Source: Planctomycetota bacterium (GTDB taxonomy: Bacteria; Planctomycetota; Phycisphaerae; UBA1845; UTPLA1). Taken from it: a stretch of 64,000 nt of DNA. Positions 1 through 64,000 of the stretch are shown here, piece by piece. Below the pieces are notes generated by a model. That model made no database searches, was not told where the DNA came from, and was given only the letters and a program-made list of their open reading frames with translations. Made by a program: the position numbers and the translations under genes. The stretch's first letter is position 1, and every line of letters starts with the position of its first letter. Location: contig JAATGM010000032.1 in NCBI GenBank assembly GCA_015654675.1, forward strand, positions 62,001-126,000. The letters are read 5' to 3'.

Positions 1-962
1 AGAAAACACCGCCCGTAGTAGCCACCCTCGCCCCATGCCCTGGTCTTCGACCAGTCCACCATGTCGAAACTGAACTTGGTCGGCTTGCTCACCGGCTGCT
101 TCAGGACCATGTACCCCTCCCGAATCAGCCAGTCGTTGAAGCAGATTCCGCCATCCATTCGTTTCGCGCCATGATCCGAAACGACCATGATTGCAGTTCG
201 TTGCGGATCGATTGATTCAATCAGGTCGCCGATCAGGCCATCGAGGTGGATGTAGTACTTCTCGATCGCGTGCTCAAACTTGTTTCCGGGTTGGTAGCGG
301 TGATGTTGCGTGTCGTGATATTGCCAGAATCCATGGTGGATTCGATCGGTGCCCATTTCGACCATCCAGAGCAGGTCCCACGGCTGAGTTCGCGCTAGAT
401 GATCGACCACCTTGAATCGCCGATCCGTCATCTGGTAAATCTGGTCCAGGAGCGGGGCTTTGTCGTCGCTGCGGAATCCCTTCACATCGACCATGTACTC
501 GCCGACGAGATCGGCAATCGTCTTCTTGAGTTCTTTGGGAGCGGTGTAGTCGCTGTCGATTCCCGGCGTGAGGAAACACGTCACCATTGAGCCGCGCGGC
601 GGGCGCGTGATCGGAAACGTTCCGGGAACGCCGACAATGATATTGTTCTTGCCGGCCGTCGAAAGCAGGTCCCAGACGCGCGGCTCCTTGACGGCCGTCG
701 AGAGCGCAATGTCCAGCCCTTCGTAGGACCAATCGCGGCGATTCCGAAACCCGTAAATTCCGAGCGTTCCCGGGTCCTTGCTCGATGCCATGCACGACCA
801 TGCCGGGACGGTGATTGGCGGAAGACAGCTGTTCAGTGTGCCCCAGGTTCCGTTCTGGCAGAGCCGGCGAAGATTCGGCATCTGCGCGAGCCAGGGCCCG
901 AAAGCCAGCGACGGCTCGAAACAGTCCAACCCAATGACCGCGACTCGCTCAATGCGGGGCAT
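1..962 (-). CDS. Alkaline phosphatase/type I phosphodiesterase family protein (3'-truncated by window edge)
   Basis: Open from an ATG at 962 to the window edge, about 320 visible residues; the C-terminus lies outside. The reading begins with the metal-binding strand VIGLDCFEP (Asp about residue 13), followed by PPITVPAWS whose Thr (about residue 51) sits at the usual nucleophile position, and later VVSDHGAKR, the second metal site typical of the alkaline phosphatase/nucleotide pyrophosphatase superfamily. A GGAGG lies about 8 nt upstream of the ATG, which fixes the start. It is divergent from rho. Substrate (nucleotide, phospholipid or phosphonate) cannot be told from the sequence. No signal peptide is visible, so it is probably cytoplasmic. 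Family assignment is firm, specific function open. Confidence 0.85.
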   Translation of the reverse strand, partial: MPRIERVAVIGLDCFEPSLAFGPWLAQMPNLRRLCQNGTWGTLNSCLPPITVPAWSCMASSKDPGTLGIYGFRNRRDWSYEGLDIALSTAVKEPRVWDLLSTAGKNNIIVGVPGTFPITRPPRGSMVTCFLTPGIDSDYTAPKELKKTIADLVGEYMVDVKGFRSDDKAPLLDQIYQMTDRRFKVVDHLARTQPWDLLWMVEMGTDRIHHGFWQYHDTQHHRYQPGNKFEHAIEKYYIHLDGLIGDLIESIDPQRTAIMVVSDHGAKRMDGGICFNDWLIREGYMVLKQPVSKPTKFSFDMVDWSKTRAWGEGGYYGRCF

Positions 963-1057
963 GCTGACATCCTCCGATGTGAATTGTCGGGCGACGGACA
1001 ACCACACGCAACCCGGCCCGCGATGCGCGGGCCGTGAAATCGGTTAGAGTCTTGCAC

Positions 1058-2209
1058 ATGGCAAACCCCCAACCGAACGAGGTCGCCGGTACCTTGGAGA
1101 AGGACGCTCGCGGCGGCGGATTTCTGCGAAGCACCACAAATAACTACGCGGTCATGCAGAATCATGCCTATGTTCCGCCCGAAATGGCCAAGGCCGAGCG
1201 CCTTCGCGGTGGCGAACACGTCGAAGCGATCGCCCGGCCTGATCCGAAAGGCCGCGGCGGGCCGCGCGTCTCGAAATTGCTTCGAGTCAACGGGCTGAAC
1301 CCGGCCGACGCTGCGGCGCATGCCGACTTCGGCGAATTGACCGTGATCGACCCGCGCGAACAGCTCCGTTTTTCAACAGAAGGCGGACCGGGATCCATGC
1401 GGGTGGTCGACCTGCTGACGCCGATCGGCAAGGGGCAGCGCGGCATCATCGTGGCCCCGCCACGCACCGGGAAAACCATACTTCTTCAGCAGTTAGCCAA
1501 GGCCGTGCAGATTAACCATCCCGAAGTTCTGCTGATGATGCTTCTGTTGGATGAGCGACCCGAAGAAGTCACCGAGATGCGCCGCAGCGTCACGGTGGAT
1601 GGAAACGGCTGGCACCTGGGCAAGCCGGAGGTCGTCTGGTCCACCAATGACAAGGATGCGTCCAATCACATTCGCATCGCCCGACTCATGATCGAAAAGG
1701 CCAAGCGGGCCACTGAGGCGGGACGCGACGTTTTGATCCTAATGGACTCTCTCACGCGCCTCAGCCGGGCGTTTAACACGTCCATGGGCAGCAGCGGCCG
1801 TACGATGACCGGCGGCCTCGACATTCGCGCGCTGATCGAACCCAAGGCCATCTTTGGCGCCGCCCGGAAAATCGAAAACGGCGGAAGCTTGACCATCATT
1901 GCTTCAACGCTGATCGAGACCGGCAGCCGGCAGGACGACTTCATCTTTCAGGAGTTCAAAGGAACTGGAAACATGGAGTTGGTTCTGACGCGTGAGCTTT
2001 CAAACCTGCGCCTGTGGCCGGCCATCGACATTCCGCAGAGCGGAACGCGCAAGGAAGAACTGCTTCTTGGACAGGAAGCCATTGATAAAATTGCTAGGCT
2101 GCGCCGTCGAATGCTCACACTTCCGCTCCCCGGCCAGATCGAAACGATTTTGAAGGACATGGAGCGGTACAAGACCAACGATCTCTATCTGGCGTCGATG
2201 GGCAAGTAG
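1058..2209 (+). CDS. rho: Transcription termination factor Rho
   Basis: RNA-dependent ATPase/helicase that ends transcription at unstructured C-rich RNA. The 383-residue product lacks most of the helical N-terminal segment seen in the 419-residue E. coli protein, but has the cold-shock-like RNA-binding region (about 20-85, with GGFLRST), Walker A APPRTGKT (133-140), the DERPEEVTEM segment (165-174), Walker B VLILMD (225-230) and the C-terminal Q/R-loop region with GGLDIRALIEPKAIFGAAR. An in-frame GTG at 1034 would add eight residues; the ATG at 1058 is chosen because the N-terminus then resembles other Rho proteins, but neither start has a strong Shine-Dalgarno. gatB follows after 6 bp, so the two are probably co-transcribed. 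Confidence 0.95.
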   Translation: MANPQPNEVAGTLEKDARGGGFLRSTTNNYAVMQNHAYVPPEMAKAERLRGGEHVEAIARPDPKGRGGPRVSKLLRVNGLNPADAAAHADFGELTVIDPREQLRFSTEGGPGSMRVVDLLTPIGKGQRGIIVAPPRTGKTILLQQLAKAVQINHPEVLLMMLLLDERPEEVTEMRRSVTVDGNGWHLGKPEVVWSTNDKDASNHIRIARLMIEKAKRATEAGRDVLILMDSLTRLSRAFNTSMGSSGRTMTGGLDIRALIEPKAIFGAARKIENGGSLTIIASTLIETGSRQDDFIFQEFKGTGNMELVLTRELSNLRLWPAIDIPQSGTRKEELLLGQEAIDKIARLRRRMLTLPLPGQIETILKDMERYKTNDLYLASMGK

Positions 2210-2215
2210 CTCGCC

Positions 2216-3688
2216 ATGTCTGATTCCATTTCCATACGCCCGATCATCGGCATGGAAATCCACGTCCAGCTTGCGACGCGCTCGAAGATGTTCTGCGCAT
2301 GTCTCGTCGAGCCCGGCGCGCCACCCAACGAACGCGTTTGCCCGGTCTGCCTCGGAATGCCGGGATCGCTGCCGGTCATTAACCGGCGCGCAGTCGAGTT
2401 CGCCGTCCGCATGGCGCTGGCGCTGAACTGCACGGTCGCCCGGTTCACGAAATGGGATCGCAAGAGCTACTTCTATCCCGATCTGCCGAAGAACTATCAG
2501 ATCAGCCAGTATGACCTGCCAATCGGCGCCGGCGGCCATTTTCGCATTTCGACGAAGGAGGGCGGTGATCGGACGATTCGCATTCGCCGCGCCCACCTTG
2601 AGGAAGACGCCGGCAAGAATCTGCACGAAGGACTCGACCACACGCGCGTCGATCTGAATCGGGCCGGAACTCCGCTGCTTGAGATCGTTACGGAGCCCGA
2701 CCTGGCATCGGCTGACGAGGCCTACGCGTTTGCGACCGAGCTACAACGGCTGGTCGTCTGGCTCGGCGTGAGCGAGGCCAACATGCAGAAGGGGCAGATG
2801 CGCTTCGAGCCGAATGTGAACGTGTCAATCACCGAGGGCGGGCGCGAATTCCGCACGCCCATCGCTGAAGTGAAAAACCTCAACAGCTTCCGGTCGGTGC
2901 GGAACGCGGTGGCCTACGAGGTCGACCGCCAGCGCGCCCAGTGGAAGGCCGATCACGGCTATACGCTGGATCAGCACGGCAAAATGAATTTCGGCTGGGA
3001 CGATGTCCGCGGCGTCACCGAGTTTCAGCGCGGCAAGGAAGAGGCTCACGATTACCGCTACTTCCCCGATCCCGATCTGGTACCGGTGCTCTTCGAACCG
3101 GATTGGCTGTCTGAACAGGCGGCCTCGCTCGGCGAGCTACCGCAGGCGCGCCAGGCCCGGTTGCGCGAGTCGATCGGTCTGTCGGAGGCGGACGCCGCGA
3201 CGATCACGGCCGACCGAGCAACAAGCGAGCTGTTCGATACCGCGATCGCGGCCGGTGCGGACGGCAAAGTGCTAGGCAAACAATTCATCAACTTCTGGTC
3301 AGCTCAGGCCAACGCCAAAGGCGTGTCGATCGCCGGCCTGGGTGTCTCGGCGACTCGCATCGCGGAACTGGCGAAACTTACGGCGGAAGGAATCGTCAGC
3401 GCTTCAGCCGCTGCCCAAATTGCCGAGAAAATGCTGGGCAATGAAGAGTCGCCAACCGCAATCGCAAATCGCGAAGGCCTCGTCCAGGTTCGCGATGAAT
3501 CCGCTACTCAGGCCTGGGTCGATCAGGCCATTGCCGCCAACGCCCAGGCCGTCGCCGATGCCCAATCAAACCCAAAGAAAAAACAAGCCGCCATCGGCTT
3601 CCTCCGAGGCCAGGTCATGAAGCTCTCGGGCGGAAAAGCTGATCCGAAACTAGTTGGCGAGTTGCTCGAGAAAAAGCTCAGCGAATAG
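2216..3688 (+). CDS. gatB: Aspartyl/glutamyl-tRNA(Asn/Gln) amidotransferase subunit B
   Basis: Subunit B of GatCAB, which converts misacylated Glu-tRNA(Gln) or Asp-tRNA(Asn) into the correct amide form in the cytoplasm. The 490-residue length is normal for the family. Typical signatures are GMEIHVQLATRSKMFC near the N-terminus, VCPVCLGMPGSLPV, YFYPDLPKNYQISQYD, and the C-terminal YqeY-like tail ending in a GGKADPKLVGELLEKKL segment. gatA and gatC are not in this window. The gene starts 6 bp after rho and its TAG stop abuts the feoB stop on the other strand with no spacer. Confidence 0.96.
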   Translation: MSDSISIRPIIGMEIHVQLATRSKMFCACLVEPGAPPNERVCPVCLGMPGSLPVINRRAVEFAVRMALALNCTVARFTKWDRKSYFYPDLPKNYQISQYDLPIGAGGHFRISTKEGGDRTIRIRRAHLEEDAGKNLHEGLDHTRVDLNRAGTPLLEIVTEPDLASADEAYAFATELQRLVVWLGVSEANMQKGQMRFEPNVNVSITEGGREFRTPIAEVKNLNSFRSVRNAVAYEVDRQRAQWKADHGYTLDQHGKMNFGWDDVRGVTEFQRGKEEAHDYRYFPDPDLVPVLFEPDWLSEQAASLGELPQARQARLRESIGLSEADAATITADRATSELFDTAIAAGADGKVLGKQFINFWSAQANAKGVSIAGLGVSATRIAELAKLTAEGIVSASAAAQIAEKMLGNEESPTAIANREGLVQVRDESATQAWVDQAIAANAQAVADAQSNPKKKQAAIGFLRGQVMKLSGGKADPKLVGELLEKKLSE

Positions 3689-5866
3689 TTACGCGCCGAT
3701 CCCCACTCTGATCCCCACCTGGTACACCAAGAGCGACGCCAGATATGCCAGCGCCGTCATGTACCCAAAGGCAAATACCGGCCACCGCCAGGAATTCGTC
3801 TCGCGGCGAATGACCGCGAGTGTGCTGGCGCATTGGCAGCACAGCACGTAGAAGACCATCAGCGAAACACCCGAGAGCGGCGTGAACACGCGCTGCCCCT
3901 TTCGCGGTCCGGAATCCCAGGTCGCGGTTCGCATTCGTTCGCGCAAAGACGCCTCGTCATTGTCGTCGGCGTTGAAGACGACGCCCATCGTGCTGACGAA
4001 TACTTCCCGCGCCGCGAAGCTCGCCAGGACGCCGACGCCGACGCGCCAGTCGAATCCCAGCGGGGCAATGACGGGCTCGATCGCCCGCCCCATTCGTCCC
4101 ATATAGGAATGCCGCAGTTGGTCGCCCGTCGCCTCATCGTCGGTTGCGCGAGGCGCGGCGTGGCGCTGCTCAATCACAGGACTCTGACCCGCGGTCATTC
4201 CGCTCAACTGCGGCGACGGGTCGCTAACTCTTGGAAAATAGGCCAGCGCCCACAAGACCACGCACACAGCGACGATAACCGTGCCGGCTCGCGTCAGGAA
4301 AAGCTTGCTGCGGTCCCACATCGCTCGCAGGATCAGTCGTGGCCGAGGCAGGTGGTAGGGGGGCAGTTCCATGATGAACGTCGGAGTCGGGCCGCGCAGG
4401 AGCGTTTTCTTGAATAAAGCGGCCATGAGCAGCGCTATCACCGTGCCCAGCAGGTACATCGAAAAGATCACGCCCGCTTTGAGCCAGACGCTGCCTGCGA
4501 AAACGGCCCCGATCACCGTCAGGTAAACCGGCAGCCGAGCCGAGCAGCTCATCAGCGGCGCAACCAAAATCGTCGCGAGCCGATCGCGCGGATTCTCAAT
4601 CGTTCTCGTCGCCATGATTCCGGGCACTGCACAGGCATAGCTCGACAGTAGGGGAATGAAACTCTTGCCGTGCAAACCCGCAGCCGACATGAGGCGATCC
4701 ATGAGAAAGGCCGCGCGCGCCATGTAGCCCGAATCTTCCAGAAGCGCGATGAATAGGAACAGGATGCAGATCTGCGGCAGGAAGACTACCACCGCGCCGG
4801 CGCCGCCGATGATCCCCTCTGCGAGCAAGTCGGCCACTGGACCGGCCGGAAGAACGTGGTGAATGCCGGCCTGCAGATATTCTTGTCCGGTCTCGATCCA
4901 GCGCATGAGCGGCTCGGCCCACGAGAAAATGGATACGAACATCGCAAACATTACGCCGGCAAAAATCAAAGTTCCAAAGACCTTATGCGTGAGCACGCGA
5001 TCGATGCGGTCGCTGACCGTCTCGTCGGCGGATTCCGGTGTATCCCGATGTACGCAGCGCGACGTGAACTCGCCGATCCAGGCGTAGCGTGCCTCGACCA
5101 GAGCGGAGGCAACGTCGCGAACTCCTTCGCTCGCGAGCCGCGCTTGTTCCGAAGCGATTGTCGCCCGCACAGTCGCGGAAATTCCCCAGCGCTCGTTGCC
5201 GCCCGCCGCCGTTTCTCCCATGACGAGCAGTGCCATCCCCCAAGCCGCCATGGCAGGACATGCGCCGGCGGCTACCAGGCTGTCAGCGACGGTTCGTACA
5301 GCCGATTCCAGTGCACCGGGCAGTGGCCACGTATCGTGACGGGCAATGGCGGCGTCGATCAAAGCTGACCGAACCGTGTCGACACCGCTTTTCCGCGTCC
5401 CGACGGTGGCAACGACCGGCACGCCGAGTTCGCGCGATAATGCGTCGATGTCAATCCGCTCGCCGCGCTCTTCCGCGATGTCCATCATGTTGCAGGCGAT
5501 CACCGCGGGGATGCCCAGATCAAGAATCTGCGTCGCCAGATAGAAATTTCGTTCGAGGTTGCTCGCGTCGACCACGATCAGCACGCCGTCCGGCTGTGCC
5601 TCGCCTTCAATCCGGCCGAGGAGGACGTCGCGCGAAACCTCTTCGTCCGGCGATCGTGCGGAGATGCTGTAGATGCCGGGAAGGTCGACCAGCAGGACAT
5701 CCGTGCCGGCCTGGGAGAACCGGCCCTCGTGCCGCTCAACCGTCACGCCCGGATAGTTGCCCACTCGCTGCCGCATGCCGGTCAGTGCATTGAAGAGCGT
5801 CGATTTTCCGGAATTTGGGTTTCCAGCGACCGCGATTCTTCGGGCGCGCGGCGTCGTGGCGGCCAT
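3689..5866 (-). CDS. feoB: Ferrous iron transport protein B
   Basis: Inner-membrane ferrous iron permease with a cytoplasmic G-protein domain. The product is about 725 residues. G1 is GNPNSGKST (about 15-23), G3 is DLPGIYS, and NMMD is the G4 motif; the C-terminal half holds the two Gate repeats and many hydrophobic segments, including CCQCAST near the end. An insert of about 40 residues rich in charged and small residues (around PSPQLSGMTAGQSPV) separates the two membrane halves. The ATG at 5866 is preferred because GGAGG stands 8 nt upstream; GTG/ATG codons at 5884/5881 are alternatives that overlap feoA. The gene is last in an HU-feoA-feoA-feoB transcript and ends flush against gatB. Confidence 0.95.
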   Translation of the reverse strand: MAATTPRARRIAVAGNPNSGKSTLFNALTGMRQRVGNYPGVTVERHEGRFSQAGTDVLLVDLPGIYSISARSPDEEVSRDVLLGRIEGEAQPDGVLIVVDASNLERNFYLATQILDLGIPAVIACNMMDIAEERGERIDIDALSRELGVPVVATVGTRKSGVDTVRSALIDAAIARHDTWPLPGALESAVRTVADSLVAAGACPAMAAWGMALLVMGETAAGGNERWGISATVRATIASEQARLASEGVRDVASALVEARYAWIGEFTSRCVHRDTPESADETVSDRIDRVLTHKVFGTLIFAGVMFAMFVSIFSWAEPLMRWIETGQEYLQAGIHHVLPAGPVADLLAEGIIGGAGAVVVFLPQICILFLFIALLEDSGYMARAAFLMDRLMSAAGLHGKSFIPLLSSYACAVPGIMATRTIENPRDRLATILVAPLMSCSARLPVYLTVIGAVFAGSVWLKAGVIFSMYLLGTVIALLMAALFKKTLLRGPTPTFIMELPPYHLPRPRLILRAMWDRSKLFLTRAGTVIVAVCVVLWALAYFPRVSDPSPQLSGMTAGQSPVIEQRHAAPRATDDEATGDQLRHSYMGRMGRAIEPVIAPLGFDWRVGVGVLASFAAREVFVSTMGVVFNADDNDEASLRERMRTATWDSGPRKGQRVFTPLSGVSLMVFYVLCCQCASTLAVIRRETNSWRWPVFAFGYMTALAYLASLLVYQVGIRVGIGA

Positions 5867-5880
5867 CGCGCGCGCCTCCA

Positions 5881-6153
5881 TCACTCGTTTCCGCCCACAG
5901 CGACAGCGCTGGCTTCGTCGCGACGCACGCTCAGCCGATAGCCGCGCACCGCTAGTTCGATCGGATCTCCCAGCGGCGCGAACCGCACTACCCGCACGAT
6001 TGAGCCGCTGGTCAGCCCCATCTCCAGCAGACGGCGGCGCAAATCATCATCGCCGCGAATTTCAATCACTCGCGCCGATTCGCCTGCCTTCAACTCTGAG
6101 AGGAATCGCGGTGTGGACCCGTGAATCGGGCTGTCACCGGCCGGACTTGGCAT
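5881..6153 (-). CDS. feoA: FeoA family protein (ferrous iron transport protein A)
   Basis: Small cytoplasmic SH3-like accessory protein of FeoB, 90 residues. The core reads LRRRLLEMGLTSGSIVRVV followed by DPIELAVRGYRLSVRRDEA, the usual FeoA pattern (a LxxMGLxxG turn, then a strand-rich half). It sits directly upstream of feoB, its TGA overlapping the alternative feoB start codons, and its start overlaps the end of a second feoA-like gene by 20 bp. The tight packing indicates translational coupling within one operon. Confidence 0.9.
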   Translation of the reverse strand: MPSPAGDSPIHGSTPRFLSELKAGESARVIEIRGDDDLRRRLLEMGLTSGSIVRVVRFAPLGDPIELAVRGYRLSVRRDEASAVAVGGNE

Positions 6154-6481
6154 GAACGCGCCGCACCAGAATGCCGTCCGCGAGTCGCCGCGCCAGCGCT
6201 ACACGCGCCCTGCCAACGGCGCAGATGACCGGGTCAAATCCGGCGATGATGCGGACAAGTTTACCCTCGACGAATCCCAACTCGCGCAAACGATCCGCAT
6301 CCACGCGCTCGCAATAACCGGCGATGCAGAACGCGGCCTTGCCGCAGGTGCAGCTGAGCGGTTGCGTGTCGGTGCGTTCAGATTGGGAAAGTTCGAGCTT
6401 CACGGCATCCAAATCGAGGAAATTGAGACTCAATCTCAGTTGGAGTGTAGCGAAGGCAAATGAGGACCGCAAATGCCGCAA
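6134..6481 (-). CDS. Second FeoA-like protein with N-terminal cysteine cluster
   Basis: A diverged FeoA-fold protein of up to 115 residues. The C-terminal part (LRELGFVEGKLVRII then DPVICAVGRARVALARRLA) matches FeoA, while the region before it carries cysteines in CTCGKAAFC and GYC that the neighbouring feoA lacks. The longest reading starts at TTG 6481, only 5 bp after the HU stop; internal GTG or TTG codons are equally possible, so the N-terminus is uncertain. Many planctomycete and other feo loci carry two feoA genes. The Cys cluster could bind iron or an Fe-S group, which is inference. Confidence 0.75.
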   Translation of the reverse strand: MRHLRSSFAFATLQLRLSLNFLDLDAVKLELSQSERTDTQPLSCTCGKAAFCIAGYCERVDADRLRELGFVEGKLVRIIAGFDPVICAVGRARVALARRLADGILVRRVHAKSGR

Positions 6482-6486
6482 ACGGC

Positions 6487-6831
6487 CTATTCGTCGTCGT
6501 CATCCGTCGAAGAACTGGCCGTACCCGGCCCGGGTGTGGCCGTCGGCCCACCCTGCAGGCGCAACTTCATCAGGCGGCCGATCTTGAACTTCACGGTGCG
6601 CTTTTCGTCGACATGCACGCGCTCGAGCGTTTTGGGATTTTGTGCCACGCGGGCTGCGCGGACTTTGCTCTCAAACACACCGAAGTCGCGAAACTCCAAG
6701 CGGTTGCCTTTACCAAGCTCCTCAATGATCTCATCGAGAAAAGCCTGAATAACCCGCTTCACCATCACCCGCTTGTTGTCGCACCGCTCCGCGATTCGAT
6801 CGATTAGGTCTTTCTTCGTGATCGTCTGCAT
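6487..6831 (-). CDS. HU/IHF family DNA-binding protein with acidic C-terminal tail
   Basis: Nucleoid-associated DNA-bending protein, 114 residues. It begins TITKKDLIDRIAE and contains the family core LEFRDFGVFESKVRAAR and the arm VDEKRTVKFKIGRLMKLRL. After the usual end of the fold, about 20 extra residues (GPTATPGPG then SSSTDDDDE) form a flexible acidic tail not found in classic HU. An AGGA sits about 10 nt before the ATG. It is the first gene of a tightly spaced transcript with two feoA genes and feoB, an unusual partner for iron uptake genes. Confidence 0.92.
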   Translation of the reverse strand: MQTITKKDLIDRIAERCDNKRVMVKRVIQAFLDEIIEELGKGNRLEFRDFGVFESKVRAARVAQNPKTLERVHVDEKRTVKFKIGRLMKLRLQGGPTATPGPGTASSSTDDDDE

Positions 6832-7121
6832 GATTTGCTATCCTGCCTCTGCTACGAACCTTGCGCGTCAACCATCGACGCGAAACTGTCCGTCGCACGC
6901 GATCAGACAGCCCGCAGCGTCGGCGATATCGCCGCGGACCCGCCGTACCCCCGACGTTCGTAAAGCATAGTACCGCAACCAATTAACTGCACGCAAGAGG
7001 AAATTTCACTGGGTCAGATCATGGCCTTTCAGCCGCCGGCGCATGTGAACACGCCCGGACGTCCAAAAATACGGCGGTCCATTTCCTGATTTCTTGATTT
7101 GTCAGGGAGTGAGCGTGGGTT

Positions 7122-7895
7122 CTACCAACCGACCATGTTATAGCCGGCGTCCACGTAGTGGATTTCACCGGTAACGCCGCTTGAAAGCTCGCTGAGAAGG
7201 TAGAGACCTGACTTGCCGACCTCGTCCGGATCAATATTCCGCTTCAGAGGGCTCTTGGTCGGATAGTGATCGAGCATCTTGTCGAACCCGTCGATTCCAG
7301 CCGAACTCAGTGTGCGACACGGACCGGCGGAAAGTGCATTCACTCGCACGCGTCGCAAATCGCCCATGTCGGCCGACAGGTAACGCACCGCGCTTTCCAA
7401 GGCGGCCTTGCATACGCCCATTACGTTGTATCCGGGGATGAACTTCACGCTTCCAAAATATGTCAGCGCGAGGATGGAGGCCCCTTCGCGAAACAAATCA
7501 AATCCGTGCTGGCAAAGCGAAACAAGCGAATATGCGCTGATATCCATCGCCTGTTTGAAGTCTTCACGTCCGGTCTGATAGAAGCGATGTGACAGCGATT
7601 CCTTGTTGGCATACGCCACTGCATGGACCAGAAAATCGATCTGTCCGTACGTCTCTTTGGCCTTCGAGAAGAATTGTTTGACTTGATCGTCGCTGGTGAC
7701 GTCGAGCGGCTCGATCATCTTGGCCCCGATCGGCTCGACCAGCTTCCGGACACGGCGCTCCATCTTCTCGCCCGGCAGGTGCGAAAAGCCCATCTCCGCC
7801 CCCTCGCGGTGCAGCCGGTCGGCGATAAACCACGCCAGACTGCGGTCGTTCGCCACCCCGACGACCAGGCCTTTCTTGCCGCTCATCAAGCCCAT
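7122..7895 (-). CDS. fabI: Enoyl-[acyl-carrier-protein] reductase (NADH), FabI
   Basis: Last reductive step of fatty acid elongation. The SDR fold starts KKGLVVGVANDRSLAW (the FabI-type dinucleotide loop), and the catalytic pair Tyr146/Tyr156 and Lys163 (in TYFGS and GYNVMGVCK) falls at the same numbers as in E. coli FabI. Length 257 residues is normal. AGGAGG stands 7 nt upstream of the ATG at 7895; a longer in-frame reading to 8171 has no family similarity and is discarded. Divergent from the antiporter gene, with 133 bp between the two starts. Confidence 0.95.
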   Translation of the reverse strand: MGLMSGKKGLVVGVANDRSLAWFIADRLHREGAEMGFSHLPGEKMERRVRKLVEPIGAKMIEPLDVTSDDQVKQFFSKAKETYGQIDFLVHAVAYANKESLSHRFYQTGREDFKQAMDISAYSLVSLCQHGFDLFREGASILALTYFGSVKFIPGYNVMGVCKAALESAVRYLSADMGDLRRVRVNALSAGPCRTLSSAGIDGFDKMLDHYPTKSPLKRNIDPDEVGKSGLYLLSELSSGVTGEIHYVDAGYNMVGW

Positions 7896-8028
7896 GACGT
7901 ACCTCCTGTGCCCTCGATTTCGCGATTTGAAGCCGCGCCGGGGCCATCGAATTGTGTAGGATAAGGCCCTCCCGGAGGCCTGTCTACCCGGGCGATTCGT
8001 TGCCATCCGTCGCCCGTGAAAGCCGCGA

Positions 8029-9840
8029 ATGATCGTGGAACCACTCGTCAGTCTCGCCAGCGTCGTCGTCCTGGGCGGCCTCGCCCAGTGGATTGCGTGG
8101 CGGGTGCGGCTGCCCTCCATTCTGCTGCTTCTGACGGCCGGTTTCATCGCCGGCCCGGTGACCGGCCTCATCCATCCTGATCACCTTGTTGGCCCTTTTC
8201 TTGCCCCATTCGTTTCTCTGTCCGTCGCGATCATTCTGTTTGAGGGCGGATTGAATCTGAATCTGGCGGAGTTGCGCGGTTCGGGACCGGTGGTCTGGCG
8301 ATTGGTGACAGTCGGCGTCGCCGTGACCTGGGCGGTTGCAACGATCGCTGCGCGGCACGTTGTGGGTCTCGATACGCGGATGAGTGCGTTGCTCGGGGCC
8401 ATCCTCGTTGTCACCGGGCCCACCGTTGTCATGCCATTGCTTCGCGAGGTCCGGCCGTCCGGCACGGTGGCTGCGATCCTCAAGTGGGAAGGCATCGTCA
8501 TCGATCCGATTGGGGCCCTTTTCGCCGTGATCGTGTTCGAGGCCATCGTCGCGAGGCCGAATCTGGGGGCTGGCCATTTTGCGTTGGACATGCTGAATAC
8601 TGCTTTCGTCGGGACGGCGTTCGGATTGATTGCGGCCGGCATTCTCGTCGTCAGTTTGCGTCGGTACTGGTTGTCTGACGCGTTGCAGATTCCGGTCACG
8701 ATGGCGCTGATCGCCGGCGCCTTCACTGCGGCGAATCTGGTGCACGAAGAATCGGGACTCTTCGCAGTGACGGCCATGGGCATTGCCCTAGCGAATCAGC
8801 GACTGGCCGACATGCATCTCATCATGGAGTTCAAGGAGAATCTCGGAACGGTGCTTCTTGCGGTTCTCTTCATTCTCCTGAGCGCCCGTCTCGATATCGC
8901 CGGCCTTCGAACGGTGGCGTGGTCGGGTCTCGCGTTTGTGGCGATTCTCATCCTGATAGCACGCCCGCTTTGCGTGTGGATCTCGACCATCGGTTCGGCG
9001 ACGACGCGTACCGAGCGATTGTTTCTGATGAACATGGCGCCGCGCGGCATTGTGGCCGCTTCAATCTCGTCGATCTTCGCCCTTCGGCTCGAAAAGGCCG
9101 GCTACGCCGACGCGCGCGTGCTCGTGCCGCTCACGTTCATGACGATCATCGGAACCGTGCTCTACTATGGACTGTCGGCCGGCCCAATCGCGCGACGACT
9201 CGGCCTGTCGACGGCGGACCCGCAAGGCGTGTTATTCATCGGCGGCGGTGCTGCGGCTCGCGCGATGGGCGAAGCGCTGCAGGCGGCCGGTTTTCGAGTG
9301 CTGCTGGTTGACTCGAACGCGGAGAACATCGCCCCGGCGCGGCTCGCCGGATTGCCAACCTGGCTCGGAAACGTACTGTCCGAGCAACTGCTCGATGCCG
9401 TTGATATGAGCAGCATTGGACGCATGCTCGCGATGACTTCGAACGACGAAGTGAACATTCTGGCCGCGCGGAGATTGATGCGCGTCTTCGGCCGCGTCGC
9501 CGTATGGCAGTTGCCTCCCAAGCGATCCGGCACCGGCAGATTGACCATCGCCCGCCATGTCGCCGGCCGGCCGCTCTTCGCCGACAACATCACTATTGAC
9601 GCCCTCGAACAACGAATTTCGTCCGGCGCTACAGTTCACACAACGCTCTTGACCGACGCGTTCACGTTCGAGACCTACAAACTGCAATATGGCGACTCGG
9701 CGACGCCGCTTTTCATCGTGAAGTCCGACGCCAAAATCGAGGTCGTGGCCGCCGACCATGCCCTCGATCCGAAGTCGGGACAGAAAATCATCGCGCTGAT
9801 TGATCGGCCGGCCGACGCGCCCTCGAAGAACGCGGCGTGA
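8029..9840 (+). CDS. CPA1-type Na+(K+)/H+ antiporter with C-terminal TrkA-N domain
   Basis: Inner-membrane cation/proton exchanger of 603 residues. The first roughly 390 residues are about a dozen hydrophobic segments typical of NhaP-type transporters, including PFVSLSVAIILFEGGLNL and an NMAPRGIVAASISSIFAL segment. A Rossmann-type regulatory domain begins near residue 400 (LFIGGGAAARAMGEALQ) and continues through VLLVDSN, as in TrkA-N/KefC-like proteins that sense nucleotides. It heads the envelope operon; its stop overlaps the GTG start of the next gene by 4 bp. The transported ion is not predictable. Confidence 0.88.
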   Translation: MIVEPLVSLASVVVLGGLAQWIAWRVRLPSILLLLTAGFIAGPVTGLIHPDHLVGPFLAPFVSLSVAIILFEGGLNLNLAELRGSGPVVWRLVTVGVAVTWAVATIAARHVVGLDTRMSALLGAILVVTGPTVVMPLLREVRPSGTVAAILKWEGIVIDPIGALFAVIVFEAIVARPNLGAGHFALDMLNTAFVGTAFGLIAAGILVVSLRRYWLSDALQIPVTMALIAGAFTAANLVHEESGLFAVTAMGIALANQRLADMHLIMEFKENLGTVLLAVLFILLSARLDIAGLRTVAWSGLAFVAILILIARPLCVWISTIGSATTRTERLFLMNMAPRGIVAASISSIFALRLEKAGYADARVLVPLTFMTIIGTVLYYGLSAGPIARRLGLSTADPQGVLFIGGGAAARAMGEALQAAGFRVLLVDSNAENIAPARLAGLPTWLGNVLSEQLLDAVDMSSIGRMLAMTSNDEVNILAARRLMRVFGRVAVWQLPPKRSGTGRLTIARHVAGRPLFADNITIDALEQRISSGATVHTTLLTDAFTFETYKLQYGDSATPLFIVKSDAKIEVVAADHALDPKSGQKIIALIDRPADAPSKNAA

Positions 9841-10928
9841 CGGTCCGGGGTGCTCCCCGTAAAATCGCTCCGTTGAGCGAGTGTCGACGAGTCTTGATCG
9901 TCCTGCCGAACTGGGTGGGAGACGTCGTTCTGGCGTCCCCGGCGCTGAGCGCGCTTCGTGCGCGCTTTCCAGATTCCCATATCGCCTACCTGGGCCGTCG
10001 CTATGTCGCGGACGTTGTTGCCCACAGCGGCTGGTTTGACGAGTTTATCGACGCGCCGGAAAAGTCGGCCGGCTCATTGCTGTCGCTTGCTGTAAGACTA
10101 CGTCGCGAACGATTCGATCTTGCGATTCTGTTTCCCAACTCATTCCGGTCGGCCGCGACAGTGTGGCTCGGAGGCGCCCGTCGCCGCGTTGGCTACGACC
10201 GCGACGCCCGCGGCTGGATGCTAACCGACCGTCTGCAGCCCCATCGCAACGGGCACGGTTTCAAACCAGTCTCAATGCTCGACTACTACAACGCCATCGC
10301 CGCCGCCACTGGTTGCAGCAATGTTTCACGACGCCTCTCGTTAGGTCACGGCCCCGACGACGAAACCACCTTCCGCACGCGCCTCCCGCAACTCGATCTC
10401 AATCGCCCTCTGGTCGTCCTCAACCCCGGCGGCGCATACGGAACGGCAAAAATCTGGCCTGCCGAACGATTTGCTGCCGTAGGCGACGAACTCTCTCGCC
10501 GATTCGGCGCGCAGATTGTCGCGACCGGCACGGCCGCCGAGCGCTCCATCGCCGATGCCATTCGCGCCGCGGCGCGTCAGCCGCTGCACCTCTGCTTCGA
10601 TCCGCCGCTCGGCCTCGGTCCCCTCAAATCCCTCATCCGTCGCGCCGACCTCCTCGTCACCAACGACACCGGCCCGCGGCACTATGCCATTGCCTTCGGC
10701 GTTCCCGTCGTCACGATCTTTGGGCCCACCGATCCCGCCTGGACTGAGACCCACTTCGAGCACGAACGGAAAGTCATGCTGGCACTCGACTGCCAGCCCT
10801 GCCAGGAAAAGATCTGCCCGCTGGGCCACACCAACTGCATGCAGCAACTTAGCGTTGACCTGGTCATTGCAGCAGCCGCAGAGCTGCTCGCCGCGCGCAC
10901 GCAGACCGTGGGGAGCGCCGTCGCATGA
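9837..10928 (+). CDS. waaF: Lipopolysaccharide heptosyltransferase (glycosyltransferase family 9)
   Basis: Adds an ADP-heptose-derived heptose to the LPS inner core on the cytoplasmic side. The 363-residue protein has the two GT9 halves: RVLIVLPNWVGDVVLASPAL at the N-terminus and NPGGAYGTAKIWPAERFA then NDTGPRHYAIAFGVPVV plus FGPTDPAWT in the nucleotide-sugar half. A C-terminal cysteine stretch CQPCQEKICPLGH resembles WaaF rather than WaaC. GTG start at 9837 overlaps the antiporter stop (GTGA), and its own stop overlaps the next ATG. waaF is the best match; another GT9 specificity cannot be excluded. Confidence 0.85.
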   Translation: MTVRGAPRKIAPLSECRRVLIVLPNWVGDVVLASPALSALRARFPDSHIAYLGRRYVADVVAHSGWFDEFIDAPEKSAGSLLSLAVRLRRERFDLAILFPNSFRSAATVWLGGARRRVGYDRDARGWMLTDRLQPHRNGHGFKPVSMLDYYNAIAAATGCSNVSRRLSLGHGPDDETTFRTRLPQLDLNRPLVVLNPGGAYGTAKIWPAERFAAVGDELSRRFGAQIVATGTAAERSIADAIRAAARQPLHLCFDPPLGLGPLKSLIRRADLLVTNDTGPRHYAIAFGVPVVTIFGPTDPAWTETHFEHERKVMLALDCQPCQEKICPLGHTNCMQQLSVDLVIAAAAELLAARTQTVGSAVA

Positions 10929-11812
10929 TCACCCAGAGTTCCCGCATGCGAATCGATCCCGCATATCGTGCGCCGCTGGCGACCGCCGGCCTCTCTTCCG
11001 TTCCGGCCGTATTGGGAACCATCGGCGATCGGCTCGCCGCGTGGAGCCGTACGACTGATACGATTTACGCAGCCCTGCCCGGCTCGAACCTCGCCGTTTA
11101 TCTCAAGCGCTATCACTACCCACGACTGCGCCAGCGACTGCGACTTGCGTTCCGTGGCACGCTCTTCAAGGCCAGCCGCGCCCGCGCCGAATACCGCGTG
11201 CTGGCCAGCATGAGAAAGCTTGGCATTCAAGCGGTGCGGCCCATTGCATGGGGCGAGCGCCGTCGATACGGGCTGGTTCGTAGTTGTTTCCTCATCACTG
11301 AAGCTGTCCCAGAGGCAATGTCACTCGCCACGTTCATTCACACCTTCGCCAGGGGGCACGCTTCGCTCTCCGCGGATGCGGCCATCGCCGTCCGCCGCAA
11401 TATTCTGATCAACCTCGCCCTTCAGGTTCGCTTCATGCACGAGGCCGGATTCGTTCATCGCGATCTTTTTTGGCGCAACGTGCTCATTCGGCCGCTTCCC
11501 AATCGAGAGTTCGAGTTCTATTTCCTCGACGCTTCGGTCGGACGCCGAATTCGTGTGAAACAGTGGCGTCGCGACGCGATCGTCCGCGACCTGGCCGCGC
11601 TGAGTGTCATGGCGCCAGAATTTTGCTCCCGCCCGGATCAGCTACGCTTCATTCGAGCGTATTTGGGAACTGATTCGCTGGGAAATGAAGAACGTCAATG
11701 GCTGGAGCTCGTCCAGAACCGGTCGAAGGAATTGCACGCTTCCGAAGAGCAGCGGATGCGGCGCCAATCGATATTCGATCGCATCGGTCCTGCCGCGGTG
11801 GCAGCGCTGTGA
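10925..11812 (+). CDS. LPS core kinase-like protein (WaaP/KdkA family), copy 1
   Basis: A 295-residue protein kinase-like enzyme expected to phosphorylate LPS core sugar (Kdo or heptose). The catalytic loop GFVHRDLFWRNVLI (about residues 175-188) keeps the His-Arg-Asp and the metal-binding Asn, and FLDASVG stands for the DFG segment. An N-terminal lysine in NLAVYLKRYHY is the likely ATP-contacting Lys. ATGA overlap with the GT9 gene upstream and a GTGA overlap with the next kinase show translational coupling. The exact sugar acceptor is unknown. Confidence 0.8.
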   Translation: MITQSSRMRIDPAYRAPLATAGLSSVPAVLGTIGDRLAAWSRTTDTIYAALPGSNLAVYLKRYHYPRLRQRLRLAFRGTLFKASRARAEYRVLASMRKLGIQAVRPIAWGERRRYGLVRSCFLITEAVPEAMSLATFIHTFARGHASLSADAAIAVRRNILINLALQVRFMHEAGFVHRDLFWRNVLIRPLPNREFEFYFLDASVGRRIRVKQWRRDAIVRDLAALSVMAPEFCSRPDQLRFIRAYLGTDSLGNEERQWLELVQNRSKELHASEEQRMRRQSIFDRIGPAAVAAL

Positions 11813-12657
11813 CAACTGTGAGTCCCCACGCCGCCTCGAGGTCGCGAGTCGTTGATGACCATGCCGCGCGTAGCGGCCACCTCGCAATTTTTCGTGCGGA
11901 ATGGCGTGAAATGCTGGAGGCCGGTGGGCTGGCGAGCTATGACGACTTTCTCGCCTGCTCCGCGGGCGAAATGGTGGCCCAAACCGGGACTTCACAGACG
12001 CGTCGCATTGTGCTGCATCAGGGCACCCGGACGCTGTACGCATACTTGAAGCAGTATCGTTATCTCGGACCGCGATGGCGGCATCGATTTCGTCGTCACA
12101 AAGGCGCAATCGAAGCCCGAAATTACGAACTCATGCGCGAGCTCGCCCGGATTCCAGTTCCGGAGGTCATTGCGATCGGCAGCCGCAGCTCCGGCCTTCG
12201 ACTGAGGGATGCGTTTATCCTGACTCGCGAAGTCGAAGGAACATCATCGCTCGAATCGTGGTGGTCGGATCGACTGAAGATCGGGGATGTGTCGCAAGCC
12301 CTTCGTCGCGAGATCCTTGGGGAGGTCCTCGATCTCGTGGTGCGGATGCATTGCGCCAATTTCTATCATGTTGATCTGCAGTGGCGCAACCTGCTCATTC
12401 GTGACTCTATCGATAAGCCACGTTTGTTCGTACTCGACTCGTCGCGGGGCGGTCTTCGCCATCTGCCCTGGATACGATGGCACGCACGTATGCGTGATCT
12501 ATCGAGTCTCGATAAATCCGCACGGCGTTTTCTGTCGCGCGCCGATCGGGCGCGCTTCGTCCATGAATACGTACGCGCGACCGGATGTCGGGAATCCCCG
12601 CGAAGACTCATCACGCGGATTCTCGCTGACCGACGACGCAAGGAAGCCGGCGGCTGA
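11809..12657 (+). CDS. LPS core kinase-like protein (WaaP/KdkA family), copy 2
   Basis: A second kinase-like protein, 282 residues from the GTG at 11809 that overlaps the preceding stop by 4 bp; an ATG at 11698 lies inside the upstream gene and is unlikely. The catalytic loop reads YHVDLQWRNLLI (about residues 185-196), with Val in place of the Arg of HRD but Asp and Asn kept, and LFVLDSSRG is the DFG equivalent. The N-terminal ATP-lysine candidate is in LYAYLKQYRYLG. It is clearly related to its neighbour, so the pair looks like a duplication with specialisation. Confidence 0.75.
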   Translation: MTTVSPHAASRSRVVDDHAARSGHLAIFRAEWREMLEAGGLASYDDFLACSAGEMVAQTGTSQTRRIVLHQGTRTLYAYLKQYRYLGPRWRHRFRRHKGAIEARNYELMRELARIPVPEVIAIGSRSSGLRLRDAFILTREVEGTSSLESWWSDRLKIGDVSQALRREILGEVLDLVVRMHCANFYHVDLQWRNLLIRDSIDKPRLFVLDSSRGGLRHLPWIRWHARMRDLSSLDKSARRFLSRADRARFVHEYVRATGCRESPRRLITRILADRRRKEAGG

Positions 12658-12675
12658 GCCAGGCGGAATCGTCGA

Positions 12676-14364
12676 ATGGGAACGCGTGTCATCATCGAGC
12701 CCGAGTATCAGGACGTGCTTCGCCGCGCCGGCCTGGTCGAATACGACGATTTCATGCGGCGGTCGAGCGACGGGCCGCCCGCTAGTAGTCATCGTGATCG
12801 GGAGACGGTCCCGATTCGAATTCAACATGGCGAAGAGTCACTTTTGTTCTTCCTTAAGCGGACTTTTCGCGTTCCCATTAAGCATGTCTGGAAGGATCTT
12901 GCAGCACGGCGATTTCCGCATAGCCAGCCGTGGCGGGAATGGGAGGCCATCGGCGCTTTGCAGCTCGCTCGCATCCCGGTCATGCGTCGCGTCGCAGTCG
13001 GTGAGCGCCGCTTGCGCGGCCTTCCCGAGGCCGGCTTCCTGCTTGTTGCCGCCGCGGGGGGCGTCAATACGGTCGCGGATTGGCTTCGCCCCGGCGGTCC
13101 GGGACGCGCGGCACTCAGCGTTCGTGCGCGGCACCACCTGATTCGTGAATTAGGTCGCCTACAGGGGCGCATGCGACAGGCCGGGTTTCTGTGGCCGGAT
13201 GCGCATCCCCGTCATATCTATGCCGAACCGGATGACACGGAACTTGGCGGGTGGCGTTTCTGCGTAATCGATGTAGAGCGGGTCATGCATGCGCCCGGCA
13301 ATCGATCCCGTTTCGTGGCCCCGCTTCCCAAGCTGCTGCAGCGCGCGCTGCCATTTGAGCCGACGCGCATCGAGCAATTGGCTTTTGTCTCCGGGCTCGA
13401 CGCGGCATTGAAAGTCGCGTACCCACCCGCTTGGACCGAGCCGGAATCGCTGCTCGCGCCGCACAGTCACGGCGTTCCACTCCGCGCCCCCGAAGTCCAC
13501 GATAGAAGCGCTTTTCCCACTCGCCGCGCCGACGGATTCTGGATGGCGGAGCGCGACGCCGCCGTCCTTCGCGCAGCCGGCATAGATTCCTCCACGGCGC
13601 TTTATCGCTATGCGGATGGCCATCCGCTTACCAAGCAAGGCCTCGACCCGCACCGATTGCGGATGCGCGTTCAATTGACGAACGGTGGCGAGGATCAGGT
13701 CTATTTTCTCAAGCGCGTTACCAATCCACCTTTGCGCGAGCAGATTAATCGCGTCATCGACGGCGCGGTCGGTGATTCGTCGGCCTGGCGAGAGTGGCAC
13801 TTTATTCGGCGTCTGACCGAAATCGGCGTGCCCACCATGCGCGCCGCCGCGCTGGCGGCCGACATGCAGCACGGTTGGGAGCGGCGCTCGGCGCTGCTGA
13901 CCGCGGAAGTTCCTGGCGAATCGCTTGAGCGTTGGGTGCCGCGCGAGTGGCCGCGCCTGACCTTGGAGCGCCGCCGCGCATTGCTCGGGCAGGTTGCCGC
14001 GGTGGCGCGCGTCATGCACACCGCGCGTCTGTTTCATAGAGACTTTTATCTTGCACATCTTTTCGTTGACTGGGAATCCGAGATACAGCCCATCATCTAT
14101 GTGATCGATCTGGCCCGCATGCTCGAGCGACCGCGCCGATCGTGGCGATGGCAGATCAAGGACCTTGCCGCGCTTCACCATTCGGCGCCGCGCGGAATGG
14201 TCAGCCGAACCGATCGCGTACGATTCCTTCGCATGTACGCCCAGTGGATTGATCGCGCCGCTCGCGGACGCACTCGCCATGCTCTGTTGGCCGAACTTGT
14301 GCGCGCCATCGAGGCCCGCGCGGAGCGGATGCGGCGGCACGACCGGCGCAGAGGCCGCGCATGA
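12676..14364 (+). CDS. Tandem-domain LPS kinase-like protein (two WaaP/KdkA-like domains)
   Basis: A 562-residue protein carrying two successive kinase-like domains. Domain 1 (about 1-275) has an altered catalytic loop GFLWPDAHPRHIY near residue 172, keeping Asp but replacing His-Arg by Trp-Pro, and VIDVERV as DFG equivalent. Domain 2 (about 295-550) has LFHRDFYLAHLFV near residue 453, a full HRD, and VIDLARM. The gene follows copy 2 after 18 bp and overlaps the glycosyltransferase by 4 bp (ATGA). Domain 1 may be regulatory or of reduced activity; domain 2 looks catalytically competent. This is inference from motifs. Confidence 0.72.
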   Translation: MGTRVIIEPEYQDVLRRAGLVEYDDFMRRSSDGPPASSHRDRETVPIRIQHGEESLLFFLKRTFRVPIKHVWKDLAARRFPHSQPWREWEAIGALQLARIPVMRRVAVGERRLRGLPEAGFLLVAAAGGVNTVADWLRPGGPGRAALSVRARHHLIRELGRLQGRMRQAGFLWPDAHPRHIYAEPDDTELGGWRFCVIDVERVMHAPGNRSRFVAPLPKLLQRALPFEPTRIEQLAFVSGLDAALKVAYPPAWTEPESLLAPHSHGVPLRAPEVHDRSAFPTRRADGFWMAERDAAVLRAAGIDSSTALYRYADGHPLTKQGLDPHRLRMRVQLTNGGEDQVYFLKRVTNPPLREQINRVIDGAVGDSSAWREWHFIRRLTEIGVPTMRAAALAADMQHGWERRSALLTAEVPGESLERWVPREWPRLTLERRRALLGQVAAVARVMHTARLFHRDFYLAHLFVDWESEIQPIIYVIDLARMLERPRRSWRWQIKDLAALHHSAPRGMVSRTDRVRFLRMYAQWIDRAARGRTRHALLAELVRAIEARAERMRRHDRRRGRA

Positions 14365-15545
14365 GGGTTGCGATCATCATCGAACGGATCGAGACTTGGC
14401 GCGGGGGCGCCGAAACCTCCACGCTTGAATTTGCTCATCTACTGGCTGGACGCGGCTTGGACGTAACGCTTTTCACGTCATCCCGAGCAATTTCGCCGCC
14501 CGATTTGCAGATCGTGACGGTCCCTGTTACCGCCACTCCGCGACCGCTGAAGACTGGTCGATTTCTTTCGAAAACCGCCGCGCGAATTGCGGACGACTCA
14601 TTCGACATCGTCCATGCCATCACGCCGATTCCGATTGCCGATGTTTACCAGCCGCGCGGAGGCCTGATTCGCGAAACGGTTGACCGAAATGTCGCCATGC
14701 GCCCGAATCAGGCCCGCAGGACGCTGAAGCGAATTCTGGCCGCATTCAACATCAAGCAGCGCACGCTTCTCGACCTCGAGGATCGCGTCATGCGGCCGGA
14801 CGGGCCGGCCATCGCGTGCGTTTCCAATTACGTCGCTCGGCAGGTTCACGAACACTATGGACTTGAGGGCGATCGCGTCCGGGTTGTCTTCAATGGTGTG
14901 CAGGTCGCGCTGGCCACGCCGGAGGAACGTGCCGCGGATCGGCGCGACATTCGCGAGCGGTATCGCGTACCGGCCGACGCCATGTTGCTGCTCTGCGTTG
15001 CGCACAATTTCAAGCTCAAGGGCGTCAACCCCCTGTTGCACGCTGTGGCCCGACTTTCGGCAGCGGGATCTCACGATCTGCGGCTTCTCATTGTTGGTCG
15101 AGACGACCCAGGCCCGATGGCTGAGGTAGCCCGTAAACTCAATATCGCCGACGTGGTCACATTTGTCGGGCCCACGGAGCGGGTCGCGGCATTTTACCAC
15201 GCGGCGGATGTGTGCGTGCATCCGACATACTACGATCCGTGCAGCCGCGTCGTGCTGGAAGCGCTATCGCGCGGTGTGCCATGCATCACGACGCTGCATA
15301 ACGGCGCATCGGAGGTAATGCTGGACGGGGTTCACGGTTTTGTCATTCCGAATCCCGACGAGATTCAAGTGCTGGCTGATCGTATTCATCGAATGCGCGA
15401 TTCTGCGCTGACGCTCAGGATGTCCGCAGCGGCGGCCTCACTCGGACCCAAACTTACAATGACTCGTCATGTCGACGAGATGATCGAGTTCTACGACCAG
15501 ATCATGGCGTCGCGCTCCCGGACACCGGTCGCCGTCGCTCGATAA
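14361..15545 (+). CDS. Family 4 glycosyltransferase (WaaG-like)
   Basis: Retaining GT-B glycosyltransferase of 394 residues acting at the cytoplasmic membrane face. N-terminal half begins VAIIIERIETWRGGAETST; the C-terminal nucleotide-sugar half has LLLCVAHNFKLKGVNPLLHA, LLIVGRDD and HPTYYDPCSRVVLEALSRG, the acidic motif near the end. The Asp-Pro-Cys-Ser form of the last motif is like the WaaG group of LPS core glucosyltransferases. Its ATG overlaps the preceding kinase stop. Acceptor and donor are not predictable; context points to LPS core. Confidence 0.83.
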   Translation: MRVAIIIERIETWRGGAETSTLEFAHLLAGRGLDVTLFTSSRAISPPDLQIVTVPVTATPRPLKTGRFLSKTAARIADDSFDIVHAITPIPIADVYQPRGGLIRETVDRNVAMRPNQARRTLKRILAAFNIKQRTLLDLEDRVMRPDGPAIACVSNYVARQVHEHYGLEGDRVRVVFNGVQVALATPEERAADRRDIRERYRVPADAMLLLCVAHNFKLKGVNPLLHAVARLSAAGSHDLRLLIVGRDDPGPMAEVARKLNIADVVTFVGPTERVAAFYHAADVCVHPTYYDPCSRVVLEALSRGVPCITTLHNGASEVMLDGVHGFVIPNPDEIQVLADRIHRMRDSALTLRMSAAAASLGPKLTMTRHVDEMIEFYDQIMASRSRTPVAVAR

Positions 15546-15555
15546 CGAGCCGAGC

Positions 15556-16281
15556 ATGATTCGCAAGATCCTACAATTCCGCCGGCCTTACACACCACCT
15601 GCCCTGACACTGTCTTTCGACTACGAGCGCGGTCTCTCCGGCGATGATCCAACTCTGGCCGATGCGGGTCTTGACGCAGTGTTGGCAGCGCTCGCGCGGC
15701 GCAAACTTCGGGCGACATTCAACTGCTGCGCCAAGCTCGCAGAAATCGCCGCGGACCGTATCCGCCTGATCGCCGCCGCTGGCCACGAAATCGGCTGCCA
15801 CGGCTATGCGCACGAGTCGCCGCGCGACCTCACTGATGCCGATCTTCGCGACATGCTTCGACGCTCGCTCGATGCATTCGGCGGCCTGTCCGTTCGGCCG
15901 GTGGGATTTCGCTCGCCACAATCGCATTGGGACAAGCGTCTCATGCGCGAGTTGGCTGCAGCAGGCTTTCGCTACTCGGCCGAGCACGATCGGGCCAGCC
16001 GGCCATATGTCATTACCCGACAGCCGCAGGTCCTGATGCGATTTCCCGTCGTTACCGATGACTGGGACTACATCCGCAACCCCGCCGCGCCGGAGGTTAT
16101 TGCGCGACACACCACCTACCTTCGCAACGCCGCCGCCGCTAAGCTCCCGCTCGCGCTGGGGTATCACCCCTGGGTTCTTGCCCAGGACCCGCAGCGCATA
16201 CGCGACTGGGAGTCGTTCGTGGATCTCGCGATCGAGCTTCAAGTTCCGATCGCTCCTTTCGTCGATCTGCTGCCGTCATGA
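15556..16281 (+). CDS. Polysaccharide deacetylase family protein
   Basis: NodB-homology (carbohydrate esterase 4) protein of 241 residues. TLSFDYERG carries the first metal-binding Asp position, AGHEIGCHGYAHESP the HxxxH metal site, and GFRSPQSHWD the following arginine motif; LALGYHPW near the C-terminus carries the late His. The second Asp of the usual TFDD is replaced by Tyr, so the metal site is slightly unusual. It follows the glycosyltransferase after 10 bp and overlaps plsY by 4 bp, so it probably trims N-acetyl groups on an envelope glycan or lipid-linked sugar. Confidence 0.8.
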   Translation: MIRKILQFRRPYTPPALTLSFDYERGLSGDDPTLADAGLDAVLAALARRKLRATFNCCAKLAEIAADRIRLIAAAGHEIGCHGYAHESPRDLTDADLRDMLRRSLDAFGGLSVRPVGFRSPQSHWDKRLMRELAAAGFRYSAEHDRASRPYVITRQPQVLMRFPVVTDDWDYIRNPAAPEVIARHTTYLRNAAAAKLPLALGYHPWVLAQDPQRIRDWESFVDLAIELQVPIAPFVDLLPS

Positions 16282-16937
16282 ACTTTTCAGTTGCCCTCAT
16301 CTGGCTCGGTGCATATCTCGTCGCCTCCATTCCGTTCGGAGTTCTCGTCGCTCGCGCCCGGGGGGTCGACATTCGGAAGGTCGGTAGCGGTAACGTAGGC
16401 GCGACCAACGCGGGTCGCGCGCTCGGGAAAAAATGGGGCTATCTCGTACTTGTGCTCGATGCGCTCAAAGGCGCCGTTCCCATGCTCGCGGCGAGATTCG
16501 CGGCTCAGTCCGGGTCGTTACCGGCGTGGGGGCCTGCCTCGGTCAATTTTGTCCTGCTCGGAACAGGGCTGGCGTGCATGCTTGGGTCGGTCGCGCCGAT
16601 CTATCTCGGGTTCCGCGGCGGCAAGGGGGTGGCAACTTCGCTTGGAATCGTCCTGGCGGTCCCGCACCTTGCGGCGGCCGGCGCGCTGGCGCTGGTTGGT
16701 TATGTCGCGGCACGATTCACGTCTGGGTACGTGTCGCTTGGGTCGATTACGGCGGCGGTGCTCCTGCCGCTAGGCGTGTTGCTGACCGGGAAATTGTTTC
16801 GCTGGCCGTTGGGTGAAAATTACCCATTGTTGATCCTGACCGGGCTGATGGCAGGCGTGGTGTTATTCCGGCATCGGGCGAATATTGGTCGGTTAGTCTC
16901 TGGGACCGAGCCCCGGGCCGAGCCGAAGCCGAAATAA
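16278..16937 (+). CDS. plsY: Acyl-phosphate glycerol-3-phosphate acyltransferase PlsY
   Basis: Membrane enzyme making lysophosphatidate from acyl-phosphate and glycerol-3-phosphate, the first step of phospholipid synthesis. The 219-residue protein has the family loops SIPFGVLVARARGVDIRK, GSGNVGATNAGR and GFRGGKGVATSLG between hydrophobic helices, with a C-terminal FRHRANIGRLVSG. The ATG at 16278 overlaps the deacetylase stop. It ends the eight-gene operon that begins at 8029. Confidence 0.93.
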   Translation: MNFSVALIWLGAYLVASIPFGVLVARARGVDIRKVGSGNVGATNAGRALGKKWGYLVLVLDALKGAVPMLAARFAAQSGSLPAWGPASVNFVLLGTGLACMLGSVAPIYLGFRGGKGVATSLGIVLAVPHLAAAGALALVGYVAARFTSGYVSLGSITAAVLLPLGVLLTGKLFRWPLGENYPLLILTGLMAGVVLFRHRANIGRLVSGTEPRAEPKPK

Positions 16938-16989
16938 CCCAAGCCTATCCTGCCGTCCGATAACGGGCCGGACTTCCCAGATTGCCGGC

Positions 16990-17017
16990 TTGATTCGAAT
17001 CCTGGCTGTGAAATAAT
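16990..17017 (+). promoter_or_regulatory. Possible sigma-70-type promoter for the FN3-like lipoprotein gene
   Basis: TTGATT at 16990-16995, a 16-nt spacer and AATAAT at 17012-17017 resemble -35 and -10 boxes in a stretch that is less GC-rich than its surroundings. It would give a leader of roughly 185 nt before the ATG at 17210. Judged by eye only. Confidence 0.3.
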
Positions 17018-17170
17018 GTTGGTAAGCACCCCGCCTCTGGTGCGCCACCGCCCGGACAGGGCTGCCGCATGGGTTGCCGGCGCTTCCCGCACGCCTGGCA
17101 GATCAATTTCCTCGCAGCGAGCCGTCGTCGTTTCGGCGGCGAGATGATTCGCCGATAGATGTGTACTAGT

Positions 17171-17198
17171 GTGCCCGGTCCCCGCCGGCTCCGGGCAC
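17171..17198 (+). promoter_or_regulatory. Leader hairpin directly upstream of the ribosome-binding site
   Basis: GTGCCCGG (17171-17178) and CCGGGCAC (17191-17198) form a perfect 8-bp stem with a 12-nt loop. The stem ends where the GGAG Shine-Dalgarno (about 17200) begins, 10 nt before the ATG at 17210, so it could mRNA-stabilise or modulate initiation. Confidence 0.4.
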
Positions 17199-17209
17199 GG
17201 AGACGGGAT

Positions 17210-20005
17210 ATGCTCATTCGCTCGTTTCGTCGGTTTCAACTGACTTGCACCTTCGTCGCCGCCGCGGCGCTGGCCCTCACGGCCACCGGCTGCGGGACGT
17301 TTCCATTTGGAGCGTCGATCACGGCGACTCAGCAGACCGACGAGCCCAACTTCACGGTCGACTTCGTCTTGAACGGCGTCAACAACTCCAGCGTCAGCAG
17401 TGTGAACTGGCTGTTTGGCGACGGACCTGGGTTCACGGCCGGCGGCACCACGATCAGCCATCAGTACGCAGCAGGTGGGACGTACACGATCAAGGCGTAT
17501 GTCTTCATCACCGGCGGCAGCACCCAGACCGTGAACGGCACGGCCACAGTCGTCGTTCCGGACAAGGCAACCAACCCGAATCCCAGCAATGGGGCGACCA
17601 ACGTTTCCGTGACGACCGCGTTCTCGTGGTTCGCGGGCAGCGGGGCTACTTCAAGCGACGTCTATCTGGGCACGAGCAGCGCTTCGGTCGCTTCGGCCAC
17701 GCAGCTTTCGCCCGAGTTCCAGGGCAACGTCACGGGCACTACGTTCAACCCGAACGGGCTTCAGGGCGGAACGGTCTATTTCTGGCGCATCGACTCGGTG
17801 AAGTCGGGCACGACCACCAAGGGCGATGTCTGGTCATTCACGACCGCGCAGCCGCCGGGCCAGGCGTCTGATCCGCAACCGGCGACGGGCTCGACTGGCA
17901 ACACCGTCACCGCGACGCTTTCGTGGACGGCGGGCGGATTCACCAGTTCGCACAACGTCTATTTTGGAACCGACCAGAACGCCGTCGAAAACGCGACGCA
18001 GAGTTCAGGCGAGTTCCGCGGTAACCAGACCACCACGACGTTCAATCCTGGGGCGCTGACGGCCGCCACGACCTATTACTGGCGAATCGACGAAGTCGGA
18101 ACCGGCGGCACGACCAAGGGGGCCGTCTGGTCATTCACGACTTCGGCATTACCCAGCAAGGCCACCAACCCCGACCCGGCCGACACGGCGACCGACGAGG
18201 AAGTGTCCACCGCGCTGTCGTGGACGGCAGGCAGCGACACGACTTCGCACAACTTCTACTTCGGTACGTCGCAGACGGCCGTGAACGCGGCGACGACTTC
18301 GAGTCCCGAGTTCAAGGGCAACCAGACGGCCACGACGACGCAGCCGGCGGGCACGGGCAACCTGAACGCCAACACGACGTACTTCTGGCGAATCGACGAA
18401 TCCGGCCCGGGCGGAATCACGAAGGGCGACGTTTGGTCCTTCGTCACCGCATCGCTGCCCGGCCAGACGACGCAGCCGTCTCCGGAAATCGGCCAGCAGG
18501 GCATCGATCTGAGCCCGACGCTTTCGTGGTCGGCCAGCAGCGCGAGCGGAGTGGGACCGACAGCGTCGTACGACGTCTATTTCGGAACCAGCTCATCGGC
18601 CGTGAACTCGGCGACGCGCGGCAGTCCGGAGTTCAAGGGCAACCAGGCCGGCACGACCTTCAGCCCGACTGGTCCGCTGGCGGAGAACACCGCATTCTTC
18701 TGGCGCGTTGACGCGGTCGGACCGGGCGGGACGACCAAGGGCGCGTTGTTCAGCTTTACGACGCTCAATTCGCTGGCGGCTTCCAATCCGGTTCCGGCGA
18801 ATCAGGCGACCGACATTCCGCTTGCGCAAGTGCTTGCCTGGGCGGCGGGCACGTGCGCCGGGACTCTGACGCATGACGTTTATCTGGGCACAAGCCAGTC
18901 GGCGGTCTTATCCGCAACGACGTCGTCGCCTGAGTTCCAGGGCAACTTCCCGGCGCTTACGTTCGATCCGCCGGGCGACCTGAACTCGAACACGCAGTAC
19001 TTCTGGCGCATCGACGAAGTGTGCGACACAACGACTACCAAGGGCGTCGTCTGGTCGTTCACGACGGTTGTCGTGCCACCGGGACAGATTACGAGTCCCA
19101 ACCCGACCGACGGAGCCACGGACGTGGCGCTGAATGCCACGTTGAGCTGGACGGCCGGTTCGGGCGCGACGAGCCATGATCGCTACTTCGGGACCGACCA
19201 GACGGCGGTTCAGAACGCCACGACGGCCAGCCCGGAGTTCAAGGGCAATACGCCCAATCCGACGTACAACCCCGGCGCGTTGACCGCCAGCACGACCTAT
19301 TACTGGCGCATCGACGAGAAGAACTCGGCCGGGACGACGACCGGTACGCTCACGTCATTCACGACTGTTCCGGCGGCTTCGGCCAAGGCGACTAACCCCG
19401 CCCCGGGCAACGCGGCGACCGGGCAGAACGTGAACACGACGGGTTACTCGGAGATCGCGCTGTCGCTGAGTTGGACGGCCGGGGCCGGGGCGACTTCGCA
19501 CGACGTCTACTTCGGGACGAACCAGACCGCGGTGACGAATGCGACGCCGGCGACGGCCGGGATCTTCAAGGGCAACCAGGCGGGCACGACTTTTGACCCT
19601 GGGGCGTTGACGGCCGGGACGCAGTATTTCTGGCGAATCGACGAGAAGAACTCGGGCGGCACCACGAAGGGCGACGTCTGGAGCTTCACGACGTTCACGC
19701 CGGCGCCGGGGTTGATCAGCAATCCGAATCCGCCGAATGCGGGGACGGTAGCGAGTACCTCGCCGACGCTCACGTGGACGGCTTCGACCGATTCGACGTT
19801 CTATGACGTGTACTTCGGGACGAACCAGACCAACGTCCAGAACGCGACGCGATCGAGCGGCGAGTTCATCCAGACGCAATCGTCGGCCACCAACAACTAT
19901 GCGACGGGTACGCTGACCGCGGCGACCATCTACTTCTGGCGGATCGACACGATCGGTCCGGGCGGAGTGACGAAGGGGGTCGTGCGTCAGTTTTCGACGC
20001 CGTAA
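17210..20005 (+). CDS. Large lipoprotein with eight FN3-like repeats
   Basis: A 931-residue predicted lipoprotein. The ATG at 17210 gives a signal peptide ending LALTATGC (Cys28), the lipobox. After a PKD-like Ig domain (about 30-120, GGTYTIKAYVF) come eight near-identical repeats of roughly 95-110 residues, each with a DVYFGT strand, a YFWRIDE strand and a TKGDVWSFTT end, which look like fibronectin type III-type beta sandwiches. No enzyme domain is seen, so it is probably a surface structural or adhesive protein. An in-frame ATG upstream at 17159 would disrupt the signal peptide. It is followed by a strong rho-independent terminator and starts just after plsY. Confidence 0.82.
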   Translation: MLIRSFRRFQLTCTFVAAAALALTATGCGTFPFGASITATQQTDEPNFTVDFVLNGVNNSSVSSVNWLFGDGPGFTAGGTTISHQYAAGGTYTIKAYVFITGGSTQTVNGTATVVVPDKATNPNPSNGATNVSVTTAFSWFAGSGATSSDVYLGTSSASVASATQLSPEFQGNVTGTTFNPNGLQGGTVYFWRIDSVKSGTTTKGDVWSFTTAQPPGQASDPQPATGSTGNTVTATLSWTAGGFTSSHNVYFGTDQNAVENATQSSGEFRGNQTTTTFNPGALTAATTYYWRIDEVGTGGTTKGAVWSFTTSALPSKATNPDPADTATDEEVSTALSWTAGSDTTSHNFYFGTSQTAVNAATTSSPEFKGNQTATTTQPAGTGNLNANTTYFWRIDESGPGGITKGDVWSFVTASLPGQTTQPSPEIGQQGIDLSPTLSWSASSASGVGPTASYDVYFGTSSSAVNSATRGSPEFKGNQAGTTFSPTGPLAENTAFFWRVDAVGPGGTTKGALFSFTTLNSLAASNPVPANQATDIPLAQVLAWAAGTCAGTLTHDVYLGTSQSAVLSATTSSPEFQGNFPALTFDPPGDLNSNTQYFWRIDEVCDTTTTKGVVWSFTTVVVPPGQITSPNPTDGATDVALNATLSWTAGSGATSHDRYFGTDQTAVQNATTASPEFKGNTPNPTYNPGALTASTTYYWRIDEKNSAGTTTGTLTSFTTVPAASAKATNPAPGNAATGQNVNTTGYSEIALSLSWTAGAGATSHDVYFGTNQTAVTNATPATAGIFKGNQAGTTFDPGALTAGTQYFWRIDEKNSGGTTKGDVWSFTTFTPAPGLISNPNPPNAGTVASTSPTLTWTASTDSTFYDVYFGTNQTNVQNATRSSGEFIQTQSSATNNYATGTLTAATIYFWRIDTIGPGGVTKGVVRQFSTP

Positions 20006-20041
20006 GGCAGAGTCAGGCCAGCGGCGATTGAGCGAAGTTCA

Positions 20042-20086
20042 AGCCCCGACGATCGGCGATGAGCCGGTGGTCGGGGCTTTTCATTT
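20042..20086 (+). terminator. Rho-independent terminator of the FN3-like lipoprotein gene
   Basis: AAGCCCCGAC (20042-20051) pairs with GTCGGGGCTT (20071-20080), enclosing a second small stem CGGC/GCCG, and is followed by a T-rich TTCATTTC. It lies 37 bp after the stop at 20005. Confidence 0.8.
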
Positions 20087-20159
20087 CGGAGCGGTCCGAA
20101 GTTTGGAATGGGTTCGAGGATGGAGATGGCCGCGCGAGAATGCCCAGGGGGTGACAACT

Positions 20160-20550
20160 GCCCGGTGATAAAAGTGATAATTGGTTATCGGGTCGGGCGT
20201 CGTGGGATTGGTGGGATTCCATCGGATGTCGGGAGTCGGAATTCAAATCCCGCCGCCGCAGTATGTTAGTACTTTGTCAGGATCGGCCCGCGTCCGCGTC
20301 GCCTGAGATTGGTGAGACGCGGGTGACATTGTCAGCGCGAGCCTGGTGATAATTCGCTCACGCCGCCGGGGTGCTTCACTTTTCAAAGAGCCATTTATCG
20401 ATCCGATTATCGATCGATTTACTCGGGCGGGGAATCGGCGCTCGCCCGCGGATCGGATGATTGCGCATCGAAGCCCCGGATCGCTCTCCATGTTAGGAGC
20501 GAGTTCGTATGGTGTTTAGTCGTCCGTGTTGCGAAGTCAAGGCGGCGATT
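20160..20550 (+). repeat. Upstream block of a duplicated locus, copy A (before the acyl-CoA dehydrogenase)
   Basis: Four short blocks here recur, in the same order, in copy B: GGTGATAAAAGTGATAAT (20164-20181), TTCACTTTTCAAAGAGC (20375-20391), CGGGCGGGGAATCGGCGC (20424-20441), and TGTTTAGTC plus AGTCAAGG (20513-20542) with the same 14-bp offset between the last two in both copies. Each differs from copy B by at most one base. No gene is seen in this 390-bp stretch. Confidence 0.6.
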
Positions 20551-20626
20551 CAGGAATTCATGGAGCAGTCCGGGCTCGGGGCCGGTTGGCTGCGCACGGG
20601 TGGGCTGGCGCGTACAATCGGGCCGC

Positions 20627-21682
20627 ATGTTGACCCTTGAAGAATTGACGCGGCGGCTGGCGGTTGAGGCGGATCGGCTGGATGGGTCGTTTGACTGGCC
20701 GGTCGATGGACTGGCGGCACTGGCCGAGGCGGGGGCCGATCGGTGGGTGATTCCGCGGGCGTATGGGGGCGACGAGTTGCCACCGGAGAAGATCCTGGAG
20801 GGGTATGAGGCGGTCGGGCGCGGCAGTCTGGCGGTGATCCTGATTCTGACGCAGCGCGATGGGGCCTGCGATCTGCTCAGCAGTTGCCCGAACGAGGCGG
20901 CGAAGCGGGCCTGGTTGCCGCGGCTGGCGGCCGGGCAGGCATTTACGACGGTGGGGATATCGCAGGTCACGACTTCGCACCAGGAGGGGCCGCCGGTGCT
21001 GACGGCGACGCCGGAGGGCGATGGGGGCTATGTGCTGCGCGGGTTCATGCCGTGGGCGACGGGGGCGGACCGGAGCGACTTCATCGTGACGGCGGCGGTG
21101 CTGCCGGACGGGCGGCAGATACTCGCGGCGGTGGAGCGCGAGGCGGGCGGGCTGCGGGTCGAGCCCCCGATGGCGTTCATGGCGTTGCAGTGCGCGCGGA
21201 CGAGCCGGGTGGTGTGCGAGGATGTGCGGATCGATGGGCGGCATGTGCTGTGCGAGCCGCGCGCGAAGGCGCTGGCGACGCGGTCGACGGTGAAGCCGAT
21301 GGTGGTTTCTTCGGCCGGTCTGGGGCTGGCGGGGGCGCTGCTGGACGAGATTGACGGGCTGGCCGGTCGGTCGCCGGCGGAGCTTAACGCGGCGGTTGGG
21401 CCGCTGCGGGCGATGTACGGGGACGTGCGCGAGCGGCTGTACGGGGCGGCGCGGGCGATGGGGGCGCGCGGGGCGGAGTCGCCGTCGAGCGAGCTGCGGG
21501 TGGCGGTGAACGAGGTGGTGATCAAACTGGCGGTGGCGGCGATGACGTTTGCAAAGGGGACGGGGTATGTGATGGGGCATCGGGCGCAGCGGCTGGTTCG
21601 GGAGGCAATGTTTTTTCTGGTGTGGTCGGCACCGGATGAGATTCGGGTGGAGACGCTTTCGCGGCTGGTGGGGGCGGCGTGA
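20627..21682 (+). CDS. Acyl-CoA dehydrogenase family protein
   Basis: FAD-dependent flavoprotein of 351 residues from ATG 20627 (an in-frame GTG at 20600 is less likely). N-terminal helical domain contains WVIPRAYGGDELPPEKILEG and the CoA-side segment RGFMPWATGAD; a beta domain with a VDxGxTRV-like region (RTSRVVCEDVRIDG) and a C-terminal four-helix part ending GYVMGHRAQRLVREAMFFLV follow. The catalytic Glu/Asp is not identifiable with confidence, and the protein is shorter than typical acyl-CoA dehydrogenases (about 380-400), so it may act on an unusual substrate or be an oxidoreductase of another role. The base composition is extremely G-rich on the coding strand. Confidence 0.72.
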   Translation: MLTLEELTRRLAVEADRLDGSFDWPVDGLAALAEAGADRWVIPRAYGGDELPPEKILEGYEAVGRGSLAVILILTQRDGACDLLSSCPNEAAKRAWLPRLAAGQAFTTVGISQVTTSHQEGPPVLTATPEGDGGYVLRGFMPWATGADRSDFIVTAAVLPDGRQILAAVEREAGGLRVEPPMAFMALQCARTSRVVCEDVRIDGRHVLCEPRAKALATRSTVKPMVVSSAGLGLAGALLDEIDGLAGRSPAELNAAVGPLRAMYGDVRERLYGAARAMGARGAESPSSELRVAVNEVVIKLAVAAMTFAKGTGYVMGHRAQRLVREAMFFLVWSAPDEIRVETLSRLVGAA

Positions 21683-22170
21683 GATTGTTGAGACGCCGTG
21701 AGTGTCTGGTTTTGCTGGGGATGCGCGGTCGGGCGGGATTGATGGGACGATATTGGATGTCGGAAATCGGAAATGGGTTGGGGTGCGGCATTCGTTTCCT
21801 GTGACCCGATCCCGGCGACCGTCGGCCGCTCGCCCCCCTCCTTCGTGACGTGAGATTTGTGAGATTTGGGGTGGTCCGGTTTGTTTTGGCTTTGTTTGGT
21901 ACCCAGTCGCTGGGGCCGACAGGTGACAAAAGTGATAATCAACTCCTGTGCTTGGATTCACTTGTCAAAGAGCGGGCGGGGAGTCGGCGCGGGGCCGATT
22001 TTGGCCTTTTGCGCAGCTTTCATGCATTTGCCCCCGGCCGCCGACATTACGACCGGACTTGTTCGGTTATTGTTTAGTCACGATAGCGTGGACAGTCAAG
22101 GAGGATTTTGGCGGCGGAAAGCGGCTACCGATTAGCTGTTGGCTGATCGGCATTTGGATGTGAGAGTTTC
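21683..22170 (+). repeat. Intergenic block with copy B of the duplicated leader
   Basis: No gene seen. It holds GGTGACAAAAGTGATAAT (21922-21939), TTCACTTGTCAAAGAGC (21957-21973), CGGGCGGGGAGTCGGCGC (21973-21990), TGTTTAGTC (22071-22079) and AGTCAAGG (22093-22100), which repeat copy A with at most one mismatch per block. The spacers differ, showing deletions or insertions between the copies. It leads directly into a degraded copy of the acyl-CoA dehydrogenase end. Confidence 0.6.
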
Positions 22171-22318
22171 ATGACGCTTGTAAAGAGCGTGCGGGTACGT
22201 GATTGGGCATCGGGTTCGGCGGCGCGTACGGGAAGCGATGATTTTTCTGGTTTGGACTGCGCCGGATGAGATTCGGGTAGAGACGCTCTTGCGGGTAATA
22301 GAGGGGAGTGTAGATTGA
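22171..22318 (+). pseudogene. Remnant of a second acyl-CoA dehydrogenase gene (3' end only)
   Basis: This stretch aligns along its length with the last 140 bases of the intact gene at 21542-21682. Shared runs include TTTTTCTGG and CCGGATGAGATTCGGGT. A single-base indel early in the alignment breaks the frame, so only the final part still reads FLVWTAPDEIRVETLL before a TGA. With the upstream leader repeat, it is best read as what remains of a tandem duplicate whose coding region was deleted. Confidence 0.7.
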
Positions 22319-22390
22319 CTCGGGCGGGCTGGCAGTTGCAGTGCGACCACAAAATCGCGACTGTCCGGCACAATTCTTGGAGCGATTTGC

Positions 22391-22975
22391 ATGAAGGACA
22401 AGAACAAGCCCGAACTCGATGTGCTTCGTACGATAATAGATGGGCTCACCCGGCTCGATGATGAATCCCGGGCACGGGTGATTCGAACAGTCGCAACATT
22501 TTTCGACCTGGACGGTCGCGCTCTCGGCGCAACAGAGATTTCCAGTGTAAGCGAGAGTGCCAATGCGAATTCGGAGCGGCCGCCGGCCGCGCGATTCTCG
22601 GGGCGACCAGATATGTCGCCGAAAGAGTTTCTATTCGTAAAGTCTCCCAGAACCGATATCGAGCGCGTCGCGTGTCTCGGATTTTATCTCACCCATTATC
22701 AGGCGCTCTCGGAATTTGGAACTGCGGAAATCTCCTCGCTCAATCTTGAGGGGGCCCAGCCGCGGTTCGCAAATACGGCGCAAGCCGTAAAAAATGCCAC
22801 GGCCCGTGGATTCCTCGCCCAGGCGTCCGGAGGCCGGAAACAGCTATCGGCGTTCGGAGAGCAGTACGTGCAGGCGTTACCGGATCGCGTCGCCGCGCAG
22901 GCCGTTTCCGATCGTGTAGTTCCGCGGAAGCGCCGTCCAACAGCGAAACTCAAGTTGCGACGACGGAAGAAGTGA
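22391..22975 (+). CDS. Small winged-helix-like protein, first gene of a ParA/RelA-type cassette
   Basis: A 194-residue protein I do not recognise by name. The N-terminal 45 residues are helical (LRTIIDGLTRLDDESRARVI), followed by a flexible linker, and a region about 76-170 (PKEFLFVKSPRTDIERVACL to QLSAFGEQYVQALPDR) looks like a helical, winged-helix-type DNA-binding or adaptor domain. The tail (172-194) is strongly basic, RKRRPTAKLKLRRRKK. GGAG lies 7 nt before the ATG at 22391. It is 9 bp from the ATPase gene downstream, so it is probably co-transcribed. Its base composition is clearly lower in GC than the genes upstream. Confidence 0.7.
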   Translation: MKDKNKPELDVLRTIIDGLTRLDDESRARVIRTVATFFDLDGRALGATEISSVSESANANSERPPAARFSGRPDMSPKEFLFVKSPRTDIERVACLGFYLTHYQALSEFGTAEISSLNLEGAQPRFANTAQAVKNATARGFLAQASGGRKQLSAFGEQYVQALPDRVAAQAVSDRVVPRKRRPTAKLKLRRRKK

Positions 22976-22984
22976 GGGGAAGCT

Positions 22985-23995
22985 ATGGCAGCTGCGAGGC
23001 ATCGAGCTGTACGTTTAACGATCTATAACCACAAGGGCGGCGTTGGAAAGACAACTTTGACGGTGAACGTTGCCTTTGCCCTCGCTGCCCTAGGGAAGAA
23101 GGTTTTGCTTGTCGATTCCGATCCTCAGTGTAATTTGACTTCATATCTCTTTGATGATGATCACGTTGACGGATTCCTGGACAAATCCGATGGAACATCG
23201 GGAGAAACCATTTGGACCGCACTTCGTCCTGTATTTCATGGCAAGGGTCCGGTTCAATTGATCACGCCATATAAGGTCGGTGAAGGGCGCGTTTTCATTC
23301 TTCCGGGCGATATTAAGCTTTCTGAATATGAGCTGTTCTTGAGTGATACTTGGACAGAGTGTTTCAAGCGCCAAGAGCGCGGCTTCGGGGCTACGTCGGC
23401 ACTGAGCAATTTGGTAAATCACCTCGCTGCAAAGACCGGCGTCGATTTTGTTTTCTATGACACAGGCCCCAATATTGGCCCGCTAAATCGCGTGATTCTT
23501 CTCGATACCGACTTCTTTATTGTTCCGGCTGCGTGCGACCATTTTTCAGTTCGTGCGCTAAATACTCTCGGACAAACGCTCCACCGCTGGATACTCGATT
23601 GGCGGACAATTCGCGCACTCGCCCCGGACAGAACATATCTGATGCCCGGGCACCCACTCTATCTTGGATATATTCCCCAACGGTTTCGGATATATGGCCA
23701 TGGCATGTCAAGAGCGCATTCGTTCTACCTTCGCAACCTAGAAAAACGGCTATTTCGGGACATCGTCCTGGTCTTGAGGGAGCTTGATCCCCCTTGGTTC
23801 TCGACACGACTGAAGGGCTCAAAACTCGGTGAGGTGAAAGACTTTGGCAAACTCCTACATCAAGCTGAACTCGAAGGCGTGCCCTTGTTCGATGTCAGTG
23901 GCGGCGACAAAACACAAAAGACACAAGCTAAGGCGGCTCTGGATCAGATTGCAAAACAGATCAATGGACGATCGCGGGCTCTGAGAAGGGCATAG
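22985..23995 (+). CDS. ParA/MinD-type P-loop ATPase (cassette gene 2)
   Basis: A 336-residue ATPase. Deviant Walker A is KGGVGKTT (17-24), the Walker A' strand is KVLLVDSDPQCN (about 39-50), and a Walker B-like segment is FVFYDTGPNIG (about 155-165). An insert after Walker A' and a long C-terminal domain from about 215 onwards (FRIYGHGMSRAHSFYLRNLE) differ from plasmid partition ParA, and no ParB gene is next to it. A GAGGGG Shine-Dalgarno stands just before the ATG. It lies between the winged-helix gene and the alarmone synthetase with gaps of 9 and 1 bp. The fold is certain by motif; the role in the cassette is inference. Confidence 0.8.
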   Translation: MAAARHRAVRLTIYNHKGGVGKTTLTVNVAFALAALGKKVLLVDSDPQCNLTSYLFDDDHVDGFLDKSDGTSGETIWTALRPVFHGKGPVQLITPYKVGEGRVFILPGDIKLSEYELFLSDTWTECFKRQERGFGATSALSNLVNHLAAKTGVDFVFYDTGPNIGPLNRVILLDTDFFIVPAACDHFSVRALNTLGQTLHRWILDWRTIRALAPDRTYLMPGHPLYLGYIPQRFRIYGHGMSRAHSFYLRNLEKRLFRDIVLVLRELDPPWFSTRLKGSKLGEVKDFGKLLHQAELEGVPLFDVSGGDKTQKTQAKAALDQIAKQINGRSRALRRA

Positions 23996-23996
23996 A

Positions 23997-24737
23997 ATGG
24001 CCACCTTAGATCTCACGGCGAAGGATCGGAGGGAAATAGGCGCTGCGGTCCAGCGTTTTGTTGATGATCGTGATCAATTCGTGCTAACTGGGGAGAATCT
24101 CTCTAGGGCTATCAAGGCGGATGCCTCGCTAAAGAAGCAGATTCATTCTGTTCTGTTTCGCGTTAAAGACCCGCAACACCTGCGGCTAAAGCTTTCTCGA
24201 AAAGCAACTGACGCGAGAAAAGCGGGGAAACTGCCTGAGATTGACCGCGACAATCTCTATGAACAGATTGGAGACCTTGTCGGTGTGCGAATTCTCCATC
24301 TTCACCCGACGCAAATGCTGAGCATTCATCCAGCTTTGATCCGGTTGTTCAAAGAAAAGAAATACATCCCAGTCGAACCGCCACAAGCGAAGACATGGGA
24401 TGACGAATACAGAGAACTGTTTAAGCGAATCGGGCTTGAAGACCGACCGAACAAGCAGATGTACACAAGCATACATTACGTAGTTGAAGAGAATACCCAG
24501 GCAAAATTTCGATGCGAACTGCAAGTGCGGACGCTAATGGAAGAGGTATGGGGCGAGGTGTCGCATCGCATCGACTATCCTCGTAAGACAGCCAGCACGG
24601 CCTGCAAAGAGCAACTGCTTGTGCTCGCTCGCCTTGCTTCGAGTGGAATTCGTTTGGTTGATGCAATCTTTGCATCGCATCAGGAATACGCTCTTATGAA
24701 AAGGCGACGTCTCGCTTCGAAAAAGCGTGTTCGATGA
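23997..24737 (+). CDS. RelA/SpoT-type (p)ppGpp synthetase, cassette gene 3
   Basis: A 246-residue protein with the nucleotidyltransferase of RelA/SpoT alarmone synthetases and nothing else: no HD hydrolase, TGS or ACT domain. Catalytic signatures are RVKDPQHLRLKLSRK (Arg55, Lys57), IGDLVGVRIL (Asp93, Arg98), MYTSIHYVV (Tyr156, His160) and CELQVRTLMEEVWGEVSH (Glu174, Gln176, Arg178, His190). These keep the residues needed to transfer pyrophosphate to GTP or another acceptor. The start is 1 bp after the ATPase stop. It resembles small alarmone synthetases, including those that act as toxins, but its acceptor is unknown. Confidence 0.8.
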   Translation: MATLDLTAKDRREIGAAVQRFVDDRDQFVLTGENLSRAIKADASLKKQIHSVLFRVKDPQHLRLKLSRKATDARKAGKLPEIDRDNLYEQIGDLVGVRILHLHPTQMLSIHPALIRLFKEKKYIPVEPPQAKTWDDEYRELFKRIGLEDRPNKQMYTSIHYVVEENTQAKFRCELQVRTLMEEVWGEVSHRIDYPRKTASTACKEQLLVLARLASSGIRLVDAIFASHQEYALMKRRRLASKKRVR

Positions 24738-24768
24738 GCGGCGAATATTTGTCGAGGGAATTGCGGAG

Positions 24769-24790
24769 ACCGCGCTTTGGCGAGCGCGGT
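24769..24790 (+). terminator. Hairpin downstream of the cassette (possible terminator)
   Basis: ACCGCGCT (24769-24776) and AGCGCGGT (24783-24790) form a perfect 8-bp stem with a 6-nt loop, 31 bp after the alarmone gene stop. No T run follows, so it may be an end-stabilising hairpin or a Rho-dependent site. Confidence 0.45.
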
Positions 24791-24811
24791 TCGTCAGGCG
24801 TGATTGCCGGA

Positions 24812-25282
24812 TCAGGGGGTGATGACCGGTTGGGTGGTTGGGGTGTGGCACTCGCAGCCGGTTCCGGATGCGGCGTGTGGGTGGCCGGCGATGGGCGAGC
24901 CGCACAGCGAGCAATTGGGGGCTACGGGCGGATCGACGACTATCAGCGCCAACTGCCTGTGAAACGGGCCATCGATTCCCCGGGCGCTGAATTGATAGCA
25001 GAACGGGATTAGCCGAGTGGATTGTGGTGCGATCGGGAAGCAGCGTGGGGCTTCGGTGCTGACCATGCCCGAAATGATTTGGACCCAGACTGTTTCATCC
25101 GCCAGGTTTGTGACAGGGTATTCCACGCGGATGCGGGAGCCCGCCTGAACTTTTCCGATTTCAGCGACGGGCCGGGGACAGAAAATTCGGGCGGCGGGAG
25201 TTGGTGGTGCTGTCGCGGCGTGGGATGGGTTGGCGAGGTGACGATTGAGACCCCCCAGATAGACGAGCAGCAGTGCGAGCAT
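24812..25282 (-). CDS. Probable anchored DUF1573-like Ig-fold protein
   Basis: A 156-residue protein on the opposite strand. The N-terminal LALLLVYLGG segment is hydrophobic and may anchor it; the middle part (VAEIGKVQAGSRIRVEYPVT to VIAPQSTRLIPFCYQFSARG by eye) follows the alternating beta pattern of DUF1573 domains seen often in planctomycetes, and the cysteines near the C-terminus (CSLCGSPIAG, TGCECH) could be paired. No Shine-Dalgarno is obvious. Assignment is tentative. Confidence 0.45.
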   Translation of the reverse strand: MLALLLVYLGGLNRHLANPSHAATAPPTPAARIFCPRPVAEIGKVQAGSRIRVEYPVTNLADETVWVQIISGMVSTEAPRCFPIAPQSTRLIPFCYQFSARGIDGPFHRQLALIVVDPPVAPNCSLCGSPIAGHPHAASGTGCECHTPTTQPVITP

Positions 25283-26251
25283 CGCGCAGGGTTATTCGCT
25301 CATGGGGTGGTTGCGCTCGGGAACCGCGGGGCGAATGGAAGATGCGAAGATGAGAATGCGGGGCCGGGTCGTGGAGTAAGAGCAGGAGTCGGATTGGGTT
25401 TACGAATATGAGTATGAGTAGGTGGGGTGGGTGGGGATGAGGGGCGGGGGATGGCCTGGTGTGCGGCAACCGGGGGGAGCAAGCTGTGGGATGCGTGCGA
25501 CTGGTTGAGTGGGGATATCGTCTCTATTCGGTGGTCACATGCCCGGCCGCGGACGGCCCTTCGACTGGCTCAGGGACCACCGGGTTTGCCCTGCTGCGCG
25601 ACGATCGGCGGGGCGCGGGGGTTTGGGTGCGGGGTCAGGCCGGCCGATTGGATGGAGCGGCCGGTGGTGGTGTCCGCCGGGGCGGCGGACGCTACGAGGT
25701 TGGCGGTGCGGGCTGCAGATCGCGCCGCCGGGGTGAGGGAGGCCTGATCGCCCTTTGGAGGGATCAGGGGTTGCCGCTTGATCGCCGGGAGCGGCAGGCC
25801 GCCAATGGCGTCGTCCGTCGGGACGACGGACGCTACGCGGGGAGCGTTCGAGAACCGCTTACTTGCGTGCGCGGCTCTGAATGGGCCGCCGGACGCACTG
25901 ATCGCGTTGCCATCCTTGGCGCGGCGATCGTGCGAGGCGTTAGCGACCGTGTTGTCTGGTAGTTCGCGTCGCTCCGGCGTTGTTCGGCTCAGCCAGGCGA
26001 AGGAAGCTCCGCCGGCGATTGCGAGCAGCAGTCTGAGGAGTGTGGCGGCTCGCGCGTCTCGATTGGGCTGCTGTTGTTCGGTCCATTTCATTGTCCGGCG
26101 GCTCCCGGCGATTACGGGGCTGCGGGTCTTTGTGTCGCGGGAAGGGCATCGGCGGGAGTTGCGCGAAGAGCGTAAGGAAAGTGCGCGAATAAAATGATTT
26201 TTTTCTCAAGGCGACGAGGCCTGCGCGGCAGGGTTGCTGCGCGGGTTTGTG
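25283..26251. other. Gene-poor stretch rich in hairpins
   Basis: No convincing gene except one weak minus-strand reading at 25570-26091. Hairpins: GTCCGCCG/CGGCGGAC (25672-25690), GTCCGTCG/CGACGGAC (25813-25831), TGCCGCT/AGCGGCA (25772-25796) and an imperfect CCTGAT/ATCAGG stem with CCCT/AGGG inside (25743-25768). The first two share a 3' GCTACG tag and look like a REP-type family. A TTCGACTGGCTCAGGG motif (25560-25575) resembles widespread short palindromic repeats. Confidence 0.5.
25570..26091 (-). CDS. Weakly supported hypothetical protein with one membrane segment
   Basis: 173 residues if real. Residues about 19-35 (LLRLLLAIAGGASFAWL) are hydrophobic and could be an anchor. The C-terminal half runs through the hairpin repeats and reads RVASVVPTDD and LVASAAPADTT, so part of it may be repeat translation. 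No family recognised; it could be spurious. Confidence 0.25.
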   Translation of the reverse strand: MKWTEQQQPNRDARAATLLRLLLAIAGGASFAWLSRTTPERRELPDNTVANASHDRRAKDGNAISASGGPFRAAHASKRFSNAPRVASVVPTDDAIGGLPLPAIKRQPLIPPKGDQASLTPAARSAARTANLVASAAPADTTTGRSIQSAGLTPHPNPRAPPIVAQQGKPGGP

Positions 26252-26965
26252 TTATCGGGGCGAAGACGACTCGGCGTCGGGTGTGATGCGCTGGACGCCC
26301 GGCAGTGCTGCCAACGGGGGGAGGAAGCCGCGATGGGGGCGGTGGTTCTGGCAGTATTGAATCTTTGCGGAGGCGCGGCCGGCGTCTTCGGGGGAGAATT
26401 GGACGCGGGAGTCGGGGACCTGGTGGGTGTCGAGGATTCCCTGGATGAGGGCGCGGGTGCGGCCTTCGTGGGATTCGAAGTCGACGCGGACGAAATGCCA
26501 GTCGCAGGGGCCGTAGAGCCAGGACTCGAGGCGGCGCTCGACGATGAGGGTGACGAGGATGAGGGCGGTCAAGATGACGCCGGCGGCTACGTAGCCGGCA
26601 CCGATCATGACGCCGATGGCGGCGATGGCCCAGATGGCCGCGCCGGTGGTGACTCCGATGATGAGGCCGCGGTCGTGGATGATGGCGCCGGCGCCGAGGA
26701 AGCCGATTCCAGAGACAACCTGGGCGGCGACGCGGCTTTTGTCGGCGGCGGAGGTGGAGAGGAGGATGCCGGCCTGGGTGAAGATGGCGGAGCCAAGGCA
26801 GACGAGGACGAGGGTGCGGAGGCCGGCGGGCTTTTCGCGTTTTTCGCGTTCGATGCCGACGGCGGCACCGCAGAGGATGGCGGCGATGGAGGTGATGAAG
26901 CCCATGACGGGCGGCGAGGCGGCTTGATTGATGTCGCCGAACCAGAATGAGAATGAGGCGAGCAC
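26252..26965 (-). CDS. MgtC/SapB family membrane protein
   Basis: Inner-membrane protein of 237 residues from GTG 26965, which has GGAG 9 nt upstream; a longer reading to 27019 has no support. The first two-thirds are hydrophobic with MgtC family signatures: LCGAAVGIEREKREKPAGLR, SGIGFLGAGAIIHD, GVTTGAAIWAIAAIG. A cytoplasmic C-terminal domain (CDWHFVRVDFESHEGRTRAL) follows. MgtC-type proteins relate to magnesium limitation and ATPase control, but the function of this member is unproven. The 100-bp gap to the radical SAM gene is a divergent pair. Confidence 0.85.
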   Translation of the reverse strand: MLASFSFWFGDINQAASPPVMGFITSIAAILCGAAVGIEREKREKPAGLRTLVLVCLGSAIFTQAGILLSTSAADKSRVAAQVVSGIGFLGAGAIIHDRGLIIGVTTGAAIWAIAAIGVMIGAGYVAAGVILTALILVTLIVERRLESWLYGPCDWHFVRVDFESHEGRTRALIQGILDTHQVPDSRVQFSPEDAGRASAKIQYCQNHRPHRGFLPPLAALPGVQRITPDAESSSPR

Positions 26966-27066
26966 GTGGGGCTCCGGGGTCTTGAGGGCTGAGTCTAGCG
27001 TCGGCGGACGGCGGGGCAATCGTCGGCGGGTGTTTCGCGAAGGGCTGCGGTAAGCTCATCGGCGAC

Positions 27067-28188
27067 ATGGCACTGCTGGCTGATCTGGGTCGATTCATTC
27101 TGAACTCGCGGCTGCCGGATGCATTCAGCACGTTGACGCTGTTTGTCACGAGCAAGTGCGACGCGCAGTGCGGGACCTGCTTCTATTGGCGGAGCTTGAA
27201 TACGGCGGGCGATCTGACGCTGGACGAGCTGACGCGGCTGAGCAAGACGGCGCCGCGGTTTGACAGCTTGTGGCTTTCGGGCGGCGAGCCGCTATTGCGG
27301 AAAGACCTGACGGATGTGGTACGGGTGTTTGTCGGGCAGAACGACGTGCGGATGGTGAATCTGCCGACCAACGGGATGCACGCGGATCGGGCGGGGCCGA
27401 TGATCGATGCGCTGCTTGGGGAATTCCCACGGCTGTTGATGTGGCAGAATGTTTCGCTGGATGGGCCGGAGCAAACGCATGACCGGCTGCGCGGGGTGAA
27501 GCACAACTTTCGGCGGGCGGTGGAGGGGATTGCGCGGTTGCAGCCGCAGCGCGAACGCTGGGGCGGGCGGTTCCGGCTGAACGCGAATACCGTGATTTGT
27601 CGCGACAATGTGGACGAGGTTTTGGGGCTGGCGACGTTTGCGCGGGACGAGATGGGGCTGGATGGGCACTTTTTTCAGATTATCAGGGGGACGGCGATGG
27701 ATGAGGGGTTGCTGGAAGTGCCGGTGGAGCGGCTGCGGCCGGTGTATCGGGGGATCAACGGTATACAGGACTACTATGCGCGGCGGTTCGTGAAGACGGG
27801 ATCGGGGTTGAAGGGGGCGTTCGGGCGGATGGCGTATCTGGGGGCACTGACGTTTCAGAACCGGGTGCAGCTGGCGAACGTGGAGGATGGGCGGGCGTGG
27901 CCGATGGAGTGCACTTCGGGGCGGACGAGTCTGGTGATTGATCACAACGGGGATGTGCGGGCTTGCGAACTGCGCGAGCCGATTGGGAACGTGCGGGAGT
28001 TTGGGTGCGACTTCGGGCGGATGTGGGAGACGGCGGCGCGGCGGGCTGAGGTGGAGGCGGTGCGGCGCGAGAAGTGTTTTTGCACGCATATCTGCGGGAT
28101 ACAGGATTCGTTGCGGCATAGTGCGCGGGCGATGTTTTATGAAATCCCGAAGGCGTTTCTGACGCGGCCGCGTTCTGTCGCGATGTAG
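27067..28188 (+). CDS. Radical SAM enzyme with SPASM-like C-terminus
   Basis: 373 residues. The 4Fe-4S site is TSKCDAQCGTC (Cys31, Cys35, Cys38), the SAM site SLWLSGGEPLLRKDL is typical, and the C-terminal region has CTSGRTSLVIDHNGDVRACEL and CFCTHIC cysteines like a SPASM extension that binds a second cluster. Such proteins modify peptides or small molecules, but no precursor peptide gene is adjacent. A DUF1571-like lipoprotein follows after 25 bp. The coding strand is strongly G-rich. Confidence 0.87.
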   Translation: MALLADLGRFILNSRLPDAFSTLTLFVTSKCDAQCGTCFYWRSLNTAGDLTLDELTRLSKTAPRFDSLWLSGGEPLLRKDLTDVVRVFVGQNDVRMVNLPTNGMHADRAGPMIDALLGEFPRLLMWQNVSLDGPEQTHDRLRGVKHNFRRAVEGIARLQPQRERWGGRFRLNANTVICRDNVDEVLGLATFARDEMGLDGHFFQIIRGTAMDEGLLEVPVERLRPVYRGINGIQDYYARRFVKTGSGLKGAFGRMAYLGALTFQNRVQLANVEDGRAWPMECTSGRTSLVIDHNGDVRACELREPIGNVREFGCDFGRMWETAARRAEVEAVRREKCFCTHICGIQDSLRHSARAMFYEIPKAFLTRPRSVAM

Positions 28189-28213
28189 CGATCGGTCGAA
28201 TAGTATTCGCGGC

Positions 28214-29143
28214 ATGACTACACGAAATGCGGCATGGGTGATTGCAGCCGGCATCGGTGTGTGCGCGGCGATGGTGGGTGGTTGCGCGGAAAACAAAGAA
28301 GCCGTGGTGACCGAGAAGCCGCGGCCGGTTGAAAAGCCGGTGACGGCGGAGGTGACGCGGAGTGTGCCGGTGGCGCCGGTACCGGTGACGTCGGCGCCGG
28401 TCGGCGGGGCGGCGGCGGGGATGATGGCCGAGGAGCGAATGCGGGCCGATCCGGTCGCATATCTGCGGACGGTGGCGGGGAAGGCGAGCGGGATTCAGCA
28501 GTATCGCGTGACGTTCTATCGGCAGGAGCGGTTGGGCGTGGTGCCGACGCTTCGCAAGATGGAGAAGATCGCAGCATCGTTCAGGGCCGAGCCGTTCAGC
28601 GTGTATTTCAAGTGGGAGGACGCCGACTCGGAGTACGATCAGGCGGCGTTCATCCTCGGGCAGGACGACGACAAAGTCGTGCTGCTACCGCGGAAGGGAT
28701 TGCTGGGCGGGCCGGGCACGCCGGGCAAGTTTGACCCGCAAGCGGGGGTGACCTTCGGGAAGGCGCGGAATCCGATCACGGACTTTGGCGTGGGGCGGAT
28801 GATGGAACGCACGCTGAAGCGGATCGACGCGGCCAAGGCGGACGGCGGGACGGTGGAGTATCGCGGTGTGCAGGAGACGGGGCAGAGCAAGCGGCCGGCG
28901 CATCAGTTCGCGATGACGTTTCCGAAGTCGGACCCGTATCCGAACAAGTCGATGGATTTGTTCATCGACACGCAGACGGAACTGCCGCTGGGGGTGTACA
29001 TGCGGCTGCCGAACGGGAAGCTTGACGCGATGTATCTGTATGAAAACCTCGATACTGGCGTGTCGCTGACGGCGGCCGACTTTGAGATCGCTCCGCCGGC
29101 CAAGCCGCCGGGCAAATCCGCGAAGAAGAAGGGCGAGAGTTAA
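28214..29143 (+). CDS. DUF1571-type lipoprotein
   Basis: 309 residues. The N-terminal helix ends GGC at Cys24, a lipobox, followed by a proline- and valine-rich linker. The domain from about 80 on reads YLRTVAGKASGIQQYRVTFY, RAEPFSVYFKWEDADSEYDQ, and MRLPNGKLDAMYLYENLD, the pattern of DUF1571 proteins seen in planctomycetes; function unknown. The C-terminal tail is lysine-rich. Its stop overlaps the stop of the FHA gene on the other strand by 4 bp. The hint that it belongs with the radical SAM gene is proximity only. Confidence 0.7.
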   Translation: MTTRNAAWVIAAGIGVCAAMVGGCAENKEAVVTEKPRPVEKPVTAEVTRSVPVAPVPVTSAPVGGAAAGMMAEERMRADPVAYLRTVAGKASGIQQYRVTFYRQERLGVVPTLRKMEKIAASFRAEPFSVYFKWEDADSEYDQAAFILGQDDDKVVLLPRKGLLGGPGTPGKFDPQAGVTFGKARNPITDFGVGRMMERTLKRIDAAKADGGTVEYRGVQETGQSKRPAHQFAMTFPKSDPYPNKSMDLFIDTQTELPLGVYMRLPNGKLDAMYLYENLDTGVSLTAADFEIAPPAKPPGKSAKKKGES

Positions 29144-29832
29144 CGTCCGCGGAATAGCAAGTAGAGCACGACGCCGGTGAGCACGAGCGCGCCGAGCCAG
29201 ATCAGGGCGCGGATGAATCCAGCGGCGCCCTTGCCGGGGCCGTCACGCCGGGGCGGCGAATGATCGGGCAATGCGGAGGGGAGCGGCGGCTCGCCGGTTT
29301 TGGGGACGGCCGGGAGGCCGACGACGGTTTGCTGGCGAGCGTCGGCGGAGGGGATGGCGGGCTGGCGGGCTGCGCCGGGCGGGTGGGCGGTGGCGACGGT
29401 GTCGTTGGATTGGGCCGGTTCGTAGGCGACCGAAACGCGGATGAGGAAATCTCCGATGCCGAGGCCGGCGTGATTTTCGAGGCGGGCTTCGCGGATTTTC
29501 ATTCCGTTCACGAAGGTTCCGTTGCCACTGTTTTCGTCGCGCGCGATCCATTCGCCGTCTTTCCAGAGAACGGTGGTGTGATGGCGCGAGACCTTTGCGC
29601 CCGGCAGCACGAGTTGGTTGTCGTCGGCGCGGCCGATGCGGATTTCGTCGGGCGGGGCGAGCGGGAGTTTGGTCCCGACGAGCGGAACGCCCCACTCGAC
29701 GGTGAGAGTTCCGGTGCCGATGGGAACGGGGAAGATGGTTTTGCAATCGCGGCACTGGGCAGCCTGCCCGATGGCGGCGCGCGAGACGTCGGCCATTTTC
29801 CTGCATGCGGGACAGCGGACCGTGATGGGCAT
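29140..29832 (-). CDS. FHA domain protein with MJ0042-type zinc ribbon and C-terminal membrane helix
   Basis: 230 residues. A zinc ribbon (VRCPACRKMADVS, AAQCRDCKTIFPV; four Cys) is followed by an FHA phosphothreonine-binding domain (about 60-140) with GRADDNQLVLPGAKVSRHH and GNGTFVNGM, then a linker and a C-terminal hydrophobic segment LIWLGALVLTGVVLYLLF. The zinc ribbon-FHA combination is common in planctomycetes. It probably recruits phosphorylated partners at the membrane. Start ATG 29832 is clear; partners are not visible in the window. Confidence 0.85.
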   Translation of the reverse strand: MPITVRCPACRKMADVSRAAIGQAAQCRDCKTIFPVPIGTGTLTVEWGVPLVGTKLPLAPPDEIRIGRADDNQLVLPGAKVSRHHTTVLWKDGEWIARDENSGNGTFVNGMKIREARLENHAGLGIGDFLIRVSVAYEPAQSNDTVATAHPPGAARQPAIPSADARQQTVVGLPAVPKTGEPPLPSALPDHSPPRRDGPGKGAAGFIRALIWLGALVLTGVVLYLLFRGR

Positions 29833-29957
29833 GGTTGTGCTTTCGGGCCAGGCCTTGTCGGGCGGAAGTTTACCCGAATGTGGGCGGCCGGCGCGGGTTG
29901 GAGGGGGCAGACGCGGGACTTATCATTCCCTGGATGGCGGGGGTGAGGAGAGCTGGC

Positions 29958-30383
29958 ATGCGCACGATGCTTGGTTTTGTGACATTGTCGATGCTGCTGG
30001 TGGTGTCGAGCTGCGATCCGTCGGATGTTGAGAAGGCCAAGAACAAGGCACGCGAGGCGACCAGCCAGGCGGCCGAGCACGTGAAGAATGACGTGAGGCC
30101 GGTCGTGGAGAAGGCGATGGCGACGGCCACCCAGGCGGTCTCAGCGGCGCGGCCGTATATCGCGGGGGCCAAGGCGCTGACGACACAGGCGGTGGAAGAG
30201 GCGAAGCCGATGCTGCGCGAGGCGGGAACGGCAGCGGCGCGGGCGGCACAGCGCGTGAAGGTGGCGGCGACGCAGGTGGCGGGCGACGCGAAGGTCGCGG
30301 CGACACAGGCGGCAGGGGCGATTCGCGACGCGGCGAAGGAGGGGGCGGAAAAGGTCAAAGAGGAATACCAGAAAAGCGAATGA
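29958..30383 (+). CDS. Small LEA-like lipoprotein
   Basis: 141 residues from the ATG at 29958, which has GGAG 9 nt upstream (a longer reading to 29835 is unlikely). The signal peptide ends LLVVSSC, then the chain is a long amphipathic helix of repeated AT/AK units (KAREATSQAAEHVK, AATQVAGDAKVAATQ) like late-embryogenesis-abundant proteins. Probable periplasmic protector or membrane-associated coil; function unknown. A perfect 13-bp hairpin overlaps its stop. Confidence 0.6.
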   Translation: MRTMLGFVTLSMLLVVSSCDPSDVEKAKNKAREATSQAAEHVKNDVRPVVEKAMATATQAVSAARPYIAGAKALTTQAVEEAKPMLREAGTAAARAAQRVKVAATQVAGDAKVAATQAAGAIRDAAKEGAEKVKEEYQKSE

Positions 30384-30411
30384 GCGCGACGCTGGGCATC
30401 GCGCTCATTCG
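30377..30411. terminator. Bidirectional hairpin between convergent genes
   Basis: CGAATGAGCGCGA (30377-30389) and TCGCGCTCATTCG (30399-30411) form a perfect 13-bp stem with a 9-nt loop. It contains the stop codon of the LEA-like gene and lies 36 bp beyond the stop of the KAS III-like gene. No T run follows on either side. Confidence 0.6.
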
Positions 30412-30447
30412 ATCGATTACTACCTGAACTCTCCCGGGGGCGGTTGC

Positions 30448-31566
30448 TTACCAGCGGACCGCAAAACCGCCGGTCATCCATTTACTGGATTCGACGGCGT
30501 GGACACAGACGAGTTCGCCGGTCTTGATTTCACCGCCGCGAACCATCGAGTCGAGTTGGACGAGCGTGGCCGCGCCGCCGGTATAGCCGAGCTTGGCGGA
30601 GCGGAACTGGATGCGTTCGCGCGTTGTGCCAAGCTTGTCCAAGAAGGCGGGGATGTGCTCGTCGTAGAGCTGGCGCGTCGGGATCGAGACGATGAAGTGC
30701 TCGACGGTCGACGGGTCGATGCTCAGTTTCTTGGTGATCTTGAGCAGACCTTCCAGCAGCAATGGGGCCGCATTCTCGCTGACAGCGGTGAAGTCCTGCC
30801 AGAGATGGTGCTTGCCCTCGGCATAGAGCTCGGGGATCTGGCGTGAGGCCAGGGTCAGGTCGTTGACCGCACCGCCGGCGACCATGCCGGCGCGTCGGCC
30901 CGCGCCGACGGATTCGACGAAGGTGTCGATGATCTCGTGGCCGCCCTGAACGCCTTTGGGTCCGGCCTTGAGGACGAGGGCGCCGGCGCCGTCGGCGAGA
31001 ATCCAACGGAGGGCGGCGTTGACCTTGTCCATTTTTTCCTGGTTGAAGTAGCAGCTGCGCAGATAGACGCTCGAAAGCTGACTGTAGCAGATGAGCGCGG
31101 TCTGGTAGCGGCCGGAGCGCAGGGCGTCGAAGGCGGTCTGAACAGCCTTGCCGACACCGCTGCAGTTGGAGTGGATCTCCATTTCAGCGCACTGCTGAAT
31201 GCCGAGGCGCTCCTGAAGCAGGGCGCTGGTCGGCGGAGTGGACTGGTCGTAGGACGGGCAGGCGATGATCAGCATCTCGACCTGCTCGGGCTGGACGCCG
31301 GCGGCCTCGAGGGCGGCGCGGCAGGCCGGCTCGGCCAATCCGGCGAAGGTGTGGGTCAGGTCGCCCGTTTCGGGGTCGACGGCAAAGTATCTTGATTCGA
31401 CGCCGCTTCTTTCAAGGAAGCGTGGTCCGAGCGTCTCCAGGAAGCTCTTGACGCGCGGTGGCGCGTTATCGAGCCGCCCGAGGATAGACTCGAGTCGATC
31501 GTTGGTTATAGGTTTTCCAGGAAGAAAACTTCCAGTGCCTGCAATGTATACCGAACGCAAATCCAT
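30448..31566 (-). CDS. Beta-ketoacyl-ACP synthase III-like protein (diverged triad)
   Basis: 372 residues from ATG 31566; a longer frame to 31710 has no support. The thiolase-fold signature is VYIAGTGSFLPG at the N-terminus, MLIIACPSYDQSTPPTSALL and a nucleophile Cys135 in IHSNCSGVGKA. In the region where FabH has His and Asn (about 294 and 328) this protein reads VSIPTRQL and LGYTGGAAT, so both residues appear replaced. Thus acyl-ACP condensation by the classical mechanism is doubtful; it may be an acyltransferase or a chain-starter enzyme. Neighbouring genes do not indicate a pathway. Confidence 0.68.
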   Translation of the reverse strand: MDLRSVYIAGTGSFLPGKPITNDRLESILGRLDNAPPRVKSFLETLGPRFLERSGVESRYFAVDPETGDLTHTFAGLAEPACRAALEAAGVQPEQVEMLIIACPSYDQSTPPTSALLQERLGIQQCAEMEIHSNCSGVGKAVQTAFDALRSGRYQTALICYSQLSSVYLRSCYFNQEKMDKVNAALRWILADGAGALVLKAGPKGVQGGHEIIDTFVESVGAGRRAGMVAGGAVNDLTLASRQIPELYAEGKHHLWQDFTAVSENAAPLLLEGLLKITKKLSIDPSTVEHFIVSIPTRQLYDEHIPAFLDKLGTTRERIQFRSAKLGYTGGAATLVQLDSMVRGGEIKTGELVCVHAVESSKWMTGGFAVRW

Positions 31567-31831
31567 GCGAAAAGCCCCTTTCAGTTCTACTGGTTCAAGT
31601 GGTAACCGAGACGCGTCGGCGTGCGGGCTCCCGCGTCCGAACCAGAAAGGGGCAACTTGCGTGCCGCGACTCGGGGAATCGTTCCCCAAGTCAAAAACGC
31701 AGGTTTTCACAAGGGCTGGCTAATAGTACCCAGTTTTCACTCCCCACTCCGCACCCAAAGGGCTTGGGTGCGCAGGGGGTTTCGGCGCGACTTATGGAGA
31801 TTGGCGATCCGAATTCGAAAAGATTCGGCGA

Positions 31832-33769
31832 CTAGTTGTCGTCCGAATCGTCGCTCTCATTGATGTCGCGCTTGTGCTTGATGCGCTTCTTCTCAGCGAC
31901 GCGTTTCTGCGGCTGAGCAAATTGCGCGGTCATGTTCGCGAGTGGACCGACTTTTTGAATGATGCTGTTGAGATCGGGCAGACCCGTGAGCCCGATACGG
32001 AACGAAAACTCGGAGGGACCTTCACCGACGCCAACCCAGAAGACAGTTTCCTTGAGCGCATCGGCGGCGAGATTGAGAGGCATGCGTGCGGACATGTCAG
32101 CCTCATTCGCCGCCATGGCGGCGCAGCGCCCGCCGTGCGCGATAACAATGAACGATGCATCTTTCGGCGTGTTCTTGAGGGCCGATTGCATGACGGCGTC
32201 GGACTCGATGGTCTTCTTGGACTTATGGGCCTGGAGCGCGCGGCGTAGCGCGCTCTTCGTGGTGGTCAACACGAGACAATCGTCGGCCTCAGCCATGAAT
32301 ACCTTTATGCCTTCGGGCATTGTGTACGAGCGGGCTGACGTGCCCTGCACGTCGATCGTCTCGGCGCCGGCCGATTCGTTGCGCATCCGCGCGGGAATGG
32401 CGAGGATTCGATCCCAGAGAGCGGCCGAGCGAGCGACGTCGTTCGACGCGATGACGAGGCCGGCGTCGGGGACGGACGTATTCGAATTGATGGTGTCCTT
32501 GCCGCGGCGCACGGACGACTTGTAGGTCGTTCCACCACCCGGAAGCGCGAATGCGGTGGCTTCCTGCATGTTGCCAAAGATTTCGCGCAGGATGTCGAGA
32601 CCTGAGACGCGCGTGGAATCGCGGAGTTGCTCGTCGTTCTTGCGCTGGGCGAGGCCAGTCGGCGGATTGAGGCCCAGGCCGGCAAAGCCGACTGCGTCTC
32701 CCGGGACGAAGCCGAAGGTGCGGCGCGTCATCGAGGGCATGCGGATCAGGTCGTAGACGAGATTGCGATGATCGTCGGCGAGGCGGATGGTGAGCTCGGC
32801 GGCGATCCGGCGGTCGTGAACGCCGAACGAGAAGCAACCCCAGCGAAGCTTCTCAAAGTCCACGAAGGCGTCGGCCTCGGCATATTCGGTCCGATCGTGT
32901 TCGGAGCGGAGATGAAGGGCCTTGAACTGCTTGAGCATGGCGGGGGCGTCGGCGAAGGCGAAGAGCATGGAGCCGGCGCGTCGGATGTTGATTTCCTTCA
33001 GATCATCGCGCGAGGCGAGTGAATCCTTTTCCCTTCCTTCCAATCGAGCGACAGCGCCTTCGACGAGGCCGCGCGTGCTGCCGACGATGAGCAGTGAGTC
33101 GGTCAGGACGCCGATGCCCTTATCTTCCCATTTGAAAGTAGGCAGGCCGGCGATTTTCTTCGTGGTGGGGGCGAACTGGACGGCGGTTTCGAGGAGCCCC
33201 TTGAGCAGGGCTGCGTTGCCGTGATGAACGATCGCGACGCCATCGGGATGGTGCGGGGATTTCATGTCGGTGATGGCGACGGCCAGACCGCCGAAGCTGC
33301 TGAGCGCGTCGACCAAAGCGGGACTCAGGGTAATTTCCTTGGGGATGTTGAAGGGCAGATTCGATTCGGTGTCGGGGCGGCCGGCCAGAACGGCGCGGAT
33401 GTCGCGGCCGGCGAGACCGAGCGATTCGGCCAGTTCGGCGGCGAGGGCGAGGGGCTTGCGGACCTCGAAGTATGCCATGACGTCGGGCGGGACGAGGGAA
33501 GCCATGTTGTCGGCGGCGAGTTCGTCGCGGCAGCGTCCGGCGTGACGGCGGGCTTCGTCGCGGATGGGCTCGGGAGTCGAATCGTCGGCGGCGAGCTTGT
33601 CGAAAATGGCGCGGGCGGCGGCATAGTCGCGCTGGTTGTTTTCGAGGTAGCAGGCCTTGTAGAGGTCGGCGGACGGGTCGGCGGCTGATTCGGCCGAGGC
33701 CAGCCGGGCGATGCTGACGAGGATGGAAATGACGGCGGGGGCGATGATGCGGCTGAAGACCGGCGGCAT
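31832..33769 (-). CDS. Secreted DUF3352-like protein with acidic C-terminal tail
   Basis: 645 residues from ATG 33769 with AAGGAG 8 nt upstream. A signal peptide (ISILVSIARLASA) is followed by a TPR-like stretch (YLENNQRDYAAARAIFDKL) and a long domain of repeated beta-alpha units, for example MAYFEVRKPLALAAELAESL and DSLLIVGSTRGLVEGAVARL, similar to DUF3352-type proteins of planctomycetes. The last residues are basic then acidic (KKRIKHKRDINESDDSD). Function unknown; probably extracytoplasmic. Confidence 0.65.
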   Translation of the reverse strand: MPPVFSRIIAPAVISILVSIARLASAESAADPSADLYKACYLENNQRDYAAARAIFDKLAADDSTPEPIRDEARRHAGRCRDELAADNMASLVPPDVMAYFEVRKPLALAAELAESLGLAGRDIRAVLAGRPDTESNLPFNIPKEITLSPALVDALSSFGGLAVAITDMKSPHHPDGVAIVHHGNAALLKGLLETAVQFAPTTKKIAGLPTFKWEDKGIGVLTDSLLIVGSTRGLVEGAVARLEGREKDSLASRDDLKEINIRRAGSMLFAFADAPAMLKQFKALHLRSEHDRTEYAEADAFVDFEKLRWGCFSFGVHDRRIAAELTIRLADDHRNLVYDLIRMPSMTRRTFGFVPGDAVGFAGLGLNPPTGLAQRKNDEQLRDSTRVSGLDILREIFGNMQEATAFALPGGGTTYKSSVRRGKDTINSNTSVPDAGLVIASNDVARSAALWDRILAIPARMRNESAGAETIDVQGTSARSYTMPEGIKVFMAEADDCLVLTTTKSALRRALQAHKSKKTIESDAVMQSALKNTPKDASFIVIAHGGRCAAMAANEADMSARMPLNLAADALKETVFWVGVGEGPSEFSFRIGLTGLPDLNSIIQKVGPLANMTAQFAQPQKRVAEKKRIKHKRDINESDDSDDN

Positions 33770-33934
33770 GGGAGACTCCTTCTCGGTTGGGGCTCGGATT
33801 TGTGGGCGGAGGCCGGAGGGACTCCGCCGGAGGGTATTGTGGGCTGAGGGCGGAGTATTTTGAAAGGGGAGCAAGGGCTTGCTGGAACTAGTTTCCGGAG
33901 TGATCGGCCCGGGACTAATCTGTATCATGAGTGC

Positions 33935-34735
33935 ATGACGCGAGTTGTGGCAGATCGGTTCTCTGAATCCGAGGTGGAAAGCGCTTTGCTGGAAATTGTC
34001 CGTGAGGCGGCGGGCTTTTCGGAGGCGACGCTGTCATTGGACGAGACTATCGACCTTTGTTTCAAACGCTGCGACGGTCCGAATTCGATCTGGGCTAAGC
34101 TCGGCCTGGGGATATGGGATGAGTTGGATTTTGCAGACATCCTTTTTCTCATTAATGAACACTTCGGACTGACCATTAGCATTGCCGAGTGGAAAGCCGA
34201 ATTGTGGATGCCCGAACGGTATTCGTGGAGCGAACGTCGGATCCCCACATGGCGGGAGATTGCGGCGGTCGTTCTTGCCAAGGCGGAGCGAGTTGTGATC
34301 AAACCACGCGCGGTGCTCGGCCGATCATGTGTGGCGGCCGGCGTGTTCGATGCACTGAGCGAACTTGTCGCTCGCGTCAGCGGTGATCGAAGTATGCGGA
34401 TCGCGCCCTCAGACTCGCTTCGCGAGCGGCTTGGCTCGCGAATGGATGATTTCCGTCGACACACGGAGATGAACTTCGGACTGCCGTTGCCGAACGAACC
34501 AGCAGCGCGGACGTGGCTCCGAAGCATCGCAACCATCGTCGCTCTGGGCAGCGGGTTTCTGGGGTTCGTTCTGATTTGCGGGGCGAAGTTTGGGGCTGCA
34601 GGATGCTGCGCACTGCTACTGGCTCTCGCCTGGTCTGCGGGTGCAATTATCGATCGATACTGGACGCCGCTTCCAGCAGAATTGCGAACTTTCAAGGGAC
34701 TTTCGCGGTGGGTGGCGGCACGACTCGGCGAGTGA
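33935..34735 (+). CDS. Hypothetical protein with ACP-like N-terminal segment and C-terminal membrane helices
   Basis: 266 residues from ATG 33935; longer in-frame starts exist upstream to 33860. The region about 30-75 (KLGLGIWDELDFADILFLIN) has the spacing of an acyl carrier protein helix II, and a second segment around 140-200 repeats a similar pattern, but no phosphopantetheine Ser motif DSL is evident. Two hydrophobic helices near the C-terminus (IVALGSGFLGFVLICGA; AAGCCALLLALAWSA). Not recognised; it could be a DUF1493-like ACP-type protein fused to a membrane anchor. Confidence 0.45.
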   Translation: MTRVVADRFSESEVESALLEIVREAAGFSEATLSLDETIDLCFKRCDGPNSIWAKLGLGIWDELDFADILFLINEHFGLTISIAEWKAELWMPERYSWSERRIPTWREIAAVVLAKAERVVIKPRAVLGRSCVAAGVFDALSELVARVSGDRSMRIAPSDSLRERLGSRMDDFRRHTEMNFGLPLPNEPAARTWLRSIATIVALGSGFLGFVLICGAKFGAAGCCALLLALAWSAGAIIDRYWTPLPAELRTFKGLSRWVAARLGE

Positions 34736-34760
34736 GTCCCCGGGGAATCAGCGATTCACA

Positions 34761-36449
34761 TCAGCGGCTTTCGAACGAGTAGGCGTCGAGGCCTTCGGCG
34801 TCGCTGACGACCAGGAGGCCTGGTTCGTTCGTTTGGCGGACGGCGGTCCAGCAACCTGGGGGGCCGTTTGGTTGATCGAGGCGGGCGAGCAGCTTCCCGG
34901 CCGCATCGAGGACAATGAGGTCACCTTCGGCAGTGGCGATGATCCATTGTTTCGTTCCGTCGCCGGCGAGTTCGGCGGCCTGCATTGCGCCGTGTTTGGG
35001 GCCGCGGCGGGGCAGTTGAGCCGGGTATTTCCATAGCTGGTTACCTTCCGTGTCGGTCGCGACAACGAAATCGGCGGCTCCTGCGCGAGCTGGCCAACTT
35101 GCGAGCACCTGTCGATCGCCCTGGGGATTAATTTCGGCGGCCGCAAAGTTGGTGACGAAGTTACCATCGTTCGGAATGCGGCGGAGGAGTGTTCCACAGT
35201 TGTCGAAGACGGTGATTTCGCCCCTGCCGGACGTACAGAGTACGAGGCCGGGGCGACTCCCGCGGGCATCGAGCCCCGCGACGGCCCAAACATTTCCGAC
35301 GTTGTAGTTCGTCCAGAGCGGGCGGTTGTCGCAATCGATGATGACCATGCCGCCGAAGGCGTTGTGACCGACGATCAATTCGTTTTTCCCGTCGCCGTCG
35401 AGGTCGGCGAAGGCGGCTGAGTCGATGCCCTCGCTGGCGGGTCCGAAGGTCCAGACGGATCTGCCGTTCGAACTGATGAGGGGGATTTCGTGCGGCCAGC
35501 CCTCGGGATGCTGGAAGGCCGCGACGACGGTTGGTTTGAGTTGGGCGCTGGCGATGACCGGAGAAACGCAGCGCGGTTTATCGGGAAGCGCGAACGATGT
35601 CTGGGTGTTTCCATCCGTGTCGAGAATTGACATTACGCCGTCGGCATTGATGGCTAGCAAGTCGTCGTGGCCGTCAAGATTCCAGTCACCGTGTCCAAGG
35701 GAAATGACGGGTGTCCGAGCGCCGGGCATGGGGTTTCGCGATTTGCTGGGGAGCGCCTTTCGCCATAGACGCGTGAAGGTTCGGGTTGGTTTGGGAGGGG
35801 CTTTGCCTTCCCAAGGGTCTTGTTGCGGTGACTGGCCGGCTGGACCAGTCCAATCGGGCAAGCCGGACACCGCGGCGATTTCGTCGGGTTTCATCGGGCG
35901 CGGATAGACGGCGATGATGATGCCGTTGCGGTCGATGACGATGCCGCCGGGTCGCAGCAACATGCTGTAGGGTTCTTTGAAGTGGCGATTGGTGATTGGG
36001 GCAAGCGGGAATTTCGGGAGGTGCCGCAGGGCGAGCATCGGTTCGGAGAGGCCGTCTTCGGGGAAGAAGAATTGGGTGCCCTCGGTGAACCCGACGGCCG
36101 CGAAACGACCGGCGCCGGCGTCGGCCAAGACCTTGTTGACGGCAACAAGGTCGTCGGCGATCTGATCGAGGGGTCGGCCGCCGCCGACGAAATTGCCCGC
36201 GTCGAAGCTAAAGAGCAGGAGGCGCTTTCCGCGAAACGCTTCGATGGTGATGGACGGGCCGTTCATGCCCGTTCGCGCTGCCGGCCCGATTGATGGTGCG
36301 GGGACGCCGATCCATTTCTTAAAGTAGGTGCGCTCGTCCTTGCTGAACGGGCGGGTGGACTGGGCCTGGAGTGCCGAGCCGGTCGCGCAGGCGATGGTAA
36401 GCGAGAAAATCCATGGGAAAATTGGGTAGCGAAACTGTGATGAGTGCAT
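34761..36449 (-). CDS. Exported protein: thioredoxin-fold domain without cysteine plus FG-GAP-type repeats
   Basis: 562 residues from ATG 36449. A signal peptide (FPWIFSLTIACATGSALQA) precedes a domain with AhpC/TSA-like spacing (GKRLLLFSFDAGNFVGGG near residue 75) in which the peroxidatic Cys is absent, then MLLRPGGIVIDRNGII. From about 230 on there are repeats with DWNLDGHDDLLAIN and FADLDGDGKNELIVG, which look like VCBS/FG-GAP blades, ending with a PQGDRQVLASWPARAG stretch. Possibly a receptor or scaffold rather than a peroxidase. Confidence 0.62.
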   Translation of the reverse strand: MHSSQFRYPIFPWIFSLTIACATGSALQAQSTRPFSKDERTYFKKWIGVPAPSIGPAARTGMNGPSITIEAFRGKRLLLFSFDAGNFVGGGRPLDQIADDLVAVNKVLADAGAGRFAAVGFTEGTQFFFPEDGLSEPMLALRHLPKFPLAPITNRHFKEPYSMLLRPGGIVIDRNGIIIAVYPRPMKPDEIAAVSGLPDWTGPAGQSPQQDPWEGKAPPKPTRTFTRLWRKALPSKSRNPMPGARTPVISLGHGDWNLDGHDDLLAINADGVMSILDTDGNTQTSFALPDKPRCVSPVIASAQLKPTVVAAFQHPEGWPHEIPLISSNGRSVWTFGPASEGIDSAAFADLDGDGKNELIVGHNAFGGMVIIDCDNRPLWTNYNVGNVWAVAGLDARGSRPGLVLCTSGRGEITVFDNCGTLLRRIPNDGNFVTNFAAAEINPQGDRQVLASWPARAGAADFVVATDTEGNQLWKYPAQLPRRGPKHGAMQAAELAGDGTKQWIIATAEGDLIVLDAAGKLLARLDQPNGPPGCWTAVRQTNEPGLLVVSDAEGLDAYSFESR

Positions 36450-36578
36450 GCGGGGATTGTAACGCGCGGGTGCGAGGTGTATTGGTGGCGCGGCAATCCC
36501 TACCGACACTTGACCCCCGGCCTTGCCGGAGGCTCTGACGGGCACGTCTGGCCCAGATCGGATTGAACTAGCTCGTTG

Positions 36579-37091
36579 TCAGCGGCGGCGGCGGAGGGCG
36601 CAGGCGCCCAAGGCCAGCAGGGCTAGCGTCGTCGGCTCGGGGAGGACGTTGAGGGTGTAGGCGCCTTCCTGGCCGGCCGGGCTGTCGATGACGATGTAGT
36701 AGGTTCCGGCCGCGGCACCGGGGTAGGCGATGTCTTCGACGCCGCTATTGATGATGCTGTAGGTTCCGGTGGAGTCGTAGGCGCCCGGCTCGTAGAGGAA
36801 CATGTCGAGATCGACGGGCGGGGCGGGGTTGTAGAGGAGCTGGAGGTCCATGTCGCCGCCGGCCCAGTTGAGCTGCCAGACGTCGTCGCCGCCGTTCCAG
36901 ATGTCGAAGATGTGGGTGCCGCTGTCCCAGCCGTCGTTGTCGTCGGCGTGGCCGGTGGTGTTGCCGGTGACTGAGCTGCCGAGGGTGATCGGGCCGAGGA
37001 TGGGCTGGCCGATGAAGTCGGCGGAGGCCGAGGCGGCGAGGGCCAGGGTTGTCGCGAGGGCGAGGGTGACGAGTGCGGTTGTTTTATTCAT
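36579..37091 (-). CDS. PEP-CTERM exported protein
   Basis: 170 residues from ATG 37091. Signal peptide (ALVTLALATTLALAASASA) is followed by a small pre-peptidase-like beta domain (SGVEDIAYPGAAAGTYYIVI) and the sorting signal VLPEPTTLALLALGACALRRRR at the C-terminus, which exosortase-type enzymes recognise. Probable exopolysaccharide- or surface-linked protein; function unknown. The upstream 5' reading to 37565 is discarded. Confidence 0.75.
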   Translation of the reverse strand: MNKTTALVTLALATTLALAASASADFIGQPILGPITLGSSVTGNTTGHADDNDGWDSGTHIFDIWNGGDDVWQLNWAGGDMDLQLLYNPAPPVDLDMFLYEPGAYDSTGTYSIINSGVEDIAYPGAAAGTYYIVIDSPAGQEGAYTLNVLPEPTTLALLALGACALRRRR

Positions 37092-37306
37092 GGTCCACTC
37101 CTTGATTGACGCGGTGCGGGCGGGCTCGGCCGCTCGCGGAGATGTTTTCCGGGTCGAGCGGCCATTGTAGCGGAAATGGGCTGTGAAAAGATAGAGGGCG
37201 GCGAGTTGTCGCGACAGCGAGCGACGGGAGTGCACGGGTGCACATCTGACCGATGACCCCCGCCTTGCCGGGGGCGCTGAGAGGGGCGCCGCTCTCGGGG
37301 AGCGGA

Positions 37307-37843
37307 CTACTTTTTCTCGGTGAAGTCGAGCGAGGCGGAGTTGATGCAGTAGCGGAGGCCGGTGGGGGCCGGGCCGTCGTCGAAGACGTGGCCGAGGTGG
37401 GCGCCGCATTTGCTGCAGGTGACTTCGGTGCGGGTCATGCCGTATGCGCCGTCTTCGTGTTCGGCGATGGCTTTGTCGGCGGCGGGCTTGAAGAAGCTGG
37501 GCCAGCCGGTGCCGGAGTCGAACTTGGTGTCGGAGGCGAAGAGCTCCTGACCGCAGGCGACGCACTTGTAGCTGCCCTTGGCGTGGTTGTCCCAGTATTT
37601 GCCGGTGAAGGGGCGCTCGGTGCCTTTGTTGAAGCAGACGTTGTATTGCTCGGGGGTGAGCTTCTGCTTCATGTCGTCGGTGTTGGTGGGGGATTTCGTG
37701 TCCATCGGGGTCTCCTGTTTTTGCACCGGGGCGGCGGGCGCTGCCGCGACGGGTTGAGCGTCCGCGTGAGGCGTATTGTGGCAGCCGGCGGTTGCGATGG
37801 CCACGAGGCCGGCGGCGGTGATTGCGATGGCTGATTTCATCAT
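37307..37843 (-). CDS. msrB: Peptide-methionine (R)-S-oxide reductase, lipoprotein form
   Basis: Repairs methionine-R-sulfoxide in proteins. The 178-residue protein has a lipoprotein signal (VAIATAGC, Cys21) and a Pro/Ala/Gln-rich linker before the MsrB domain. Zinc cysteines are in YKCVACGQ (94, 97) and [10 protein letters not shown] (143, 146); the catalytic Cys166 is in [10 protein letters not shown]. The lipobox makes a periplasmic or outer-membrane location likely, unlike cytoplasmic MsrB. Start ATG 37843 or the next Met 37840. A region of short hairpins follows the stop. Confidence 0.9.
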
Positions 37844-37955
37844 AGGTTGTAGTACGCTGGCTCGCCTGTGGTTGGATTCAAGCGGGGGCAGCGACGTTAC
37901 AGCATAGTCGGTCGCTGACTATTTTCCGGACCTGACTTGGGAGCAGGTTTTCCGG

Positions 37956-39023
37956 TCAAGAGCGGGGCAGGCCTGAGGAGGCGGAGCGGCGAGTTCTCCA
38001 TGCTGCGATGATGCTGGCTGCACCGAGGAGCGCGATCGATGTTGGCTCCGGGACGGGTGTGAGAAGCACTGCGTGCGCATGGCCGGCTGGGCCGGTGGCT
38101 TCGCCTACGATCCAGCCCGCGTCGTTGATCGCGCCTGCAACCCGCATGGTCCAGCCGGTGGACGCCGGGTCCAGCAACGCGTTCAGGTCAGTCATAGTTC
38201 CGTTGGAAAAAAGAAATGCGCCGGCGACGGTGCCGGTATAGGCCCAGCCGACGACCTGGCCGGATGCGTTGATGCCGAAGGCCTCGCTGCTCGTGAAGCT
38301 GAGCGAACCGAGATCGTGCATCGTTCCGCCGGTATAGAGGAACGCGTGCGAGTCGGCGCCGGTTGAGGACGTGCCTGCAATCTGGCCGGCGGCGTTGATG
38401 GCGTAAGCCGTACTGGAGTTGCCGCCGAGGGTGCCGAGGTCCTGCATCATTCCGCCGTCGTAGAGGAATGCATGCACTGCGTTGGTGCTCGTCGCTGCCG
38501 CGCCGACGATCTGTCCCGCAGCGTTGATGGCGCGAGCCGAACTGAAGTTTCCGCCGAGCGTACCCAGGTCGGTCATGGAGGAACCGTACGCGAAGGCCCG
38601 GAAGGTGCCTGACACGCGGTAGTCGCCGACGACCTGACCGGCCGCGTTGATTCCCCAGGCGGTGCTGTCGCCGCCGAGAGAGCCGAGGTCGTGCATCGTT
38701 CCGCCGGTGTAGGCAAATGCGTGCGAGGTGTTGGTGATTGCGGACCGTCCGACGACCTGACCGCCATCGGCGATTGCCCATGCCTGGCTTGAGTTGCCGC
38801 CCAGGGTTCCGAGATCGGTCATCACACCGCCGGAAAATCGGAATGCGCGGGTAGCGCCTCCGCTATTTTCTGACGAGCCGGCGATTTCGCCCGCCGAATT
38901 GATAGACGATGCCCGGCTGCTTTGTCCGCCCAGCGTTCCCAGATCGGTGAGGTGATATTGCTGGGCTGATGCGGTGTTGGCGACGAGGAACAGGACAGCG
39001 AGGAGGGTGCAGGACAATCGCAT
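37956..39023 (-). CDS. PEP-CTERM protein with HAF repeats
   Basis: 355 residues. A signal peptide (LLAVLFLVANTASA) is followed by six repeats with DLGTLGG or similar (for example LGTLGGNSSQAWAIADGG), the HAF family of extracellular beta repeats, and a PEP-CTERM-type tail PEPTSIALLGAASIIAAW before a basic end. Likely an exported, surface-linked protein of unknown role. Confidence 0.78.
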   Translation of the reverse strand: MRLSCTLLAVLFLVANTASAQQYHLTDLGTLGGQSSRASSINSAGEIAGSSENSGGATRAFRFSGGVMTDLGTLGGNSSQAWAIADGGQVVGRSAITNTSHAFAYTGGTMHDLGSLGGDSTAWGINAAGQVVGDYRVSGTFRAFAYGSSMTDLGTLGGNFSSARAINAAGQIVGAAATSTNAVHAFLYDGGMMQDLGTLGGNSSTAYAINAAGQIAGTSSTGADSHAFLYTGGTMHDLGSLSFTSSEAFGINASGQVVGWAYTGTVAGAFLFSNGTMTDLNALLDPASTGWTMRVAGAINDAGWIVGEATGPAGHAHAVLLTPVPEPTSIALLGAASIIAAWRTRRSASSGLPRS

Positions 39024-39135
39024 GATGGTGTGCCTCGCAAGTGTAAGATCCTAATCGTACCCGAATCGACGCATGCGAATCAACACAGCTTGGCTGGCGT
39101 TACGGGTGCGATGATTCGCGATTATCGTCTGAGGC

Positions 39136-40068
39136 GTGGCACAGGAACTCGTAACGTCAGTCGCGCATGGAACGGTTGCGCCGCGGCGTGTGACGCAAGT
39201 TGAGATGATTCGGACGGCGTGTCCGCTTTGCGGGGCGGACGACGCTCAGGATCTGTTTGAGGGGGAGGATCATAATTTTGGGTTTGCGGGGCGGTTTCCG
39301 GTGGTGCGGTGCCGGGGTTGTTCGCTGATTTATTGCAATCCGTTTGTTTCGCCGGCGGATGTGGGGCAGTTTTTTGATTCGGGGTATGCGGCGCATGATG
39401 TGGAACCGGCGCGGGCGACGCGGCGGCGCGGGCGGGATGTTTGGGATCGGGTGCGGCCGTTTGGCGAGGCGCGGTTACTGGATCTGGGGTGCGGGGGTGG
39501 GTCGTTTCTCGCGCGCATGAAAGCTGGTGGTTGGCGCGGGCTGGGAATCGATCCGGTGGCGCGGGCGATTGAGTCTTGCCGGGCGCTCGGCGTGGACGCA
39601 ATCGAGGGGACGATTCCGGGAGTTGATTTGGGCGCGCGGCGGTTTGAGCTGATCACGCTGCGCGGGTCATTGCCGAATCTGCCGCAGCCGCGCGAGACGT
39701 TTGAGGTGTTGCGGCGGCACGCGGCGGAGGGCGGGCGGCTGGTGTTCAATGCGTTCAATGTTGAGGGTTGGTTGGCGCGGCGATGTGGGCGCTATTGGCT
39801 GGGCTATGACTTGCCGCGGCAGCGGTGTCACTATTCGCGCGCGACTATTGAGCGATTGCTTTCGGCGACGGGGTGGCGCGTCGAGCGCGTGGGTTATCGG
39901 CGGCGGCCGAACCTGGCGCGGCGGAATGCGAAATTGATGGCGATGGTGACGGGTGGGCGCGGGTGGCGGCTGCTGGCTGCGCGGAAGGGGTTGCTGAGCG
40001 CGTTGGTGACGCTGACGGCGTGGCTGCGATGTTCGGACGAGATGTGGGTGCGGGGGCGGTCGGTGTAG
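39136..40068 (+). CDS. Class I SAM-dependent methyltransferase with zinc ribbon
   Basis: 310 residues from GTG 39136. A Cys4 ribbon (ACPLCGAD, VRCRGCSLIYC) precedes the methyltransferase fold: LLDLGCGGGSFLARMK is motif I, and GLGIDPVARAIE motif II. The C-terminal part (GWRVERVGYRRRPNLARR) is basic. Such proteins methylate sugars or small molecules, and the ribbon is common in sugar/lipid biosynthesis clusters. An ATG at 39204 is an alternative start. The substrate is unknown; it is close to metH but no operon is needed. Confidence 0.72.
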   Translation: MAQELVTSVAHGTVAPRRVTQVEMIRTACPLCGADDAQDLFEGEDHNFGFAGRFPVVRCRGCSLIYCNPFVSPADVGQFFDSGYAAHDVEPARATRRRGRDVWDRVRPFGEARLLDLGCGGGSFLARMKAGGWRGLGIDPVARAIESCRALGVDAIEGTIPGVDLGARRFELITLRGSLPNLPQPRETFEVLRRHAAEGGRLVFNAFNVEGWLARRCGRYWLGYDLPRQRCHYSRATIERLLSATGWRVERVGYRRRPNLARRNAKLMAMVTGGRGWRLLAARKGLLSALVTLTAWLRCSDEMWVRGRSV

Positions 40069-40131
40069 GGGCGGTTGGGAAGGGGGCGATTTGCGGCTAG
40101 AATAGCGGGTTTCGAAGCGATCGGAATTGGA

Positions 40132-43100
40132 ATGAATGAACTTGATTCTGCGTTTTTGAAGGCGCTTTCACAGCGCGTGCTGGTCATCGACGGGGCGATG
40201 GGGACGAGCGTGTATGCGCGGACCCTGACGATCGATGGCGACTTCTGCGGGCATGAGAACTGCCCGGAGGCGTTGTTGATCCGGCGCGGCGACGTAATTG
40301 AGGACATCCACGCCGATTTTCTGCGCGTGGGGTGCGACGCGGTTGAGACGGATACGTTTGGGGCGAACAAGGTGGTGTTCGCCGAGTTTGATCTGGTTGC
40401 GCAGACCTACGAACTGAACAAGAAGGCGGCGGCGATTGCGCGGAAGGCGGCGGACGGGTTTTCGACGCGCGAGAAGCCGCGGTTTGTGCTGGGGTCGATG
40501 GGGCCGGGGACGCGGCTGCCGTCGCTGGGGCATACCACGCTCGCTGTTCTCGAGGACAGCTACGCTGAGCAGGCGCGCGGGCTGCTGGATGGCGGCGTTG
40601 ATGCGTTCATCATTGAGACTTGCCAGGATTTGTTGCAGACGAAGTCGGCGATTTCCGGCGCGACCATTGCGATGGCAGAGAAGGGGCGGCGGGTTCCGAT
40701 CATCTGCCAGGTGACGATCGAGACGACCGGGACGATGCTGCTGGGGACGGACATCGCCGCTGCGCTGGTGGCGCTGGAGGCGTTTTCGCAGGTGCAGATC
40801 ATCGGGATGAACTGCGCGACCGGGCCGCAGGAGATGAGCGAGCACGTACGCTATCTGTGCGGGAACAGCTCGCGGCTTATTAGCGTGGTTCCGAATGCGG
40901 GCTTGCCGCAACTGGTCGATGGGAAGCCGCACTATGTGCTGACGCCGACCGAGATGGGCAAGTGGATGAAGGAGTTTGTCGAGGTCGACGGCGTGAACCT
41001 CGTCGGCGGGTGTTGCGGGACGACGCCGGAGCATATGGCGGCGGTGATCGAGGCGATCGGGACGCGGGCGCCGAAAAAGCGGACGCCGCGAATCGTGCCG
41101 GCCGTTGCGAGTTTGTACCAGGCGGTGGAGTTGCGGCAGGACAACAGTTTCTTGATCGTCGGCGAGCGGTGCAATACGAACGGCAGCCGGAAGTTCAAGC
41201 GGCTGCTGATCGAGCAGAACCTCGACGAGATCGTGCATACGGCGCTGGAGCAGCAGGCCGAGGGGTCGCACGTTTTGGATGTGTGCGTCGATTATGTCGG
41301 GCGCGAGGGCGCGCCGGACATGACGGCGGTCGTGAAGCGGTTTGCGACGGAGGTGAAGCTGCCGCTGATGCTGGACAGCACGCAGCTGGATGTGCTGGAC
41401 GCGGGGCTGTCGCTCTGCGGGGGCAAGTGCATCATCAATTCGATGAACCTGGAGGACGGCGAGGAAAAGCTCGCGAAGGTTTGCGGGCTGGCGAAGAAGT
41501 ATGGGGCGGCGGTGGTGGCGCTGACGATCGACGAAGACCCGGTCGAGGCGATGGGTAAGACGGCGGCGCGGAAGCTTTCCATCGCGAAGCGGATTCATGA
41601 TCTGGCGGTTAACAAGTACGGGCTCAAATCGTCGGACATCTTGTTCGACTGTCTGACGTTTCCGATCACGACGGGCAATGAGGCCGATCGGCGGCTGGGG
41701 CTCGAGACTCTGGACGGCATCGCGGCGGTGATGCGCGAGCTGCCGGAGTGCCAGACGATTCTCGGCTTGTCCAACATCAGCTTCGGATTGCAGACCGAGG
41801 GGCGGCGGGTGCTGAACAGCGTGTATCTGCACCACGCGCGGGAGCGCGGGCTGACGGCGGCCATCGTGCACGTGAGCGGCATCGAGGCGATGCACAAGAT
41901 CGATGAAGAGGCGCGACTGGTTGCCGAAGACTTGATATACGATCGGCGCGGGGCGGCCGGGACGAGCAAGGCGGCCAAGGCGCAGGGCACCGAGTATGAC
42001 CCGCTGCTGGTGCTGAGCACGATGTTCAGCGAGACGGCGGAGAAGGTTGTCGAGTCGACCGTGGCGCTGCCGGTGGATGAGCGGCTGAAGAAGCGGATCA
42101 TCGATGGGAACCGGGTGGGGCTCGAAAAGGACCTCGATGAGGCGCGGGTTCAGGCCGGGATGAAACCGCTGGACATCATCAATAATATTCTGCTCGACGG
42201 GATGAAGGTGGTGGGCGACCTGTTCGGGTCGGGCAAGATGCAGTTGCCGTTCGTGCTGAAGAGCGCGGAGACGATGAAGGCGGCGGTGGCGTTTCTCCAG
42301 CCGTTCATGGAGAAGGTGGAGGGCACGAGCAAGGGGAAAATCGTCCTGGCGACGGTGAAGGGCGACGTACACGACATCGGCAAGAACCTGGTCGACATCA
42401 TCCTGACGAACAACGGCTACTCGGTGTTCAACATCGGGATCAAGCAGCCGATCAATGCGATCATCGAGGAGTTCGACAAGCAGAAGGCGGACGCGATCGG
42501 GATGTCGGGCCTGCTGGTGAAGAGCACGCTGGTGATGCGCGAGAATCTGGAGATTCTCAACGAGCGGAAGATGACGCCGACGATCATCCTGGGCGGTGCG
42601 GCGCTGACGCGGAATTATGTGGAACACGATCTGCGCGGCGTCTATCACGGGCAAGTGGCGTATGCGAAGGATGCGTTCGAGGGGCTTTCGCTGATGGACC
42701 GGCTGATGGCCGGCGAAACGATCGTGAGCGAGGCGCGGCAGGCACCGCGGCCGGCGGCGAAAGTTGTTGAAGCTCCGGCGGTGGACTTGCCGAAGCGATC
42801 GGCCGTGCGGGAGGATGTGCCGATTCCGACGCCGCCGTTCTGGGGGTCGCGGGTGATTGAGCACGTGCCGCTCAAGGCGGTGGTGCCCTACATCAATGAA
42901 GTGATGCTGTTCCAGGTGCAGTGGCAGTACAAGAAGGCCGGGCGGTCGCAGGAAGAGTTTGATCGGTACATCGATGCGGAAGTGCGGCCGATCGTGAACG
43001 AGCTGGCGCAGCGGTGCATCAAGGAGAAGATTCTCAATCCGCAGGCGGTGTATGGGTATTGGCCGTGCAATGCGGATGGAAACGATCTGGTCATTTTCGA

Positions 43101-43620
43101 CCCGGCCGATCGCAAGACTGAGATTCAGCGGTTCACTTTTCCGCGGCAGCGGAAGGAGCCGTTCTGGTGCCTGGCGGACTTCTACCGGCCGATCGAGAGC
43201 GGGGAGCGCGACGTGGTTGCGTTCAGCATCGTGACGGTCGGGCGGCAGGCGACACAGATCGCGGGAGAGTGGTTCAAGGACAATCGCTATCAGGACTATC
43301 TGCACCTGCATGGGTTGAGCGTCGAGTCGGCCGAGGCGCTGGCGGAGTACCTGCATAAGCAGATCCGGATGGAGCTGGGGATCGCGGGGCAGGATGCGCG
43401 CGAGGTGAAGAAGCTGTTTCAGCAGGGGTATCAGGGCAGCCGGTATAGCTTTGGGTATCCGGCCTGTCCGAACCTGGAGGACCAGGCGAAGTTGTTCCCG
43501 CTGCTGAAGCCCGAGCGGATCGATGTGACGCTGTCGGATGAGTTTCAGCTTGATCCGGAGCAGAGCACGAGCGCGATGGTGGCGCACCATTCCGAAGCGC
43601 GATATTTCAATGTGAGGTAG
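40132..43620 (+). CDS. metH: Cobalamin-dependent methionine synthase
   Basis: Converts homocysteine and methyl-tetrahydrofolate to methionine. 1162 residues from ATG 40132 (E. coli 1227). Domains in order: homocysteine-binding (about 1-310; zinc cysteines in GMNCATGP and VGGCCGTTPEH near 222 and 292), folate-binding (about 330-610), cobalamin-binding (about 640-880, with DVHDIGKNL near 744 as base-off His signature), and reactivation domain (about 900-1162). A longer in-frame reading to 40075 has no family support. No cobalamin riboswitch was recognised upstream. Its gene end is 24 bp from the NACHT gene stop on the opposite strand. Confidence 0.95.
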   Translation: MNELDSAFLKALSQRVLVIDGAMGTSVYARTLTIDGDFCGHENCPEALLIRRGDVIEDIHADFLRVGCDAVETDTFGANKVVFAEFDLVAQTYELNKKAAAIARKAADGFSTREKPRFVLGSMGPGTRLPSLGHTTLAVLEDSYAEQARGLLDGGVDAFIIETCQDLLQTKSAISGATIAMAEKGRRVPIICQVTIETTGTMLLGTDIAAALVALEAFSQVQIIGMNCATGPQEMSEHVRYLCGNSSRLISVVPNAGLPQLVDGKPHYVLTPTEMGKWMKEFVEVDGVNLVGGCCGTTPEHMAAVIEAIGTRAPKKRTPRIVPAVASLYQAVELRQDNSFLIVGERCNTNGSRKFKRLLIEQNLDEIVHTALEQQAEGSHVLDVCVDYVGREGAPDMTAVVKRFATEVKLPLMLDSTQLDVLDAGLSLCGGKCIINSMNLEDGEEKLAKVCGLAKKYGAAVVALTIDEDPVEAMGKTAARKLSIAKRIHDLAVNKYGLKSSDILFDCLTFPITTGNEADRRLGLETLDGIAAVMRELPECQTILGLSNISFGLQTEGRRVLNSVYLHHARERGLTAAIVHVSGIEAMHKIDEEARLVAEDLIYDRRGAAGTSKAAKAQGTEYDPLLVLSTMFSETAEKVVESTVALPVDERLKKRIIDGNRVGLEKDLDEARVQAGMKPLDIINNILLDGMKVVGDLFGSGKMQLPFVLKSAETMKAAVAFLQPFMEKVEGTSKGKIVLATVKGDVHDIGKNLVDIILTNNGYSVFNIGIKQPINAIIEEFDKQKADAIGMSGLLVKSTLVMRENLEILNERKMTPTIILGGAALTRNYVEHDLRGVYHGQVAYAKDAFEGLSLMDRLMAGETIVSEARQAPRPAAKVVEAPAVDLPKRSAVREDVPIPTPPFWGSRVIEHVPLKAVVPYINEVMLFQVQWQYKKAGRSQEEFDRYIDAEVRPIVNELAQRCIKEKILNPQAVYGYWPCNADGNDLVIFDPADRKTEIQRFTFPRQRKEPFWCLADFYRPIESGERDVVAFSIVTVGRQATQIAGEWFKDNRYQDYLHLHGLSVESAEALAEYLHKQIRMELGIAGQDAREVKKLFQQGYQGSRYSFGYPACPNLEDQAKLFPLLKPERIDVTLSDEFQLDPEQSTSAMVAHHSEARYFNVR

Positions 43621-43644
43621 GCAAGGATGCCACTTGAGATGCCC

Positions 43645-46017
43645 TTACTGAATTGTCGCACCCAACGCTCGCAAACGCAGGCGAACCTTCCTGTCGAGCC
43701 CTACGCAACGGCTGATGATAATTGAGCGTCGAGCGACGTCGCCACATCCCTCGAATGCGCGAAGCAAGAATTCGCCGCCCTCACTGAGTCTAACACCTTC
43801 CAAACAGACGTCCTGCACATCCTTGGGCAACCTCAAGTCTCCCTCCAGAGTGCCCCCTTCGATGCTTAGTCCGCGTACTTCGCACCCGCCGAACCCGAGG
43901 GTCTTCAAGTTGCAATTAAGGAAACGGCATTGAGTAACCGACGATCCCACAAAACTGCACTCCGATAGCGTGCATTCTTCGAAAAGAAGTCGCTGGCACC
44001 CCCCGCGATCCCACGTGCAATGATCAATTTTCGCTCTTATGAAACTTACGTCTTGAAGCGCGCACTGTTCAAATCTTACGCTTCCCGCCTCGGTGCCCTC
44101 CCAGCAAACTTCGTCAATTGCGCATTGCTCCATTTCGAGGATTTGCCACTTGCACGATGCGAATCGCGCATTCTTCATCGGGCAGCGGTCTAAACTCAGC
44201 CGATTTCCCTGCCATTCGCTGATTCCGATGTCTTTCAGCGCAGCTCGCGCCACCACTAGATCGCCGTGTGATTTCTCAAGCCGGCTAAGAATACTTAGGC
44301 TTTGAGAAGTCAGGAATTCGGGCCTCTCCACCCTGTGTGATCGCGTAGACGGATCGGTGAGCCAAGCCACGAGAGTTTCCCGAGTTTGCCTAGTTCCGAG
44401 ATGCCCACCAAGGAAGTGTAGCACTTCGTTGGAGTACCTGCGCCTCTCCAATTCGCTTGCATCTCCCGCGATAATCATTTCGTATAATCTGCTCGCTACG
44501 AAAAACTCCATGAACGAACGATGAACGAAAGAGTACATCTCGGTTTGGTAGTTACGCCTGATGAATGTGCATATTCGTATGTCGTATTGATAGTGCTCCA
44601 GATCTTTTCCTGTTGCGTCAGGCCACCGCTTGCGCACAGCGTGCTGAACGTCGCCCCACGAGAATTCGTCCACGTTCCGAGCGTACATAGAGTCGGCCAG
44701 TGCGATCGTAAACTGAAGCCGCTCGTCACGAGATAGGGAAGTGCGCCAGTCGTCTCTCGAAAGCCACAGTCCGGTATAGTGCGAGTATAAGGATGTGCTG
44801 TTGATTTCCTTGCCCTCATCAACGAGTGATGGAAGCACCTCGGTGATCATTCGAAGTAGTATCGGTCGCTGTGCCAACTCGGCCAAGTTGTAGGTGTTCT
44901 CAATAGTCTGATAGTGCCGTTTCCAATCTTGGCCGCACACCGCTTTGACATACGCCTGAATCTGACTGCGCTCGAACCCCTGGAGAACCGCGATCGTATA
45001 ATTGTAAGTCTGGCTAATCTTATAGAATTCGGTGCCCTTACTTACAGTATACAATTCGTCCTGATCTTTAAAATAATGAGTGCGACAAGTCAGTATAAGT
45101 TTCGCCTTTCCGTGAAGGAACGCACTTAGCGATTGAAAGTTTTGAAGCGTCGTTGCGTAATTGCTCCTGGACGCCATCTCATCGAACGCGTCAAATATGA
45201 ACACCAAATTGCCGTCTTCCGACATTCGCTTAATCGTCGCAAAATTGGGGCATCGAGCAGCATACTGATTGATAAGTAGGTCTGTTAAAAAGCTGGACAT
45301 ATTCAAATGCTTCGGGAAATCGCGAAGATTGACGAGAATTGGAATGCGCGATGACTTCGCCCCCTTAAGTATTGCCTGTGATTGAGTGAGAAAGAATTGT
45401 TCGCAAAAGGTAGTTTTTCCGGCGCCAAATTCGCCGAGCAGGATGAGCATCGGCGAAGGTCCCTGTAGAAAGGCGTGAACTGCATCGAGGGCCCAATGCT
45501 CAGATCCATCTCGGGCGAGCTTCACACGCATCGGTACATATGTTTTCGACGCTTGAGCTGCTTGCCGCACTAACTCTTCGGCCCGTAACTCCAAGTAGGG
45601 GCGTAGATCACATCCAGCGGAACGCAGCGCATCGAATTCGATCAGCTTGATCCGCAACTTCGCGGCCAGCGCATGCGCGTCTTGCGTGAACCCGCGAGAG
45701 GAGACGATGACTCCCATATCGACTGCGTTTGCACCGCGCAGGGCCCCGACTACTCTGTTCCATTCGCGTACTGCATCGACACCGACTTTCCCCGCGTAAT
45801 CCTTACAGCTGACGGCGACGCAGACGCTCGTGCCATCTGGGGATGGTAAGTCTGCGACCACATCGATTTCGTTTCCGTGGATATTTACGTTTCGGCGAAC
45901 ATTGCTCCCCCCAAGTTCGCGGTAAAGCACGGCGACGGAAGTTTCAAAATCGGAGCCGGGCGCTCCTGCTTTGGAAGCCCAATGCGAACTGTTCGCCTTT
46001 CTGGTGGTCTTCGGCAT
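43645..46017 (-). CDS. Mrr-like nuclease-NACHT ATPase with C-terminal pentapeptide-like repeats
   Basis: 790 residues. N-terminal PD-(D/E)xK-type domain (about 15-125) has GNEIDVVADL and VAVSCKDYAG (Asp52, Lys72) as in Mrr restriction endonucleases. The NACHT-type ATPase follows: Walker A GEFGAGKTT (195-203), Walker B FIFDAFDE (about 273-280), and TCRTHYF with sensor Arg312. The C-terminal 140 residues have Cys-rich 20-residue repeats (CALQDVSFIRAKIDHCTWD) like pentapeptide repeats. AAGG lies 8 nt before the ATG. Lower GC than neighbours. NACHT-effector fusions act as anti-phage sensors (Avs/bNACHT-type); this role is inferred. Confidence 0.85.
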   Translation of the reverse strand: MPKTTRKANSSHWASKAGAPGSDFETSVAVLYRELGGSNVRRNVNIHGNEIDVVADLPSPDGTSVCVAVSCKDYAGKVGVDAVREWNRVVGALRGANAVDMGVIVSSRGFTQDAHALAAKLRIKLIEFDALRSAGCDLRPYLELRAEELVRQAAQASKTYVPMRVKLARDGSEHWALDAVHAFLQGPSPMLILLGEFGAGKTTFCEQFFLTQSQAILKGAKSSRIPILVNLRDFPKHLNMSSFLTDLLINQYAARCPNFATIKRMSEDGNLVFIFDAFDEMASRSNYATTLQNFQSLSAFLHGKAKLILTCRTHYFKDQDELYTVSKGTEFYKISQTYNYTIAVLQGFERSQIQAYVKAVCGQDWKRHYQTIENTYNLAELAQRPILLRMITEVLPSLVDEGKEINSTSLYSHYTGLWLSRDDWRTSLSRDERLQFTIALADSMYARNVDEFSWGDVQHAVRKRWPDATGKDLEHYQYDIRICTFIRRNYQTEMYSFVHRSFMEFFVASRLYEMIIAGDASELERRRYSNEVLHFLGGHLGTRQTRETLVAWLTDPSTRSHRVERPEFLTSQSLSILSRLEKSHGDLVVARAALKDIGISEWQGNRLSLDRCPMKNARFASCKWQILEMEQCAIDEVCWEGTEAGSVRFEQCALQDVSFIRAKIDHCTWDRGGCQRLLFEECTLSECSFVGSSVTQCRFLNCNLKTLGFGGCEVRGLSIEGGTLEGDLRLPKDVQDVCLEGVRLSEGGEFLLRAFEGCGDVARRSIIISRCVGLDRKVRLRLRALGATIQ

Positions 46018-46218
46018 TGGGTGCCTTCTGAGTCACCTTCGTCCCGATGCAACTCAAGAATGATACAACCGGGGCGCATATTACCTATGGCGAAACGAAA
46101 CTTCCAGCGATGGGATAATGTGCGGGCACTGCGTACTGCGACCTGAATTTCTGATCACTTCCCCGCGCATGTCTATTGTCAAACTACGCCGAACTTGGCA
46201 ATGACTGCGCAGTGCAAG

Positions 46219-46246
46219 CCGTGGTGGTCGCGAACGACCACCACGG
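46219..46246. terminator. Strong hairpin downstream of PEP-CTERM gene
   Basis: CCGTGGTGGTCG (46219-46230) and CGACCACCACGG (46235-46246) make a perfect 12-bp stem with a CGAA tetraloop. It lies 46 bp past the stop of the minus-strand gene at 46293-47303. No T tail on the minus strand; a T-rich stretch follows on the plus strand. Confidence 0.55.
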
Positions 46247-46292
46247 TGAACTTTGCGATTTGTTTTGTTTCAGCGCATCCGGAGAAGCAGCG

Positions 46293-47303
46293 CTAGCGGC
46301 ACAACTGGGTTGACCGGCGCCGCAGGGCGAGGCCGCCGAGCATCAGAAGCGCCATCGTGGCCGGTTCGGGGACGAAGTAGACGTTGTTGTTGGGGTCGCC
46401 GGTGATGCGCTTGGCCCAGTAGCGGCCATAGAGGTTGTTGCCGCCGCCGAGGTCGAGCCAGGAGTTGGGGGCGAAGTACTGGGCGTGGACCACTGCGCCG
46501 TGCGAGAAGTTGGTGGTGCGCTCGGTATTGGGGTTGTCGCCGAAGCCGCCGATAAGCAACTGGGCCAGCCCGTTGTAGCCGGAGTTGAGTCCGAGCTTCA
46601 GGTCGTCGTTCGGGTCGAGGCGGCGATCGATCTGGAGGATGCTGCTGTCGCTCAGGTTGATGGTCACGTCCTTGCCGATCGAGAGATTGCGGATGTTGAA
46701 CGTGCCGGCGCCGAGGTTGAGGACGGCGTGATCGTTGAGGCGGATGTCGCGATAGGCCACGCCAGGCGACAGGGTGTAGGGGCTTGGCTGGCCGCCGGAC
46801 CCGAGAACGGTGAGGTCGCTGCCGTTGTCGGTTAGCGCCCGTCCCGGAGTGAAGGGCAGCGTCGGCAGACTAGGTGTGGCGACGATGGGCGTCGAGAACG
46901 ACATGGGGCCTGAGCCGCGGATGGTGGAGGCGAAGCTCGGGTTTTCGGAGTTGGCGAAGAGATCGAAGAAGCTGCCGGCCGCATCGCCGCGCACCGAGTC
47001 GGCGACGGCCTGGTAGCCATCGGACATGATGGCCCGGCCGCTGGTGGCGAAGTTGAGCGAGTAGCCGGAGGGGCTGGTGCCGGGGTAATTGACGCCGATG
47101 TTACCGCCGACGATGTAGCCGCTGTTGGTGGCGGCGTTTCCGCCCTTGAAGGTCAGCTCGTCGTAGGCGAAGAGGACGTAGGTGTTGATGTCGCGCGAGA
47201 TGCTGGCGCGGGGGGCCGGCGTACCGTTCGTGAACTGGGCTGAGGCCGTGGCAGCGAAACCCGCCAGCAGAACGGACGCGAACCCGAAGCGCAATGCATT
47301 CAT
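46293..47303 (-). CDS. PEP-CTERM exported protein (choice-of-anchor-like)
   Basis: 336 residues from ATG 47303, preceded by GGGAGA. Signal peptide (ASVLLAGFAATASA), then a beta-rich region (DELTFKGGNAATNSGYIVGG and FNIRNLSIGKDVTINLSDSS) similar in layout to choice-of-anchor A domains, and the C-terminal sorting signal VPEPATMALLMLGGLALRRR. Exosortase-type processing is expected. Function unknown. Confidence 0.72.
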   Translation of the reverse strand: MNALRFGFASVLLAGFAATASAQFTNGTPAPRASISRDINTYVLFAYDELTFKGGNAATNSGYIVGGNIGVNYPGTSPSGYSLNFATSGRAIMSDGYQAVADSVRGDAAGSFFDLFANSENPSFASTIRGSGPMSFSTPIVATPSLPTLPFTPGRALTDNGSDLTVLGSGGQPSPYTLSPGVAYRDIRLNDHAVLNLGAGTFNIRNLSIGKDVTINLSDSSILQIDRRLDPNDDLKLGLNSGYNGLAQLLIGGFGDNPNTERTTNFSHGAVVHAQYFAPNSWLDLGGGNNLYGRYWAKRITGDPNNNVYFVPEPATMALLMLGGLALRRRSTQLCR

Positions 47304-47606
47304 CGATAAATCTCCCGATGGTGTCATCGAGGCCCGAGCCGATTGCCGATCAATGGCGGCGCAACGCCGCGATTGAGCTAGACGGCAAATGGTGTTTCGG
47401 AAACCCCAATCGTTTCCTGGCGACGATGCGATATCGCCGCTCCCTCGTGTCTTAATTGTACTCCATCTTTCGATCAGAGGGTAAGCGAGTCACCTGTTTA
47501 GATGTTTTTTGAGCGTGGCGGCAGGGAATATGGGGCACCCCGGTGCTGGTACTTATCGGCTTGCCTGGCGTGGTGGGCCGCTTGCAAAACAGGTCGAAGG
47601 CGCGAC
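47304..47606. other. Intergenic region without gene
   Basis: 303 bp between two minus-strand exported-protein genes. It must hold the promoter of the PEP-CTERM gene and the end of the dockerin gene transcript. A GTTTC/GAAAC hairpin is seen near 47394; nothing else recognised. Confidence 0.35.
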
Positions 47607-48557
47607 TTACAACGTCAGCAGGGCGGCGACGAAGCCGGGTACGTCGGGCGAATCCATCAGGCAATCGTTTGAGAAGTCGCCGTGGCAGAGTTCGGCGGGC
47701 GCGCTTGAGCCGGCGACGACGTCGGTGGTGAATGCCTGGACGTCGCGGCCGTCGGTTCGGCCGTCGGCGTTCATGTCGCCATCGTGGATTCCGCAGATGG
47801 ATCCGAGTGGGCAGGTCGGGCTTTGCACGGAGAAGCCCGTGACGGGCTGGCCGAAATCGTCGAAGAAGGCGAAGGCGGGCAGGCCGCAGGGGAACTCGAA
47901 CTGCGCTTCGGCGCGAGGATTCGGCACCTGATCCACTGCGTGGATACCGGTCGACAGGGTAAACAAGAAAGTCTGCGGCATATTGACGCCCGCAATGCGG
48001 AGCGACGATACGAACTGCGTCGGCGGCAGCTTTCCAGATTGATCGCCGGTGTCGAGCAGCGATCCGGACGGAGCAGTGGCCTGGAAGCGCCAGGTTCCGT
48101 TAATCAGCGTGGGCACGGCGAGCTTGAACGTCATTCTGAAATAGGCCAGTGTCGCCCCGGGAGGGCCGGTGAAGACGACGTCGTCGAGCAGCATGCGGGC
48201 GGTGCCGTTGTTTTCGGCGCAGAGCGAGCCGCAGTTGCAGAACCAGTCGATCTCGGTGTGCACAACGAGTCGATCACAGCCGGCGGAGGCGCTGTAGCGA
48301 TAGGTAGCCGGGTGAATGCCATCGGTGAATGAACCTGAATCGGCCACCGGTGCGGATCCGCAGGCGGCCAGACCGGGCCCGAAACCGCAACACGCCCCGC
48401 AACTGGCGCCCCAGAAGCCGCAGTTGTTTCCGCCGACGGCGCTGATGCGAAACTCGGAGGCGGCGGCAACTGAGCAGAGTCCAACGGCCATGGAGAGTGA
48501 CAAGATCCGTTGCACTTTGAAGTGATCGCTACGAATCGGCTTTTCAAAACCGCACAT
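47607..48557 (-). CDS. Exported protein with dockerin-like C-terminal repeats
   Basis: 316 residues. Starts with a basic N-terminus and hydrophobic ILSLSMAVGLCSVAAA; an internal start in this region is possible. After a cysteine-rich, beta-type domain of unknown fold (GFGPGLAACGSAPV, HTEIDWFCNCGSLC), the C-terminus has the paired calcium loops of a type I dockerin: DGDMNADGRTDGRDVQ and DFSNDCLMDSPDVPGF. Planctomycetes have many such non-cellulosomal dockerins. Partner cohesin not in the window. Confidence 0.7.
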   Translation of the reverse strand: MCGFEKPIRSDHFKVQRILSLSMAVGLCSVAAASEFRISAVGGNNCGFWGASCGACCGFGPGLAACGSAPVADSGSFTDGIHPATYRYSASAGCDRLVVHTEIDWFCNCGSLCAENNGTARMLLDDVVFTGPPGATLAYFRMTFKLAVPTLINGTWRFQATAPSGSLLDTGDQSGKLPPTQFVSSLRIAGVNMPQTFLFTLSTGIHAVDQVPNPRAEAQFEFPCGLPAFAFFDDFGQPVTGFSVQSPTCPLGSICGIHDGDMNADGRTDGRDVQAFTTDVVAGSSAPAELCHGDFSNDCLMDSPDVPGFVAALLTL

Positions 48558-48644
48558 GGGACGGAACTCCGCTGTGCAGCGGTATCGTACCGATTTGCGA
48601 GAGAGCGCCTCAATGAAAATCTGCGGTAAGCAATCCGTGTGCCG

Positions 48645-50036
48645 CTACTGATTGCCTTGCGACGGCGCGGCGCTGAGTGACGCAGTTTGAGGCTGTCCGA
48701 AGAGTTGTGGGGCGAGGTACTTGCCGCGCTCGTCGGGGCGCTTGGCGAACTCGATTGGGGCGGTGTGGGCGCGGCACCATGCGTCGTTGCGGACGGCTTT
48801 CACTTCCCATGAAACTTTTACGTTGGGCTTGCTGGTGCGGAGCGTAAAGGCGTTGTCGGTGATTTCGCGGACGACCTTGGCTTGCACGAAATCAACACCG
48901 TCGTCGATGACGGTGAGCTGGTAGCGGAAGTCGCGGTTGATGGATTGGAAGTAGGCCGGGAGCTTTACGGTCGCGTAGCCGCGGGCGTCCGACGTGACGA
49001 TGCCGCTGTAGGCGTTCATGGGCTCGGGGCCTTCGCAGCAGTAGTGCTGAAGAAACTTGTTGGCCGGGTCGAGCGGGTGATCGATGACGAAGCTCTTGGT
49101 GCCGGAAGCGCGAAAAGTGCCGAGCGCGAAGACGGCGTCACCGGTGCCCGAGAAACCGAGTACGCCGGCGCCGCCTGTGGACCAACCCACCACGCCCTGA
49201 CCGGAAGCAGTGGCCGCATAGCCGAGCACGCCGGCGCCGCCGGAATTGCCAGAGGTCTGGTTGCCGACGATGACGCCGTTCCAGAGGAAGCCGGACTGCG
49301 CATTACCATAGGCAGTGAGTTTGTTATTCGCGGTAGTTTCGAGGGCGTTGAGGGTGATTTTGGGGACGGGACCGCCGTGCCAGCCAGTCAGGAGCAGTTC
49401 GTCGGCGTGGGTGGTCTGGTCGGCGCTGTAGGCCTCGAGGTAGATCTTGTTGTCGCCGGCGTTGTTGGCGAGGACGAGGGAACCGCCGCCGTTGGCTTGA
49501 AGGCCGAGACGGATGCCGTTGGGAGAATTGACGTCCAGCGTGTAGGCCGGGTCGGAGAGGCCGAGGCCTACGTTGCCGCCGGAGAAGTAGACATCGGGGC
49601 CGGTCGGCACCCAGGGGGCATAGGCGTAGTTGGCGACGTTGGCGGACTGGGCGTAGCCGGCGGTCTGGGAATACGGGGCCGAGGTGATCGACTGGCGCGG
49701 GATGAGCGGCGTGGCGTTCACGGAGATTTCGAGCCAAAGCGGCGCGCCGCCGAAGACCGGGCCGAAGTCGAGCTCGCTGGTGAAAAGGCCGTTGGCGACG
49801 GGGACACTGAGCTGGTCGATGGGGCCGGCGATGAGGTTTCCGGCGGTTGGGTCGTCCCAGAGGGTGAAGCTGAGGTCGAAGTTGCCATTGGCCGGCACGC
49901 CGGCATTCTTGAGTTGTCCCTGGTACGTGAACGCGGTGGGCTGTGCGTTGACGCTGGTTGGGAACCAGGTTGCGCAGAGGCAGGCGAGCAGAACCAAGGC
50001 AAGGAGACCGCGTGGATTTGGTGTAGCGGGGCGCAT
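48645..50036 (-). CDS. Exported repeat/fibre-like protein
   Basis: 463 residues from ATG 50036, with AGGTGG upstream. A signal peptide (GLLALVLLACLCATWFP) is followed by an N-terminal beta domain (FTYQGQLKNAGVPANGNFDL), a low-complexity glycine-rich middle (GNSGGAGVLGYAATASGQG) and a C-terminal domain with YCCEGPEPMNAYSGIVTSD. The middle resembles trimerising repeat fibres. Function unknown; likely surface-exposed. Confidence 0.55.
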   Translation of the reverse strand: MRPATPNPRGLLALVLLACLCATWFPTSVNAQPTAFTYQGQLKNAGVPANGNFDLSFTLWDDPTAGNLIAGPIDQLSVPVANGLFTSELDFGPVFGGAPLWLEISVNATPLIPRQSITSAPYSQTAGYAQSANVANYAYAPWVPTGPDVYFSGGNVGLGLSDPAYTLDVNSPNGIRLGLQANGGGSLVLANNAGDNKIYLEAYSADQTTHADELLLTGWHGGPVPKITLNALETTANNKLTAYGNAQSGFLWNGVIVGNQTSGNSGGAGVLGYAATASGQGVVGWSTGGAGVLGFSGTGDAVFALGTFRASGTKSFVIDHPLDPANKFLQHYCCEGPEPMNAYSGIVTSDARGYATVKLPAYFQSINRDFRYQLTVIDDGVDFVQAKVVREITDNAFTLRTSKPNVKVSWEVKAVRNDAWCRAHTAPIEFAKRPDERGKYLAPQLFGQPQTASLSAAPSQGNQ

Positions 50037-50182
50037 GGGGCATCCACCTTTCTTAGCAGTGTGCGTCGATTGCGTAATGCGTGTCACGCGATTTGGGCGA
50101 AAAATGAAAAATTCCTGGTGTTCCCGCAGGCGTGGCAGTCTTTGGCGATCGGTTACAATTCGCCGAGGAGAACGAGACTGAG

Positions 50183-51220
50183 ATGATTCAGCTTTTGACG
50201 CTTGCTTTGCTCGCTGCGGGGAATGGGCCGTGGAAGTTTGAGGCCGATACGACGCCTGCCGAACAGTGGGAGGCAGTTGAAGCGCGGTGCTTGAAGAACG
50301 TGCGCCAGTTGACGTCGCCTGATATGGGGCTCGACAAGGCGGGCGAGGCGTATTTTTCGCCTGATCAGCGGATGATCATCTTTCAGGCGTTTCCGAAGGG
50401 CGAGTCGCAGTATCAGATGTATGTGCTGGGGCTGGACGAGGGTGGCTCGCGCGTGGATGGGTCGCTCAAGCATGTCAGTCCGGCGGGCGGGGCCTGCACC
50501 TGCGGGTACTTCAGCCCGGATGGCAAGAAGATCATCTTCGGCTCCAGTCATCTGAACCCCGAGGCGCCGAAGGAGTCGGTCTATCATCGCAAGCGGTCGG
50601 GCTATACGTGGGAGATGCCGGTCGGCATGGAGATCTTTGAGGCCGACGTGGATGGCTCGAACATTCGGCGGATCACGACGGCGAGCGGTTATGACGCCGA
50701 GGGATCGTACAGTTCGGACGGGAAGCAAATCGTGTTCACGAGTTGCCGCGCGGGCGGCGATCCTGACATCTATGTGATGAACGTCGACGGGTCGAACGCG
50801 CGGCGATTGACGAAGACGCCTGGTTACGACGGCGGGCCGTTTTTCTCGCCGGATGGAAAGCGGATTATTTTTCGGGCCGATCGCAAGCAGAATGACCTGC
50901 TGCAGCTGTACATCATGAACGCTGACGGGACCGGCGAGCAGCAGCTTACCGACAATAATGAGGTCAACTGGGGGCCGTATTGGCATCCGAACGGGCGGAC
51001 GATTGCGTTCGCGACGAGCATTCACGGCCACCGGAATTATGAGATCTATCTGATGAACATCGAGACGGGCAAGACGGCCCGCCTCACCTACCACGACGGG
51101 TTTGACGGACTGCCGGTCTTCTCGCCGGATGGCAAGCGGCTGATGTGGACGGCGAAGCGCGGGCCGGACAAGACGTCGCAGATCTTCCTGGCGGACTTCA
51201 CCCTTCCTGACGGGTTCTGA
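50183..51220 (+). CDS. TolB-like beta-propeller protein (PD40 repeats)
   Basis: 345 residues from ATG 50183. Repeats such as YFSPDGKKIIFGSSH, YSSDGKQIVFTSC, FFSPDGKRIIFRAD and VFSPDGKRLMWTAK are PD40/WD40-like blades of a TolB-type beta-propeller. The short hydrophobic N-terminus could be a signal peptide. Role unknown; the gene converges with the phosphatase gene three bases apart. Confidence 0.75.
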   Translation: MIQLLTLALLAAGNGPWKFEADTTPAEQWEAVEARCLKNVRQLTSPDMGLDKAGEAYFSPDQRMIIFQAFPKGESQYQMYVLGLDEGGSRVDGSLKHVSPAGGACTCGYFSPDGKKIIFGSSHLNPEAPKESVYHRKRSGYTWEMPVGMEIFEADVDGSNIRRITTASGYDAEGSYSSDGKQIVFTSCRAGGDPDIYVMNVDGSNARRLTKTPGYDGGPFFSPDGKRIIFRADRKQNDLLQLYIMNADGTGEQQLTDNNEVNWGPYWHPNGRTIAFATSIHGHRNYEIYLMNIETGKTARLTYHDGFDGLPVFSPDGKRLMWTAKRGPDKTSQIFLADFTLPDGF

Positions 51221-51223
51221 CGG

Positions 51224-52549
51224 TCACACCCTCAGTTGCAGTGCGAGCATGGTCTGATCATCCTCGGGGTGCGTCACACCCTGGTGAGAATCGAGCGCGC
51301 GGCTGAGCGTTTCGACGAGACCGGCCGGGGCGGTCATGTCGGCGGCTGTCATTTGCACAAGGCGGTCGAGGCCGAAGGGCTTGTCATCGTCGTCGCGCTC
51401 GTCGACCACGCCATCGGTGTACATGAGCATGAGCTGGCCGGGCTCGAGTTGGAGGACGTGGTCGCAGGCGTCGACTCGCTCCTGAATGCCGAGCGGCACG
51501 CCGCCCGGATTTTCGAGTACGCGGACGGCGCCGGTTTGCGCATCTTTGAGCAGCGGCGGATTGTGGCCGGCGTGAGCCCAAGTGAGCTGGCGCGAGCGGG
51601 GATCGAAGATTGCGAAGATGGCGGTCACGAAGTCGCCGCTGAAGTTGCGGGCAACGAGGTGGCGGTTGAGATATTCGAGGAACGCTGCCGGGCTGGTTGG
51701 GCGGCCTGCGTAGGCATGGAGGACGCCACTGAGCATCGAGACAACGACGGTGGCTGAGGGACCGTGGCCGGATGCGTCGGCGACGAGGATGCCCCACGAA
51801 TCATCCGCGCCGGCTGATCGGCGTTCGCGTCCGCCGCCGAGCGGGAAGACGTCGTAGTAGTCGCCGCCGGCGCGGTCGAATGTTTTGTAGCCGACGGCGA
51901 GATCGAGGCCGGGGACGGCCGGCAGAGTGGTCGGGAGCATGGCGCGCTGCAGTTGCGAGATCTGGTCGACTTCTTTTTGCAATTCGCCGTCGAGATGGCG
52001 GAGCTGATCGGTGAGCGCCAGACGGGTAAAGGCGGAACCGAGGGCGCTGGCAGCGGCGGAAATGTCGATCAGTGAGCGATCATCCAACGGCACGTTTCCA
52101 GCCAGGCATACCAAGACCCAGCCATCGACTGATCCGCCGTCGAACATGGGGGCGGCGGCGATCGAGCCCGGGCCGGTGAAATGCTCGCTGAGGACTCCAT
52201 CGCGCTGGTCGGACGACAATGTGATGACCTTGGGGCGCGAGTCGGCCGTTAATTCTCGGATGATTGGACCTTCGACGATGGGTAGATAGTTGAGGCGCGA
52301 CGCGTCGAAGTCGGCGGGCTGCGCGATGATGTCAGTGCCGTCGGAACCGATCGATCGAGTGATCCTAATTTGGCCGGGGGGCAGGCCGCGAACGGACGCG
52401 ACCAGCATGCCGCACTGGCTGTGGGTTCGGCGAATGGCGGCGATGAACAGGTCCGTTGCCTGGGCATGCGAAGACGCGGCCGAAAGGGATTGAGTCAGCT
52501 CCGTCAGCGCGTCGGCGGGTGAAACTCTTGAAAACTCGTCGCGATTCAT
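51224..52549 (-). CDS. GAF-PP2C phosphatase (RsbU/SpoIIE-like)
   Basis: 441 residues from ATG 52549 (longer frame rejected). A GAF-like sensor (about 25-190) precedes a linker helix and a PPM-type phosphatase with metal-binding DRAGGDYYDVFPLG, DASGHGPSATVVVSML, TWAHAGHNPPLL and YTDGVVDERD. RsbU/SpoIIE-like enzymes dephosphorylate anti-anti-sigma factors in partner-switching; the partners are not visible here. Divergent from the lipase-maturation gene. Confidence 0.82.
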   Translation of the reverse strand: MNRDEFSRVSPADALTELTQSLSAASSHAQATDLFIAAIRRTHSQCGMLVASVRGLPPGQIRITRSIGSDGTDIIAQPADFDASRLNYLPIVEGPIIRELTADSRPKVITLSSDQRDGVLSEHFTGPGSIAAAPMFDGGSVDGWVLVCLAGNVPLDDRSLIDISAAASALGSAFTRLALTDQLRHLDGELQKEVDQISQLQRAMLPTTLPAVPGLDLAVGYKTFDRAGGDYYDVFPLGGGRERRSAGADDSWGILVADASGHGPSATVVVSMLSGVLHAYAGRPTSPAAFLEYLNRHLVARNFSGDFVTAIFAIFDPRSRQLTWAHAGHNPPLLKDAQTGAVRVLENPGGVPLGIQERVDACDHVLQLEPGQLMLMYTDGVVDERDDDDKPFGLDRLVQMTAADMTAPAGLVETLSRALDSHQGVTHPEDDQTMLALQLRV

Positions 52550-52644
52550 GTCTGGATGGCCAATGACCGCCCTCGATCGCTGTATTCTAACGGCAGCGTG
52601 GCGCGGGCATATATACTTCTCGCGAGTATCGTGGAGCCACCAGC

Positions 52645-54516
52645 GTGGATTCGTCGCAATTCGACGAGGCATCGTCAGACGCGCGCCGCAACCGGCCGGT
52701 CCTGATCTATGATGGCGATTGCGGATTCTGCCAGCGGAGCGTGGCATGGCTTCGGCGGATGGTGGGCGAACGGGTCGAGTATGAGCCGTCGCAGCGTGTG
52801 GCGGGCGAGTTTCCGCAGATTCCACCCGAGCGGTTTGCGCATGCCGTTCAGTTGGTGGAGCGCGATGGAAGCGTCAGCCAGGCGGCTGAGGCAATTTTTC
52901 GGGTTCTGGCGAGCGTTTGGTGGTGGCGGTGGCTACTGGCGCTTTATCGTGCCGTGCCCGGCTTCGCGCCGTTATCGGAGGCCGGGTATCGATTCATTGC
53001 GCGGCATCGCGGATCGCTTCCGGGTGAAAGCGGGGCTTGTTCGATCGGCGGACCACCGTCGTTTCTGGCGACGCGCTGGGTGTTCCTGCGTCTGCTAGGG
53101 CTGACCTATCTCATCGCGTTCGCGTCGCTCGGGTCGCAGATTGTTGGACTGGTGGGAAAGGGCGGCATACTTCCCGGTGAGCGCTACCTCTCGGCGGCGG
53201 GTGACTACTTCGGCAGCGAACGTTATTCGTCGGTACCGACGGTGTTCTGGTGGAATTGCAGCGATGCGACGCTGACTGGGGTGTGTCATGCGGGAGTTGC
53301 GATCTCGGTTTTACTAATTCTCGATATCGCACCGGCACTGTCGCTCGTCGCACTGTTCGCGCTCTACCTTTCGCTGACGCACATTGGGCAGGTCTTTCTG
53401 CATTTTCAATGGGACATCCTGTTGCTGGAGACGGGCTTCTTCGCGATCTGGATCGCGCCGCTTTCGCTGCGCCCACGATTCAGGACTGCAGCGCCGCCAT
53501 CGCGGCTGGCGATATGGGGGCTGCGCCTGCTGACGTTCAAACTCATGTGGTGTTCCGGCGTGGTGAAGCTCACCAGTGGCGACCCGACGTGGCGCGACCT
53601 GACGGCGATGAGCTACCACTACCTGACACAGCCGATTCCGAATCCACTGAGCTGGTTCGTCTATCAGCAGCCGATGTGGCTTTCGAAGGCGAGCGTGGTG
53701 CTGATGTTCGCGATCGAGCTGGTGGTGCCGTTTCTCATTTTCTTCGGGCGGCGGGCGCGGATCGTCGCGTTTGCCGGTCTGATGCTGCTTCAGATCATGA
53801 TCGGAGCGACGGGCAACTATGGCTTCTTCAATTTGCTGTCCGTTGCGCTATGCGTCACTCTGCTGGACGATGCCGCGCTGCCGCGATTTATCTCGCGGCG
53901 ATTTGCACCGGCGACGCCGCGCGGGTGGCGCTGGCCGGCGATTGTCGTGTGGCCGATCACGCTGGCGCTGATAACGACTTCCGCCGTTCCGATTATCGAG
54001 TGCTTTGATCGCAATCCGCCGTTGCCGGGATGGGCTGAGCGCTGGTACGCGCGGGCCAGCGGGGTTTGGCATCTCGTCGGCGGGTACGGCCTCTTTCGCG
54101 TGATGACGACGACTCGACCGGAGATTATCGTCGAGGGGAGCGACGATGGAGTTACCTGGAAGACATACGCGTTCAAATACAAACCCGGCGATCTGCATCG
54201 TCGGCCGCCGCTGATCGGCTTTCACATGCCGCGGCTGGACTGGCAGATGTGGTTCGCGGCACTGGGGGACTATCGCAGCCGGCACGATCAATGGTTTGTC
54301 GCATTTGGGCGGCGGCTTCTGGCGGGCGCGCCGGATGTCCTGACCCTGCTCGGAGAAAACCCGTTTCCGTCGGCACCGCCGCGATACCTCCGCGCTATGC
54401 GATATGACTACCACTTCACCACGCCGGCCGAGCGAAGCGCGAGCGGCGACTGGTGGTCGCGGACGCCGATCGGGCTCTACTGTCCGATCCTGTCGCGACC
54501 GGCCGGAGTGAATTGA
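52645..54516 (+). CDS. Fusion of DCC1-type thiol-disulfide oxidoreductase and lipase maturation factor
   Basis: 623 residues. The N-terminal 110 residues are a DCC1 (DUF393) domain: VLIYDGDCGFCQRSVAWL (Cys26, Cys29). From about 120 on, the protein is a membrane lipase-maturation-factor-like (LMF) domain: FLRLLGLTYLIAFASLGSQI, IAPLSLRPRF and several helices, then a lumenal C-terminal domain with MPRLDWQMWFAALGDY. In eukaryotes LMF1 helps fold secreted lipases in the ER; here the fusion would act at the cytoplasmic membrane, with the DCC1 part cytoplasmic or periplasmic. Start ATG 52645. Confidence 0.8.
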   Translation: MDSSQFDEASSDARRNRPVLIYDGDCGFCQRSVAWLRRMVGERVEYEPSQRVAGEFPQIPPERFAHAVQLVERDGSVSQAAEAIFRVLASVWWWRWLLALYRAVPGFAPLSEAGYRFIARHRGSLPGESGACSIGGPPSFLATRWVFLRLLGLTYLIAFASLGSQIVGLVGKGGILPGERYLSAAGDYFGSERYSSVPTVFWWNCSDATLTGVCHAGVAISVLLILDIAPALSLVALFALYLSLTHIGQVFLHFQWDILLLETGFFAIWIAPLSLRPRFRTAAPPSRLAIWGLRLLTFKLMWCSGVVKLTSGDPTWRDLTAMSYHYLTQPIPNPLSWFVYQQPMWLSKASVVLMFAIELVVPFLIFFGRRARIVAFAGLMLLQIMIGATGNYGFFNLLSVALCVTLLDDAALPRFISRRFAPATPRGWRWPAIVVWPITLALITTSAVPIIECFDRNPPLPGWAERWYARASGVWHLVGGYGLFRVMTTTRPEIIVEGSDDGVTWKTYAFKYKPGDLHRRPPLIGFHMPRLDWQMWFAALGDYRSRHDQWFVAFGRRLLAGAPDVLTLLGENPFPSAPPRYLRAMRYDYHFTTPAERSASGDWWSRTPIGLYCPILSRPAGVN

Positions 54517-54610
54517 TTGTGGATGGGACGTTTACCTCCGGGGGAATAAGATAGACGCTTGGAAGGGTCGATGTCGGTCCTCTGATTTCTCGCTTGTTGG
54601 AAGGGACTTC

Positions 54611-57328
54611 ATGTTCAATCGGCTGGGTTTGTCCGTTGTGGTTGTTGCCTCGGTTTCGGGCATTGCGTCATTCGCCGCAGCCCAGGAAGTGAAATTCGAG
54701 AAATACAAGCTCGACAATGGAATGACGGTCATTCTGCACGAGGACCACAGTCTGCCGGTTGTGGCCGTGAATACCTGGTATCGCGTCGGGTCGAAGGACG
54801 AAGTGGCGCGGCGGAGCGGTTTCGCGCACTTGTTCGAGCATCTGATGTTTATGGGCACGCGGCGCGTCCCCAACGGCGAGTTCGACACGATCATGGAAGC
54901 GGGCGGCGGATCGAACAATGCATCGACCAGCGAGGACCGCACCAATTATTACTCCTCGGGTCCGGCGTCGTTGCTACCGACGCTGTTGTGGCTCGACGCC
55001 GACCGGCTCGAGGAGCTGGGGCGCGCGATGGATCAGGACAAGCTCAACAAGCAGCGCGACATTGTTCGAAACGAGCGGCGGCAGAGTTACGAAAACCAGC
55101 CGTATGGAAAGGCCGAGCTGGCGATGCAGGAAATGCTCTACCCGGTCGGCCATCCCTATCACATCCCGACTATCGGCTCACACGAGGACCTCGAGGCGGC
55201 AACCATCAACGACGTGAAGGATTTTTTCGCGACGTATTACGTTCCCAACAATGCCACGCTGTGTGTCGCGGGCGATTTCGATTCTGCAAAGATCAAGCCG
55301 TTGATCGCCAGTCTGTTTGGAACGATCGCGCGCGGGGGCGAAGCGCCGCATCGGACGGCCGAGCCGGCCAAGCTGGAAGGCGTGAAACGCGCGACGATGC
55401 TCGACAAGGTGCAGCTGCCCATGGTGATGATGGCGTGGCTCAGTCCGGCGAAGTTCAAGGCGGGCGACGCGGAGCTGGACCTGCTGGCCGACGTTCTGGC
55501 CGATGGCAAGTCGAGCCGGCTCTACAAGCGGCTGGTGTACGACGACAAGATTGCCGTGGATGTATCGGCGTCGCAGGATTCGCTGTTGCTCGGATCGGGA
55601 TTCCGGATTTCGGTGGTGGCCGCTCCGGGGGCCGACCTCGACAAGATCGAGAAGACGGTCGACGAGGAAGTGGGCCGGCTGATCAAGGACGGACTGACGG
55701 CCGAGGAGCTGGAGCGCTATCGTTCGAAGATCGAGCTGGGGATGCTCGCGCGATTGCAGAAGGTCGAGGCGCGGGCCGACGCGCTCAATCAATACGAGTT
55801 CTTTTTTGGCGAGCCGAATTCCTTCCAGCGCGATCTCGATCGCTATCGCAAGGCGACGCCGGCGGAGGTTCAAAAGTGGGCGGCAGCCACGCTCAAGCCC
55901 GATGCGCGGGTGATCGTGCGCGTCCTGCCCGAGGCGCCACAACCCGAGGCGTCGGCGCGCGAGAAGCGGCCGAGCGATTATGGGCTGGCGACTTTCACGC
56001 CGCCCGCGCCGGAGACGTTTTCCCTCTCGAATGGATTGAAAGTCATGCTGTGGCGCAAGCCCGAGCTTCCGCTGGTGGCCATGAAGCTGATCGTCCACCC
56101 GGGCCGCTGGCTGCAGCCCAACGACAAGGCCGGCCTGGCCGAGATGATGGCCACCATGCTCGGAGAGGGGGCGGGTGATCGTGACGCGCTGGCGTTTGAG
56201 AACGCGGTGCAGACACTGGGTGCGACGTTCGGGGCCGCGGCGGACCACGAATCGATCGATGTTTCGATGACCACGCTGAAGCGAAAATTCGGCGAGGCGG
56301 CGGCCTTGCTGGGGGACGCCATTCTTAAGCCGCGATTCGACCAGAAGGAATGGGATCGTGTGAAGCGGTTACACCTCGAAGAGCTCAAGCAGCAAGACGA
56401 TCAGCCGGCGATTGTGGCCGGCCGAGTTGCGGCGCGGACGCTGTTTGGCGATTCGAATCCATATGCGTGGCCGACGGCGGGCACGCCGGCGACGATCGAA
56501 AAGATCGGAATCGTCGATGTGAAGCAGCTCTGGGCCCGGTGGATGCAGCCACAGATGTCGACGCTGCTGATTGCGGGCGACGTCAACATGGACGAGGCGA
56601 AGTCGGTGCTCGAAAAGGCGCTTGGCGGCTGGAAAGGCACCGGTGAGGCGGGCGATAAGGATTCGGCGCCGGCGGTTCCGACGCGACAGGGCATCTCGTT
56701 GGTGATCGTCGATCGGCCCGAGGCCGTTCAGACGGTGGTCTACTTCATCATGCCCGGGCCGAAGGCGGACGATCCGCAGCGCATGACCTATCGCTTGTTG
56801 AACACGCTGTTGGGCGGGAGTTTCACGAGCCGGCTCAATCAGAATCTTCGCGAGCAGCATGGCTACACCTATGGAGCGCGGTCGCGGTATGTGATGGAGC
56901 CGCGGGCGGGCTACTTTGTCGCTTCGTCGAGTATTCGGGCGGATGTGACGGGTGCGGCGATCGCGGAGTTTCTCAAGGAGTTCAAGCGGCTGCGCGACGG
57001 CGATGTGAGCAAGGAGGAGACCGGCAAGGCGAGCGAAACGCTGCGGACCGACGCCGTTCAGACTTTTGAAGGGCTGAATGGAATTCTGGACACGGCCGGC
57101 GACCTGATCCTGGCGAATCTGCCGTTCGAGACGCTGGTCTCGGATCTGAAGACCATGGCGGGGGTGACCGCGCCCGATTTGAACAAGCTCTCGCGACCGG
57201 CGATTCCGCTGGAAAGCGGTGTGCTCGTGCTGGTTGGCGACAAGCGACAAATCATGGAGCAGATCAAGTCGCTCGATTTGCCAAAGCCGATTGAGATGAG
57301 TGTTGACGGCGTACCAGCCACGCACTGA
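54611..57328 (+). CDS. M16 family zinc metallopeptidase (two-module pitrilysin-type)
   Basis: 905 residues with a signal peptide (SVVVVASVSGIASFAAA). The first half has the inverted zinc motif FAHLFEHLMF (His73, Glu76, His77) and the downstream Glu in NERRQSYENQPYGKAELA; the second half is an M16 fold without that zinc site, as expected, and contains the R/Y pair (NQNLREQHGYTYGARSRYV). This single-chain two-module layout resembles bacterial pitrilysin and the MPP-like periplasmic peptidases. It probably degrades periplasmic peptides. Start ATG 54611. Confidence 0.92.
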   Translation: MFNRLGLSVVVVASVSGIASFAAAQEVKFEKYKLDNGMTVILHEDHSLPVVAVNTWYRVGSKDEVARRSGFAHLFEHLMFMGTRRVPNGEFDTIMEAGGGSNNASTSEDRTNYYSSGPASLLPTLLWLDADRLEELGRAMDQDKLNKQRDIVRNERRQSYENQPYGKAELAMQEMLYPVGHPYHIPTIGSHEDLEAATINDVKDFFATYYVPNNATLCVAGDFDSAKIKPLIASLFGTIARGGEAPHRTAEPAKLEGVKRATMLDKVQLPMVMMAWLSPAKFKAGDAELDLLADVLADGKSSRLYKRLVYDDKIAVDVSASQDSLLLGSGFRISVVAAPGADLDKIEKTVDEEVGRLIKDGLTAEELERYRSKIELGMLARLQKVEARADALNQYEFFFGEPNSFQRDLDRYRKATPAEVQKWAAATLKPDARVIVRVLPEAPQPEASAREKRPSDYGLATFTPPAPETFSLSNGLKVMLWRKPELPLVAMKLIVHPGRWLQPNDKAGLAEMMATMLGEGAGDRDALAFENAVQTLGATFGAAADHESIDVSMTTLKRKFGEAAALLGDAILKPRFDQKEWDRVKRLHLEELKQQDDQPAIVAGRVAARTLFGDSNPYAWPTAGTPATIEKIGIVDVKQLWARWMQPQMSTLLIAGDVNMDEAKSVLEKALGGWKGTGEAGDKDSAPAVPTRQGISLVIVDRPEAVQTVVYFIMPGPKADDPQRMTYRLLNTLLGGSFTSRLNQNLREQHGYTYGARSRYVMEPRAGYFVASSSIRADVTGAAIAEFLKEFKRLRDGDVSKEETGKASETLRTDAVQTFEGLNGILDTAGDLILANLPFETLVSDLKTMAGVTAPDLNKLSRPAIPLESGVLVLVGDKRQIMEQIKSLDLPKPIEMSVDGVPATH

Positions 57329-57354
57329 GCCGCGGCGGCGCCGCGACTGGCGGA

Positions 57355-57717
57355 TTAGTCGTCGCGGTGCACGGTTTCGATCGAAAACGCCGGCAGGCAG
57401 ATGGCGACATATTCCGCGCCGTCCGGACCGGGCGTGCTGTAGCGCACCCACTCGCCGGCTTTTGCGAGCACGGCCTGTCCCGCGGCGACGTCCATTTCGC
57501 CGGACTTGTGGCTGACGCGGAGCGTGCCTTTCAGGACGACGGTGTATTCATCGAAGGTTGGGGTCTGGCCCGGTTCGACCCAGCCGGACGGGCTCTTCAT
57601 GTGGGCGATGCTGACGGCCGAGGTTTGCGTGTTCACCCGGCCGACGAATTCCTGAATGATCTTCGGTTTGTTGCCCGCGGACTCGATTCGCTTCGGCTCG
57701 CGTATCAGTGTCGGCAT
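57355..57717 (-). CDS. Small cupin protein
   Basis: 120 residues from ATG 57717, with GAGGAG just upstream (a GTG at 57723 is an alternative). Single cupin barrel: TFDEYTVVLKGTLRVSHKSG and PGPDGAEYVAICLPAF. The first metal motif appears degenerate (no clear HxH), so it may be structural or bind an unusual metal. The start is inside the 3' part of the following minus-strand gene in another frame. Function unknown. Confidence 0.75.
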   Translation of the reverse strand: MPTLIREPKRIESAGNKPKIIQEFVGRVNTQTSAVSIAHMKSPSGWVEPGQTPTFDEYTVVLKGTLRVSHKSGEMDVAAGQAVLAKAGEWVRYSTPGPDGAEYVAICLPAFSIETVHRDD

Positions 57718-59233
57718 CGTCACTCCTCGGATTGAGACGGGGTGATGCTACGCGAAGGTTCGAGTTTCCGCGCCTCCATGCTCGCAGGGCGGTGGAGATC
57801 GCGACTGCGATGATGATTGCCAGCAGCGGAACCAGGGCGAATCGATAGCGATTGTGGTCGGCGTATGACAGCAGCAGCGTGCTCAGCGACACGTACAGGA
57901 CGTTGAAGAGGCAAAATGCCAGAACAGCGCGATCGGCTGTTGGGCTGAATGAAGATTCGAAGATGCGGCGTCGCAGCGCGCGCGGGCCGGCCAGGGCGAG
58001 GCCGCCGAACGCGACTGCGAGCAGTATGAGCACGACGAGCGACCAGGCGCGCTGGTAATCGTGAAATTGCAGGCCGGGGAATCGATCGAAGGCGTTCAGG
58101 AGCGGCGCGAGCTTGCCGTGGTCGGCACTCGTCCCGCGATGGAACGGGTAGGTTTCGTGAGCGGGCAGGAAATAGCGCCGTGCGTTTGCCTTGACGCTTT
58201 GCCAGTAGCCACCTGGGTCGTGCCGGAGCATGTAGAGGGCGTCGCGGCCGTATGCGTCGGCCACTGTGGGCATGTCGCGATGGTGCCAATTCGGTGCACC
58301 GTTGGATTTGCGGGCCTGATCGAGCAGCGCGACGCCGGTGGGCGGAGTTGGCTGGGCCAGATGCGAGAATTGATCGATCGACTGGTCGAATAGTCGCGTC
58401 ACGCTGGCGGCCGTGAGCTTGCCCTCGTGATAGAGCCGCACACGTTCGTCCACGGGCACGCGTTCGAGGGCCATGATGGCCAGATTGAGCTTTCCGTAGA
58501 GCGAGCCGGTGATCCAATCGCTGAAGACGAGCCAGTTTTTTGCGTAGACCGCCAGCACGATCAAGAGCGGAATAACCGCGAGCCGAAGTGTTCTCGCCGC
58601 GTTGGCGCGATCGGCGAGCATGACGCAGCCGATGACCGCCAGCATCCAGAATAGATGAAATGTGCCGCGAAGCAGCACGATGGCGGCCAGCAGCGAAAAC
58701 AGCACAGCGCCGTCGAAACGTCGGCGGCTGATGACGTAGCGGTGGAGAAAAAGCGCGCTCAGGACCAGCAGCCCGAGCAGGGGGTATTCGTACATCAGCC
58801 AGTTTTCATAAAGCACCGTGGTCGGGGCGACGAGCAGGACGACCGTGAGGGCCGCGCCCAGCGCGCACGGGACACCAAGCCGAATGAGCAGCCAGAGCAG
58901 TCCCAACGACCACGCCAGCCCGATCGCGAAGTAAACGATGTGGAAGACGGCTGTGGCGTGAACCGGTGCGAGCTTCAGGACGACGCCGCAGAACAAGTTG
59001 AAGAGGGGCGGTTGGTCGCGCAGATAGAAGATGCTCTCGGCCAGGCGGGTGCGCAATAGGGCCGGGTCGATGAATTGATAGAACGACTGGAGCGGCGCGG
59101 CGTCGAACCGGACGCCGAATGCGCAATAGAGAGCCCGTGAGAGGAGGAACGCGGCGATGACAAAGGCAGCCGCGATTGCGGCCGATCGCCGGCGCTTTGA
59201 GCGCGCAGCGAGACCGCGGAGGTCTACGATCAT
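57548..59233 (-). CDS. Multi-spanning membrane protein (GT39-like)
   Basis: Up to 561 residues, start ATG 59233 with GAGGTGA 6 nt upstream. About ten hydrophobic segments, with a lumenal-type loop (RVRLYHEGKLTAASVTRLFD; YPFHRGTSADHGKLAPLLNA) between helices. The C-terminal 60 residues (SDDADTDTRAEANRVRGQQT onwards) overlap the cupin gene in another frame and are low in hydrophobicity, so the true end may be earlier if a frameshift is present. Resembles membrane glycosyltransferases of the GT39 type but no catalytic motif is secure. Confidence 0.65.
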   Translation of the reverse strand: MIVDLRGLAARSKRRRSAAIAAAFVIAAFLLSRALYCAFGVRFDAAPLQSFYQFIDPALLRTRLAESIFYLRDQPPLFNLFCGVVLKLAPVHATAVFHIVYFAIGLAWSLGLLWLLIRLGVPCALGAALTVVLLVAPTTVLYENWLMYEYPLLGLLVLSALFLHRYVISRRRFDGAVLFSLLAAIVLLRGTFHLFWMLAVIGCVMLADRANAARTLRLAVIPLLIVLAVYAKNWLVFSDWITGSLYGKLNLAIMALERVPVDERVRLYHEGKLTAASVTRLFDQSIDQFSHLAQPTPPTGVALLDQARKSNGAPNWHHRDMPTVADAYGRDALYMLRHDPGGYWQSVKANARRYFLPAHETYPFHRGTSADHGKLAPLLNAFDRFPGLQFHDYQRAWSLVVLILLAVAFGGLALAGPRALRRRIFESSFSPTADRAVLAFCLFNVLYVSLSTLLLSYADHNRYRFALVPLLAIIIAVAISTALRAWRRGNSNLRVASPRLNPRSDDADTDTRAEANRVRGQQTEDHSGIRRPGEHANLGRQHRPHEEPVRLGRTGPDPNLR

Positions 59234-59427
59234 GCGATCACCTCAAATGGAATGCCTCAATTCATGAGGATGGTGGGCAGTTTGTTCGGTCGGAAGGCAA
59301 CTCCGTTTGGCAGGGCTCGTCTATTAACTACAAACGTAGTTGGCGCGGCGTTTCACGCACAATTCTCAATTTTTTGTTGAGTTGTGCAGCCGCACACTAT
59401 GTGCAAAGTAACACAGCGAAAATTGGA

Positions 59428-60027
59428 TCAGCGTGCGCGGACGAGCGGAGTCTCGACCACGTGCTCGGCAACGAACCATACCTGCATTTCATTCGCGCGG
59501 ATGACTTCACTAACGATGAGATCGTTGGTGCCGTCGTCGCCGTCGGTGGCGGCTTGCCTGGCCATCGTTCGGGCCTCTTCGAGAATGACTTCGTGCGCGT
59601 GCAGCAGGCGCGAGATCTGGACGGGAACCTCTTCCCGGCCGCGCGGGGGGCGGGGGATGAGTGTTGTTTCGGCGACATCCGGCGCCATGGCGATCGAGAC
59701 GCCGCCAAGCGTCTGAATACGCTCGGCGATGGCATCGACGATTTCCACCTGTTCGCCGAAATGCTTGTCGAAGAGCAGGTGCAATTGATAGAACGTGGCG
59801 CCCGAGACCTGCCAGTGATGTTTTTTGTACATGTCGCGGAGCGTCATGCTGTCGGCCAGGAGCTGATTGAGATTGTCGACGCTTTTGGCGCAAGTCCGCT
59901 CGGACAGGGCGATCGGCATGTGGACCACCTTGCCGTAGGGCTGGGTCTCATGCGCCTTCTGATTCAGAATGGGGCGGGCGCGATCCACGATTGAGTTGCC
60001 GTTTCCGTTTCGCGATTTGCGTTTCAT
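59428..60027 (-). CDS. Dps family DNA-binding ferritin-like protein
   Basis: 199 residues from ATG 60027 with GGAGG 7 nt upstream. The four-helix core carries DMYKKHHWQVSGATFYQLHL and the paired FDKHFGEQVEIVDAIAERI that form the inter-subunit ferroxidase site, then DLIVSEVIRANEMQVWFVAE. An N-terminal basic tail (KRKSRNGNG) may contact DNA. Dps protects DNA from iron-driven oxidation. The next feature on this strand is the tRNA fragment. Confidence 0.9.
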   Translation of the reverse strand: MKRKSRNGNGNSIVDRARPILNQKAHETQPYGKVVHMPIALSERTCAKSVDNLNQLLADSMTLRDMYKKHHWQVSGATFYQLHLLFDKHFGEQVEIVDAIAERIQTLGGVSIAMAPDVAETTLIPRPPRGREEVPVQISRLLHAHEVILEEARTMARQAATDGDDGTNDLIVSEVIRANEMQVWFVAEHVVETPLVRAR

Positions 60028-60137
60028 TTGAAATCCTCCTGTCAAGAATTGACGCCGGATGTGGGTAGACTAGCACTGCGCCGGGACGCGGGCCATTCGA
60101 ATCAGCCGATACGGAGGATTTTTTGCAGGGACAAAAC

Positions 60138-60182
60138 CGCGACCGGCAGGATTCGAACCTGCGACCAGCGGATTAGAAATCC
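60138..60182 (-). tRNA. 3' fragment of a tRNA-Arg (anticodon TCT)
   Basis: Reading the minus strand from 60182 to 60138 gives the anticodon arm from about base 29 on (GGATTTCTAATCC), the variable loop, a perfect T arm (GCAGG TTCGAAT CCTGC) and the acceptor 3' strand CGGTCGC with discriminator G. The matching 5' acceptor GCGACCG and the D arm are absent: the sequence before position 29 is unrelated. So this is a 45-base 3' fragment, not a full tRNA. Such fragments are left when elements integrate at tRNA genes. Confidence 0.75.
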
Positions 60183-60948
60183 TGAAAGGTGCGTTTAGTG
60201 GGCGACAGGTTCGCGACAACCCCGCAGCATTGCTCAGAAACGAAGGTGCTGCGAAGGTGTCGCGGGCCTGTCAGCCCGTGGTCAGCGACAAAGTGACGCG
60301 CGGAGTGACGCGCGCCCGACGCACGGCTGTACATTTCCAGGACGCGACCCCACCCGCCCAGGAACGTTCGGTATTGGGAGACGTCTTGCTGTCGCGCACG
60401 CAAGCGCAGGAAGCGCCCCGCGCGTCGAGAACGCGATGAGCAAGAGTACTTCGGACGTTTGCCCGATCGGCATGCTCCCGCCCACCAAATAGGCAACGGG
60501 ATGGGCTGACGGGCTCGAAAACCATTGGCTCGACTACCTAGTCGGGCCGTCGGTCGGAGCTTCGAAAGAGGGCTAAGCAGTCCCGGCACCCTACCCACAA
60601 AGGTCACACGGCGGCGCGCTCAGACGGAGCGATTTCAGGAATGGAGGGAGAGAGTCGGATACGGCCCGCGGGTATTCAGGTGATAGGGGCGCTGCTTTTC
60701 GAGGTGCTTGCTTACCATGTACCAAGGCGCGTCGTCGGATGCTCGCCCGTGCAGGTGTGGCGGGCTCGTGGCATATTGTCGGCATCCAACCGGGTTGGGA
60801 GCGTGAGGCGGTGCTCGGCTGGAGCGGAGTGTGAAAATCGGTTGGTCGGCGAAAGGCGGCGGCGAGCGGCAAATTGTGAGCGTGATCGAAGGAGGACGGG
60901 AATTCGGATCGCGGGGTTGAAAAAGCAGAATGTCCCCGAGTACCCGCG
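60183..60948. other. Region without recognised gene between tRNA scar and lipoprotein
   Basis: 766 bp. Several overlapping readings exist but none has a family signature or a good ribosome-binding site. Composition is mixed. No integrase or transposase remnant was recognised. Confidence 0.4.
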
Positions 60949-61344
60949 CTACTTCCAATCTGCGCGAATGAAGCCATCTGGAACTACATCGCCCGTCCTC
61001 GTTATCAATACGTTCTTATGTCCTTGATTCGGTGCGTTGACCGACGTTCCGTTAATGGTCGCAGCGGTTTGCGCTACGTCCATCCGAATGCCGTGGGCAT
61101 CGAGCGACCCGGTCCCCGCAACCAAAAACTTTCTGTCGCCGTCGCGTCGAATTCGAACATCTCCTTGCGTTGATTTTAGCGAATATGCCATTTCGCTGGG
61201 GGGCACCCATGTATGCACAATGATGCGCGGCGCTTCCAAGACAACAATCGTCGATTCCGGTTGCGCGCATCCGTGCACAAAGACCACCAGCAGTGCAGAA
61301 ATGCCCAGTCTACTCGCCCTAGTAGCGCTTTCCGTCCGCTTCAT
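60949..61344 (-). CDS. Small lipoprotein, possible immunity protein of the RHS gene
   Basis: 131 residues. The signal ends VFVHGC (lipobox-like), then a beta-rich mature part (SLKSTQGDVRIRRDGDRKFL, GHKNVLITRTGDVV). GGGAGG lies about 9 nt before the ATG at 61344. It is 33 bp downstream of the RHS gene on the same strand and lower in GC, the classical position of an immunity gene for a polymorphic toxin. Localisation in the periplasmic side would suit a toxin that acts there. No family recognised; the immunity role is inferred. Confidence 0.6.
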   Translation of the reverse strand: MKRTESATRASRLGISALLVVFVHGCAQPESTIVVLEAPRIIVHTWVPPSEMAYSLKSTQGDVRIRRDGDRKFLVAGTGSLDAHGIRMDVAQTAATINGTSVNAPNQGHKNVLITRTGDVVPDGFIRADWK

Positions 61345-61377
61345 TACAAATTCCTCCCGGCAGATGGAAACTTATAG

Positions 61378-64000
61378 CTATCGGCAGCAGCAATTCGATG
61401 GACACTTGGCCCCGCCGATTATTCCATCGATTTCGTGCTGACTAGCATGTCCACCGTAGCTTCCCATCATGTGGCCCGCATGCCCGGGGTTGGGGATCGA
61501 ACCATTCGCAGTATCGTGATAGTCATCATCTAGTCCCATAAGGTGCCCGGCCTCGTGCGCATAGACCCAGCAGTCGCCTCGTTTCCAGCGCCCATACGTA
61601 CCGCCTACTCCGCCGACCCAGGCGCGACTCACGTCGCCGGGAAACTTTATCTGATTATCCTCGGGGACGCTCCACCAGTGCTTTGCGTTCGGATAGTAAT
61701 TCACGTTTGCCGAAACCCACACACTGCAGCTCCCCCGCGTCCCGCGTCCACAACCATGCTTCGTTGAATTTTGATTCCAAAACGATTGAATGCACTTCTT
61801 CACTTCCTGAGCGAGCCCCGCATCTGCCACTCTGCCATAAATACCGATGTTGAGAGTTACGGTGATCGTGCACGTCGTATTATTAACATCCACGCGCGCC
61901 TTTTCACCAATGTCGTCAATGGCGTTGACCGGCGCGCCGGCATTAAAGCGATAGAGACAGATGTCTCCCTGCTCCTCCGCTGGATCGCGGCTCAACCACG
62001 GACCTGAACGAGGCTCATAGAAACGACGTCCGTAGTCGTACTCGCCAGTTTCCGCGATCAGGTATTTCGTGCTAAATCGGAATGGATTCGACGCGCCGAA
62101 CGTACCCGCCGACGCGATCTTCTGGCCGTACGCGTCATATTCATATGTTGCGGCCGGTGTTGGGGAACTGCTGCTTACGGACTCGATCAACTGGCCGACG
62201 TTTCCGTTGGCGTCGTAGAAGTAGGCGAGGGCCTTATCGTCGGTTGCCGTGGTCGTGCCGTTGGTGTCGTAGCAGCCGAGCAGGCCGCCGATGCCGCCGG
62301 CGGCGTGGAGGCCGGACTCGCTTGCATTGCCGTTCTGGCCGGCGAGGTCGAGGCCCCAGGTGTATTTGCGGATGACCGCATTGATGCTCAGCCCATTCAG
62401 TTCGAGCAGCAGGTTCCATTTGTCGTAGATGAATCGCGTGTCGCTGGCGGCCGCAGAGTTCCAGGCCGAGCCGGTCCAGGCGAAGGTCCGCTTGCGGACG
62501 CGGCGGCTCATGTAGTCGTAGTCGAACTTGATCTGGACGCTGCCGGTGTCGGGGTCTCTAGGGGTGACGGAGATCAGGCGATTCTCGGCGTCCCAGCTAT
62601 ACGTGAAGCGAAGCCCGTCATCGGTCATATTGCCGTCGGCGTCGTGGAACACCGGACCGCCTTCCAGTCCATCCGGGGGCGCTATGACCTTATTTATGGC
62701 GCTGTACTGGTTCAGATTGTTGGAAGCGTAGTTAATCGTCAGACCACCCTCGCTGGCAGTCGTGCGGTTGCCGATGGGGTCGTAGTTGTAAGAACGGGCG
62801 CGGTCGGTAACTTCCGTTCCTAGGTCGGTCGGGCTTGTGCCGGGGTAGGTATGGGCTGAGGTCAATTCGTTGCGGGTGTTGTAGCCCCACAGCTCGACGC
62901 GGCTTGTGTCGAAAGCCGAACCGGTTCGGACGACGCTCGTGCGGCGGGCAAGGTTGTCGTTTTCGTAGGCGTATTTAGAGACGAGGGTTGGAGTTGTGCC
63001 CCAGTTGTTTTCGATTGAGGTGATGAGATCGCGCCGCGGCTCAAAGCTGCGCTTCGCGAACCCAGCCGTCGTGGAAGAGGACGACATGAAGCGCGTTTCC
63101 TCGACAAGATCGGTGTTGGGAACAAACGTGTAAACCACGCCGGTGCCCGCCGACCCGCCTCCGTCCGCATTGTTGCCCGGCAGTCCCGGGCCGCGGACGT
63201 TATTCAGCCGACCATAGGAGTCATAGCCGTAGCTGCTGGTGGAGTCTGAACCGGCCGAAAGCGAGACGAGCCGCCCCTTTTCGTGGGTGGTGGTCGTGTC
63301 GTATGTGCGGGTGATCGTTCGGGTATGCAGGGCGCCCGAGCCGGAGATTTCCTCCTTCCAGAGCTTCAGCGTCGCCGGGTCGTAGGTGAAGGTGTGAATT
63401 CCGACGGCGTCCGTGACGGTGGCTGGGCGACCGAGGAGGTCGTAGGTGAAGTCTACGTCATGAGTCGCCGTGTCGCTATAGTCGATTTTCTCTAACTCTC
63501 CGGTCTGGTCCTTGTAACTGTATGTGGTGATGAGCGAACCGCCGCTTCGCGCCCATTTGCGCGTCTTGAGCGAGCCGCCGTCCTCGTACGTGTACTCAAC
63601 CTTGGTATTGTCTGCATAGGTCTTCGATTTCAGCAGGCCAGTCGTGTTCTGGTAGGTCCATGTCGTGACGTCGCCGTTGCCAGCGCTGGATGGCCAGCTT
63701 GCCTGGTCCCACATTTCGGCGGCGTCGGTGCGGTAGGTGTGGAGGTAGATTCGGTCGCCATAATTGGGGTCGTATTGAATCCAGACTGGTTGGGGGACGT
63801 CGCCCCAGGTCTTCTCCATGCGGCCGAGCAGGTCGTAGCCGAAATAGGTTATCTTGCCGGCGTCATTGGTGATCTTGTAGAGCTGGCCGGCCGAGTTGTA
63901 TTCGTAGCTGGTCTGCTTGCCGAGGGCGTCCTTGACGAAATCGACGCGGTTGGCCGAGTTGTAGTGCGTTTCGCTCCAGTACTTTGTGCTGCCATTGGTG
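61378..64000 (-). CDS. RHS-repeat protein with C-terminal metalloprotease domain (5' end outside window)
   Basis: About 874 residues are visible and the reading frame is open to the window edge. RHS/YD repeats such as GRPATVTDAVGIHTFTYDP and GNRTTASEGGL are followed by the RHS core (GEYDYGRRFYEPRSGPWLSR, then FNAGAPVNAID). After the core, from about 61910 to the end, there is a distinct, lower-GC tip domain carrying HEAGHLMGLDDDYHD (61557 to 61515), a HExxHxxGxxD zinc site with a following HMMGS turn, i.e. a metzincin/snapalysin-like protease. The full N-terminus, including any signal, lies beyond the window. Confidence 0.85.
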   Translation of the reverse strand, partial: TNGSTKYWSETHYNSANRVDFVKDALGKQTSYEYNSAGQLYKITNDAGKITYFGYDLLGRMEKTWGDVPQPVWIQYDPNYGDRIYLHTYRTDAAEMWDQASWPSSAGNGDVTTWTYQNTTGLLKSKTYADNTKVEYTYEDGGSLKTRKWARSGGSLITTYSYKDQTGELEKIDYSDTATHDVDFTYDLLGRPATVTDAVGIHTFTYDPATLKLWKEEISGSGALHTRTITRTYDTTTTHEKGRLVSLSAGSDSTSSYGYDSYGRLNNVRGPGLPGNNADGGGSAGTGVVYTFVPNTDLVEETRFMSSSSTTAGFAKRSFEPRRDLITSIENNWGTTPTLVSKYAYENDNLARRTSVVRTGSAFDTSRVELWGYNTRNELTSAHTYPGTSPTDLGTEVTDRARSYNYDPIGNRTTASEGGLTINYASNNLNQYSAINKVIAPPDGLEGGPVFHDADGNMTDDGLRFTYSWDAENRLISVTPRDPDTGSVQIKFDYDYMSRRVRKRTFAWTGSAWNSAAASDTRFIYDKWNLLLELNGLSINAVIRKYTWGLDLAGQNGNASESGLHAAGGIGGLLGCYDTNGTTTATDDKALAYFYDANGNVGQLIESVSSSSPTPAATYEYDAYGQKIASAGTFGASNPFRFSTKYLIAETGEYDYGRRFYEPRSGPWLSRDPAEEQGDICLYRFNAGAPVNAIDDIGEKARVDVNNTTCTITVTLNIGIYGRVADAGLAQEVKKCIQSFWNQNSTKHGCGRGTRGSCSVWVSANVNYYPNAKHWWSVPEDNQIKFPGDVSRAWVGGVGGTYGRWKRGDCWVYAHEAGHLMGLDDDYHDTANGSIPNPGHAGHMMGSYGGHASQHEIDGIIGGAKCPSNCCCR

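What the first reader, a model, noticed from the sequence alone, without database searches (positions are those of the whole stretch)
20160..22318. Tandem duplication of a leader plus acyl-CoA dehydrogenase, second copy almost deleted
Four short blocks before the intact gene reappear in the same order before the remnant, with near-identical sequence and equal spacing of the last two blocks, and the remnant itself aligns to the last 140 bases of the gene. So a whole unit (leader + gene) was duplicated and the second gene was then deleted. The leader blocks, reading on the minus strand, contain a CTCTTTGA element similar to boxA-type signals.
Basis: seen in the sequence. Interest (0 to 1): 0.55.

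Follow-up and report, generated by a model that had tools for sequence, protein, structure and literature searches.

The report
Dispersed RNA elements at origin-like sites
The repeated blocks turned out to be two of about fifty copies of an undescribed RNA element in this bacterium, and the copies line up with sharp origin-like switches in DNA strand composition, which would fit a bacterial chromosome copied from many starting points instead of one.

Summary
The blocks exist, and the ACAD 3' remnant is real (99/124 bases, E 5e-27). But the "leader" is no private duplicate. Both copies belong to a dispersed minus-strand element: promoter-like boxes (TTGACT-N16/17-TAAACA), two covarying RNA stems, the boxA motif of the rRNA operons, C-rich tail motifs. 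The genome holds 49 covariance-model matches at E<=0.1 plus 4 decayed ones in the part rescanned. None were found in 113 other genomes of the order or 396 of the class (capped searches).

The two window copies share 52% identity, below the family mean of 62%, so joint duplication of leader and gene is not supported.

Unexpected: this genome has saw-tooth GC-skew domains, and element positions and orientations predict them on five contigs: R2 0.53 (13 copies) to 0.62 (19), reached by 0 of 1000 permutations in every scheme. At 7 of 8 sites chosen for a clear jump, skew rises 0.5-5 kb downstream of the element and fades over 60-80 kb upstream. A sampled relative shows ordinary low-amplitude skew.

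Best reading: the elements are, or mark, sites where DNA replication starts. Association shown; initiation and mechanism inferred.

The parts
20427..20540 (-). Element 1 core: promoter-like start (TTGACT 20540-20535, 16-nt spacer, TAAACA 20518-20513), hairpin, long stem
   Evidence: CM R1 91.6 bits; covariation over 41 copies; single-sequence fold of 20427-20505 z -2.17
20375..20391 (-). boxA of element 1 (GCTCTTTGAAAAGTGAA)
   Evidence: differs at 2 of 17 positions from the site before the 16S gene (L020)
20164..20319 (-). Tail motifs of element 1: GTCTCACCAATCTCA (20318-20304), M-like block (20241-20204), ATTATCACTTTTATCACC (20181-20164)
20630..21682 (+). Intact acyl-CoA-dehydrogenase-like gene, divergent from element 1
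   Evidence: Pfam Acyl-CoA_dh_N above its cut-off, Acyl-CoA_dh_M below its cut-off; 13 relatives with 40-49% identical near-full-length matches
21976..22099 (-). Element 2 core: promoter-like start (TTGACT 22099-22094, 17-nt spacer, TAAACA 22076-22071); outer stem poorly kept
   Evidence: CM R1 76.4 bits; single-sequence fold of 21976-22064 no better than shuffles (z 0.20)
21957..21973 (-). boxA of element 2 (GCTCTTTGACAAGTGAA)
21680..21939 (-). Tail motifs of element 2: ATTATCACTTTTGTCACC, AACCGGACC motif, AATCTCACAAATCTCA, TTCCGACATCCAATAT, GTCTCAACAATCTCA; the last overlaps the ACAD stop codon
22167..22318 (+). 3' remnant of a second ACAD gene
   Evidence: 99/124, E 5e-27; 64% over 42 aa, one stop
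18587..18870 (.). Upward GC-skew change-point (best estimate 18744), about 2 kb downstream of the two elements; skew at 4-fold sites -0.08 to its left, +0.58 to its right
   Evidence: C1:80744, bootstrap 80587-80870; window coordinate = C1 minus 62000

Best explanation
The blocks are two members of a lineage-restricted family of about 50 dispersed RNA elements. Each is a short transcription-like unit: promoter-like boxes, two conserved RNA stems, the rRNA-type boxA antitermination motif, then a G-poor tail of repeated motifs. The elements are, or mark, places where chromosomal DNA synthesis starts: forks leave a zone 0.5-5 kb downstream of the element, run back through it into its upstream side, and fade over about 60-80 kb, leaving the G-rich leading-strand signature there. 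Most likely mechanism (inferred): strong boxA-protected untranslated transcription opens the duplex (R-loop or supercoil driven), and a replisome is loaded in the opened zone. Shown: the family, the RNA fold, the boxA motif, absence from the genomes searched, the orientation bias, and the fit of skew to element position and orientation. Inferred: transcription, initiation, the loading mechanism, and why upstream forks dominate.
For: Family: 49 CM hits in the own genome at E<=0.1, 45 at E<=0.01. Fold: 35 both-side-changed cells v 7.1 shuffled, 0/500. boxA (up to 2 mismatches) in 30 of 41 copies, and at least one boxA or tail motif in 40 of 41, on the element's strand and downstream of the core; boxA-like sites: 29 in the own genome, two rRNA ones and one likely chance match included, v 0-3 in each of 30 relatives. 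Orientation: 39 of 41 copies have their sense strand on the C-rich strand; at 4-fold sites this holds for 78/80 co-directional and 28/35 opposite genes, so it is not a coding effect. Position: two-parameter decay model R2 0.62 with 19 copies, 0.58 with the 16 R1 copies, 0.53 with the 13 best; orientation flipped 0; 0 of 1000 in each of four permutation schemes for each set. Jump at 16 elements 0.223 v random 0.012 sd 0.060, 1 of 2000. 7 of 11 upward jumps lie within 5 kb of an element v 0 of 8 downward. Polarity: in G002 the main dnaA (2.22 Mb) lies between a negative tile (1.9 Mb) and the turn to positive (2.3 Mb), so G-rich is leading. G002, sampled over 400 kb, has ordinary low-amplitude skew.
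Against: No replication, coverage or RNA data. One incomplete assembly in 62 contigs; five contigs carry the position test. Some strongly skewed stretches have no known element near on the contig: C30:160-200k, C10:20-40k, C57:1-20k, C35:38-53k. Of 11 upward jumps, C1:151.6k and C50:79k lie 68 and 29 kb from any element, C28:41.4k 15 kb, C50:60.2k 10 kb. Upstream exceeds downstream skew in 13 of 16 copies only; C45:42675, C45:75070, C25:38266, C25:92927, C50:192790 and C28:26367 show little or no jump, and C25:119898 (3 kb of contig upstream) the reverse. A weak hit, C50:172175 + (E 0.023), would point the wrong way. Jump size is unrelated to copy score (rho -0.22, p 0.44). The own 16S gene lies on the C-rich strand. 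No enrichment of E. coli-type DnaA boxes or of A+T beside elements. The promoter boxes fail a strict sigma-70 scan. RNA-primed origins of the ColE1 kind would send forks downstream, not upstream (general knowledge). T-A skew follows only weakly (r 0.18). RNase HI is only weakly recognisable, but so it is in 12 of 20 relatives.
Confidence: 0.42

Rival explanations
1. Passive mobile element: an RNA-derived or other mobile element inserts in one orientation relative to the replication fork and near places where forks start; the many origin-like sites have some other cause.
For: Near-absolute orientation bias (39/41), also among high-scoring copies inside uniform skew plateaus that show no jump of their own; dispersed family with a wide range of scores.
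Against: Does not explain why the genome has skew domains of 50-100 kb at all, nor why positions plus orientations alone give R2 0.53-0.62. No mobilising gene was seen among 20 upstream ORFs; ends and target duplications were not searched for.
Confidence: 0.22
2. Chromosome rearrangement: a single-origin chromosome was cut up by many inversions, often at elements, which flips skew locally; or the assembly is misjoined at repeats.
For: Aberrant skew in assemblies can be a sign of misassembly at repeats or of rearrangement (passages of PMC7111523).
Against: Inversions give up and down steps alike; here upward steps are abrupt and near elements, downward ones gradual and not, and amplitude is several times that of the G002 sample. 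Copies are short and on average 62% identical in the core, poor substrates for misjoining.
Confidence: 0.12
3. Transcription-caused asymmetry: very long transcripts started near the elements mutate one strand.
For: boxA could allow long transcripts; decay with distance fits polymerase loss.
Against: Element transcription would run downstream, but the skew lies upstream; the effect holds for genes of both directions.
Confidence: 0.1
4. The elements are ordinary regulatory or non-coding RNA genes (rRNA-like, Nus-controlled) placed head-on to forks by selection; the link to skew jumps is indirect, for example through domain borders of the nucleoid.
For: Clear RNA fold and boxA; upstream neighbour co-directional in 24, opposite in 8, not called in 9 of 41.
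Against: Selection usually disfavours head-on strong transcription (general knowledge); does not predict the saw-tooth.
Confidence: 0.12

Closest known systems
rRNA operon leader boxA / Nus antitermination (also suhB leader; passages of PMC5725501)
   Same: Same boxA motif as before this genome's own 16S and 23S genes; hairpin before boxA; no conserved reading frame
   Different: Some 50 dispersed copies, no rRNA downstream, own conserved stems and tail motifs
DnaA-independent multi-origin replication of some cyanobacteria (passages of PMC7198777)
   Same: Bacterial chromosome with unusual skew and more than one start site
   Different: The passages I saw speak of irregular skew and mention no repeat family at the starts; here the skew is strong and tied to one element family
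Human skew N-domains (passages of PMC3320577)
   Same: Abrupt upward skew jumps and gradual decline between them, read as fixed start zones and spread-out termination
   Different: Bacterium; about 100 kb scale against megabases; one-sided decay; sequence-defined element
R-loop (oriK) replication in RNase H mutants of E. coli (search listing only, e.g. PMC7045392)
   Same: Transcription-driven starts outside oriC would fit
   Different: There a mutant state; no dispersed element family known to me; RNase H test here not discriminating
Dispersed intergenic repeats of bacteria such as BOX, Correia, REP (recalled)
   Same: Short, intergenic, many copies, structured
   Different: boxA present, one-strand modular anatomy, orientation tied to skew; terminal repeats not tested

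Membership tests
   3' remnant 80% identical
   52% identity, lowest of element 1's 40 pairings
boxA / Nus antitermination signal | Match to the boxA of the genome's own rRNA operons | tested here: met
   L020 and L027 v elements; within 2 mismatches in 30 of 41 copies
boxA / Nus antitermination signal | Binds NusB-S10 and changes termination | not testable with these tools
   needs binding or reporter assay
Structured RNA family | Compensatory base changes among divergent copies | tested here: met
   35 v 7.1 cells, 9 v 4.2 pairs, 0/500; the alignment was fitted to the model, which favours the structure
Known Rfam family | Reaches a gathering score | tested here: not met
   0 matches in 11 loci; best in window 19900-22500 21.8 of 56.8 bits
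Replication origin (skew definition) | Upward GC-skew switch at the site, leading strand G-rich | tested here: met
   As a family; not at every copy
Replication origin (functional definition) | Local maximum of copy number or nascent strands | not testable with these tools
   no reads available
DnaA-type oriC | Cluster of DnaA boxes | tested here: not met
   TTATCCACA with up to 1 mismatch: 0.061 per kb downstream, 0.079 upstream, 0.067 overall; E. coli consensus only
Miniature inverted-repeat or IS-derived element | Terminal inverted repeats and target duplications | not tested
   not searched systematically; k-mer sharing on the opposite strand is 1% or less

The most novel reading that the evidence does not exclude
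A bacterium has replaced or supplemented its single origin by some 50 dispersed RNA-gene origins that spread as a family, each sending forks in one direction, so that its chromosome is replicated and mutationally patterned like a eukaryotic one.
Probability: 0.33. Interest if true: 0.97.

Novelty: categorically new. Interest (0 to 1): 0.85.

Why it matters
Whether bacterial chromosomes can naturally use many origins was called an open question in 2015 (PMC4403523, part 1 of its text read) and multiple starts have since been reported for some cyanobacteria (PMC7198777), without a sequence element in the passages I saw. Here a sequence-defined element predicts, from position and orientation alone, more than half of the variance in strand asymmetry over 1.1 Mb of a bacterial genome. 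That turns the question into simple tests (read depth, long reads, sister species) and would give origins that spread like a repeat family, an evolutionary route to multi-origin chromosomes. Even if the elements are passive, they would be a fork-oriented RNA element family unlike any I know.

Tried and rejected
Rfam: nothing at gathering. Coding reading of the blocks: rejected because the gap between the stem and boxA takes values such as 0, 2, 9, 10, 12, 33, 35, 48 and 57 bases in different copies. Leader of a fixed downstream gene: downstream neighbour co-directional in 24, opposite in 16, none called in 1 of 41. Autonomous gene upstream: 20 upstream ORFs are unrelated apart from the C62/C5 pair and weak or short C-terminal similarity among a few surface proteins. 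Loss of RNase HI as the cause: own genome has one weak 36-bit match, but 12 of 20 relatives including G002 also have only a weak one, 7 a strong one, 1 none. Older copies give larger jumps: not supported (rho -0.22, p 0.44, 15 copies). C-rich tail as Rho site: weak, because the flanks are nearly as C-rich. DnaA boxes: no enrichment. Orientation control with a second hairpin repeat: only 3 hits, useless. Exact-pattern scans: 0 in GTDB r220 contigs and 0 in IMG/VR (first pattern only); that pattern fits only 18 of 41 own copies, and the tool may leave out records near the own genome.

Rows dropped: of 30 boxA hits, L020 and L027 are rRNA leaders, L024 looks like chance, L004 is cut by a contig end. 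The 41-copy set leaves out the 8 R1 hits whose flanks I had not fetched then. In one search three isolated motif matches break the plan: an opposite-strand boxA-like site at +1399 of C51:7971, and single AACCGGACC-type matches at -963 of C37:62224 and +3321 of C28:58530; C39:23462 has no motif at all. In the skew model, 3 of 19 copies (C1:31925, C45:181901, C28:1637) came from the second model after the skew had been seen; results without them are given. The weak hit C50:172175 + was left out of the model. The profile uses 16 copies (C25:119898, C50:192790 and C28:1637 left out); the 8 sites were picked because they show a jump. L115 was fetched by mistake and not used.

Full report
OBSERVATION. 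The four blocks and the ACAD remnant are present as described. Two of the blocks were tested against shuffles of the window (0.01 and 0.04 expected, 2 found each). The remnant aligns at 99 of 124 bases to the 3' end of the gene (E 5e-27) and reads at 64% over 42 residues with one stop.

THE BLOCKS ARE A GENOME-WIDE FAMILY. TTCACTTNTCAAAGAGC has 30 hits in the own genome with up to 2 mismatches, against 2 for the reversed control. Read on the other strand it is GNTCTTTGANAAGTGAA. Two of the 30 are the sites before the genome's own 16S and 23S genes (L020, L027, recognised by eye) and one looks like chance (L024); the others share a common plan: TTGACT, a spacer (16 and 17 nt in the window copies), TAAACA, then CCGAAC, a GCTCCC/GGGAGC hairpin, a long stem (CGGGG/CCCCG enclosing GCGC/GCGC), a variable gap, boxA, and tail motifs (ATTATCACTTTTATCACC, AACCGGACCGCCCCAA, AATCTCANNAATCTCA, TTCCGACATCCAATAT). 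In 41 copies boxA with up to 2 mismatches is found in 30, some boxA or tail motif in 40, on the element's strand and downstream of the core; three isolated matches elsewhere are listed under Tried and rejected. A covariance model from 16 copies finds 49 matches at E<=0.1 in the own genome, 130 to 22 bits, 45 of them at E<=0.01. Window copies: 20427-20540 (91.6 bits) and 21976-22099 (76.4 bits), both minus strand.

RNA STRUCTURE. On 41 aligned copies, 90.6% of cells pair (84.6% shuffled), 35 cells have both sides changed (7.1 shuffled) and 0 of 500 shuffles reach the observed value of any of the five measures. The alignment was made with the model, which leans to the structure, but slid controls are far lower. 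TTGACT and AAACA are nearly invariant while the spacer is about 50% identical. A strict sigma-70 scan finds no promoter in 20000-22400, so the promoter is inferred from conservation. Element 2 does not fold better than shuffles on its own, element 1 does (z 0.20 and -2.17).

RESTRICTION. 0 of 40 relatives, 0 of 113 other genomes of the order, 0 of 396 others of the class. These searches use strict filters and score a capped number of candidates per genome (87, 31 and 9, so that one search shows only 9 copies even in the own genome); a genome with only a few weak copies could be missed. boxA-like sites: 29 in the own genome, 0-3 in each of 30 relatives. Exact-pattern scans: none in GTDB r220 contigs or, for the first pattern, IMG/VR. 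Rfam: none at gathering. No genome of the same genus is among the relatives listed.

NOT A JOINT DUPLICATION. Over the core, elements 1 and 2 are 52% identical; all-pairs mean 62%; element 2 is the last of element 1's 40 relatives. The gene remnant keeps 80%. So the gene tail was duplicated, but the two leaders look like independent members. The element points away from ACAD.

ORIENTATION. The flanks (30 bases upstream and 800 downstream of the start excluded) have C>G on the element's sense strand at 39 of 41 copies; the other two are at -0.003 and -0.013. At four-fold degenerate sites of neighbouring genes the sense strand is C-rich in 78 of 80 co-directional and 28 of 35 opposite genes, so this is a strand-wide asymmetry, not a coding effect. 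Copies on one contig share flanks, so the 41 are not fully independent.

SAW-TOOTH SKEW. On five contigs (C28, C45, C25, C1, C50; 1.1 Mb) skew at four-fold sites forms domains with abrupt upward and mostly gradual downward changes, reaching 0.4-0.8. Examples: C1 about 0 to +0.82 at the two window elements, back to about 0.1 forty kb on; C50:146768 -0.17 to +0.71; C28:288347 -0.59 to about +0.1. In G002, a complete genome of the same family sampled in 20 tiles (400 kb of 3.9 Mb), skew is low (mostly within 0.3), mostly negative over 0.4-1.9 Mb and mostly positive over 2.3-3.8 Mb, with no strong domains in 200 kb of contiguous sequence; its main dnaA at 2.22 Mb lies in the unsampled interval in which the sign turns (a second DnaA-like gene is at 1.28 Mb), so the G-rich strand is taken as leading. 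In G000, rpoB and 23S lie on the G-rich strand, 16S does not. Genes in strongly skewed surroundings lie 56% by length and 53% by number on the G-rich strand.

LINK TO ELEMENTS. 16 copies: sense C-skew 0.51 upstream, 0.29 downstream, upstream larger in 13; jump 0.223 against random 0.012 (sd 0.060; 1 of 2000 reach it) and orientation-matched random 0.010 (2 of 2000). Average profile: 0.5-0.6 just upstream, about 0.3 at 60 kb upstream, 0.39 at 0-5 and 0.16 at 5-10 kb downstream, about 0 from 30 kb downstream. Of 11 upward jumps of at least 0.3, 7 lie within 5 kb of an element (two of these elements come from the second model); of 8 downward ones, none. Change-points at 8 sites chosen for a visible jump: 7 lie 0.5-5.0 kb downstream of the promoter-like start, one has a wide interval that includes the element. 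A model in which each copy emits skew into its upstream side with exponential decay explains 62% of the variance (19 copies, 60 kb), 58% with the 16 R1 copies and 53% with the 13 best (80 kb, 428 bins); none with flipped orientation; in four permutation schemes of 1000 each, for each set, none reaches the observed value. A model rebuilt from 41 copies found decayed copies with the expected orientation at two jumps that had none in the first list: C1:31925 + and C45:181901 -; tail motifs at both were already visible. Outside the five contigs, tiles of C61 and C35:18-34k fit the model, others below do not.

AGAINST. Strong skew without a known element near on the contig at C30:160-200k, C10:20-40k, C57:1-20k, C35:38-53k. 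Four of 11 upward jumps are 10 to 68 kb from the nearest element. Six copies inside plateaus show little or no jump of their own and one the reverse. One weak hit points the wrong way (C50:172175). No relation of jump to copy score. T-A skew weakly related (r 0.18). No DnaA-box or A+T enrichment. One draft assembly.

MECHANISM. Upward switches with a G-rich leading strand mean forks leave the site; the one-sided profile means they mostly run into the element's upstream side, from a zone slightly downstream. I propose that rRNA-like, boxA-protected transcription from the element opens that zone and that replisomes load there. Transcription, R-loops, loading and the dominance of upstream forks are inferred; a ColE1-like RNA primer would predict the opposite direction. 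The main rival is a passive element inserted in a fork-dependent orientation near origin-like sites of other cause.

LITERATURE. Passages read: PMC7198777 (cyanobacteria, multiple origins and irregular skew), PMC7111523 (skew as assembly check), PMC5725501 (boxA and Nus), PMC3320577 (human N-domains); part 1 of the text of PMC4403523. Others only as search listings. I saw no report of a dispersed boxA element family or of an element family tied to bacterial skew domains in the listings of these eight searches, which showed at most 10-20 titles each; subscription papers and preprints were not searched.

Noticed in passing
G000 C62:82088-84000 and C5:189500-191399 (L092, L096): A large repetitive surface protein gene (C-terminus looks dockerin-like, recalled) and the element behind it are duplicated together (element 93%, 964 bases of upstream gene 92% identical): a joint duplication of gene and element.
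   Followed up: partly
about 100 bases upstream of copies on C60, C14, C61, C37, C51, C48, C28: A second dispersed hairpin repeat, CTCCCTGGATAGGGAG..GGTGAGGGTCGAATTCGC, sits next to several elements; only 3 hits in 1.1 Mb at 3 mismatches.
   Followed up: partly
window 22391-24737: Gene trio beside the remnant: an ORF without Pfam match, a ParA-type ATPase and a RelA/SpoT-domain protein; possibly a defence or mobile cassette.
   Followed up: no
G000 C10:31943 and C11:133030; six relatives: The own genome and each of the six relatives searched carry two DnaA-like genes; no E. coli-type DnaA-box cluster in C10:20000-39999 around the better-scoring one in G000.
   Followed up: partly
window 21680-21695 and L093 (C51:7971 copy): In two clear cases the last tail motif of the element overlaps the stop codon of the convergent neighbouring gene, its TGA being part of the motif.
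   Followed up: no
window 17159-20005: 948-aa repetitive protein with Ig-like and purple-acid-phosphatase-N-type Pfam matches; the upward skew change-point falls inside this gene.
   Followed up: no
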